From Methanobacteriota archaeon (GTDB lineage: Archaea > Thermoplasmatota > Poseidoniia > Poseidoniales > Poseidoniaceae), in contig JAACCR010000014.1 in NCBI GenBank assembly GCA_009937205.1, positions 1 to 41,841 on the forward strand: a stretch of 41,841 bases of DNA, in the 5' to 3' direction. Positions 1-41,841 of the stretch are shown in pieces; the first letter of the stretch is position 1, and each line of letters begins with the position of its first letter. The notes below the pieces were generated by a model. That model did no database searches. It was not told the origin of the DNA and was given only the letters and a program-made list of their open reading frames with translations. Made by a program: the position numbers and the translations under genes.

Positions 1-1251
1 CAAGATTGTTACTTCAGTTGATCCACTTGCCCTAGCAACATCTCCCATTGCGGCCAGTTCCGCATCAGTATCTGTAGTAAAGCGATTGATTGAAACAATA
101 ACTGGCATACCAAAGCCCGCCATATTTCTAATATGTCTATCGAGATTACCAGTTGCACCAATTATTACAGCCTCAACATTTTCAGCAGCTAATTCTTCAG
201 GTGTAGGACGATATCCACCTCGCTCTCCAAAGGCGCCACCATGCAATTTCATAGAGCGCACTGTCACATTCATAACTACACAATCTGGTGATTTGCCCGA
301 ATTGGCTGCTTTGATATGCATGAATTTCTCAGCACCCATGTCAGAACCAAATCCAGCTTCAGTGACTACAATATCAGCCGCACCTAGTGCAATTCTATCT
401 GCGATGACACTAGAATTACCATGGGCAATATTTGCGAAAGGTCCACCATGGACAAATGCAGGATTTCCTTCTAGTGTTTGTACGAGATTTGGTAAAAATG
501 CATTTCTTAATAGTAGAGCCATTGCACCTGCTGCACCAATATCTTCTGCCTTGATAGGATGGCCTTCAACGGAAGGTCCGATCACAATCTCGCCAAGTCT
601 CCTTCGGAGGTCAGCATAGTCTCTTGCTAAAACTAATATCGCCATTACTTCGCTGGCAGCGGTAATATCAAATCGGTCCTGTCTTACATTTCCATTTGCC
701 GCAGTACCCAATCCAATTACAATTTGGCGTAATGATCTATCATTCATATCGATAACTCTGGGCCAACTAATTCTTTCAGTATCAATCTTGCATTCGTTAC
801 CAAATTTCAAATGATTGTCAATTAAAGCACTCAACAAATTGTGAGTTGAGGTGATTGCGTGCATATCTCCTGAGAAATGAAGATTAATGTCTTCCATTGG
901 CAATACTTGAGAATGTCCACCTCCAGCAGCGCCTCCTTTGATACCAAAGACAGGACCCATTGAGGGTTCCCGAATTACACAAGTAGCCATTGAGCCGATT
1001 GCACAAAGCGCTTGAGTCAATCCAATCGTGGTTACTGTTTTCCCTTCACCAAAAGGTGTTGGGTTAACTGAAGTGACTAATACTAGGCTCCCCTGAGGTC
1101 GATTGAATCTTTCACTAATTGCTTCCCAGGTGATCTTTGCCATCCCATTACCAACAGGAGTTAACTCGTGAGAAGAGATGCCCAATTTCCAAGCAATCGC
1201 TTCAATTGGTTCTAGAGTCGCGGCTCTTGCAATATCTAAGTCACTAGCCAT
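1..1251 (-). CDS. fhs: Formate-tetrahydrofolate ligase, C-terminus beyond the window
   Basis: This enzyme makes 10-formyltetrahydrofolate from formate, tetrahydrofolate and ATP in the cytoplasm, feeding one-carbon units to biosynthesis. The reading frame starts at ATG 1251 and is open to base 1, giving 417 residues of a family usually about 550-560 long, so the C-terminal quarter lies outside the window. The ATP-binding stretch PTPFGEGKT is at residues 64-72 and the family signature GIKGGAAGGGH at 103-113. A second signature-like stretch, VTVRSMKLHGG, lies further on. The gene is downstream of the flotillin gene on the same strand, 90 bases away, so co-transcription is possible but unproven. 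The family is mainly bacterial but occurs in several archaea. Confidence 0.95.
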   Translation of the reverse strand, partial: MASDLDIARAATLEPIEAIAWKLGISSHELTPVGNGMAKITWEAISERFNRPQGSLVLVTSVNPTPFGEGKTVTTIGLTQALCAIGSMATCVIREPSMGPVFGIKGGAAGGGHSQVLPMEDINLHFSGDMHAITSTHNLLSALIDNHLKFGNECKIDTERISWPRVIDMNDRSLRQIVIGLGTAANGNVRQDRFDITAASEVMAILVLARDYADLRRRLGEIVIGPSVEGHPIKAEDIGAAGAMALLLRNAFLPNLVQTLEGNPAFVHGGPFANIAHGNSSVIADRIALGAADIVVTEAGFGSDMGAEKFMHIKAANSGKSPDCVVMNVTVRSMKLHGGAFGERGGYRPTPEELAAENVEAVIIGATGNLDRHIRNMAGFGMPVIVSINRFTTDTDAELAAMGDVARASGSTEVTIL

Positions 1252-1341
1252 ATTGTTGCTTGCGCGCACAACCACCTTTCAATCTCTCGCTTAGATTAGG
1301 GGTCGAAACAGTCTTTTTCAGAGTGTTTGAAAGTACTCAAA

Positions 1342-2733
1342 TCACTCTTCTTTCATGTTTCCAAGGTAATCTGGAAGGTCAACACCAGCCATTGCCGCGA
1401 CATCGTGGACAGGCGGTAGTGACTTGATTAGAGAAGATACGAAGTTGGCAGTTGAACCGCCACCATCTCCACCATTGCCTGAATCCCAAACTGTAATCTT
1501 GTCAATCTTCAAGTTAGAGATTGCTTCAGTTTGTCGTGCAACCAATGCTTCAATCTTTTCAACCATCAATAATGTAGCAGCAGCCTTTGCATCGCCACCT
1601 GCGCTTTTTACAAGTTGTGCATATCCAGTAGCCTTTGCTTCCAGAACTGCTTGTTGTCCTGCAGCCTCTGCATTATATTTTGCAAGAGTAGCATCTGCTT
1701 GACCTTGTGCGATTAGGCGTTCTCTATTTGCTTCAGCAGTAGCAGCGATCTCAATTTGTTGCTTGGAGATTTCTTCACGAGCAATATCTTCAGCACGAAG
1801 TCTTTCGCCTTCCATCTCATATTGAGCCTTCTGAATATTGACTTGAGCCATACGCTTTGCAACTTCTGAACGTTGAAGTGCTTCAGCTTCCTTTTCTGCA
1901 AGGTCTGCGTTATAGAAAGCGATAGATGCTGCTGCAATGTTTTCACCTTCAACAGCAAGTGCTTCTTGATTATTGATGAATATACGCTTGTCAGCTTCTG
2001 CAGCCTTGACACCTTTTTCGGATTCGTTTAGATTATTTGCAACTTCAACAGTACGGGTTTTGTTAGCAATTGCTTCACCAGTCTCACCATCACGGCGAGC
2101 GTTTGCACGGTCAACATCTGCAGCTGCGATTGCGATAGCAGCAGCCTTTGCACCAATGGACTTGATATAATCAGCCACATCAGTAATATCTACAATGTTA
2201 ACGTTGATTAGATACAATCCAATCTTGTGTAATTCAGAGTCTACGTTTGTTGAAACATCTCTTAAGAAAGCCTCTCTGTCATTATTGATTTGTTCAATTT
2301 CTAGAGATGCAACTGTAAGACGAAGTTGACCGAAGATAATCTCTTTTGCCATGTCCTCTATTTCTGCTTGGTTCAATCCGAGCAGACGTTCTGCCGCATT
2401 GGCCATAATCGAAGGTTCAGTGGAAATACCGATAGTAAAGGATGAAGGAACATTGATACGAATGTTTTGTAATGAAAGAGCATGTTCAAGATTAATGCTA
2501 ATTGTCATTGGTTTTAGATCTAAATATGCATAGTGTTGGATTAGAGGCCAAACAACTCTTCCACCACCGTGGTAACAGGCGGCTGCCCCGCCGGCTTTGA
2601 CATTACCATATACAACCAAAATCTTGTCTGATGGTGCTAATTTATATCTTGAGGTTGCGACGTAAACCGTCCCTAATACAACTGCAACGAATAATCCAAT
2701 GCCTAAAATAAATAATGTGCCAGCAACTGCCAT
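1342..2733 (-). CDS. Flotillin-like SPFH-domain membrane scaffold protein
   Basis: A 463-residue flotillin homologue. Flotillins are membrane-anchored scaffolds that oligomerise and organise membrane microdomains. The first 26 or so residues form one hydrophobic anchor. The SPFH/band-7 domain covers roughly residues 30-200. A long Ala/Glu-rich coiled-coil region follows (about 200-400) with the repeated AEA/EAEA pattern typical of flotillins. The end has a Gly-rich linker and the stretch LPPVHDVAAMAGVDLPDYLG, which resembles the C-terminus of bacterial FloT/YuaG and eukaryotic flotillins. An NfeD-family gene lies 53 bases upstream on the same strand, the usual flotillin partner (compare yuaF-yuaG of Bacillus). 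The family assignment is strong; the cargo or process served here is unknown. Confidence 0.93.
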   Translation of the reverse strand: MAVAGTLFILGIGLFVAVVLGTVYVATSRYKLAPSDKILVVYGNVKAGGAAACYHGGGRVVWPLIQHYAYLDLKPMTISINLEHALSLQNIRINVPSSFTIGISTEPSIMANAAERLLGLNQAEIEDMAKEIIFGQLRLTVASLEIEQINNDREAFLRDVSTNVDSELHKIGLYLINVNIVDITDVADYIKSIGAKAAAIAIAAADVDRANARRDGETGEAIANKTRTVEVANNLNESEKGVKAAEADKRIFINNQEALAVEGENIAAASIAFYNADLAEKEAEALQRSEVAKRMAQVNIQKAQYEMEGERLRAEDIAREEISKQQIEIAATAEANRERLIAQGQADATLAKYNAEAAGQQAVLEAKATGYAQLVKSAGGDAKAAATLLMVEKIEALVARQTEAISNLKIDKITVWDSGNGGDGGGSTANFVSSLIKSLPPVHDVAAMAGVDLPDYLGNMKEE

Positions 2734-2786
2734 AGTAATCGTACAGCCATACTAGCACTCCTTTATGAGTGTTGACCTGTTTGGGG

Positions 2787-3422
2787 CTATTCTTCTTCAG
2801 TAGATGCTTTTTGATTGGTCACCGAAATCGATTTTACAATTACAGTTTCACCAATATGGTCAACCACTTGAATAAACTTACCAGTTTCAATTTTTTCGGT
2901 TTCATCGATGCTCACGGCGGAAACCGTTCTAAGTGCTCCAGTAAATTCAACTTGAACTTGTCCAGATTCTCCAGGGAATATCGTTTGGTAGACTTTCCCT
3001 TGTGAACCGATCGATTGATGGTATTTTACAGTGCCATCGGTTTCTAAACTTTTCATCATCTGGAATACTTTGCCGATTACCCACATTGAGGCAACACCGG
3101 CAATAGTACCAGCCAGAATTGCATATAGTACATTGTCATTTGTCTGAGATACACCTAATCCAAATATTCCAAACATCATCATGAAACTTAGGAGTCCTTG
3201 AATGGTTAGCATATGGAAAATTCCTTCAGCACCAACATCCAAGTCAACATCTAGTCCGATTATATCCATTGCTCCGTCTGCAACACCGCCGAGTAGAACT
3301 AATAGGAAATAAATTACAAACAAAATAGTTCCCACAATTGCGGAACCAGCAAATAATAAGTCAACGCCTGTAATTGCTCCCAAGCCTAAAAAATCTAAAA
3401 TCGAAGAAAAGAGTCCACTCAT
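2787..3422 (-). CDS. NfeD/YuaF-like membrane protein, flotillin partner
   Basis: A 211-residue membrane protein. It has hydrophobic segments at about residues 18-45, 70-92 and 97-120, followed by a soluble beta-rich C-terminal domain (about 135-205) containing IGSQGKVYQTIFPGESGQV, the pattern of the NfeD OB-fold domain. No ClpP-like protease domain is attached, so it is the short NfeD type (NfeD1b/YuaF-like) that accompanies flotillins. ATG 3422 begins directly before the first hydrophobic region. The flotillin gene follows 53 bases downstream, supporting joint expression. The pairing of the two families is established knowledge; that the two proteins interact here is inferred from adjacency. 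Confidence 0.85.
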   Translation of the reverse strand: MSGLFSSILDFLGLGAITGVDLLFAGSAIVGTILFVIYFLLVLLGGVADGAMDIIGLDVDLDVGAEGIFHMLTIQGLLSFMMMFGIFGLGVSQTNDNVLYAILAGTIAGVASMWVIGKVFQMMKSLETDGTVKYHQSIGSQGKVYQTIFPGESGQVQVEFTGALRTVSAVSIDETEKIETGKFIQVVDHIGETVIVKSISVTNQKASTEEE

Positions 3423-3448
3423 ATATCTGCCCCAGTTGTTGTGATTGG

Positions 3449-3703
3449 TTACTCCGCATCAATGTTGCGCTGTTTTTTAATTGGTTTGATGTACAAAATA
3501 TAGTAGTGGATGTAAACCACAGGCCCTAAACTCGCTCCAACTAAAGCACCGATTCCCCATCCGGGTAGTTCTAATCCATAACCAATAGTGCCAATAATAA
3601 ATAATGTAAGTAGCATCGATGCTTTTTCTAAAATCATTAAAATCGGATTAGAGCCGTTGTTGACTTTTTCCTTCATCATGAAGACGTCGAGTAATCCAGA
3701 CAT
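3449..3703 (-). CDS. Small two-helix membrane protein of the flotillin cluster
   Basis: An 84-residue protein I do not recognise. After a short polar start it has two hydrophobic segments (about residues 30-45 and 48-72) and a basic end (KPIKKQR), so it should be an integral membrane protein with a positively charged cytoplasmic tail. It sits between a membrane protein gene 9 bases upstream and the NfeD-like gene 26 bases downstream, all on the minus strand, which suggests one transcription unit of four membrane proteins. Its function may relate to the flotillin/NfeD pair, but nothing in the sequence says how. Confidence 0.75.
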   Translation of the reverse strand: MSGLLDVFMMKEKVNNGSNPILMILEKASMLLTLFIIGTIGYGLELPGWGIGALVGASLGPVVYIHYYILYIKPIKKQRNIDAE

Positions 3704-3712
3704 TTTGTTTCC

Positions 3713-4087
3713 TCAAAGTATCAAATCTGACCAAGTGATTTCGCTGAGAATAACAACGGTGAGGTATATTATTGCGATCCATCCAACAGCGTTTCTTCCC
3801 GGCTCCATATTTCCATCAACCTCAGAAACTGTTCCATCAGCATGTCGTATGAATTGTGTGCGTTCAGAAGTATTGTAGTTTCCATTAAATGAAAATTCCT
3901 TGATATTTTTATTTGATTGATAAATCATAAACACGATAGTACCGATGATAATCCCCATACTAGGTCCGAAATAGTCGCCTAATGCATCATTGAATTCAAA
4001 CCACATTGCTGTGGTCATGTATAATCCCAGTGCACCTGTTAGCATACTGATGGTTGATTTCTCCGCCTTGAACTTGAGACCTTCCAT
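3713..4087 (-). CDS. Membrane protein of unknown function, first gene of the flotillin cluster
   Basis: A 124-residue protein without a recognised family. Hydrophobic stretches lie at about residues 13-30, 42-57 and 99-118. A polar loop of about 40 residues between the last two contains RTQFIRHADGTVSEVDG. It starts at ATG 4087 and is the first gene of a run of four closely spaced minus-strand membrane genes ending with flotillin. It is divergent from the shikimate dehydrogenase gene, sharing a spacer of about 94 bases that should hold both promoters. Being real is supported by tight spacing and coherent membrane topology; no function can be assigned. Confidence 0.72.
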   Translation of the reverse strand: MEGLKFKAEKSTISMLTGALGLYMTTAMWFEFNDALGDYFGPSMGIIIGTIVFMIYQSNKNIKEFSFNGNYNTSERTQFIRHADGTVSEVDGNMEPGRNAVGWIAIIYLTVVILSEITWSDLIL

Positions 4088-4181
4088 GATATCGCCTATG
4101 TGAACTTGTTATTGAAACCTCTCCCCTTTTTGAGTGTTATTCGCGCCAAGTATTCAATTACTACCTACGCTGTGTATATTT

Positions 4182-5240
4182 ATGGCAGGTGTTCGGTATG
4201 CAATCGCAGGTTCGCCTGTAGAACATTCATTGTCTCCTTTATTATTAGCCATTGTACACGATCATCTTACTTCAATTAAATCAAAAATAACATCAGATTT
4301 TAAAATCTTAAAGTTAGATCTAGTAGATACTTCAACCATTGAAGATGCACTTGCTTGGGGATACGCAGGCTCAATGCCTAAATCATTATCTTGGAAATTA
4401 ACCGGTGCGCCATTTGGTAAATTTAGGACGACAGAGCTATTGGGAAAAGCGATTGCCGCTTCAGGAGAAATCCTTGACTGTTCTCCATTACTAGAATCTA
4501 AATCAATAAAAAGTTTGCAATTACAAATACAAGAGATGTCCGATAAAATGCAATCATTAGCCAATTCTAAACTTCCTAATTCTGTATTGAATGAAGAGAT
4601 TTGGATTAATTTAACATCGCCATTGAAGCATAAATTGGTTAGTAATGCAGTCTCTACAATTGACAATTCGATGGAGATCCTATCAGTAAATTGTCTTAGA
4701 TGGGATGGACAAGGTTGGTTTTGCGGTACATTTGATGGTTTAGGAGTTATATCGGCAGCTGATTACCATGGCATAGATGTTGCAAATGGTGCCATCATCG
4801 CAATACTTGGAGGCGGTGGTGCTGCTAGAAGTACTGCTCACGCCTGGAAAAATGGTGGTGGTAAAGTGATAGCCCTAGAAGGACGTCGTCCACTCTCGGG
4901 AGTAGATTGGATTGATGGCAAACAATACAATGGTAAAATTGATATCTTCATCAACTTTGATGGAGATGATATCGGTGATAACCAAGAAGCAAAGAATGCT
5001 CATGCTAAAGCGGAACTTATTTTTGAAGCACCATACTCATTGATGCAGGGAGACGCCGAAGAAAGAATTTCGCAGTTAGCCCAAGGTCCATTCAATGGAC
5101 GTTGGTTACTTGTGAGTCAACATTTAGAGTGCTGGTCTAATTTCTGGACTCCTCAATTAGGCGATATGCTGCCATCAGTTAGATTGCTATTGACTAAGCT
5201 AGCATATGCTGAAGCCATTATAGACTCATATACAAAGTAA
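4182..5240 (+). CDS. aroE: Shikimate dehydrogenase with an unusually long N-terminal-domain insertion
   Basis: AroE reduces 3-dehydroshikimate to shikimate with NADPH in aromatic amino acid biosynthesis. I choose ATG 4182 (352 residues) because the family's opening strand begins at once: YAIAGSPVEHSLSP, with the two substrate-binding serines at 16 and 18. The NxTxPxK motif appears as NLTSPLK at 143-149, with Lys149 as the expected catalytic lysine. The catalytic aspartate is D185 in TFDGLGV. The nucleotide-binding loop GGGGAARS is near 211-218. In typical AroE (about 270-290 residues) the lysine lies near residue 65, so about 80 extra residues are inserted before it. An in-frame GTG at 4134 would add 16 residues but fits the family less well. 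Confidence 0.88.
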   Translation: MAGVRYAIAGSPVEHSLSPLLLAIVHDHLTSIKSKITSDFKILKLDLVDTSTIEDALAWGYAGSMPKSLSWKLTGAPFGKFRTTELLGKAIAASGEILDCSPLLESKSIKSLQLQIQEMSDKMQSLANSKLPNSVLNEEIWINLTSPLKHKLVSNAVSTIDNSMEILSVNCLRWDGQGWFCGTFDGLGVISAADYHGIDVANGAIIAILGGGGAARSTAHAWKNGGGKVIALEGRRPLSGVDWIDGKQYNGKIDIFINFDGDDIGDNQEAKNAHAKAELIFEAPYSLMQGDAEERISQLAQGPFNGRWLLVSQHLECWSNFWTPQLGDMLPSVRLLLTKLAYAEAIIDSYTK

Positions 5241-5287
5241 CGAAGCAACCAAGAACAATGGCTTCCAGTTGCCACATAGTGGCAAGT

Positions 5288-8068
5288 ATGAAGCGATTTG
5301 TAAAATCATCAATTCTAATATTATCAATGCTGATAATTTCACCACTACTTCCAGTAGTCGGAGCCTCTCTATTGCAAGAAGATGATGATTTCCAACCAAT
5401 ACACCAAGGGATCGATTATCCCGTAGGATGGAGTGAAATTAATATCGGATTCGGTCCAAATTCACAGAGTTTTGAGATGATATACCCTGCCATGTCTGGA
5501 GGAGATGATGATGAAATGGCAGGTAACGGACCATTTCCTTGGGTTCTATTTTTTGGTTCTAGCGGCGAATCAATAGATGGGTATATGGAGTTAACAAATG
5601 AGATTGTAAAGCGTGGATATATTGTTCTAGTAAGTCAAGAAATGAGTGATTCAAATGATCTTTCGGAAGGCCTAGAAATAGCCCAAACTGCATTGGAATT
5701 AATGAATAATACAAATAACTCTCATTCGATTGTTTTGGGTGGTTTCGGAAATATTGATGTTAATCACTGGGCACTTGCTGGGCATGGTGTTGGTGCAATG
5801 GCCGCAACATCACTGTATCCATATTGGCTAGCGAGTGATGACGGAAACACTACACATGGGCCTAGTGGAATTTTTGCAGTAGGGGCCGACTTTTCATCTT
5901 GGAATCAAAGAACTGGATTGTTTTCAATGGCCGACTGGCAGCCACCTCTACCGAATACAGGTTTGTTCATTACAGGTACTGCTGATGAGATTGCACCTGC
6001 TGCAGATGCGATCAGCAGACTTCAATTAATCCCTGACTTTTCTTGGCAGATGATGCATCTATTGGGTGCTAATCATTACCAATTCCAAGATACAACTTCA
6101 ATTTTTGAAATAGGCGATGGTGAAGCTACAATGAGTAAAGAAGCCCAATTAGATTTGAGTTCAACCCATATTGTTGCATATTTAGATGCAGCATTAAAGG
6201 GAGAACACAGCCGCTTCCGTGATGCTTTCAATAGGCCTATTTCGCCAGATATTATTTCAGACCCTGATTCTTATGTCGTAGAAGACTTATCCTCCGCGGA
6301 ATGGCTCAAAGTAGGTGATGTTTGGTCAGTACCTGCCAATAATGAATCGGTTGGTCCCGCAGACACAGTTAATTTGAAAATGAACTGGACTCTTCGCAAC
6401 GGTTCGCAATATTCGCAGTTACCAAGTAACTGGAATGTGACAGTGGTTTGTGATATTGATTCTTCTTTGAATACAACAGAAGGGCAAGTTGACAGCAATG
6501 GAGTAGCAATTTGTCTATTCCCAATGGTTGATGTTCAGCCGGGAGCAAATCGTTTATTCATCAGTGTATATGTCGAAGGAGCGCCTTCTCATCGTCACTT
6601 AGACATCATGAGGACAGATTCACCATTGGTTGTTTGTACTCCCCCCGCCATTATTGACATACCGCAAAGAGGTAGTACACATGTTGAAAATGGGTTAATT
6701 GCATATGACCCAGATGGGCAGAGTGTCTACCTTGATAATGCAACATTAGTAGGACCAAATTCACAGCATTTCCATTTCCAAATAGATTCAGATAATCTAG
6801 GATTTACAGTGTTCCATAGCCTAGATGAAGAATGGACTGGCTTGAATAATTTGAGGCTGGATTTGAAAGCAGGTGGGCAAACTATTGATGAAGTAACAAC
6901 AGAAATAACCCTTCGAGTAATGCCGGTTGATGATCCTGCTAGTTTGATTAAAAACATTCCATTACAACAAATGGATGAAGATTCACAATCAATAATATTG
7001 AATCTTTCAGAATATGTATTTGACCCCGAGGGAGAGGAGATCGCAGGAATTGTAAACGAAAACTCATCTGAATTAGGACCTGTTTCAATCGTCATAGCAG
7101 ATGGTTTGGTTACCATTACACCACTAGCAAATCAAAATGGTGCAGTGGTGGTTCATATGTTGGTTGGAGATGGCTATAATCCAGCACTAACTTTGGATAT
7201 CCCAATCAATGTATTGGCGATTGACGATATCTTGATCACCAATAATTCATCATGGCAAATCAATGCAACTGAAGATGAATCAATTACTCTTGATTTGAAT
7301 GATTTCGCATATGATCTTGATGGCGATTCATTAACGTGGTCAATAGAGGGTGGCGAATCCTCAAAGTGTAGTTTTGTTATTGCTGGTAATGATTTGATAG
7401 TTAATATGAAACCAGACAAATATGGTACTTGTAATTCTCAAACGCTTAATGTAACTGATGGAACTACCAATTATTCAGATATACTGAATGTGACAATTTC
7501 ACCACAACCGGATTTGCCAACTATTAGCATTGGTAATGTCAATCTTCTTGACAATCTGGCAGCAACAGTTCAATGGGATATTATTGATTTAGATGGGGAG
7601 CAATACTCAGTTGTGAGTTTTTCTCTTGAAAACATCACACAAAATGTCACTTCATCATGCAGTAATGATCAGTCTCAATATATCTCCAAATGCGTTACTA
7701 TGCTTGTTTTACCACAGCAACATGATGGCAATATCACAATTACAATCCGTGTTACTGATTTGGAATTAAATCAAACGATAGGGGTTGAATATACCTTAGA
7801 TATGAATAGTAAACCACCTGTTGAAGAAATAGAGAATATTGAAGGTAGTACAATCTCTAGTGAAATGGTCATTGGATTAGTGGGTATTTTAGTTATTCTT
7901 ATTGTGGTTGTTCTAATCAACAAGAATTCAAATTCTAACGCTCAATTACTGCGCCAGCAAGAATCGAATGTTGAACAACAGGTTGACGCTGATGAAGTAA
8001 CTAATGATCAGCAAGAAGATTCAGAAACTAGTCCGAGTGGTCTCCTAGCAAGAGCTAAGAAAATCTAG
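5288..8068 (+). CDS. Membrane-anchored surface protein with a degenerate alpha/beta-hydrolase domain and cadherin-like repeats
   Basis: A secreted protein of 926 residues when started at ATG 5288; an in-frame ATG at 5258 adds ten residues before the same signal peptide (MKRFVKSSILILSMLIIS). Residues about 38-310 resemble a dienelactone-hydrolase/chlorophyllase-type alpha/beta hydrolase, with the acid loop GTADEIAP near 230 and a histidine in GANHYQF near 262. The nucleophile elbow reads GHGVG (165-169), glycine replacing the usual serine, so hydrolase activity is doubtful. Cadherin-like repeats of the DEDSQSI...DPEGEEI and DESITLDL...DLDGDSL type follow. One transmembrane helix lies near 859-878, then an acidic/Gln-rich cytoplasmic tail ending GLLARAKKI. 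It follows aroE by 47 bases and converges on the next gene with one base between stop codons. Confidence 0.8.
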   Translation: MKRFVKSSILILSMLIISPLLPVVGASLLQEDDDFQPIHQGIDYPVGWSEINIGFGPNSQSFEMIYPAMSGGDDDEMAGNGPFPWVLFFGSSGESIDGYMELTNEIVKRGYIVLVSQEMSDSNDLSEGLEIAQTALELMNNTNNSHSIVLGGFGNIDVNHWALAGHGVGAMAATSLYPYWLASDDGNTTHGPSGIFAVGADFSSWNQRTGLFSMADWQPPLPNTGLFITGTADEIAPAADAISRLQLIPDFSWQMMHLLGANHYQFQDTTSIFEIGDGEATMSKEAQLDLSSTHIVAYLDAALKGEHSRFRDAFNRPISPDIISDPDSYVVEDLSSAEWLKVGDVWSVPANNESVGPADTVNLKMNWTLRNGSQYSQLPSNWNVTVVCDIDSSLNTTEGQVDSNGVAICLFPMVDVQPGANRLFISVYVEGAPSHRHLDIMRTDSPLVVCTPPAIIDIPQRGSTHVENGLIAYDPDGQSVYLDNATLVGPNSQHFHFQIDSDNLGFTVFHSLDEEWTGLNNLRLDLKAGGQTIDEVTTEITLRVMPVDDPASLIKNIPLQQMDEDSQSIILNLSEYVFDPEGEEIAGIVNENSSELGPVSIVIADGLVTITPLANQNGAVVVHMLVGDGYNPALTLDIPINVLAIDDILITNNSSWQINATEDESITLDLNDFAYDLDGDSLTWSIEGGESSKCSFVIAGNDLIVNMKPDKYGTCNSQTLNVTDGTTNYSDILNVTISPQPDLPTISIGNVNLLDNLAATVQWDIIDLDGEQYSVVSFSLENITQNVTSSCSNDQSQYISKCVTMLVLPQQHDGNITITIRVTDLELNQTIGVEYTLDMNSKPPVEEIENIEGSTISSEMVIGLVGILVILIVVVLINKNSNSNAQLLRQQESNVEQQVDADEVTNDQQEDSETSPSGLLARAKKI

Positions 8069-8069
8069 T

Positions 8070-9632
8070 TCACAACGGAATATTACCGTGTTTCTTAGGT
8101 GGAGACCATTCACGCTTCGACTTGATGATGTTGAGTGCACGGCATAATCGCATCCTTGATTCTTCAGGTTCAATGACATCATCCAGCCATCCATTACGGG
8201 CGGCGACATATGGATCTCCAAACTTGTTCTTATATTCTGCCACAAGACGCAGGCGAACTTCTTCTTTGTGTTCTTCTTCAACAGCGTTAATTTCTCTACG
8301 ATGAATGACATTAACTGCACCTTCTGCACCCATCACCGCTAATTCAGCAGTTGGCCAAGCAACGTTATAATCACTCTGCAAGTGCTTACATGACATTGCC
8401 AAATATGCGCCGCCGTAGGCCTTTCTTGTGATTAAAGTTAATTTTGGAACTGTTGCTTCGGCATAGGCGAATAACAACTTTGCACCATGTCTAATTATTC
8501 CGCCCCATTCTTGAACCACACCAGGTAAGAATCCAGGGACATCTTCAAAAGTCACTAATGGGATATTGAATGCATCACAAGTTCTGATGAAGCGAGCAGC
8601 TTTTATTGAAGCATCGATGTCTAGGCATCCTGCCAATACCTTCGGTTGATTACCGACAATTCCGATAGTCATTCCATTCAATCGCGCAAAACCAATTACG
8701 ATATTTTCTGCATAGGCGTCAAATAACTCCACAAATATCCCATCATCAACAACTTCCTCAATCACCTTGACCATGTCATATGGTTTGTTTGGGTTGTCTG
8801 GGACGAGTGTTTCAAGATTAGTATTCAGTCTTGTAATTGGGTCTGCTGTTTGCTCATATGGGGCATCGGACATGCAATTGTCAGGAAGATAAGATAGAAT
8901 CTCACTAGCCAACATACAGGCATCCTCTTCATCACTTGCAATTTGGCAAGCAATACCGGAACGAGAAGCGTGCAAATTCGCCCCACCCAATCCTGCAGCA
9001 TCAACTTCTCCACTGATGACTTCAGGAGTTTCAATTGGTGATGAGAGGAATAATTGTCCGTGCTCCTCTCCTAAAATTGTAAAATCAGCCAAACTCGCAG
9101 CGAGGGCAGAAACTCCTACCACAGGTCCAAGTACCAAACTGATAATCGGAATGCGTCCACTACATTGGACAATACGATCCAGTAACTCTCCTGTTCCGGC
9201 AAGACCGTTAACACCATCTTGGGCTCTCTGGCCACCACCATCCCACATTCCAATAATCGGTGTTTTTGCTTTGTCAGCCATCTCCACTATCTTAGCGATT
9301 TTCTTGGCATGCATTTCACCCATACTTCCTCCATGCACACTGAAATCTTGAGAAAAGCAGTAAACTCTTCTACCGTTAATTGTTCCATGTCCAGCAACAA
9401 CTCCATCTCCGAGAGTATGATGCATAAACATTCCATGGTCGCTAGTACGATGGGTGATGAATGCATCTATTTCGATGAATGAGCCCTCATCTAGAAGCAT
9501 GCTAACTCTATCTCTAGCAGTCCCTCTTCCTGAAACACGAATTGCTTCTTGAGCCTTCAGACCGCCTCCCAAGCGGGACCTTTCGCGCATACTGCGCAAA
9601 TTGACAATAGCCTCGCTCTGCTTCTCTGCCAT
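8070..9632 (-). CDS. pccB: Acyl-CoA carboxylase carboxyltransferase (beta) subunit
   Basis: A 520-residue carboxyltransferase of the propionyl-/acetyl-CoA carboxylase beta family, which moves the carboxyl group from biotin to an acyl-CoA. Typical features are ARDRVSMLLDEGSF near the N-terminus, the acyl-CoA oxyanion region WDGGGQRAQDGV (others usually have GGGARIQEGV), FLPGVVQEWGGIIRHGAKLL in the C-terminal half, and RKAYGGAYLAMSCK. Length matches the family (about 510-530). The biotin carboxylase and carrier subunits are not in this window, so substrate (propionyl-CoA or acetyl-CoA) cannot be settled, although the PccB-like layout favours propionyl-CoA. It lies 37 bases downstream of gatD on the same strand. 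Confidence 0.92.
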   Translation of the reverse strand: MAEKQSEAIVNLRSMRERSRLGGGLKAQEAIRVSGRGTARDRVSMLLDEGSFIEIDAFITHRTSDHGMFMHHTLGDGVVAGHGTINGRRVYCFSQDFSVHGGSMGEMHAKKIAKIVEMADKAKTPIIGMWDGGGQRAQDGVNGLAGTGELLDRIVQCSGRIPIISLVLGPVVGVSALAASLADFTILGEEHGQLFLSSPIETPEVISGEVDAAGLGGANLHASRSGIACQIASDEEDACMLASEILSYLPDNCMSDAPYEQTADPITRLNTNLETLVPDNPNKPYDMVKVIEEVVDDGIFVELFDAYAENIVIGFARLNGMTIGIVGNQPKVLAGCLDIDASIKAARFIRTCDAFNIPLVTFEDVPGFLPGVVQEWGGIIRHGAKLLFAYAEATVPKLTLITRKAYGGAYLAMSCKHLQSDYNVAWPTAELAVMGAEGAVNVIHRREINAVEEEHKEEVRLRLVAEYKNKFGDPYVAARNGWLDDVIEPEESRMRLCRALNIIKSKREWSPPKKHGNIPL

Positions 9633-9669
9633 ATCTAGCCCATTCCTTGTCGGTTTTTGATTAGTGTGT

Positions 9670-11028
9670 TTATTCCATTAGGGTTACACGGCCCTCTCCA
9701 CATAAATCTGCAGCGATAATCGAATTGATATCTTTGCCAGTTGATAGCGCCCAATGCAACTTTGCAACAACTGTTTCAGGTGGTGCAACAATACCATGAC
9801 CTAATATTCCCATTTGCATTTGCTTTCGTCCTTTAGAGTATACATTCATATCGACAGGCCCGTTAATACATTGATTGACAATGACTACATGAACTTCCCG
9901 ATTTATAGCTCGTGTAATACTTCGCCAAAGTAATAAGTTTTCAGGTGCATCTCCTTCTGGGTTATCTATTGGGAGATGCCCTAAACCCGTTCCGTGTATT
10001 ACAATCGCTTGACAACCAAGGTTCATTATTGCATCAATTTGTTCAGCGAGTAACCACGGTCCAGAAATGAATTGAGGTATACGGATTTTTAGTTCAAATT
10101 TATCAGGAGAAGAGGTTACTTCCCTCTCATTTGGTAATTCCAATTCTGCTGAATAAGTTTGACTCAATTTGTGAGAGGGTTTGCCATTATTGGCACTAAT
10201 AATTGCAAGTGGCTGTGTATTTATTCCTTTGAATGCATCTCGGCGGGTCGAGTGCATCTTTCTGACTCCTATTCCAGGATATACTGAACATTCTCCATCA
10301 TTTGAACTGGTGTGCATTACGACAACTACTGAATCACCTGCTGCACCAATAGGAGCAGGACCATTGGCAACCCAATGGACAGCAGCAATTAGGTTTTCAG
10401 CAGCATCAGAAGAGCCTCTATCACTAGAGCGCTGTGATCCAACAAGAGCAATCGGGCGAGGTGTTTTTCCACCAGAACCTGCCCATGCAAATGAAAGCGC
10501 AGCTGCGGTGTAGTGGAGTGTATCTGTTCCGTGTGTTACAACCACTCCATCAACTCCATCTTCGAAAGCTTGCATTGAAGCCTCTAAAATGTCATTCCAG
10601 TGTTGAGGCCGCATATCATCTGAAAACATATTACCTAATTTTACCGCTTCTATATTGGCGATATCCCTCAATTCAGGAATAGATGAAATCAATTCATCTG
10701 GTTCAAATCTAGCAACTACTGCACCGGTTGCATAATCCACTTTACTAGCGATTGTACCACCGGTGTGAAGGATTCTAACCGTTGGTAATGATTTGTCAAT
10801 AGGTGCCTGATTTGACTCACCTTCAGCAGTTTCTGTGGTAATACTTGCAACCACTTCTATGCTTGTTATTGAGTCAATCGGATAACTGGCATTATATCCA
10901 TTTACCAGTTTGATCGTTACATGTCCAACAGACGCAGCAGGTATGATGATTCCCTCTATCTCTGTAGAGCCATTGTGACTTTCCACCGTTACGAGGACGC
11001 GACTACCTGTGTCAGGCACATCAACCAT
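9670..11028 (-). CDS. gatD: Glutamyl-tRNA(Gln) amidotransferase subunit D
   Basis: GatD is the glutaminase subunit of the archaeal GatDE complex, which converts Glu-tRNA(Gln) to Gln-tRNA(Gln). It releases ammonia from glutamine with an L-asparaginase-like active site. With ATG 11028 it has 452 residues. The small N-terminal beta-barrel domain covers about residues 5-60 (VPDTGSRVLVTVES onward). The asparaginase domain starts with LHTGGTIAS (T89 and T92 in the first threonine motif) and contains THGTDTL near 165-171. The reading frame is open further upstream to about 11136, but those residues do not look like GatD and would run up to the tRNA gene, so the shorter start is preferred. The partner gatE is outside the window. 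GatD marks this genome as archaeal. Confidence 0.94.
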   Translation of the reverse strand: MVDVPDTGSRVLVTVESHNGSTEIEGIIIPAASVGHVTIKLVNGYNASYPIDSITSIEVVASITTETAEGESNQAPIDKSLPTVRILHTGGTIASKVDYATGAVVARFEPDELISSIPELRDIANIEAVKLGNMFSDDMRPQHWNDILEASMQAFEDGVDGVVVTHGTDTLHYTAAALSFAWAGSGGKTPRPIALVGSQRSSDRGSSDAAENLIAAVHWVANGPAPIGAAGDSVVVVMHTSSNDGECSVYPGIGVRKMHSTRRDAFKGINTQPLAIISANNGKPSHKLSQTYSAELELPNEREVTSSPDKFELKIRIPQFISGPWLLAEQIDAIMNLGCQAIVIHGTGLGHLPIDNPEGDAPENLLLWRSITRAINREVHVVIVNQCINGPVDMNVYSKGRKQMQMGILGHGIVAPPETVVAKLHWALSTGKDINSIIAADLCGEGRVTLME

Positions 11029-11139
11029 GAAGACCTCCATCAAGTGAAGGCACATCAAGACATCGGAATCCATTGGGTGCCAATAGTTGATTTCATTAGA
11101 ATTTACGATAGTCAAAAATGTCCTAGACTGTATCACTGG

Positions 11140-11270
11140 TGCCGGGAGCGGGGCTTGAACCCGCGACCTTCGGATGTCTCAGACACCACAATGGGATTGT
11201 TTGCACGTCATACGATTGCCTTGTAGGCTGCCCTATGAGTCCGACGCGCCACCAACTACGCCACCCCGGC
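11140..11270 (-). tRNA. Elongator tRNA-Met (anticodon CAU) with a 58-base intron
   Basis: Exon 1 is 11234-11270 and exon 2 is 11140-11175, together 73 nt. The acceptor stem GCCGGGG pairs with UCCCGGC (one G-U) and the discriminator is A. The D-arm closes with GCG/CGC. The anticodon stem UCGGA pairs with UCCGA and the loop is CUCAUAA with anticodon CAU. The T-arm is GCGGG-UUCAAGC-CCCGC. The mature sequence is very close to archaeal elongator tRNA-Met, unlike initiator tRNA. No 3' CCA is encoded. The gene lies about 110 bases upstream of gatD on the same strand. Confidence 0.96.
11176..11233 (-). other. tRNA-Met intron with canonical bulge-helix-bulge splice motif
   Basis: The intron sits between positions 37 and 38, the commonest archaeal site. 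The bulge-helix-bulge is complete. Exon bases CUCA (32-35) pair with UGAG near the intron's 3' end as the 4-bp central helix. The two 3-nt bulges are UA/G and AC/A, each cut after the second base. Flanking helices are UCGGA/UCCGA in the exons and GGCA/UGUC in the intron. This is a substrate for the archaeal splicing endonuclease and is the best single proof that the DNA is archaeal. Confidence 0.93.
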
Positions 11271-11369
11271 TTACCCCGTCGTGAAGCACTCCCCCTTTGA
11301 ATGATACGGCTCGCCTTTGATGTGTTGTCCATTGTAGCCTTTATTCACTGCCAACTTTTGGCCTTGGGC

Positions 11370-12287
11370 ATGGTGGACCTAAACACTGCGATTGCGGCTG
11401 CTTCGACAGAGCGCCGTAAACGTACAGAAGGTGAGGAAAAAGAAAAGAAAATTCGCCGTAGTGGAGCGGATCTTGGATTAGAGGCTTTTGACCCTGCCAA
11501 ATACGCTGAGAAAGAAAAGGCAGATGCGGTTTCAATGTGGCTAGTACTTACCTTTTCAGTGATTGTATCACTGCTAATGCGCTATGTATTGATGCCGAAT
11601 ACTGCTGCTGACAAAACAGATATTTTGTATCTACTCCCTCTAACAGCAATGATTCTGATTCCACAAGTACATCGCGCAATATTGCCGCAAAAATACCTCG
11701 AACATTTCACTAAGGGGACTTGGGTGAAAAGTGGATTTTTACACACATTCACATTTTTAGCAATGTCCTTTTTATTGGTCAATCCACCGTTTGGAGATAT
11801 TGTAGCACCACAATTATCCGGTGAATGGACAATTGCTACTGATGATGGTAATGAATTGCTATTTGATGACGGGACCAGCAAGGATTCTATCACTTGGACA
11901 GTTGATTCCGAGGGCAAATTGAAAGGCCAGGTTTGGTTACTATTCGGATTGGCAGATAATGTCAATTCCGATGGAGCAGAAGTAATTGTAACACTTACAA
12001 ATAATGAAGGTAGTAAAAATATTTCAGCAAATAGTACCTTTTGGGTTGACAATGAACAAAGATTACTAAATGCAACAACTACGACAAATAGTACGCTTCC
12101 AAATCTATTTCCGCATGATGATAAAGACCAACGTTTTGCAATCCAATTGGGTGAAAACCTTCCTGAAGGAAAGCATACAATCACCGTCCAAATTACTGAA
12201 CAAAAAGATACCCGGATGTATCCTTGGTCGAATGAAAAGACCTACGAGTGGGACCTAATCGTTGTTAAGGAAGTTGTCCAAGGTTAA
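11370..12287 (+). CDS. Membrane protein with three N-terminal helices and an extracytoplasmic beta domain
   Basis: Not a family I recognise. From ATG 11370 the product has 305 residues. The N-terminal 50 are charged (RKRTEGEEKEKKIRRSGAD). Three hydrophobic segments follow (about 51-72, 82-103 and 120-142), then about 160 residues rich in Thr, Asn and aromatic residues with several N-x-T/S sequons. The latter look like one or two beta-sandwich domains outside the membrane (SGEWTIATDDGNELLFDDG...). The frame is open from 11301, but the upstream part overlaps the likely tRNA promoter region and adds a hydrophobic stretch unlike the rest. It is divergent from the tRNA and ends overlapping a possible small minus-strand ORF by a few bases. 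Confidence 0.75.
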   Translation: MVDLNTAIAAASTERRKRTEGEEKEKKIRRSGADLGLEAFDPAKYAEKEKADAVSMWLVLTFSVIVSLLMRYVLMPNTAADKTDILYLLPLTAMILIPQVHRAILPQKYLEHFTKGTWVKSGFLHTFTFLAMSFLLVNPPFGDIVAPQLSGEWTIATDDGNELLFDDGTSKDSITWTVDSEGKLKGQVWLLFGLADNVNSDGAEVIVTLTNNEGSKNISANSTFWVDNEQRLLNATTTTNSTLPNLFPHDDKDQRFAIQLGENLPEGKHTITVQITEQKDTRMYPWSNEKTYEWDLIVVKEVVQG

Positions 12288-12457
12288 GAAAGCAAGTCTG
12301 AATGAGCCGCCATTATTGTGCTCAATAGTATTGAGATTTTGTTGATATCTCTTTGCTCATTAGTAGTTTGAATCAATTTGGAGATTCTGTATTTGCGAAT
12401 AAGCGGGGCAATCGGCGTCCAACATGCAGCATCTATCAAGTATTGTCTTACTGTCAT
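12284..12457 (-). CDS. Possible 57-residue protein downstream of rfcS
   Basis: An ATG-initiated frame on the minus strand encodes 57 residues starting MTVRQYLIDAACW. It is mixed hydrophobic and basic, contains RKYRISKLIQTTNEQRD in the middle and ends AAHSDLLS. It lies 77 bases after the rfcS stop in the same direction and overlaps the tail of the convergent membrane-protein gene by four bases. It fills what would otherwise be a gap of about 250 bases in a very dense genome, which is the main argument for it. No family is recognised, and a chance ORF of this length is entirely possible. Confidence 0.35.
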   Translation of the reverse strand: MTVRQYLIDAACWTPIAPLIRKYRISKLIQTTNEQRDINKISILLSTIMAAHSDLLS

Positions 12458-12534
12458 ATCTATGTTGAGAGTAATCTGATACCAGTCATTTTTCTACACC
12501 CCTGTTTCAAAAGGTGAAAGTGAACGGATTCGGA

Positions 12535-13494
12535 TTAATCATTTTTCAAATGGGTTACAAAGCGTGCAGTTAGGGCATCGAGTTGTATATGCTCTCCACC
12601 GCCTTCTACCAGCCTATAATCAACTTCAGCCATCCATTCAGTTAAATCTAGTTTTGCTGATTCACTAAGGAAATCAGCTGCATATAATTCACGATGTAAT
12701 TGATTGACAAAATCAGTTCCAGCCAGTCCATATTTGTCCAGTAATTCTTTCAATCTTCTTCTTGCAGCATGAAAACCATCATCCTTGCATGCCATCAAAT
12801 ATTGATGCAGTGCTTCGGGAGGTGCTGTTGCCGAGGTTTCATAGATTAATTCTCTCGTAATATTGTGGTCTAATGCGGCAGCAACTTGGAGAGCAGTAAT
12901 TGCTTTTCTAAGATCGCCTTGACTGATTCTTGTCAATGCCTCTGCAGCATCATCAGTTAGGTTTACCTTTTCTTCTTTTGCAACATATATGACGTGATTG
13001 TGTACTGCGGAATCCGAGAATGGGCGGAATCTAAAAACTGCACATCTAGACTGTATCGGTTCAATGATTTTTGAAGAGTAGTTACAAGATAAAATGAATC
13101 TGCAAGTTTGAGCATATTGTTCCATAATTCTGCGCAGAGCACCTTGTGCATCATTGGTCAAAGCATCGGCTTCATCAAGGAAAATAATCTTGAATTTAGC
13201 ACTGCCATAGGGGGCAGTTCTTGCGAATTGTTTTACTTTACTCCTTATGCTTTCCAATTTTCTTTCATCAGAGGCATTCATCTCCAATAAATTCTGTCGA
13301 TAATCGTCACCAAATACATCTTTTGTCAAAGCCATGGCGGCAGTTGTTTTTCCAGTACCAGGAGGGCCTGCGAAAAGCAAATGCGGGAATTCCTTATTCT
13401 TAGAATATATCGTTAATCGTTGCACTACGGGCAATTGTCCGCGAATATCTTGAACTGATTGCGGGCGGTGTTTTTCAACCCATAAGTCGCTCAT
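12535..13494 (-). CDS. rfcS: Replication factor C small subunit (clamp loader ATPase)
   Basis: RfcS is the AAA+ ATPase subunit of the archaeal clamp loader that opens PCNA and places it on primed DNA. The protein has 319 residues, the normal length without an intein. It starts SDLWVEKHRPQSVQDIRGQ, as archaeal and eukaryotic small subunits do. It contains Walker A GPPGTGKT (43-50), Walker B FLDEAD (105-110), the arginine-finger SRC motif (149-151) and the C-terminal collar region with HRELYAADF. An A/T-rich stretch about 60 bases upstream of ATG 13494 contains a TATA-like ctataaat on the minus strand. The gene is divergent from the giant surface protein gene. Confidence 0.97.
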   Translation of the reverse strand: MSDLWVEKHRPQSVQDIRGQLPVVQRLTIYSKNKEFPHLLFAGPPGTGKTTAAMALTKDVFGDDYRQNLLEMNASDERKLESIRSKVKQFARTAPYGSAKFKIIFLDEADALTNDAQGALRRIMEQYAQTCRFILSCNYSSKIIEPIQSRCAVFRFRPFSDSAVHNHVIYVAKEEKVNLTDDAAEALTRISQGDLRKAITALQVAAALDHNITRELIYETSATAPPEALHQYLMACKDDGFHAARRRLKELLDKYGLAGTDFVNQLHRELYAADFLSESAKLDLTEWMAEVDYRLVEGGGEHIQLDALTARFVTHLKND

Positions 13495-13532
13495 AGGTGT
13501 GACCTTTACGGCGAACCTCCTTCAACATTTGC

Positions 13533-13558
13533 TTGATTTTTGATTGACGCTAAATCAA
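13533..13558. repeat. Inverted repeat between rfcS and the giant surface gene
   Basis: TTGATTT (13533-13539) and AAATCAA (13552-13558) form a perfect 7-bp inverted repeat with a 12-base spacer, 40-65 bases upstream of rfcS. It overlaps the likely TATA region of rfcS and lies in the shared divergent promoter space (13495-13688). It could be an operator or a chance feature of A/T-rich DNA. Confidence 0.35.
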
Positions 13559-13688
13559 TTTATAGTAAATCCATGGCAAATGATTCATTCTTTCTGAATA
13601 CTCCCCCGTAGGGAGAAGAATACGTTTTGAACTACAATTTCATGCTCATTTAGGGAAAAGACAGTATAACGGGGACGAGGTGTGAAGG

Positions 13689-16600
13689 ATGAGTCCCATG
13701 CTACGCGATAACAAAAAACCTCAAACTTCGGTAGCCATATTAATGATAGTTCTATTTTTATTCGCAGATTTAGCACTCCCAAGTGCAGTGCCGCAATGGA
13801 AAGAATTGGAAGACAATCCAACGATTAACAGGGTAATTTCTAGCGTATCGCCTTCGGAGGACACTTACATTGATTCTTTTTATCCAAACGATAATTTTGA
13901 GCAGGCATCAAATGGCACACTTAATGGAGGTGCCATAACACCATCTCGTCTACTTTTCAGTTTCAATATGAGTTTTGGTTCTACAGATACAATACACTCA
14001 GCAACACTGAGTTTGAATTGTACGACCGATGCGACAGTTTCAACCGATATCGCAATGTATCCAGCGGCAATAACTACATCATGGAATGTGACACAAGTTA
14101 CTTGGATGAATTCTGCAATGAATACCATGTGGAATTCGCCTGGTGCTGATGGTTCGTCAGAGCGTGGTGTTTGGGAACCTCCACACCGTGCTATGGCCAA
14201 TGGGACAATGCTGGTAAACGTAACAGCGCTTGCACAGCAAGCAGCATCTAATAATCAAAACACATTAGAACTGATCGTAGCATCAGAAGGAGCAGAATAT
14301 ACTTGCGAGATGAGTGAGTCTTCAATAATGGCTCAAAGACCTTCTCTAATCTTGGACACCTCTTCTTCAGCAGCTGGTAATGGCGGAAGTGTCACAGCAG
14401 ATTTCGTTGAAGAGGGGGCATCATTGATGACTGGGGATTTTATTCTAATGGCAGAAAAGAACCCTACACTTTCCTATGATTCATTAGTTGGAAGTGGTGT
14501 GGAATTCCAACTTTCTTTAGATTCTTCTTTCAAATCAAATGAAGATCTTACATGGCATTACAGTACAATGTCGAATTCCTTCACCACAACCAGTAGTTCA
14601 GGTACTTTTGATGTTCCAAGCGGCAGTGAAATCTCCAATGGTTCAGTGATTTACTACCGTGTACGTTCAATGGATTCTACTGATACTCTTAGCGATTGGA
14701 ATGATAGTTATTTCCTGCTACCAGAATTTTCAGTTACAGATAATGGCGATGGTACTGCAACGATTGAAATTGATGCAGACGACATGGGTCTGAATGATGA
14801 CTTTATTGAGGATGCACAGGTTGACCAGCTCTCAATAAATACAAAATTCGGTTCAAATGATAAAATGGAAGTAATGATGTCGACAACAAAAGAATCAGTG
14901 GTTCACATGAGGTTAAACTTGGACCAAATTGGATTGCATAGTAATGCTACAATCCAAAGTGCAGACCTCAATTTGTCTAGATTTTCAACTTCAGGTGCGC
15001 CAGAATTATCTATTCATGAAGTAAATGCTGAAGGTGTGTGGGATGAAGATGACACAACTTGGAGACGTTCAGATTCTTCAACGCTATGGGACGATGGAGG
15101 GAGAGGTTTACTTTCAGTATCTAGCGACACTATGGTCGGCACATCATCTTCAACAGATACATCTTTTGAACTCACTGATGCAATTCAGGGATGGATCCGA
15201 GATGGTGCTTCAGGCTCCAAGGATTTCATGTTAATTGGTCGGGGTGATGAAGGGTCATATTCCTCTAGCGGATTACAAGGGATCAATTTCTATTCCTCAG
15301 AGAATAGTGACGATACTAAGAAGCCAAATTTTGAATTAACATATAGCTGGAGTTCTAACACTACCATCGCTAATACCAACTTGCTCGGGCCGGAGCAAGG
15401 GAAAGCAGTGTGGGATCAAGTAGGGCACAATCTGTCCGGAAATTCAACTCCTTCTCTAACATGGTCTGGTACCGTCTCATCTTCGTATGATGTTATTTAC
15501 GAAATCGCAACCGACTCATTTTTCCGTGATAGAGTAAACCAGATAGATACTAGGACAGATTCAAATTTCACTTCCAGCCAAGGAATTTTTAACTTAACTG
15601 GAGTTGATGAATTAAGTACTGGAAATATGTATTTCTGGAGAATGTCACATGTTGACAACGATGGACTACGAGGTGAATGGAGCTATTCCAATTTCCTAGT
15701 CAGTGGATTAACAAGTACTTGGTTGGGAGATGATAGATATGAGTTCAGGCTCAGAGATGGAAATGGGACTAACGATGGCCTTTACCCGGAATGTGACGAC
15801 ACATACATCGACAGTGGTTCTCCAACCAGCAACTATGATGAAGAAACAGAAATGCAAATTTCATACAACACTTGGCCTAGTGAAACAAGCGTGCTGTTTA
15901 ATTGCGATCTTGTTGCCAATTTACTACCGAGCGGATATGCAGTGGAATCTGCACATTTAGCCGTTAAATTGGCAGATTATCCTAGCGGTTCACCAAATGT
16001 GGCTGTTTGGGAAAGCAGACAACATAACTGGACTGCTGAAGGAGCAACTTGGACTACATATGATGGAGTCAATAATTGGGCTTCAGCGGGTGCAAACGGT
16101 TGGGAGAGAGGTTCTCTCATCGATTCATTAACAGTTGGAAACTCTTATTCTGTAGGTGATACACTTGAATGGAATGTGACATTAGGTATTCAAAATGCTA
16201 TGCGGGATGATAGGGCTGCGGACTTCATTATCGGTGTGACTGGTGTTGGAACAGGTAGTGACCGAGATATCATGATATATCCAGGTTCTACTTCTACAGC
16301 AAGTTATAGGCCACAACTTTCCTTTGTTTATGTTCCAGGTTCTGACGCAATTCCGAATGATCCAGTTCCACTTTCACCACTGAATGGGTCATGGTCTGTA
16401 ACTCCGGGGATTGAGACAGCACCAGAAAGCCGTCCTGAATTGGGTTGGTCTTTCAATGGCACCATGAGCATAGGTGGCTGGGCTGTGCAATTGGACAAAT
16501 CAACTTCATTCAGCACTCCAGATCTAATCATGACAACATCATGGCTAGATACTGGATTCGATACAACAAATCTAACTTACACACCAGCCAGTAATTTGGA

Positions 16601-19600
16601 CAATGGTTCTACTTGGTACTGGAGAGTAAGAGCAATATCGACCACAAACCAACTCGGAAATTGGTCACAAACATTCAATTTCCTTCTGCCAGATATTACT
16701 ACTTGGCCTATTGATTCAGAGAATGCAGCAGTTGAATTACGTCACAGAAAGGCGATGCCATCTCTTAATATTCCTGATTTTACAGATACATATGTAATTG
16801 AAGGAGGATCTGGTTCAAGTTCTACATATGACACATCTGGATATATCTATGTGGGTGAGATGGCAACAGGATACCAATCCGCGGGATTGATTAAGATCCC
16901 ACTAAATCAATTGCCAAATCCGAGTAATGCAAGAATTACAAATGCAGATTTAAACCTATATTCAATATTTGGTTCATCCATTGACGAGCCACTAGCGATT
17001 AGACCAGTATTACAAAGTTGGAATGCTGATGCAAATGATACAACATATGATGGAATTAACAATTGGTCAACACTCGGTGGAAGGCATATTGGGTCAGATA
17101 TTGGCACTTATGTAGATATTCAAGACAGTGTATCCGCAGGTTGGATGACATGGGATGTCACAGAGGCGATACAAGCTTCTCAGGCTGCAGGTTCTAGTGA
17201 ATTATCATTGATGATTTACGCATCTAGCACGGTAACCCAAGATTATGTCCAATTCATTTCAACAGATAGCACATCATCCGACAAACCTTGGTTGAATTTA
17301 ACTTGGTCCAATGGTAGTGCTTCAATACCGACCATTGCAGGAAATAATGCAGGTCCTAGCAACAATGCAATTACTTGGAATGCAACATCGCATGCAGCAA
17401 TACCAGAATACAAACCTACTATGTCTTGGACTCATTCTAATTCAGCAAATATTGATGACTGGAGAGTGTTCATTATGGCTGATGCAAATGAGGAAATGGA
17501 AGGACTAACCACCTATGACTCTAGATCACAGCCACAATTATTCGATTTGACAAATTTAACCTTCACACCAGGAACAGACATTACTCACACCCGTGAAGTA
17601 AGATGGATGGTACAACCAGTTGTCGATAAGATGTTGGGTCCACGCAGTACCTCCACAGTATTCCACATACCTGAAGAAATGAGCGGTGAAGTAGATTCAA
17701 CTACAGCTTGGGTCTCACTTCAAGAAGGAGCATATGTAGAGCCATTATCCTACCCAGCACTGACAGAAGACACCTATGTCGATAGCGGCAATAGATTTAC
17801 CTCTTTTGGAAATACTACAACGGTAAATGTAGGAGTAAGTCCTTTGTCAAGTAACCATTATGCTAACACATTAATATCGTTTGATTTAGGCGTGATTCCA
17901 CTTCCAAGTATCTATGAAATTCAAAATGCTACTTTGGAAATGTCAGTTTTATCAGGTTCGGGTTCAGTATTTACTTCAGTATCGGTAATGAATACATATT
18001 GGAATGAATCTTCTCAATGGGCCGCTCCTTCAGCTACAGTAAATTGGATAGCACCGGGAGCCCATCAAAGTAATGATAGCGACCTACCATTTACCGAAGG
18101 ACAATGGATTAATTCATCTGGAGATACAGTTATTTGGAATTTGACTGCCGCGATTCAAGAAGCAATTCATAATGGTCAAACTTCAATCTCTCTAATTATC
18201 CAAGGTGAGGAACTCAATCCTACAATGGGCACATATGCATTGCATAGTAGTGAATCACCAAATAATGATATGAGGCCAAGAATAAATTTCACTTATATTG
18301 AACAAGCGCCATGGATTCCTCCAGCATCCACTGGACTATTGCCTGCGGATGGAACTACACTGTGGGATACTAGCACACCTAGGCCTTCGGGACTATCCGT
18401 ATTCGATGTTAATTGGACAGAGCATCAAACCAATGAAACTAGTTGGGTTGCTTGTAAATCATACTCTCCGCGCATGTTTTATTCCGACTGTATAGATCTG
18501 GCCGATTTATCTGGAACCAATATGTCATTCAATTCCGCCACCAATACTATGACTATCTCCAATAATTCATATGAAGATGCATGGACATATTGGCGCGTTA
18601 GAGCGGATCAAAACAATCGTATTGGTCAATGGTCAACTGTTAACAGTTTTAGAACACCAGACTCAATTGGATCTGATGATGGAAATGGCAATCATACAGT
18701 AATATTGTCACGTGGGTCAATCTTCTCAGAGAGCGGCCTTTTACCACTAGCACCGGATGTGGAACTGGAATCAACTGTAACTAGCAATCAAGGGTCGAGT
18801 AATACTCTTGATTTGGGTACAACATCATCTGGAACTGGTGAAAGCCAAATTCTTCTTGAATTCTATTTGGGAGATATCCCATGGCCTGCAGCTATGACTC
18901 CTACATCTATGGTACTCAAACTTTGGAGAGAGCAAGTAATTGGAACAACTTCAACAACTGTTTCTGCACACGCTTGTTCTTCATTCACCGAATCAGTTGC
19001 CACTTGGAGTAATGCCCCAACTTGTTCAACAACTGAATTGACCAGAACAACTCTAACTCTAATGCCGCCAAATGGATGGCATGAATTTGATTTGACAAGT
19101 CTAGCGCAATCCAATATTGCTAATGGCAATACTACAATGTCAATATTACTGAAGGTTGTAGGAGCGCCTGGAACAACTCACCGCTTCTTTTCAAGTGATT
19201 ATAGTACCAATGAATCACGCCGCCCACAGTTGGTCTTAGATTATGTTGACAATACAGCAGGAATTATTCCTCCGAGCCAACCTTCACTGTTATTCCCACT
19301 AGATGGAAGCGTACTATACGATACCAGTGAAGTAGTTATTCAAAGCCAGTCAAATCCAGTCTTATCTTGGAATTTAGTAAATGGGGCGAGCGGATACATC
19401 GTTACAATTGCAAATTCAACAGGCGTCTATAAGTTCAAATCATGGGAAAGTACGTACATTAACGGTACAACATTCCGTTTCAATGACCTTCTAGATTCAG
19501 GCGATGTATTTTCTTGGTGGGTACAAGGTGTTAACCAAACAATTCCGGGCCCTTCTTCAGCGCGTTGGTCGTTCGCAATTGGTGATCCATCACATACTGA

Positions 19601-22600
19601 TAACCAAGACATGACTTTCACCTATGATTTCCAAACAGGAAATGAAGTAATGCAATTCGGTCACACAAATATTAGAGATAGTACACTGAGTGAAGCGAAT
19701 CCAAATGAAAATATGGGTGACGTAGATTATCTCAGTATTGGTACTGGGTGCGATTCTGTTGCTAATGCAGAATGTAAGGCCGTAATCGGATTAGATAATT
19801 CCCAGATACCATTTGCTCCATTCCAGAAAATACACTCCGCAAGCCTTGGATTCTATATCTCATCAATGAGCGCATCTGGTGGAGCATCTTCTTTGGATAT
19901 TTCAGTGCATAAAATGCTTTTATCATCTTGGAGCCAATCTGCTTCTTCATGGAATGAATCAATGCCGGGAATGAATTGGAGTGCTCCAGGTCTTCAAGCG
20001 GGTGTTGAGTATGATGCTACAGCAATTACTACAATCACGCTCCCATCCACCGCCACAGGGTGGTTTTGGTTGGATATAGGTGTAGATGGAATGCTTATTG
20101 ACAATGATAACCAATGGGTCATTATTGCAACACCAAATGCAGGCTCTTTTGCTCTGGACGTCTATTCTAGTGAATATGCTTCCTCCACCCATAGGCCAAA
20201 GATACAGTTGAATACAACAAATGTTAGCAGTATTTCAATTGCACCAACATTGCCAACGACGGATGCAGATTCTACATTCAGTTTCTCACATCAAGCATAC
20301 AACCACCAAGTATTGCAAATCAGCGCACCAGTAACTTGGAGTTCTAGCGATGGAAGTATTGATTCCTTCGGATTATTCACTCCACGAAGTGTTGGTACGC
20401 ACACAATTACTGCTTGTTTTGGCTTAATTTGTTCTAGTGAATCAATAACGGTAACTCCAGGAGTTCCAACTAATCTTGATGTTACACCACTAACTGGTCA
20501 AATTACATCCGATGAGTCCTTGGAGATTACAGCAACAGTTGTTGATCAATTCGGGAATGCTGTTTCAGGTGAATTGATTACATATTCTGCTACAAATGGT
20601 TCAATGGGGGGCATTAATGGCAACATCTACTATCCACACGAATCAGGAACTCAAACAGTTACTGTGACATGGGGAACACAATCGATTGATGTAGTGATTT
20701 CAGTAGACACTGGTACACCTGCATATTTTGAATTGACAGGTTGTGAAGGAACGGTCCCAGCTGGTGAATGGTGTGACATAACTCATCTTCTTTACGATCA
20801 GTATGGTAATCTGCTAAATATTTCACAAGCAGGATTGCTAACTTGGAGCACAGATGATGGTAATTACAGTGAATTGAATGGGCAATATTTCCCAGATCAC
20901 TTAGGTGTCTGGAATTTGACTCTAACATCGATTTCAGGCGCATCTGCCCAAATAGAGATTACAGTTGGACATGGAGAGATGCAGAGTCTTGAACTCGCAG
21001 TATCCTCAACATCAATTACAGCAGATGAAATCGTGTACATTAATACAACAAGAATAGATGTACGAGGAAATAGGCTGAATGTAACATTGCCAATAGAAAA
21101 TTGGACAAAGATTGCTGATGGTAACTTAAGTGCAGGTGAAACTGCAACTTGGAATCCAGTATCAAGAGGTTCTAAGTTGCTACAAGCGAGGTATGAATCC
21201 ATTACTGCAGATGTTACAATTACTGTTGCTGAAGGAGCGATTACCAGTTTAGTATTGATTGTTGATTCTGAACCTGCTAGTTGGCAAAATATGTTAATGA
21301 CTGCAGATGAAACACTAACCGTTAAGGTCAAGGCAATTGATATGAAGGATAATCGCTGGACAATAACTGCTAATTGGTCAATTTCACATCAAGATTACCA
21401 AGGTGCTTTTGAATCAGATCTCCCTAATGACCAAGCAATATTCATGGCAGAGTATGCATCACTATCCCAATATACCATCACAGCGACATATGATGATGGT
21501 AATATGATTCATACAATTTCAATATACGCAACTGTATCACATGGTGTCCTAACCGACATTGATCTAAGTTCAATAAGCAGTGAAGACGATGTGTCAAGCG
21601 AGTATGACATTACTTCTGATGATTGGATTGATTTCTCTGCAGAACTTTCAGATTTTGAAAACAATCCAATAGATTCAAGCATTCTAAGATGGTCACTAAC
21701 TGAAGAATCAAGCGGTGAAGTAACCGATATTACCGATGAATTAGTTGCAAACGGAATGAGGTGGGAAGCCGAATTGATTGGAAACTATACAATAAAGGCA
21801 TTCAATAACAGTCAATCCGGATATGAAATTGGTGATTCTGTAAGTATTACAGTTCACCATGGTCGCGCTGTAATACTTTCTGCCATTGGAGATGCAAATA
21901 CAGCTACAGCAGGATTCGAAATAACAATTACAATCACTGGAGAAGATAGCGATGGAAACACATTCCCTCAAAATGTTGAGTGGCAAGAAAACAATGGAAT
22001 CGCTCATGATATTAATGCCACAAGTGAAGACGGGATCTATACTTATCAAGCAAGAATCGAAGGTCCTCATCTCTTGACATACAGCAGTTCTGCAACAGTT
22101 AACGGCGAAATACAGTTGGCAGTTAGTGCTAAGAGAACCGTGACGCATCTAAAGGTTGAACTTTCAAGTGATTCAGTTGAACAACTTGGAGAATTTACAG
22201 TTAATGTGACAGCATTTGATGAGTTTTGGAATAAGATACCTGTGCCTCCGAGTACACTTGTTGATTCAACTGGAAGAGCGGAGATACTCAACCAAGGCGA
22301 TGGTGTTTGGAGAATAATTACTCTGGATGAAGGTAGCCAAACAATCACGGTACAATCTGGACAGGTAAGCGAAGATAGAACCTTCACCGTAACAGGAACA
22401 CTCGAAGGATTCTTTGAAGCAGGTGGTATCTTGTATTACGTTGGAGCATTTTTGGCAGCAGCAATCGCCATTGTCCTATTGATTGTCTTGAAGATTGTCC
22501 TATCTGGAAAGGATGACGAATGGGATGAGGATGAAGAAGACGAAGAGGATGATGATGAACCAACACCTGAGAGAAGAAAACCAACTCGCGGTGGTGCAGC

Positions 22601-22772
22601 AGGTCCATCAGGTCCTGCTCCCAAGATAGAACCTGAGCCAGAGGAAAACGATTACAGCAAAGATGAAAGTTACCGCGTTGACGATGAAGGAACAGAATGG
22701 TGGGAAGATGATGCTGGAACTTGGTGGTATCGCCAACAAGGCGAAGCTGATTGGTCTCAATGGGAAGACTGA
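13689..22772 (+). CDS. Giant surface protein with seven DNRLRE-like modules, Ig-like repeats, one membrane anchor and a Trp-rich acidic tail
   Basis: A single 3027-residue frame covering 22% of the window. Residues 1-35 form a signal peptide (MSPMLRDNKKPQTSVAILM...). Seven modules then recur. Each opens with a DTYIDSG-like strand or its degenerate counterpart, has a W-rich middle (SWNVTQVTWMN, HNWTAEGATWTTYDG) and ends in RPQLxxxY. They begin near residues 57, 375, 701, 1031, 1359, 1690 and 1995, alternating with fibronectin-like domains (WYWRVRAISTTNQLGNWS). This matches the DNRLRE domain known from methanosarcinal disaggregatase-related and other archaeal surface proteins. From about 2190 to 2905 come bacterial-Ig-like repeats. 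The transmembrane helix is about 2914-2938, then a run of Asp/Glu and a tail containing EWWEDDAGTWWYRQQ. N-glycosylation sequons are abundant. Role is probably adhesion or polymer binding; no catalytic domain is evident. Confidence 0.9.
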   Translation: MSPMLRDNKKPQTSVAILMIVLFLFADLALPSAVPQWKELEDNPTINRVISSVSPSEDTYIDSFYPNDNFEQASNGTLNGGAITPSRLLFSFNMSFGSTDTIHSATLSLNCTTDATVSTDIAMYPAAITTSWNVTQVTWMNSAMNTMWNSPGADGSSERGVWEPPHRAMANGTMLVNVTALAQQAASNNQNTLELIVASEGAEYTCEMSESSIMAQRPSLILDTSSSAAGNGGSVTADFVEEGASLMTGDFILMAEKNPTLSYDSLVGSGVEFQLSLDSSFKSNEDLTWHYSTMSNSFTTTSSSGTFDVPSGSEISNGSVIYYRVRSMDSTDTLSDWNDSYFLLPEFSVTDNGDGTATIEIDADDMGLNDDFIEDAQVDQLSINTKFGSNDKMEVMMSTTKESVVHMRLNLDQIGLHSNATIQSADLNLSRFSTSGAPELSIHEVNAEGVWDEDDTTWRRSDSSTLWDDGGRGLLSVSSDTMVGTSSSTDTSFELTDAIQGWIRDGASGSKDFMLIGRGDEGSYSSSGLQGINFYSSENSDDTKKPNFELTYSWSSNTTIANTNLLGPEQGKAVWDQVGHNLSGNSTPSLTWSGTVSSSYDVIYEIATDSFFRDRVNQIDTRTDSNFTSSQGIFNLTGVDELSTGNMYFWRMSHVDNDGLRGEWSYSNFLVSGLTSTWLGDDRYEFRLRDGNGTNDGLYPECDDTYIDSGSPTSNYDEETEMQISYNTWPSETSVLFNCDLVANLLPSGYAVESAHLAVKLADYPSGSPNVAVWESRQHNWTAEGATWTTYDGVNNWASAGANGWERGSLIDSLTVGNSYSVGDTLEWNVTLGIQNAMRDDRAADFIIGVTGVGTGSDRDIMIYPGSTSTASYRPQLSFVYVPGSDAIPNDPVPLSPLNGSWSVTPGIETAPESRPELGWSFNGTMSIGGWAVQLDKSTSFSTPDLIMTTSWLDTGFDTTNLTYTPASNLDNGSTWYWRVRAISTTNQLGNWSQTFNFLLPDITTWPIDSENAAVELRHRKAMPSLNIPDFTDTYVIEGGSGSSSTYDTSGYIYVGEMATGYQSAGLIKIPLNQLPNPSNARITNADLNLYSIFGSSIDEPLAIRPVLQSWNADANDTTYDGINNWSTLGGRHIGSDIGTYVDIQDSVSAGWMTWDVTEAIQASQAAGSSELSLMIYASSTVTQDYVQFISTDSTSSDKPWLNLTWSNGSASIPTIAGNNAGPSNNAITWNATSHAAIPEYKPTMSWTHSNSANIDDWRVFIMADANEEMEGLTTYDSRSQPQLFDLTNLTFTPGTDITHTREVRWMVQPVVDKMLGPRSTSTVFHIPEEMSGEVDSTTAWVSLQEGAYVEPLSYPALTEDTYVDSGNRFTSFGNTTTVNVGVSPLSSNHYANTLISFDLGVIPLPSIYEIQNATLEMSVLSGSGSVFTSVSVMNTYWNESSQWAAPSATVNWIAPGAHQSNDSDLPFTEGQWINSSGDTVIWNLTAAIQEAIHNGQTSISLIIQGEELNPTMGTYALHSSESPNNDMRPRINFTYIEQAPWIPPASTGLLPADGTTLWDTSTPRPSGLSVFDVNWTEHQTNETSWVACKSYSPRMFYSDCIDLADLSGTNMSFNSATNTMTISNNSYEDAWTYWRVRADQNNRIGQWSTVNSFRTPDSIGSDDGNGNHTVILSRGSIFSESGLLPLAPDVELESTVTSNQGSSNTLDLGTTSSGTGESQILLEFYLGDIPWPAAMTPTSMVLKLWREQVIGTTSTTVSAHACSSFTESVATWSNAPTCSTTELTRTTLTLMPPNGWHEFDLTSLAQSNIANGNTTMSILLKVVGAPGTTHRFFSSDYSTNESRRPQLVLDYVDNTAGIIPPSQPSLLFPLDGSVLYDTSEVVIQSQSNPVLSWNLVNGASGYIVTIANSTGVYKFKSWESTYINGTTFRFNDLLDSGDVFSWWVQGVNQTIPGPSSARWSFAIGDPSHTDNQDMTFTYDFQTGNEVMQFGHTNIRDSTLSEANPNENMGDVDYLSIGTGCDSVANAECKAVIGLDNSQIPFAPFQKIHSASLGFYISSMSASGGASSLDISVHKMLLSSWSQSASSWNESMPGMNWSAPGLQAGVEYDATAITTITLPSTATGWFWLDIGVDGMLIDNDNQWVIIATPNAGSFALDVYSSEYASSTHRPKIQLNTTNVSSISIAPTLPTTDADSTFSFSHQAYNHQVLQISAPVTWSSSDGSIDSFGLFTPRSVGTHTITACFGLICSSESITVTPGVPTNLDVTPLTGQITSDESLEITATVVDQFGNAVSGELITYSATNGSMGGINGNIYYPHESGTQTVTVTWGTQSIDVVISVDTGTPAYFELTGCEGTVPAGEWCDITHLLYDQYGNLLNISQAGLLTWSTDDGNYSELNGQYFPDHLGVWNLTLTSISGASAQIEITVGHGEMQSLELAVSSTSITADEIVYINTTRIDVRGNRLNVTLPIENWTKIADGNLSAGETATWNPVSRGSKLLQARYESITADVTITVAEGAITSLVLIVDSEPASWQNMLMTADETLTVKVKAIDMKDNRWTITANWSISHQDYQGAFESDLPNDQAIFMAEYASLSQYTITATYDDGNMIHTISIYATVSHGVLTDIDLSSISSEDDVSSEYDITSDDWIDFSAELSDFENNPIDSSILRWSLTEESSGEVTDITDELVANGMRWEAELIGNYTIKAFNNSQSGYEIGDSVSITVHHGRAVILSAIGDANTATAGFEITITITGEDSDGNTFPQNVEWQENNGIAHDINATSEDGIYTYQARIEGPHLLTYSSSATVNGEIQLAVSAKRTVTHLKVELSSDSVEQLGEFTVNVTAFDEFWNKIPVPPSTLVDSTGRAEILNQGDGVWRIITLDEGSQTITVQSGQVSEDRTFTVTGTLEGFFEAGGILYYVGAFLAAAIAIVLLIVLKIVLSGKDDEWDEDEEDEEDDDEPTPERRKPTRGGAAGPSGPAPKIEPEPEENDYSKDESYRVDDEGTEWWEDDAGTWWYRQQGEADWSQWED

Positions 22773-22803
22773 AAATCAAGTAATTTAGTTGTCAGGTGGT
22801 TCT

Positions 22804-25425
22804 ATGATAGGTATTGCAAATAACAAAAAATACTTATTTGCTTTGATTCTAACAATCTTGTTAACCCAAGCATTTCAGCCGATGGCAGTTGAATCATTAG
22901 ATGATGATGTTGCAATGCTAGCAGGCACTCCAAGTAGAATTGAAGTGACCTCACCACAATATTCTATGACCGCTGATGAAGTTGTTGTTTTTGAAGCAGT
23001 ATTGTATGATTCTGTAAATAATGTTGCCCAGGGAGAAGTTACTTGGAGTTGTAGCAATGGAACTATTGATAGCAATGGTTTATTCTTTCCTTGGACTGCA
23101 GGATTGATTGAAATCCGCGCCGATCACGCTTCATTGAATTCAACATACAACATCACAGTAACATCGGGTCAAGCAAACACATTGCGGATTACGACACTTT
23201 CACCTCAGGTTTTACAACCTTATACATTAAGTGCTAATGAAGTGGATTCAAGAGGTAATGAAAAAGTTAGCACCGATGTGGTTTGGACGATTGATGGAGA
23301 TTATATTGGTCAGGGCAATCCTCAATGGATTGCTGAAGATATCGGAAATACTAATCTCAGAGTGCGTTTAAACCAAATGGAATCTAATGTTGTTGTCGAA
23401 GTACTTCCAGGAAACCCATCTGAGTTTATACTGCCTGAAGGGATTCAAGTTCGCTCTGGACAATCTGTTTTATTAGAGCCAAAACTAGTAGACGCTAACG
23501 GTTTCACGATGAATGTTTCAACCGCTGGTTCAATCTCATGGTATGCGGAAAATGGTTCAATCAATAATCAAGGATTATATCAAGCATCAGCACCGGGGCT
23601 TTGGAATATTTCGATTTCAGCAGGTGGAATATTTGGTAATGGTAGCCTATATGTTGTGCCAGCCAATGCCATGATTTCACAATTGGTCATAATGGAGGAA
23701 CTAGAGTCGTATGCCGCCGGTACTGCATACGAAATTGCAACTATTAGAACTGACAATAATGGATATTCGGGCTATGTCATCCCCCCATTATCGAATTGGT
23801 CAATTTCAAGTGGAGGACTTCATTATGAAGATGAAAAGGTTTGGTGGACTCCTAGTTCAACAGGACAAGTAACACTGCAAGTTGTTGATGAAGATGTATC
23901 TTCTAGTCTAGAAGTAAATGTGGTTCATGGGAATGCAATAGACGCCACCCTATCCTTCAGTAAATCTCATTTGACAGCAGGAACTCAATGTGTTGTATTC
24001 TTTGAAGCGTTTGACCGCTCTGGCAATCATTGGCCAGTAGACGGAGAAATCTCTCTAGCAACAGGTAATGCTTCTTTGACTCAGATTGAGTCAGACCATG
24101 CAATATTCAACCCACAAATAGTTGGAACGTGGAGATTTGAAGCCACCTGGTTTGACAATTCTACAGATTCAAGATATAATGTGGCCAATCAAATTGAAGT
24201 CAACCACGGCCATCTTTCGTTTATTCATCTAAACGGAAACTCGATGATCTTACCTGCAGATACTCCATTATTACTCGACCCACAATTCACAGATGCCTAT
24301 GGCAACCAAATAGTCGGAGTAAATGTTAATTGGACCATTGACGATATAGATTCAACATTAGAACTCATTTTATCACAAGGATATTTTTCTTCTTCAATAG
24401 TTGGTGGCCATGAAATAAGGGCAAATGCTGATGGTATTTTTGCAACGATAAGATTGACAGTTGTAGCAGGTTCAGCACAGCATTTGATAACGGATAAGGA
24501 TAGTGGTATTACAGCGATTGCGGGTGAGGAAACGGACATATTCGTTCAGGTGGTTGATATTCATGGAAATACTGCACCGAGTAATAATTTAACCAATGAT
24601 TTACCGGTTTCAATTGGTGTTTTGGAGACTTCATCCACAGGAATTGGTTATTGGACATTCACGGGGAAGACAGCAGGAATATACACATTGACAATCGAAG
24701 AAGGAGATGCCCATCGAGAGATTGAATTGACTGTATTACCTGGTAAAGCAGTTCGTATTGAAGCAGAAATCGATGGTGATGCACTATCGCAAGGTGATAT
24801 ATTTTTACTAAGGGCAAATGGTATTGATTCATTTGGAAATAATGTTGAAATCGATGCGGAAAATACTACTATTTCTTGCACAGCAGGACCAACCTCACAT
24901 GTGACAACGGATACATGGGAGGTGGAGATTACATCTGCTGGAAACGATCGTTCCTGTACAATAATGTGGGAAGGAATAATTGCTCAAAATTTCTTTGATG
25001 TTGAATCGGTATTGCTTGGTGGATCAGTGGGCTCCACAAATACGGCTATGGGATTGGGTGCCTTCCTTCTTTCTCTTGTTTTGATTACACTTGTCGTCCT
25101 AATTCGCAAAGCTAATCAAGTCCCTGAAGATGAATGGATTGAAGACGCATTTGATTATGATGAAGAAAAACCTGAAAGTTCAGCCTCGCAGGAAGATGAA
25201 GAAAAAGAACAATCCGAATCAGATTCTGCTAGTGATCAACAAACCAATGGTGACTGGATTGACAATGCCATGAAAACCGAACTAGCAGCAGTAGCTGCAG
25301 AGGTTGGAGTAATGCAAGCAGCACCGGGTACAGAACAAGGTTCAACAGGTTGGTATGTAGATGTCAGCGAAGAAGTACAGTACTGGGATGTTGCTGACGA
25401 TGGTACTTGGAATAGAGTCTCGTGA
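22804..25425 (+). CDS. Membrane-anchored Ig-repeat surface protein, paralogous to the C-terminal part of the giant protein
   Basis: With ATG 22804 (preceded by AGGTGGT as a plausible ribosome binding site) the product has 873 residues; a TTG at 22789 would add five. A signal peptide occupies about residues 1-33 (MIGIANNKKYLFALILTILL). Bacterial-Ig-like repeats follow, each starting near SMTADEVVVFEA-type strands and ending in VNHG or VVHG. A single transmembrane helix lies near 750-771 (GAFLLSLVLITLVVLI). The tail of about 100 residues is acidic and Gln/Ser-rich and ends with Trp-containing YWDVADDGTWNR. Repeat type, anchor and tail match the C-terminal third of the preceding giant protein, whose stop is only 31 bases upstream, so the two are likely co-transcribed paralogues acting on the cell surface. 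Confidence 0.85.
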   Translation: MIGIANNKKYLFALILTILLTQAFQPMAVESLDDDVAMLAGTPSRIEVTSPQYSMTADEVVVFEAVLYDSVNNVAQGEVTWSCSNGTIDSNGLFFPWTAGLIEIRADHASLNSTYNITVTSGQANTLRITTLSPQVLQPYTLSANEVDSRGNEKVSTDVVWTIDGDYIGQGNPQWIAEDIGNTNLRVRLNQMESNVVVEVLPGNPSEFILPEGIQVRSGQSVLLEPKLVDANGFTMNVSTAGSISWYAENGSINNQGLYQASAPGLWNISISAGGIFGNGSLYVVPANAMISQLVIMEELESYAAGTAYEIATIRTDNNGYSGYVIPPLSNWSISSGGLHYEDEKVWWTPSSTGQVTLQVVDEDVSSSLEVNVVHGNAIDATLSFSKSHLTAGTQCVVFFEAFDRSGNHWPVDGEISLATGNASLTQIESDHAIFNPQIVGTWRFEATWFDNSTDSRYNVANQIEVNHGHLSFIHLNGNSMILPADTPLLLDPQFTDAYGNQIVGVNVNWTIDDIDSTLELILSQGYFSSSIVGGHEIRANADGIFATIRLTVVAGSAQHLITDKDSGITAIAGEETDIFVQVVDIHGNTAPSNNLTNDLPVSIGVLETSSTGIGYWTFTGKTAGIYTLTIEEGDAHREIELTVLPGKAVRIEAEIDGDALSQGDIFLLRANGIDSFGNNVEIDAENTTISCTAGPTSHVTTDTWEVEITSAGNDRSCTIMWEGIIAQNFFDVESVLLGGSVGSTNTAMGLGAFLLSLVLITLVVLIRKANQVPEDEWIEDAFDYDEEKPESSASQEDEEKEQSESDSASDQQTNGDWIDNAMKTELAAVAAEVGVMQAAPGTEQGSTGWYVDVSEEVQYWDVADDGTWNRVS

Positions 25426-25436
25426 GAATCACACAC

Positions 25437-26870
25437 TCATTCTAAGAGTTGTGCGATAACCTTCATTTCAACAGCAATCGGTGTAGGTAATGCTCGTATT
25501 GCTAATGTAGTCCTGGTAGGTCCTATTTTGCCTAATGTTTCAGCCCAAACTTCATTGTAACCTTGGAAATCTCTCTTCATATCGACTAAGAATGTTGTAA
25601 CATCAATAACTTGGTCCAAAGAGGAACCCGCTTCTTCTAAGATTGATGCGATATTATCTATTACAGCTTGAGTTTGAGCCTTGATATCATAATCAAGAGG
25701 CTCTCCATTTTCGTCATGTATTGGACCACCGGGAATTGAGTTTGTCACCGCTTGACGTGGACCTACTCCAGAAAGATAGAGCAAATCACCTACGCGTCTC
25801 GCATGGGGATATGCGCCTACTGGCTTTGGAGCAGAATCAGTATTGACTGAACCATCTGCCATTGTAGGCTCCCATAAAGCAGGACCATTCTCTTCAGCAG
25901 TTGTAACTTCATCAATTGCCTCAGTATTTTTGTCAATAGCCGCATCCTCTGAATCGTTTGAATCTAAGACACTACGATCGCCATGGAAATATTCTACATC
26001 GTCCTCGTCATATTCCTTATCGCCAGTTCCGCATGAAGCAGGGTCTAAGTGTATTACTGCAGCACCAGCACCATGAATTGCTTCATAGGCTAATACTTCT
26101 CCAGTCAAATCATTTCGATTATCGTTGATAGCTGAAAGCCACCACATTGGCTTGAATGCTACAACCTTTCTGATACGGATTTGCTTTTGAATTGTGCGTG
26201 ATAATTGACCTACATCTTCAAGTCGTCCCTTTTCCATCAATTCAAGGATTTTACAATTCCACTCATCATCTTTTAGTGAATGAATTTTATCATCAGCGGG
26301 ATCAATATTTTCGGTAAACATTCTATTGGAAAGTGACATTGCAGTAATTGCTATTGCTTTTCGTCCAGTACTACGGACAACATCTAAGCATGCTTTTGCC
26401 ATTACCGAGGTTTCAGAACGATTGGCATAAACGTTGGAAGAAACTATTACTGCTGGAATTGCATTATCGGGATTTAATAGTTTTAGAGCAACAACTGAGC
26501 CAACATCTATTGGGAATCCATAGTAGTTCACCGTACGACTCTTTAGGCCGCGTTGATGATTTGCTTCGTTCCAAGCATTAGCAAATTCAGAATCAATATT
26601 GAATGAATAAGGTATTGAGCCAAGGTCATGAAAATCATGGTCGACCATAACCCATTCCGGATTAGGATCAGCTTGAATTTGGTGACCGATGATGCTAGGC
26701 CAAGTTGTTGAGTAAATAATTAGTAAGTCTGCCTCACTATTTTTGATACGGAGGGCAGCTTCATCAAATGCTTCTCTAAGTTTTGTCCAACCAGGGTTTT
26801 GTTCAGGAACGAGATAGGTGTGAGGGTGGACAGGAACAATGTATGAGCCTATGATTTCACCGTCACTCAT
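25437..26870 (-). CDS. Fusion of a non-catalytic aminophenol-dioxygenase-type subunit with a 2-aminomuconate-deaminase (RidA family) domain
   Basis: A 477-residue two-domain protein. Residues 1-276 are a LigB-superfamily dioxygenase subunit like the alpha subunit of 2-aminophenol 1,6-dioxygenase. It has PVHPHTY at the start, then LLIIYSTTWPS and AMSLSNRMF where catalytic subunits have an SPHW-type histidine and SLSHRH. The iron ligands are therefore lost, as in AmnA. Residues 277-346 are an acidic linker. Residues 347-477 are a RidA-family domain (GAYPHARRVGDLLYLSGVG, QAVIDNIASILEEAG, GYNEVW, GPTRTTLAIRALP) closely resembling bacterial 2-aminomuconate deaminase. ATG 26870 overlaps the upstream stop as ATGA, implying translational coupling to the catalytic subunit. 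An in-frame start at 26903 is less likely. The domain assignment is from recalled family motifs; substrate is inference. Confidence 0.82.
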   Translation of the reverse strand: MSDGEIIGSYIVPVHPHTYLVPEQNPGWTKLREAFDEAALRIKNSEADLLIIYSTTWPSIIGHQIQADPNPEWVMVDHDFHDLGSIPYSFNIDSEFANAWNEANHQRGLKSRTVNYYGFPIDVGSVVALKLLNPDNAIPAVIVSSNVYANRSETSVMAKACLDVVRSTGRKAIAITAMSLSNRMFTENIDPADDKIHSLKDDEWNCKILELMEKGRLEDVGQLSRTIQKQIRIRKVVAFKPMWWLSAINDNRNDLTGEVLAYEAIHGAGAAVIHLDPASCGTGDKEYDEDDVEYFHGDRSVLDSNDSEDAAIDKNTEAIDEVTTAEENGPALWEPTMADGSVNTDSAPKPVGAYPHARRVGDLLYLSGVGPRQAVTNSIPGGPIHDENGEPLDYDIKAQTQAVIDNIASILEEAGSSLDQVIDVTTFLVDMKRDFQGYNEVWAETLGKIGPTRTTLAIRALPTPIAVEMKVIAQLLE

Positions 26871-27769
26871 TGTGATTCCTCCTCGTGTTTGTAACAAGGC
26901 CATTCTACTACCGCATTACCTGTTCCGATGATAGTTCCATATCCATGCAGTATTGCAGGGTAATCTGGTGTATTTAGCGCAGAGATAAGCCATGATAATC
27001 CTCCACCATCACTTTCAGCAATCGCTTGTTCAATAAATTCAGGCATCTCATCGAGGATTCTCTGAGTCTGTCCTGAACGAATATAATCAATAATTCTCAT
27101 ATCCCAAAGATGCATTGCATGGCTTGCAATATGCTCTTTACTCATGTCTTCCGGAATCTCTGATTCGGTGGTAAAGTGGCGATGTGATAGGGAATTACTT
27201 GCCAAAATAATTGCCTTCTTACCACTTTCTTCAATAGTTTCTCTAGTGATTCTTCCTAGTTCAATCATCATCTCCTGCATTACTTCAGCAGAATAATAAT
27301 CTGTAGAACGGTTTGATGAGATTACAACTAAGGGTTTGTCCCATTTTGGATTGAATAAATGCCCAGTAGTAATGGTTCCATAGTCGACTCTAAAATCAGG
27401 ATTTTCCATCATTTTGACTGCTAATCCAGCCTTTTCTGCATTGTCGTGTATTTGTTTTGCCAATTCAACATCAACATTTAGATCATAATGGTATCTAAAT
27501 AAGTTTGGAAAAACAGGGTCAACACTCAAGCTTTGAAAGTTTTCCAATCCTAAAAAGTGAGTTCCGACATATGTTTGCCAGTGGGGTGAAAGAATTACTA
27601 TTACATCATGATCAATTTCCGAAAGAGATTCACGCAGTCTTTCATATCCCCAGCGCAATTGTTCCCAACCGCCTTCGGAAGTCGGTTCATTTTGGTCTGG
27701 ATTTTCGGCATAAACCAAATGAGGGGGGTGAGGTGCAATGCATCCTGCGACTATTCTCCCCTTCGCCAT
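26867..27769 (-). CDS. amnB: Catalytic subunit of a 2-aminophenol 1,6-dioxygenase-type extradiol dioxygenase
   Basis: A 300-residue LigB-family Fe(II) dioxygenase that would open the ring of 2-aminophenol or a related o-aminophenol to 2-aminomuconic semialdehyde. From ATG 27769, the residues reported in AmnB of Comamonas (His13, His62, Tyr129, His195, Glu251) all have counterparts one position later: His14 in APHPPH, His63 in LSPHW, Tyr130 in VDYGT, His196 in SLSHRH and Glu252 in ESDGGG. So the iron site and the acid-base residues appear intact. The frame is open upstream to 28027 but that part shows no family similarity and overlaps a divergent gene. It is the first gene of a two-gene operon with the fused partner subunit. 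Family certain; exact substrate not proven. Confidence 0.85.
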   Translation of the reverse strand: MAKGRIVAGCIAPHPPHLVYAENPDQNEPTSEGGWEQLRWGYERLRESLSEIDHDVIVILSPHWQTYVGTHFLGLENFQSLSVDPVFPNLFRYHYDLNVDVELAKQIHDNAEKAGLAVKMMENPDFRVDYGTITTGHLFNPKWDKPLVVISSNRSTDYYSAEVMQEMMIELGRITRETIEESGKKAIILASNSLSHRHFTTESEIPEDMSKEHIASHAMHLWDMRIIDYIRSGQTQRILDEMPEFIEQAIAESDGGGLSWLISALNTPDYPAILHGYGTIIGTGNAVVEWPCYKHEEESQ

Positions 27770-27819
27770 ATCATGACGCAAAGGGTGAGGGTCTTTATCG
27801 GATTCGGCCAATGCCGTTA

Positions 27820-27834
27820 TTTTCAAATTGAAAA
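27820..27834. promoter_or_regulatory. 15-bp palindrome in the amnB divergent promoter region
   Basis: TTTTCAA-A-TTGAAAA is a perfect 7-1-7 palindrome about 50 bases upstream of amnB and about 40 bases upstream of the divergent membrane protein start at 27873. Its size and position fit an operator for a dimeric regulator of either gene. No regulator gene is recognised next to it. Confidence 0.45.
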
Positions 27835-27872
27835 CCCGAAGACTCAAGGATAAATCACTTCTCGCCAACAAT

Positions 27873-28367
27873 ATGGCTGAAATTGAGGTGCAAGTAGTTC
27901 CAGCGAATGATGGAGAAGAGTGGAACTCCGTTGCTGGATGGCTACCCAAATCATTTCGACATGCCATATCTCCAATGATGATTGGTGCGCTATTTGGAGC
28001 ATTTTGGCAGACAATTATACTTCCCAATATGGCCTATGGTTATCCATCACCAGTTCAAGGTGCATTCATTTTAGCGCTATTATTTTCACCTTTAATGTAC
28101 AAATATTTGCTACCTGATCACAATGGTGACTTGAAAGAATATGCCATGGGCCTTGGCATTCTTGGGCTTGCCTATTCATTAATTTGGGTTTCAGGATGGG
28201 GTGCAATGTTTTGTGGAGGGTATCTATCAGTATTGATCTGGGTATGGATTAATACTACCTGGTGGCAATATGAGTTGCCTTCATTCCGTTACGGAATTTG
28301 GCATGCTATTGGAATTGACATTGGAGCATTTGGTGGAGCGATTCTAGCCTATAATATCTATCTGTGA
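27873..28367 (+). CDS. Polytopic membrane protein of unknown function
   Basis: From ATG 27873 the product has 164 residues. A short soluble N-terminus (MAEIEVQVVPANDGEEW) is followed by about five hydrophobic segments (near residues 30-50, 58-74, 85-105, 107-130 and 138-160). The composition is rich in Trp, Tyr and Gly, with DHNGDLKEYAMGLGILGLAY in a loop. I do not recognise the family. It is divergent from the dioxygenase operon and convergent with panB, with seven bases between the stop codons. A transport role for the nearby catabolic genes is conceivable but rests only on position. Confidence 0.72.
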   Translation: MAEIEVQVVPANDGEEWNSVAGWLPKSFRHAISPMMIGALFGAFWQTIILPNMAYGYPSPVQGAFILALLFSPLMYKYLLPDHNGDLKEYAMGLGILGLAYSLIWVSGWGAMFCGGYLSVLIWVWINTTWWQYELPSFRYGIWHAIGIDIGAFGGAILAYNIYL

Positions 28368-28374
28368 CAATAAA

Positions 28375-29196
28375 TCATTCTGAATATGATTCATCTTCAC
28401 TAGGGAAGTCTCCAGAACGAACATCATCACAATATTGTGTGATTGCATTGTTAATGTCGGTTGATAGATTCAGATAGCGACGTAAGAACCGTGGTGAGAA
28501 ATCCATGGTGATTCCCAGTAAGTCGTGGAGAACAAGTACTTGTCCATCGCAATCAGGTCCAGCCCCAATACCAATGGTTGGGATGGAAATAGATTCACTG
28601 ACTTTCTTAGCCAGTTCGCGAGGTATCTTTTCCAATACAATCGCAAAGCAACCAGCATCTTCTAGCAGTTTAGCATCCGAGATTAGTTTCGCAGCTTCTT
28701 CATCTTCCTTTGCTCTAACCGTATAGGTTCCGAATTTGTAAATTGACTGGGGCGTAAGTCCGAGGTGACCCATTACTGGTATTCCAGCGGTTAGAATTCT
28801 CTTGACCGATTCAACTACTTCAGAACCGCCTTCAAGTTTTACTGAATGCCCATTTGATTCTTTCATTATCCGTACCGCAGATTCTAGGGCGACTGTAGAA
28901 TTACCTTGGTATGATCCAAATGGCATATCTACAACTATCAATGCTCTGTCGACTGCTCTTTCAACACACTGTGCATGGTATATCATATGGTCCAATGTGA
29001 TTGGTACAGTTGTTGCATGGCCGGCCATGACATTAGATGCAGAATCTCCTACGAGAATAATATCAACACCGGCTTTGTCAACCAGTTTAGCCAATGAGAA
29101 GTCATAGGCTGTCAGCATGGTGATTTTTTCACCCGCACCCTTCATTTCTTGCAAGGTGTTTGTAGTAACCTTCCTCGCTTGGCCATGAATGGACAT
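28375..29196 (-). CDS. panB: 3-Methyl-2-oxobutanoate hydroxymethyltransferase
   Basis: PanB transfers a hydroxymethyl group from 5,10-methylene-tetrahydrofolate to 2-oxoisovalerate, giving ketopantoate for coenzyme A synthesis. ATG 29196 gives 273 residues, the usual length (about 263-280); a TTG at 29250 would add 18 unlikely residues. Metal-binding residues are D51 in [13 protein letters not shown]90 in VVDMPFGSY and E122 in VKLEGG. The expected catalytic Glu is E189 in [16 protein letters not shown] is also present. All correspond to D45, D84, E114 and E181 of the Escherichia coli enzyme. It stands alone on its strand, divergent from the monooxygenase operon across 29197-29307. Confidence 0.95.
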
Positions 29197-29307
29197 AACA
29201 CTGCCAATCGTCAAGTAGTTTTCAATCAATCGCCGAATATCATTTCTCAATTAGCATCGCCACATTTGTTATGACTGGTCACTTATTGGCTATGTGTGGG
29301 ACAGACT

Positions 29308-30552
29308 ATGGAGCACGATATTTTCTTCTCAATCAGTCAAACTCCAAATGCTGAGGGATATGTTCCTAGCGAGCAAGAGATGTTCACTAATTATTACCAG
29401 CCATTGCAATGTGCAGATGATTTAGGCTTCGGTGTCGGCTGGTTAGCCCAAGCACACCTTTCAACTGAAACGCAAAAAAGTAACTCGCGACCAGTAGTAC
29501 CACATTGGATTGGAGAGGTTGGATTGTGTACCGATTTCCCGCAGTTGGCGATGGATTCTTTTAGAAGAACTAAGAATATTGAAATTGGTAGTGCAGTTCT
29601 ATCAATACTTGCATCAGGAGGGCCTATAGCGCAGGCAGAAAGAGTCGCCAATACTCTAAATTTACTCGGAATTGATGCAAATGAAAAACGTAGATTGCAC
29701 GTAGGTTTTGCAGCAGGACGCTTTGAATTCATGGCAAGGCCCTACGGCATAGTGCCTCGTAATTCAGTAGAAGAGGCGGCATGGCCTGCATTGCGGGGTC
29801 AAATATTCATGGAAGCAAGTGATATCTTCTTGAGATTACTAAGAGGGGATACAATCAATTCAACTCAGACTTTCAAGACCATCTTAACCAGAGCGAATTT
29901 CCGTAGCGATGAAGACTGGCAAGCAGTTCAAGATGCAGCAGTTGAGTTTGAAGGACTCGACTCTGTTCCTGAAGAGATTGAAATTCCTAAGCGTTATGTT
30001 TTTGAAGATTTAAAAATCATTCCACAAAATTTCCGTCGTGAATTATTACAATTAGTTGCTGGAACACACGATCCTAGAGCACAAAAATTCGTTAATACTA
30101 TTCTTCCGGTCAAGGTATTCAATCTATCGATTACCAAGGATGAAATCATTGATGCTACTCACCAAAAAATGTCTGAATTATATCACCCCGATGGTGGCCA
30201 ATGGAAGCGTAGTGATATGCCTAGAACTTCTTTCGTTTTTATTAATGCAGAGCAAGGACTTACTCCAGAGCAACAAACAAAAGCAGCACAGCAAGAAGCA
30301 AATTCTGCACTAGGCGCTTATTGGAATGCATTGGAGGGTACGATTGACCCTTCCAAAGTAAAAAGCGCTTCAAATAACGCACTTGTTGGCAATCCTCAAG
30401 ACATTGCAAAACAAATGGTCGAGCGTTTCCACCCACAAGATAGAGTCATGGCTTGGTTTGATTTCTTCAATCACGATAGTGATAGAGTATGCCGTAATAT
30501 GACTGCATATATGGAGCAAGTCGTACCATTGGTTGAGGAATTATTGGAGTGA
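29308..30552 (+). CDS. Luciferase-like flavin-dependent monooxygenase
   Basis: A 414-residue member of the bacterial luciferase-like (LLM) superfamily, which uses reduced FMN or F420 in a TIM-barrel fold. N-terminal elements are MEHDIFFSISQTP, the early helix QPLQCADDLGFGVGWLAQAH, the strand NIEIGSAVLSILASGGPIAQAERV, and LHVGFAAGRFEFMARPYG where the family has its G-x-G-R region. The C-terminal end includes LVGNPQDIAKQMVERF, the usual G-(S/T/N)P-x-x-V/I-A element. Substrate cannot be read from the sequence. It is the first gene of an operon with an asparaginase II-type gene (5 bases downstream) and an aminomuconate-semialdehyde-type dehydrogenase, so a role in making or processing the ring-cleavage substrate is a reasonable inference. 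GTG 29296 is an alternative start. Confidence 0.87.
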   Translation: MEHDIFFSISQTPNAEGYVPSEQEMFTNYYQPLQCADDLGFGVGWLAQAHLSTETQKSNSRPVVPHWIGEVGLCTDFPQLAMDSFRRTKNIEIGSAVLSILASGGPIAQAERVANTLNLLGIDANEKRRLHVGFAAGRFEFMARPYGIVPRNSVEEAAWPALRGQIFMEASDIFLRLLRGDTINSTQTFKTILTRANFRSDEDWQAVQDAAVEFEGLDSVPEEIEIPKRYVFEDLKIIPQNFRRELLQLVAGTHDPRAQKFVNTILPVKVFNLSITKDEIIDATHQKMSELYHPDGGQWKRSDMPRTSFVFINAEQGLTPEQQTKAAQQEANSALGAYWNALEGTIDPSKVKSASNNALVGNPQDIAKQMVERFHPQDRVMAWFDFFNHDSDRVCRNMTAYMEQVVPLVEELLE

Positions 30553-30557
30553 AGATT

Positions 30558-31673
30558 ATGGAAATCCGACATGATGAACACTCTGCGGTAAAGCCCGGTA
30601 ATCCTGGGTCTGCATTGTTTCCATCATCCCCTCTTGGTGAATCGATAGAAGGTATTCCAACCGGCCGAGAAGTTGCATGGGAACCACTTGTTGATTACCG
30701 CAGAAACGGTGTTTCTGAAACTACCATACATGGTGCGGTTGCATGGGCACATGGCGATGAAGTCATACATTCCTTCGGAGGCAATGTATTGTGCTATGGA
30801 CGTTCAATGATGAAGCCATTTATGCTCAAAGCATTCACAGAAGAATTAGAGGATTGTAGTTGGGAACAAAAGGCGATATCGGTTGCTTCACACAATGGCG
30901 ATACCGAACATGTCGCTGCCGCTCAATCGCTACTCAGCGAATCTGAATGGCCATTGATGCTAACTCCATTAGACGTGCCTCTAATCCAATTTGGACGTCA
31001 AGTACGAAGACCACGCCGCTGGTTTCACACCTGCTCGGGTGAGCATTCAGCGATATTGCATGGTTGCCGTAAAAAAGGATGGAATAGAGCAGGATATACT
31101 CTGCCAGGACATGAAGTATTCACAGCCTATATGGCTGAATTAAGAAAATATCTCGGCCAAGATTGGCAACCACTTCGTATTGCAAAGGATGGATGTGGCT
31201 TGCCCACAGTTTCCAACACTGTCGCCGAATTAGCACAAATTTACGCAGGCCTTGTTCGTGACAAAGATAAAGATTGGATATGGGAGGCGATGATTAAACA
31301 TCCCGATTTAGTTGGAGGATTCAATCGATTGGATTCAACTGTACTGAAAGCTGGGGATGGAGAGGTAATCGCTAAAGAAGGAGCAGATGGTTTACTTGGT
31401 TTAGCGATTGAACACCCCGATTATCCAAAAGGTCTCGGTATTGTAATCAAAATAGCCCATGGCTGGAATTCCCAAGCAACATGGTATCTTGCAAGGGCTG
31501 TATTGGGAGTACTTGGAATTGATTTGAGAAACCCATATCCATTACACCGGCAGAAAGCATTCGTAGTTCCTGGTATCGTTCCAGAAGAATATTTAGAAAT
31601 ATTGAGTTCACTACCAACTTGGGATGAATGGGATCCTGATGGTGACCGTTGGCTATACGATGTGGAGGTCTGA
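30558..31673 (+). CDS. Asparaginase II-family amidohydrolase
   Basis: A 371-residue protein of the asparaginase II family (Pfam PF06089), which is unrelated to the classical type I/II enzymes and hydrolyses L-asparagine in the Rhizobium relative. Matching features are the start VDYRRNGVSETTIHGAVAWA, MMKPFMLKAF, ASHNGDTEH, the central TCSGEHSAILHGCRKKGW and KDGCGLPTVSNT. It is 30-40 residues longer than many relatives, mostly at the N-terminus. It lies 5 bases after the monooxygenase gene and 2 bases before the dehydrogenase gene, indicating tight co-expression. In that setting the substrate might be an amide or formamide intermediate and not asparagine; this is inference. ATG 30558 is preferred over GTG 30549, which overlaps the upstream stop. 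Confidence 0.88.
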   Translation: MEIRHDEHSAVKPGNPGSALFPSSPLGESIEGIPTGREVAWEPLVDYRRNGVSETTIHGAVAWAHGDEVIHSFGGNVLCYGRSMMKPFMLKAFTEELEDCSWEQKAISVASHNGDTEHVAAAQSLLSESEWPLMLTPLDVPLIQFGRQVRRPRRWFHTCSGEHSAILHGCRKKGWNRAGYTLPGHEVFTAYMAELRKYLGQDWQPLRIAKDGCGLPTVSNTVAELAQIYAGLVRDKDKDWIWEAMIKHPDLVGGFNRLDSTVLKAGDGEVIAKEGADGLLGLAIEHPDYPKGLGIVIKIAHGWNSQATWYLARAVLGVLGIDLRNPYPLHRQKAFVVPGIVPEEYLEILSSLPTWDEWDPDGDRWLYDVEV

Positions 31674-31675
31674 AA

Positions 31676-33118
31676 ATGATAATCAATAATTTCATCGATG
31701 GCAAATTCACTGCACCGGTCGAACAGCGTATGATGGATAATTTCAATCCAGCCGATGGAACCCACATCGCTACGATTCCTAGAGCATCTGCTGCTGATGT
31801 AGATGCAGCAGTATCATCTGCAAAGAAAGCACTACCACAATGGTCTGCATTAACCATCCTTGAAAGAGCGGATTGGTTAGATAAAATCGCAGATGCATTA
31901 GAGGAAATAAAGGAAGAGATAGCACAAACTGAATCACTGGATACAGGTAAGCCAATTTCACTTTCCCGTTCAACCGACGCTACTCGTTCAATTAGCAATT
32001 TTCGCTTCTTCGCAGAATTTGCAAGAAGCCAAGAACCTCTAGTGTTTGAAATGTCAGATGCTACAAATTATGTTCACACTTCACCCCTCGGAATAGTTGG
32101 ATTAATCACTCCTTGGAATCTTCCGTTATACCTTCTGACGTGGAAAGTTGCACCAGCATTACTTATGGGTAATTGCATAATTGCAAAACCATCTGAAATC
32201 ACACCACTAACAGCCAATTTACTGGCCCGTACAATGCAAAGATTGCAACTCCCAGATGGCGTTTTCAATCTAGTTCATGGCTTGGGACCAGAGGTTGGAC
32301 AAGCCATTCTTGAACATCCTGATATCGGCGGTATCTCGTTCACTGGAGGAACATCTACTGGACGTATTGTTGCGAGAACTGCAGCTCCTTTATTCAAGAA
32401 GTTGTCTTTGGAATTAGGAGGTAAAAATGCAACCATTATCCTTGATGATGCCAACCTTGAAACAGTGGTTGCAGGTGCTGTTAGAGCAGCATTTACTAAT
32501 TCTGGACAAGTTTGTTTGTGTAATTCAAGAATCTTAATTCACCAATCAATATATGACGACTTTTGTAAACAATTTATTGAACAAGTCAATACCATGATAG
32601 TAGGTGATCCAAGCGACGAATCAACACAAATAGGTTCAGTTATCTCAATGGAACACCTACAGAAAATAGAATCATACATTGATTTAGCCATCGAAGAAGG
32701 TGGAGAAATTCTCAGTGGTGGAAGCCGTGCTATGACTGGGCAAGTAGGGCCAAATCCAGCAGGGGCATATATCAGGCCAACCGTTATTGGAGGCCTCAGT
32801 CATCTCTCAAGAACTTCTACTGAAGAGATATTTGGCCCTGTCGTAACTCTTCATTCCTTTACAACAGATGATGAGGCAATTGAGATGGCCAACTGTACTG
32901 AATACGGATTAGCAGGTTCTATCTGGACTGAAGATGCTGAAAGAGGTAGGCACTTAGCCGAGCGAATCGATAGCGGAATCGTCTGGGTCAATACATGGAT
33001 GCACAGAGATTTACGCACTCCATTTGGCGGTGTTAAGAACTCTGGAGTCGGTAGAGAGGGCGGCCGTTGGTCACTTTCATTCTTTTCAGAGATGACTAAT
33101 GTTTGTGTTAAACGCTGA
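31676..33118 (+). CDS. amnC: 2-Aminomuconic semialdehyde dehydrogenase-type (ALDH8 family) aldehyde dehydrogenase
   Basis: A 480-residue NAD-dependent aldehyde dehydrogenase. It closely follows human ALDH8A1 and bacterial 2-aminomuconic/2-hydroxymuconic semialdehyde dehydrogenases: NFIDGKF at the start, RSISNFRFFA (104-113), ITPWNLPLYLLTWK (144-157), LSLELGGKN (catalytic-base Glu246) and GQVCLCNSR (nucleophile Cys280), then GREGGRWSLSFFSE near the end. Asn148 matches the oxyanion asparagine and Arg104 aligns with the substrate-carboxylate arginine of the Pseudomonas enzyme. It would oxidise 2-aminomuconic semialdehyde to 2-aminomuconate, linking the ring-cleaving dioxygenase and the fused deaminase encoded at 25.4-27.8 kb. 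ATG 31676 has GGAGG upstream and lies two bases after the asparaginase-family stop. Confidence 0.85.
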   Translation: MIINNFIDGKFTAPVEQRMMDNFNPADGTHIATIPRASAADVDAAVSSAKKALPQWSALTILERADWLDKIADALEEIKEEIAQTESLDTGKPISLSRSTDATRSISNFRFFAEFARSQEPLVFEMSDATNYVHTSPLGIVGLITPWNLPLYLLTWKVAPALLMGNCIIAKPSEITPLTANLLARTMQRLQLPDGVFNLVHGLGPEVGQAILEHPDIGGISFTGGTSTGRIVARTAAPLFKKLSLELGGKNATIILDDANLETVVAGAVRAAFTNSGQVCLCNSRILIHQSIYDDFCKQFIEQVNTMIVGDPSDESTQIGSVISMEHLQKIESYIDLAIEEGGEILSGGSRAMTGQVGPNPAGAYIRPTVIGGLSHLSRTSTEEIFGPVVTLHSFTTDDEAIEMANCTEYGLAGSIWTEDAERGRHLAERIDSGIVWVNTWMHRDLRTPFGGVKNSGVGREGGRWSLSFFSEMTNVCVKR

Positions 33119-33124
33119 ATCTCT

Positions 33125-33967
33125 CTATTGTTTTTTAGCATCTGGATTGGCTTGAATATCTGCTAATGCATTTATTCTAACTCTAACTTGAGCTGGTGTA
33201 GGTAGGTTTTGTTGAAGGAATGCGTGCAAACAATCTGAAAGGTGTATCATTGCAGATTCATAATCTTCATTAATTTCACAAAGGTCAGCCAATCCCCAAT
33301 AAGCAACCAATTGACCAGATAAATCTCCTAATCGTTTTGCTATTTCTAAGGATTCAGTGTACAAATCTCGAGCTGAATCAAAATGCCCGATAGTTGCTTG
33401 ACTATGAGCTAAATCAGACATTGCTTCAATTTGCCCATCTTCATCGTTATCACGCATTAAAATCTCAACTCTTCTTGTCCCTAGGGCGATTGCGGTATCG
33501 GAATCTTGTTGTTTCTTAGCAATCGCTTCCAATACTGCTAGACCATATACAATTCCTTTAGAATCTTCTATCTTTTCTCTAATACGAAGTGATCGTGATG
33601 CACTCGCTTTTGCTTCATCAAGGTCATTCGCAGCGAGTTGTAATAATGCTACATGATGAAGAACTGCTGCTGCTAATTTTTGTGCTTCAGTTATCTTTTC
33701 AGATTCCACTGCCAACTTATAGAAAGAGTCTATTGAGGCATTGATATGCTTAAGAGACTCAAATTTTGTCCATCCTGATTCAACTTCATTTACGGCTACT
33801 TCAGCAGCATGATCAAGTAATTTTTCAGCCAAGTCATTATCTTCAAGTTCTATTGCAAGGGGAATTAATCGAAGTGCTAACGGTGTGTTAATATCACTCA
33901 TTGCACCTCCTGAAGTGAGCATCTCAAGAATCATCTTGGCTCTTTCAGGACTGACTGAACTTTCCAT
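33125..33967 (-). CDS. Tetratricopeptide-repeat protein
   Basis: A 280-residue, all-helical, soluble acidic protein made of tetratricopeptide-like repeats. The clearest are DLDEAKASASRSLRIREKI (about residues 114-132), HFDSARDLYTESLEIAKRLG (about 195-214) and DYESAMIHLSDCLHAF (about 234-249), each with the typical small residue/aromatic spacing. There is no signal peptide or catalytic motif. Such proteins are protein-protein interaction platforms; the partner is unknown. It converges with the dehydrogenase gene (six bases between stop codons) and is the last of a minus-strand run with the SDR and hydrolase genes, 38 bases after the SDR. Confidence 0.85.
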   Translation of the reverse strand: MESSVSPERAKMILEMLTSGGAMSDINTPLALRLIPLAIELEDNDLAEKLLDHAAEVAVNEVESGWTKFESLKHINASIDSFYKLAVESEKITEAQKLAAAVLHHVALLQLAANDLDEAKASASRSLRIREKIEDSKGIVYGLAVLEAIAKKQQDSDTAIALGTRRVEILMRDNDEDGQIEAMSDLAHSQATIGHFDSARDLYTESLEIAKRLGDLSGQLVAYWGLADLCEINEDYESAMIHLSDCLHAFLQQNLPTPAQVRVRINALADIQANPDAKKQ

Positions 33968-34005
33968 ATCTTCACCTCATCTGCTCTTGTTTTTGAAGTC
34001 GTGCA

Positions 34006-34821
34006 TCAGATTGAACGCAATCTTCCGCCATCAACTGCCAAAGAGACTCCACGTATACCGCTAGAAGCAGGTAGTGCTAGGAATGCGATTGCAGATGCAG
34101 TTTCCAGAGGATCTATCAGACGTCCAATTGGTACTTGAACCATCCAACCCTCTTGAATATCTTCAACACTCTTACCAGTTTTCTCGTTAATCGATGCTGC
34201 TAGAGACCCAAGTCTTTCCGTATCTGTAAATCCTGGTAAAACATTGTTGATTGTGATACAAGCAGGCAATTCTCTTGACAGTGTTTTTGACCATGAAGCC
34301 ATTGCACCGCGTAATGTATTAGACAATCCTAAATTTGGGATTGGTTCTTTTACCGAAGTAGAAATTATTTGAATAATTCTTCCATAACCTTCGGCTTCCA
34401 TACCAGCAACTACCGCTTGAACCATTGTATGTGCTGCATGGAGATGGCGTTTGAAAGGCCCTTCTAAATCAGCTAACTCAACACCAAGAAGAGGTCCACC
34501 CTTCGGACCAGCTGCATTATTGATTAGGATGTGAATTGCTCCTTTTGCAGAGATTAGTGCCTCAACAGCAGGTCTAATCGCTTCTGTATTTTCAAGATCT
34601 AGCGTGAGTGAGGAATGAGAACCATTACCTAGTGTTGATAGTTCAACACATAATTCATTCAAAGCCTCTGTGTTTCGAGCGCAGACCGTTACACTAGCCC
34701 CTGCTTTTGCCAGAATCTTTGCAGTAGCAGCACCAATTCCTTTGCTTGCACCACACACTAGAGCATGTTTGCCTTTAAGGGCAGTATTGGAGTACGGATA
34801 ATCGTCACCGAGAAGGTCCAT
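34006..34821 (-). CDS. Short-chain dehydrogenase/reductase-like protein lacking the YxxxK motif
   Basis: A 271-residue classical-length SDR. The nucleotide-binding motif is GASKGIG (24-30), NNAAG (101-105) is present, and the C-terminus has the PIGRL-DP-TASAIAFLALPASSGIRG region followed by VDGG, as in FabG-like enzymes. At the active site the usual Ser is S154, but the Tyr and Lys that should follow at +13 and +17 are S167 and R171 (LSNTLR). The classical Ser-Tyr-Lys triad is therefore absent. A divergent SDR subgroup with LSNxxR in this place exists, so it may be a different enzyme and not a dead one. It lies downstream of the alpha/beta hydrolase (61 bases). Substrate unknown. Confidence 0.87.
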   Translation of the reverse strand: MDLLGDDYPYSNTALKGKHALVCGASKGIGAATAKILAKAGASVTVCARNTEALNELCVELSTLGNGSHSSLTLDLENTEAIRPAVEALISAKGAIHILINNAAGPKGGPLLGVELADLEGPFKRHLHAAHTMVQAVVAGMEAEGYGRIIQIISTSVKEPIPNLGLSNTLRGAMASWSKTLSRELPACITINNVLPGFTDTERLGSLAASINEKTGKSVEDIQEGWMVQVPIGRLIDPLETASAIAFLALPASSGIRGVSLAVDGGRLRSI

Positions 34822-34848
34822 GCGTCATGCCACGCGGCATTGCGTCAT
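34821..34848. promoter_or_regulatory. Direct repeats TGCGTCAT spaced by two helical turns upstream of the SDR gene
   Basis: TGCGTCAT occurs at 34821-34828 and 34841-34848, 20 bases apart start to start, with the imperfect palindrome ATGCC-ACGC-GGCAT in between. The block abuts the SDR start codon. The same 8-mer in inverse orientation lies at 27773-27780, four bases upstream of amnB. Site function is unproven. Confidence 0.3.
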
Positions 34849-34882
34849 AGGCATTTCCTTAGAGAATATTTTCAAAAACGAC

Positions 34883-35629
34883 TTAAAGCCAATCAGTAAT
34901 TGCATTAAGTTGCACAAGCCAATCATCACTTGCAATATCAATAATTGAAAAGTGATCACCTGGCAACCATAATTCATTGACTTCATCATCGCGCTCTTTC
35001 ATCATTTTAGCATAAGCCTCAGATTGACTTAGTGGCACCTCAGTATCTTCTGCACCATGAATGAGAAGAATCGGGCAATCAGCAGGGTTTGTGAGCGGAT
35101 TTAATTGATTCCAAAGAGTTGGATTCTCTTGAGGAGAGCATCCGATCCATTTTCTTACAGCATTCCCCTCATCTGATAGTTCACTTTCATCTGCTGCTAT
35201 TAGGTCTGCAATCGGCGCTTGAGCAATGGCCAACCAAGGCTTTCGTTCAGCCTTTGCCGCCAATAATAGGGCGAGATGTCCACCAGCGGAATGGCCCATA
35301 ATCATCGACCTCTGAACATCTATATTCGGTAATAAGGCAAGTTGGCCCCATGCCCGTAGAACATCTGACAAAGTATCCATCCAAACGCCTTCATCGCCTT
35401 CCTTCCAGCGCTTGAATTCTATATTCCAAGCCGCTATACCTGCTTCTGCTAGATCCTCGGCGATAGGTTTCATCAATTCAGAAGTGAATTGCTCTTTCCA
35501 AAAACCACCATGAATTAGCATGACGCATGGAATGTTACCCGCCTTTTGGTATGGTGATTCATCATCGGGCATATACAAATCAGCGTATTGCCATGGCTCC
35601 GCACCCCATTGCATTCTATCGCAGGCCAT
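34883..35629 (-). CDS. Alpha/beta hydrolase resembling kynurenine formamidase
   Basis: A 248-residue cytoplasmic alpha/beta hydrolase. It carries the oxyanion motif HGGFW (40-44), typical of the kynurenine formamidase/esterase branch (HGGYW in animal AFMID). The nucleophile elbow is GHSAGG with Ser114, the acid Asp195 lies in HGAEDTEVP and the catalytic His226 is in GDHFS. The triad is complete. N-terminal EPWQYADLYMPDD matches the (Y)G...xxDIYxP opening of that branch. If it is a kynurenine formamidase it would produce kynurenine from N-formylkynurenine, which would suit the aminophenol-type cluster nearby, but carboxylesterases share these motifs. It is 51 bases downstream of aspS on the same strand. 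ATG 35614 is an alternative start. Confidence 0.85.
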   Translation of the reverse strand: MACDRMQWGAEPWQYADLYMPDDESPYQKAGNIPCVMLIHGGFWKEQFTSELMKPIAEDLAEAGIAAWNIEFKRWKEGDEGVWMDTLSDVLRAWGQLALLPNIDVQRSMIMGHSAGGHLALLLAAKAERKPWLAIAQAPIADLIAADESELSDEGNAVRKWIGCSPQENPTLWNQLNPLTNPADCPILLIHGAEDTEVPLSQSEAYAKMMKERDDEVNELWLPGDHFSIIDIASDDWLVQLNAITDWL

Positions 35630-35680
35630 GTTACTGCGAGGGGCTTTAGATACCCGTTGTTTTCGGTCACTTGCTCTTAA

Positions 35681-37087
35681 TCAAGGGCAAATTCGCTTTC
35701 TATCGCGAGGGAACAGAACAGTTTCACGAACATTCTTAGCTCCTGTTAATTTCATTAGAATTCTTTCAACACCAAGTCCCCAGCCAGCGTGTGGTGGCAC
35801 TCCATGACGGAATCCAGCAACATAGAATTCAAATTCTTCAGGGTCTAAATCCATATCCTTTAGATTTTCAATAAGAACATCAATACGGTGTTCACGCTGA
35901 CCTCCGGAAGTTAATTCATCTCTTCCACAGTTTAGGTCAAATCCTCGGCTTAATTGGCGGTCAGTGCTACCCATCTCTCCGTCGATGTGATGGATGTAAA
36001 ACGGTTTTAATTCCATAGGCCACTGAGGTAGGAAATAGAATTGAGGTAAATCTACAGCGAGTAAATCAGAATTTTCAGCATCGATGTCATCGCCCCATTC
36101 TATCTTTCCACCCTTCTCTTTGATAATTCTAATAGCATCACAATATGATACACGTGGGAATGGAAGTTCAGGCACGATTAATTCAATTGGTTCTTCATCC
36201 TGAGTTGCTCGGAATTGATTGATTGTAGCAATGTGAGCGAGACATTCTTCATCCTCTGAGATAGATTGCCAGATATGGTGAATCATTCTTTCTAAAATTC
36301 CCATCACATCTTCATCGTTAGCCCAAGAACACTCGATATCGAATGAAATAAATTCATTCAAGTGACGATATGTATCATGCTTTTCAGCTCTAAATGCTGG
36401 ACCTATTTCGTAAATACGCTCAAGGCCGCCAGACATACACAATTGTTTGAATAATTGTGGAGATTGGTTTAGATAAGCAGGAGTTTCAAAATATGTCATA
36501 GGAAACAAATCAGTACCACCTTCGGTAGCAGTTGCCACTATTTTTGGAGTATGTGTTTCAATAAATCCTTCACTATTCAATTTCTCCCGACCATACTGTA
36601 GGACTTTTCCACGGAGACGGAACATGGCATTGATATGTGTGCGACGAAGATCTAAGAATCGGTTGTCAAGTCTTGTGTCCAGTTCTACATGGACTGTATC
36701 TGTGACTCCCAATGGAAGTGGTGCTTCGGCACGTGCGATTAAATTGACAGAAGTTGCTACGACTTCGTATGCAGGAGGTGGTGTAGGCACTCCCTCCTTC
36801 GCCTTTGGTGGGCGCTTCTCAGAAACTATGCCAGTAAACTGTAAAGTTGATTCACGGGTCATTCGCTGTACTAAATCCAGCGCTTCCTCACCGATATTAT
36901 CTTGTTTCAAGAATACTTGTGTTTTTCCAGTCCCATCTCTAAGGTCAACAAAACAAATCGCACCCTTGCCGCGATTCGCTTCCATAAAGCCTGCAATCGT
37001 CACTGCACTATCAACAAGTTCGGCACCTTTGCTCTGAATTTCGCCTAGAGTGTGGGTTCGATATGCGGTTGGCACATAGTTGCTCAT
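35681..37087 (-). CDS. aspS: Aspartyl-tRNA synthetase, archaeal type
   Basis: A class IIb synthetase charging tRNA(Asp). At 468 residues it is slightly longer than the usual archaeal enzyme (about 430-440). The N-terminal OB-fold anticodon domain covers about residues 8-120, then LDTRLDNRFLDLRR (136-149), THTPKIVATATEGGTDLFP, motif 2 FRAEKHDTYRHLNE (232-245), SGGQREHR and motif 3 GLGVERILM near the end. It lacks the long bacterial GAD insertion. At the positions said to separate discriminating from non-discriminating archaeal enzymes (Trp26 and Lys85 of Thermococcus), this protein has Glu36 and Lys97, so specificity is unclear by eye. It is divergent from metK. Confidence 0.96.
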   Translation of the reverse strand: MSNYVPTAYRTHTLGEIQSKGAELVDSAVTIAGFMEANRGKGAICFVDLRDGTGKTQVFLKQDNIGEEALDLVQRMTRESTLQFTGIVSEKRPPKAKEGVPTPPPAYEVVATSVNLIARAEAPLPLGVTDTVHVELDTRLDNRFLDLRRTHINAMFRLRGKVLQYGREKLNSEGFIETHTPKIVATATEGGTDLFPMTYFETPAYLNQSPQLFKQLCMSGGLERIYEIGPAFRAEKHDTYRHLNEFISFDIECSWANDEDVMGILERMIHHIWQSISEDEECLAHIATINQFRATQDEEPIELIVPELPFPRVSYCDAIRIIKEKGGKIEWGDDIDAENSDLLAVDLPQFYFLPQWPMELKPFYIHHIDGEMGSTDRQLSRGFDLNCGRDELTSGGQREHRIDVLIENLKDMDLDPEEFEFYVAGFRHGVPPHAGWGLGVERILMKLTGAKNVRETVLFPRDRKRICP

Positions 37088-37159
37088 GGTGCTGTGGGGC
37101 GGTCTGCCTCACATCAAAACATCGGTTCATCAATTAGCGTAATTAAGCGTATATTGAGT

Positions 37160-37174
37160 ATTCATTGAATGAAT
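37160..37174. promoter_or_regulatory. 15-bp palindrome in the aspS-metK divergent promoter region
   Basis: ATTCATT-G-AATGAAT is a perfect 7-1-7 palindrome within the A/T-rich spacer 37088-37258. TATA-like stretches (gtatatt, aaatatta) lie on both sides. It is about 85 bases upstream of metK and 70 bases upstream of aspS. It may be an operator; A/T-rich palindromes also occur by chance. Confidence 0.35.
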
Positions 37175-37258
37175 TAATTACTAAAATATTATCTTTGAGA
37201 ATATTATTTGTCAGTAATAGGCGTATTATTCATAAATGATTGTCTTGGGGAGCGATAT

Positions 37259-38497
37259 ATGCTGGCTGACCTGTTCTCATCGGAATCCGTTACTAGTGGC
37301 CATCCAGACAAATTATGTGATGCCATTTCTGATGCTATTGTGGATGCATGTCTTAGCGTCGATGCAAACGCAAGGGTTGCAGTTGAAACCTGTGTAAAAG
37401 GAAAAGATGACAAAAGTTTAATCGTACTTGTAGGAGAAGTTTCTCTTTCAGGAAATACACCTGATTACCAAGCGATTGCTCGTAACACTGCAGCCGCTAT
37501 TGGATATACCAGTCATGCGATTGGGATGGATGCAATGTCTCAAGAATTATGTGATGTACAAGTCCATATTACTACACAAGCGGCGAATATCGCTCAAGGT
37601 GTCAACAAGGATGGACTACAACAGGGTGCTGGTGATCAAGGACTAATGTTCGGATATGCTTGCACAGAAACAGAATCATATCCGGAATTAAAGGGTCGCT
37701 ATTTCCCGCTAGCAGCCGCACTTTCACAGAGGTTAACTCGTCGGCTTAGCGCAGTACGAGAACAAGGGATTTTGACTTGGGCTCGCCCTGATGGAAAGTC
37801 TCAAGTAACAGTTGAGTATGATGGAGAGGGGAATATCAAGCGGGTTCATACCGTAATTATTGCAATTCAGCATGATAAGAATCTGAAAGATCAATTTGAT
37901 GGTGATGAAGCAAAGGAACTGGAATTTGTTAGGCAGCAAGTTACTGAGCATGTTGTAAAGCATTCAATTCCAGCTCAATTACTTGACGAGGATTACAATC
38001 TAGTGGTAAATGGAACTGGACGATTTGCAGACCCGGGCGGTCCATATGCAGATGCAGGTTTAACCGGCCGTAAAATCATTGTAGATACCTATGGAGGAAT
38101 GGGTCGTCATGGTGGCGGTGCATTTTCTGGAAAAGACCCTTCAAAGGTTGACCGCTCAGCAGCATATGCCTCAAGATGGGCCGCAAAGCACGTAGTTGCT
38201 GCTGGATTGGCAGATATTTGCGAGATACAATTAGCATATGTTATCGGAGTTGCAGAACCTGTAAGTTTGAGGGTTGAAACCTTCGGAACTTCTTCACTAT
38301 CTGATAGGCAAATCGCTCAAAAAGTTTCAACTATTTTTGATTTCAGACCTGGTGCCATTACAAGTGATTTAAATTTGCTTAGACCAATCTATTCTCCATG
38401 CGCAGCTGGAGGGCATTTCGGAAGAGTTCCGGGGTCTAACGGTGAGTTCCCCTGGGAAGTCATCGATTCAGTAAAAATTGCAGCATTACAATCCTGA
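37259..38497 (+). CDS. metK: S-adenosylmethionine synthetase, bacterial-type
   Basis: MetK makes S-adenosylmethionine from methionine and ATP. This is the bacterial/eukaryotic family: FSSESVTSGHPDKLCDAISD (6-25), the ATP-binding GAGDQG (123-128), and the phosphate-binding GGGAFSGKDPSKVDRS (285-300). It has 412 residues from ATG 37259, somewhat above the usual 380-400. The start is preferred over 37208 because the family's first residues follow at once and GGGGAG precedes the ATG. Most archaea instead carry an unrelated-looking archaeal MAT (PF01941), so this gene is probably of bacterial origin. Base composition looks like that of its neighbours, so any transfer is old. Confidence 0.96.
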   Translation: MLADLFSSESVTSGHPDKLCDAISDAIVDACLSVDANARVAVETCVKGKDDKSLIVLVGEVSLSGNTPDYQAIARNTAAAIGYTSHAIGMDAMSQELCDVQVHITTQAANIAQGVNKDGLQQGAGDQGLMFGYACTETESYPELKGRYFPLAAALSQRLTRRLSAVREQGILTWARPDGKSQVTVEYDGEGNIKRVHTVIIAIQHDKNLKDQFDGDEAKELEFVRQQVTEHVVKHSIPAQLLDEDYNLVVNGTGRFADPGGPYADAGLTGRKIIVDTYGGMGRHGGGAFSGKDPSKVDRSAAYASRWAAKHVVAAGLADICEIQLAYVIGVAEPVSLRVETFGTSSLSDRQIAQKVSTIFDFRPGAITSDLNLLRPIYSPCAAGGHFGRVPGSNGEFPWEVIDSVKIAALQS

Positions 38498-38531
38498 GTC
38501 TGCTTAACAACTCAAAATGTAGCCATTATAC

Positions 38532-38546
38532 CGGCCCTAAGGGCCG
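38532..38546. repeat. GC-rich 6-bp inverted repeat between metK and the next surface gene
   Basis: CGGCCC-TAA-GGGCCG is a perfect inverted repeat in an otherwise A/T-rich spacer, 34 bases after the metK stop and 41 before the next ATG. It can form a short hairpin. No T-tract follows, so it is not a typical archaeal terminator; an operator or RNA hairpin is possible. Confidence 0.4.
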
Positions 38547-38587
38547 AACCTCTCAAGTGGGATGGATACCCCGCTAGTTTTGGTCCT

Positions 38588-41500
38588 ATGTCTTCACAAT
38601 CAACCCGTGCAGTGGCTCTCGTTGTTGTATTACTTATTGCAAGTCTAACGCCGTTAGCGTTTTCAGCCGCTGCAGATGAAGCGATTCACCTCTCAACAGA
38701 TGTAACTCATGTTAGCCTTAGTGATGGTCAATCTAGCAATGTTACTCTTACAATTAATAACAATGGTACTGGAATTGAGTCCTATAACGTCACAATCAAT
38801 TCAGCAACTCTATCCTCGGTTTGGGAGATAATTGCTAGTGAAGATGTAGTTGAAAATGTATTTCCTACTTGGTCAACCAATACTACGATTATAGTTAGAC
38901 TTGGTGAGGGAGGAACTCCTAGTGATAGTGGTTCATTCGACATTATCGTAACAGAGCCAGATGCTAATATTTCATCAACTACTACGGTTTTTGTATCGGT
39001 TGCACCGTCTTATGAGCCAGCACTAGAAAACAGTTGGTCCGGAGGTATATCTTTAGAACAGGGGGAAAATACCAATCTAACCTTCACAGCATGGAATTAT
39101 GGTTCAGTGGAGGACACATTCCTTCTAGATATCGAGCACGAACCAGATTTGACTACTTGGTGGCAAAACCAAACAGCAGTAATTGAGCCATGGGATGAAG
39201 CAAGTGGAAATGAAACTCTAATGTTTACTCAGCCTACAAATGGCACTTCCTATGATCTAATCAACGGTGCGATGAATGTAAGTGTTGAAATAAATCCACT
39301 TGAATCAAATGTATCGTATCTTTTGGAAGTTGTAGCAGAAGATGATTTGGGGATTCAACTATGGTCGTGGAATGATACACAAAATGGAACTCTGCTGATG
39401 GCAAACCTCTCTACAACATGGCAACCATTGGTCAACGGTAATATTACCATGACTGGAACATTATCAAGCAATGGAACTGCAATTGATTCTAATTCAATAC
39501 AACTTTGTCTCTACACATTAATTGGATGCGGAAGTGGTTCATCTGGCAACGGAACTGGAAACGGTACTGGCAACGGAACAGGTAATAGCACAAGTAGCAC
39601 CTCAATTCAAGCAAAGGGACTCGGTGGAACTCTGCCGGCAAATTGGAATGTATTTTGGCAAACTGATGAGTTGAATAATATCGCAGCAGGAGATTCAATG
39701 CAATCTACATTACAGATTGAAGTTCCAGTCGATGCAGAACCAGATTATTATGGATTCAGACTCTTCATCGCCTCAACAGAAGGCAATATTTCTTCATCAA
39801 CATTACTTGTCATCGAAGTGACGGAAGAATACGAAGTCTCCTTCTCATTCCTTTCACAAGAACAAGATTTCATTCCAGCAACATCAACAAATACCACCAT
39901 CCAAGCAACAAACTTGGGTAATGGTCATCAAAATTATTCCATGCAATTAAGTGTTAATGGAGGCCCATGTACGGCTTCATTACTTGAAATGGGGCCTCAC
40001 GGTTTTGATTCTGGAGAAGCCAAAGATATCGGTTTACAACTTGTAGTTGGAGAAAATGCAACCGCTTCAGATTCCTGTGATTTGACAATTAGTGCAGAAA
40101 CAGATATTGATGATACTCTCACATTAACAGCGGGAACATTTTCATTTACAATCGGAATTGATGAATTCGTTGATTTTACTATTGCAGTTCCTAATGGTGG
40201 TATTTCAGTAACTCCTGGAACACCTCTTGATTATGAGATCAGAGTAAATAACTCTGGTTCAGAAACTGTGACTTATTATCTTGATATTACAAATAATGAA
40301 GGTTTAACAACTTTGATTACTTCCTCAACAGGAGTATTAGTTGAATCCGGTCAAGTTGGACTATGGGCGGTTTCCACCGATGCTGACATTGGTCAATTAG
40401 GTCAACTAATACAACAATTCTCTCTCACTTATTCAGGTCTTACAGTATCGGCAGACCTTGACGTAGATGTTCAACCGATTGCATCTCTTGAGATGAATGG
40501 CCCACTAGACGGAAGAATTTCAGTCAAACCTGGACAGTCTTCGTCAATTGCCGTACAGTTAGTCAATACTGGGACACAAGATCTCTCTCTAGTTGCTTCT
40601 TTGTTTGGATTGCCTGCAGGAGCTGAAGTGGAATTAAGCCATTCTAGTGTGCAGATAGAAGCAGGTCAAAGTTTGCAAGTTAATCTCACAGTCAGCATGC
40701 TTTCAAGTGCTACAGCGGGTTCACACATGTTGACATTCTCCTACGGCGGAAATGGTACATCAGCAAGTCTATCCATTGATTTACAGATTTCACAAAAGGT
40801 AGAAGTTTTACTTTCAGGAACAACAGGAAGATTGGTTGCAGGTCCACTCTCTGGTGCTGAAATGATATTTGATATCACAAACCTTGGAACTACTTCCGAT
40901 ACTCTTCATATCAGTTTAGAAGATAATGGAGCATCGCAATGGTTTGAATTTGTATTATCTTCAACATCGGTCAGTTTGGATGCTGGGGCATCATCAGCGA
41001 TTACTCTTAGCGTTAGAGAAGCTTCCTCCGGAGCACCTAATGCTGGAACGGTAATCTCTTTGATGGTATCTTCATCTAAAGACACAACAGTCATGGATTC
41101 TATGAATCTCACCATCGAATCGCTACAAGCCGGCGCAATTATTACAGTAATCTCAGATGATGATAGCGCAAAACCTGGTGAAACAATTCACGGTAGCGTT
41201 GTGGTGACCAATAGTGGAACTGGAACTGATAATCTATTGCTGACTACTGTTGCTGATTTTGAATGTGGTGTTTCTGAATTACTTAACTTGGATGCAGGAG
41301 CATCAAGTCAAGCGATTAGTTGGTCTTGTATAATTCCTGAAAATGCAGCAGCAGGTATCTCTACTTTTGATTTCAGAGTGACATCGAGTGCAAGAACAAC
41401 TTTCGTTGAAGAAATAGTTGAAGTCTACACCGTTGAGCCAGTGTGGAGTGACCAAGGTGCGATTTTCATCGCAATCGGAAACGATGAACTAACTGTTCCA

Positions 41501-41841
41501 AATACTGGTGGTTCAAGTATGATCTTGACGCTTTCAAATCAAGCGAATTCAGTTGCTAATGGTAACTTGTCAGTCGTTGGAATGGGTGATGGATTATTCT
41601 CTATTGAATGGCAAAGGTTGTCAGATCAAGTAATGACTTCTGAATATACACTCGGTCCTGGCCAATCTGTTGATTTTTCAGTTCAATTTAATTCTTTAGT
41701 TAGTACCAAAAGCCATGCGGAATTGACTATTAGGGCTATCAGCCAAATCGGCTCTAGTACTAATCTAGATGATTCAAGAACTTTTACAGTAGACATCGAA
41801 GGTCCACAATTACCACCTTCCGGTATTTCACTTCCATTGGG
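38588..41841 (+). CDS. Large secreted protein with NEW3/CARDB-like repeats, C-terminus beyond the window
   Basis: From ATG 38588 the frame is open to the window end, 1084 residues and continuing. A signal peptide occupies about residues 1-33 (MSSQSTRAVALVVVLLIASL). The rest consists of repeated beta-sandwich domains of about 100 residues. Each has an N-x-G-T-type turn after a strand: TINNNGTGIESYNV, ATNLGNGHQNYS, VNNSGSETVTYY, VNTGTQDLSLVA, ITNLGTTSDTLHI and VTNSGTGTDNLLL. This is the pattern of NPCBM-associated NEW3 and CARDB adhesion domains. Sequons for N-glycosylation are frequent, including a GNGT repeat. No catalytic domain is visible in the part present. It is likely cell-surface attached or secreted; a C-terminal membrane anchor would be expected outside the window. 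Confidence 0.85.
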   Translation, partial: MSSQSTRAVALVVVLLIASLTPLAFSAAADEAIHLSTDVTHVSLSDGQSSNVTLTINNNGTGIESYNVTINSATLSSVWEIIASEDVVENVFPTWSTNTTIIVRLGEGGTPSDSGSFDIIVTEPDANISSTTTVFVSVAPSYEPALENSWSGGISLEQGENTNLTFTAWNYGSVEDTFLLDIEHEPDLTTWWQNQTAVIEPWDEASGNETLMFTQPTNGTSYDLINGAMNVSVEINPLESNVSYLLEVVAEDDLGIQLWSWNDTQNGTLLMANLSTTWQPLVNGNITMTGTLSSNGTAIDSNSIQLCLYTLIGCGSGSSGNGTGNGTGNGTGNSTSSTSIQAKGLGGTLPANWNVFWQTDELNNIAAGDSMQSTLQIEVPVDAEPDYYGFRLFIASTEGNISSSTLLVIEVTEEYEVSFSFLSQEQDFIPATSTNTTIQATNLGNGHQNYSMQLSVNGGPCTASLLEMGPHGFDSGEAKDIGLQLVVGENATASDSCDLTISAETDIDDTLTLTAGTFSFTIGIDEFVDFTIAVPNGGISVTPGTPLDYEIRVNNSGSETVTYYLDITNNEGLTTLITSSTGVLVESGQVGLWAVSTDADIGQLGQLIQQFSLTYSGLTVSADLDVDVQPIASLEMNGPLDGRISVKPGQSSSIAVQLVNTGTQDLSLVASLFGLPAGAEVELSHSSVQIEAGQSLQVNLTVSMLSSATAGSHMLTFSYGGNGTSASLSIDLQISQKVEVLLSGTTGRLVAGPLSGAEMIFDITNLGTTSDTLHISLEDNGASQWFEFVLSSTSVSLDAGASSAITLSVREASSGAPNAGTVISLMVSSSKDTTVMDSMNLTIESLQAGAIITVISDDDSAKPGETIHGSVVVTNSGTGTDNLLLTTVADFECGVSELLNLDAGASSQAISWSCIIPENAAAGISTFDFRVTSSARTTFVEEIVEVYTVEPVWSDQGAIFIAIGNDELTVPNTGGSSMILTLSNQANSVANGNLSVVGMGDGLFSIEWQRLSDQVMTSEYTLGPGQSVDFSVQFNSLVSTKSHAELTIRAISQIGSSTNLDDSRTFTVDIEGPQLPPSGISLPL
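39545..39592 (+). repeat. Four 12-bp tandem units encoding a GN(G/S)T linker
   Basis: Four 12-base units encode GNGT, GNGT, GNGT and GNST at residues 320-335 of the secreted protein. They differ at third codon positions, so the protein sequence and not the DNA is conserved. Each unit is an N-glycosylation sequon, giving a flexible, probably glycosylated linker between beta domains. Confidence 0.85.

Follow-up and report, generated by a model that had tools for sequence, protein, structure and literature searches.

Modules of the CBM96/DNRLRE type are represented among solved structures by 7VBO, an alginate-binding module whose ligand is held by Lys22, Lys25, Lys27, Lys31 and Arg36 (PMC9971899), and by 8WAB, a chondroitin sulfate-binding module. 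Repeated units of the DNRLRE type are also found in the cell-surface and disaggregatase proteins of Methanosarcina (PF06848), and fibronectin-like (FN3) domains follow each other in the tandems of 1FNF and neogenin. In the surface ocean no archaea are more abundant than those of Marine Group II, none of which has been cultured (PMC6461757); archaella, thrombospondin and flotillin have been named as their candidates for attachment (PMC6461757, PMC6864105). In the literature outside subscription journals, to which our search was confined, no paper was found on the giant protein described here in Poseidoniales, and no published experiment was found on any of the proteins discussed below. This conserved, probably stalk-like protein gives Marine Group II a concrete and testable surface protein.

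The window, a stretch of 41,841 nucleotides, comes from Ca. Poseidoniaceae (Marine Group II), uncultured marine Poseidoniales; the host assembly, in which the window is contig 21, has 1.77 Mb and is 82% complete. Named relatives of the giant protein belong to Ca. Poseidoniaceae MAGs, including the closed MG-II chromosome CM001443. The interval given in the initial annotation, 13689-20225, covers the first 2,179 residues, and the open reading frame ends at 22772 (Table 1). In the complete protein the DNRLRE modules (D) and the fibronectin-like domains (F) alternate in the order D1-F1-...-F6-D7. An Ig-like array starts directly after D7, and the chain continues through a transmembrane helix and an acidic linker to the conserved tail. 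Repeated DNRLRE-type units on an archaeal surface protein are common to the giant protein and the Methanosarcina proteins; however, only the giant protein alternates these units with FN3-like domains and adds a C-terminal Ig array, a transmembrane helix and a WW-like tail, and it has no enzyme domain. It also differs from CBM96 in that seven copies are present within one non-enzymatic membrane protein.

Table 1. Features of the giant-protein locus (positions in the window; bit scores are those of leave-one-out HMMs unless another model is named)
Feature	Positions	Strand	Basis or detail
Replication factor C small subunit, divergently oriented; marker of the locus in both families	12535..13494	-	Pfam; adjacency
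Giant protein gene, 3,027 aa, ATG start	13689..22772	+	ORF
Putative N-terminal signal/anchor, residues 1-33	13689..13787	+	hydrophobic stretch read from sequence
D1, residues 56-224	13854..14360	+	66.9 bits; NF033679 56.2 bits
F1	14361..14801	+	44.8 bits
D2, residues 372-552	14802..15344	+	78.3 bits
F2	15345..15791	+	54.2 bits
D3, residues 702-881	15792..16331	+	85.9 bits
F3, WYWRVR strand	16332..16778	+	79.2 bits
D4, residues 1031-1206	16779..17306	+	85.2 bits
F4	17307..17759	+	64.4 bits
D5, residues 1358-1537	17760..18299	+	112.8 bits, match at residues 1359-1536; AF2 model
F5, TYWRVR strand	18300..18755	+	36.3 bits; AF2 model
D6, residues 1690-1852	18756..19244	+	69.3 bits; NF033679 78.9 bits; AF2 model
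F6, last of the series	19245..19670	+	38.3 bits; F-type HMM finds none further
D7, residues 1995-2176	19671..20216	+	65.3 bits
Tandem Ig-like (Big-type) array, ~8 units, boundaries approximate	20217..22424	+	sub-cut-off Pfam Big_1/Big_4; hhalign
Single C-terminal transmembrane helix (predicted), residues ~2914-2938	22428..22502	+	hydropathy scan
Tail mini-domain VDxDGTEWWxDxxGxWWYRxxxxxxWxxW	22671..22769	+	conserved, recurrent; AF2 pLDDT 90.4
Paralogue of the Ig array, 878 aa, C-terminal transmembrane helix, own W/Y-rich tail	22789..25425	+	16-base gap

The seven DNRLRE modules start at residues 56, 372, 702, 1031, 1359, 1690 and 1995, close to the starts given in the initial annotation (57, 375, 701, 1031, 1359, 1690 and 1995), with spacings of 316, 330, 329, 328, 331 and 305 residues. 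The NCBIfam DNRLRE model NF033679 matches the giant protein in seven stretches with 325.9 bits (E 4.8e-98; curated cut-off 34 bits), and in the genome search six of the seven modules passed this cut-off singly. Pfam CBM96 (PF24517) likewise matches seven stretches (E 1.1e-51), and Disaggr_repeat (PF06848) gives a further match (E 5.6e-17). An HMM comparison of the units, which had been suggested as a check, recovered every copy when it was left out of its own model, i.e., D1-D7 with 65-113 bits (E ≤ 6.7e-20) and F1-F6 with 36-79 bits (E ≤ 5.7e-11); the best score among 200 shuffled copies was 6.8 bits. Profile-profile comparison linked most pairs of D modules at 76-98% probability, the weakest pairs being D3-D6 (11%) and D1-D4 (54%), and comparison of D with F or Ig gave 3% or less. 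By this comparison D and F are two classes of homologues, neither of which is related to the other or to the Ig-like units that follow. A BLASTP self-comparison of the giant protein listed no internal repeat, and HMMs were needed to detect the copies, which are therefore strongly diverged, as had been claimed.

A fibronectin-like domain had been assigned to each of the seven modules. Only six such domains exist, since the F-type HMM finds exactly six in the giant protein and none beyond D7. The giant protein can be compared with the FN3 tandems (1FNF, neogenin) through the Foldseek returns for D5-F5-D6 and the W-rich WYWRVR strand; nevertheless, its copies alternate with DNRLRE modules, and Pfam fn3 has no match on it at E values up to 10.

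Prediction of the structure of adjacent modules, also suggested earlier, was carried out with AlphaFold2 on D5-F5-D6 (41 orthologues) and gave a mean pLDDT of 92.9 and a pTM of 0.86; so high a pTM suggests that the D-F-D unit has a defined arrangement. The best Foldseek match of the model is 8WAB (E 4.8e-9, target TM 0.72) and the second is 7VBO (E 2.0e-6, target TM 0.68), after which FN3 tandems such as 1FNF are returned; with this three-domain query the global TM is low. At the sequence level, too, an HMM built from D5-F5-D6 matches 8WAB (E 1.7e-11) and 7VBO. The modelled DNRLRE modules thus share with 7VBO and 8WAB the beta-sandwich fold, in addition to a sequence family matched above the cut-off. 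The rod-like shape proposed for the repeat array stands to the extent that we infer it from this confident model of three domains.

Orthologues of the giant protein were found in 58 of 60 genomes of the same genus, and used as a query it matched 89 of 146 Poseidoniales genomes in 14 of 21 genera, at identities down to 32%. Genera and families are designated here by g and f codes, where f1 is Poseidoniaceae and f2 Thalassarchaeaceae (read from named records and PMC6461757); in genus g9 the match at the locus is the downstream paralogue only, not the giant protein. None of the seven D or six F positions is empty in the 42 representatives compared, and the sampled orthologues show neither gain nor loss of a module, so the number of modules is unchanged between related genomes. 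Across these representatives F1, F3 and F4 vary in length by about one residue and most D modules by 2-5, and the orthologues retain approx. 3,000-3,250 residues down to 32-35% identity; these observations support selection on the architecture, as had been argued. When 84 D modules are placed in one tree, the copies from each position group into a single clade (support 76-100) that spans both families. The array therefore predates the split between Poseidoniaceae and Thalassarchaeaceae, which bears out the old internal duplication envisaged in the initial annotation. Trees of the D and of the F domains, both weakly supported, disagree with each other, and duplication of D and F as a joint block finds no support in them. 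These data demonstrate that the giant protein is present in both families, and it has probably been inherited vertically in Poseidoniales.

Seven genomes from the negative genera have a panB-like gene (named from its likeness to positions 28375-29250 of the window) next after the replication factor C gene, and neither the giant protein nor its paralogue is found in the stretch examined. A two-gene species tree places all negative Thalassarchaeaceae in one clade (g11, g12, g13, g15, g17, g19 and g20; support 100/99), which indicates a single loss there; a second, separate loss, of the giant protein alone, occurred in the Poseidoniaceae genus g9. The losses are accompanied by smaller genomes, 1.2-1.6 Mb versus 1.3-2.1 Mb in the positive Thalassarchaeaceae. 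Because the loss was a single event on a defined branch, sister groups can be compared for the ecological effect of the giant protein.

Most neighbouring units of the Ig-like array are related to each other according to hhalign; the Pfam Big models score below their cut-offs (Big_1, 17.7 bits versus a cut-off of 34.9; Big_4, 12.3 versus 22.1). The giant protein contains 63 N-X-S/T sequons as compared with 42 ± 5.7 in shuffled sequences, none of which reached 63 (0/500), and the enrichment is similar in all eight orthologues tested. This excess is consistent with a glycosylated exterior, and the giant protein is probably a membrane-anchored surface protein.

The most conserved region of the giant protein is formed by its last 33 residues, which show 57% identity between families versus 12-40% elsewhere. 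In a search of four genomes the tail motif recurs at 4-9 places per genome. Most carriers are of large size, begin with a hydrophobic segment and have a single helix near the C-terminus, after which the tail closes the chain. Their domain matches include FG-GAP, beta-propeller, thrombospondin type 3 and CARDB; one carrier is a soluble protein of ~245 residues devoid of helix or signal. A tail common to transmembrane proteins and to a protein lacking signal and transmembrane segment suggests that it is cytoplasmic. AlphaFold2 predicts for the tail a small beta sheet with short strands at residues 6-8, 14-17 and 23-26 (pLDDT 90.4). Its ~33 residues, richness in tryptophan and predicted small sheet recall the WW domain and DUF2510, which we take as analogies; however, four tails matched no Pfam family, WW included, at E values up to 10, and comparison with the PDB gave no significant relative by fold or sequence (best Foldseek E 1.0), so that its identification as a WW domain or as a relative of a solved structure was discarded. 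The tail, for which neither a family name nor a relative of solved structure was found, is the most novel part of the protein.

The tail profile matches the same 89 of 146 genomes, in the same 14 genera, as the giant protein used as a query, and the soluble family of ~245 residues is present in 81 genomes of the same 14 genera. A strong functional linkage between giant protein and tail was nevertheless rejected as an explanation of this co-occurrence, which depends on one loss clade; in genus g9, moreover, the tail is retained on other proteins while the giant protein is absent. Since the single loss clade explains the pattern, it constitutes weak, non-independent evidence. Tentatively, and at somewhat less than even chances, the tail could be an undescribed cytoplasmic mini-domain that docks the giant protein, the FG-GAP and thrombospondin-repeat proteins (~1,200-1,450 residues) and the soluble protein of ~245 residues onto a common intracellular partner. 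Such an archaeal system linking surface and cytoplasm would have disappeared entirely from the most streamlined Thalassarchaeaceae.

The explanation that we favour, with moderate confidence, is that the giant protein works as a stalk, adhesin-like or serving as a scaffold, whose tail is an adaptor in the cytoplasm. According to this proposal, it would be exported, N-glycosylated and anchored through the C-terminal helix; the ectodomain would form a stalk with ~21 beta-sandwich domains and a length of perhaps tens of nm, so that the outer DNRLRE/FN3 part is held at a distance from the cell. This outer part could make contact with other cells, particles, neutral glycans or further copies of the protein, and in the cytoplasm the tail would be the point at which several large surface proteins, the giant among them, dock to a common partner. 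That this is an old, fixed, stalk-like surface protein is well supported by the sequence comparisons; its surface location and stalk shape we infer, and its adhesive function and the partner of its tail we hypothesize. If the tail is a cytoplasmic adaptor, one could go on to ask how archaea organise their surface proteins from the inside. Microscopy of North Sea Marine Group II revealed mostly free-living cells (PMC6864105), which weakens the case for a constant adhesive role.

Since the DNRLRE modules match Pfam CBM96 with the E value given above, since their top fold matches bind chondroitin sulfate and alginate, and since the host is marine, the seven units could be viewed as a CBM96-like polysaccharide-binding array for algal polyanions (alginate, sulfated glycans). 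We consider this quite improbable from an alignment of the sequences to 7VBO, in which seven modules from 12 orthologues provide 84 cells. The core residues Trp84 and Ala54 are kept in the D modules; however, the column of Arg36 is basic in 5 of the 84 cells and that of Lys27 in none, and Lys or Arg is rare at all five alginate positions. The column of Asp82, at the structural calcium site, is not Asp in the D modules of the giant protein, and the region of Asp142 aligned unreliably. The net charge of the individual D modules, in addition, ranges from -5 to -16. The modules thus contrast with 7VBO in being acidic and in conserving neither the alginate-binding Lys/Arg nor the Asp82 calcium ligand, and polyanion binding in the CBM96 manner was rejected as unlikely from the missing basic residues and the acidity of the modules. 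Polysaccharide binding, put forward in the initial annotation, has the CBM96 fold in its favour and the absence of the alginate-contacting residues and the acidity against it. Given that the CBM96 ligand residues are not conserved, the D modules may be purely structural; they may otherwise bind neutral glycans or proteins, or associate with themselves.

The giant protein might otherwise be a major component of the envelope, S-layer-like or a pericellular mesh, in which the DNRLRE and FN3 domains serve lateral self-association and not foreign binding. DNRLRE domains are attributed to archaeal S-layer proteins where PMC9971899 cites Adindla et al. 2004. The single locus in nearly every Poseidoniaceae genome searched, the constant architecture and the acidic, sequon-rich ectodomain are all in keeping with such a component; nevertheless, the gene was lost from the derived Thalassarchaeaceae clade and from g9 with no replacement at the locus, a pattern that one would not expect of a principal wall protein, and we regard this role as unlikely. 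Marine Group II archaea depend on extracellular peptidases, and by domain content the giant protein is passive, as would be expected if its role were not that of an adhesin but that of a scaffold for secreted hydrolases or the archaellum, or of a stalk presenting them. This is the least probable of the readings, and a very doubtful one, because the giant protein lacks a catalytic domain, no docking domain is seen in it, and the distribution of archaellin differs from its own. The archaellum was discarded as a partner since archaellin (PF01917) is not co-distributed with the giant protein: genus g16 has the giant protein without archaellin, and g13 and g20 show the reverse.

Another aspect of the locus is the downstream paralogue, which stays adjacent to the giant gene in both families; the arrangement of the two genes suggests that they are probably co-transcribed. 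In Thalassarchaeaceae the paralogue has 1,119-1,241 residues and one DNRLRE domain, whereas that of Poseidoniaceae has none. Its origin as a simple duplicate of the 3' end of the giant gene was rejected, because the Thalassarchaeaceae DNRLRE domain is mostly closest to D5, not D7; in two of eight cases it scores best against D2 or D3.

The giant, a 3,027-residue protein that is probably membrane-anchored, ends in a W-rich mini-domain, here called the tail, which is common to the C-termini of several large, otherwise unlike surface proteins and one soluble protein; it matches no named family. The members of the soluble family are approx. 245 residues long and rich in charge, carry the same C-terminal tail as the giant, and are distributed over the same 14 genera; a weak match to the Pfam family FIMAH was detected for them (E 0.0015). 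A tail-bearing protein other than the giant, from Thalassarchaeaceae, includes a single DNRLRE domain and a CARDB domain.

In CM001443, the frame of the giant ORF is lost near the C-terminus, and the tail lies in a separate 69-residue frame adjoining a run of N; this out-of-frame C-terminus is probably an assembly error. The Poseidoniaceae genus g9 keeps a 741-residue paralogue of the gene downstream of the giant, despite the absence of the latter.

Regarding the other genes of the contig, an effect of flotillin on the cell-surface properties of MGII has been proposed (PMC6461757), and the 936-residue protein is probably a second surface protein close to the giant.

Coordinates of the tail copies and associated loci
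Feature	Location	Remark
Giant ORF (L023/L076)	MG-II chromosome CM001443	
Tail of giant	window 22671-22769	
Other tail copies	G000:C96:12098-12202; G000:C113:7315-7395; G000:C40:2334-2444; G000:C111:3439-3534	
Tail-bearing surface protein (L190)	G073:C5:181000-185600	1,455 residues; Thalassarchaeaceae genome
g9 locus (L275)	G136:C48	RFC (replication factor C small subunit) to panB-like gene, giant absent between
Soluble tail protein (L169)	G000:C40:2334-3026	tail at its end, 2334-2444
Flotillin/Band 7 gene	window 1342-2733	same contig as giant
936-residue protein	window 5258-8068	Big_9/cadherin-like matches
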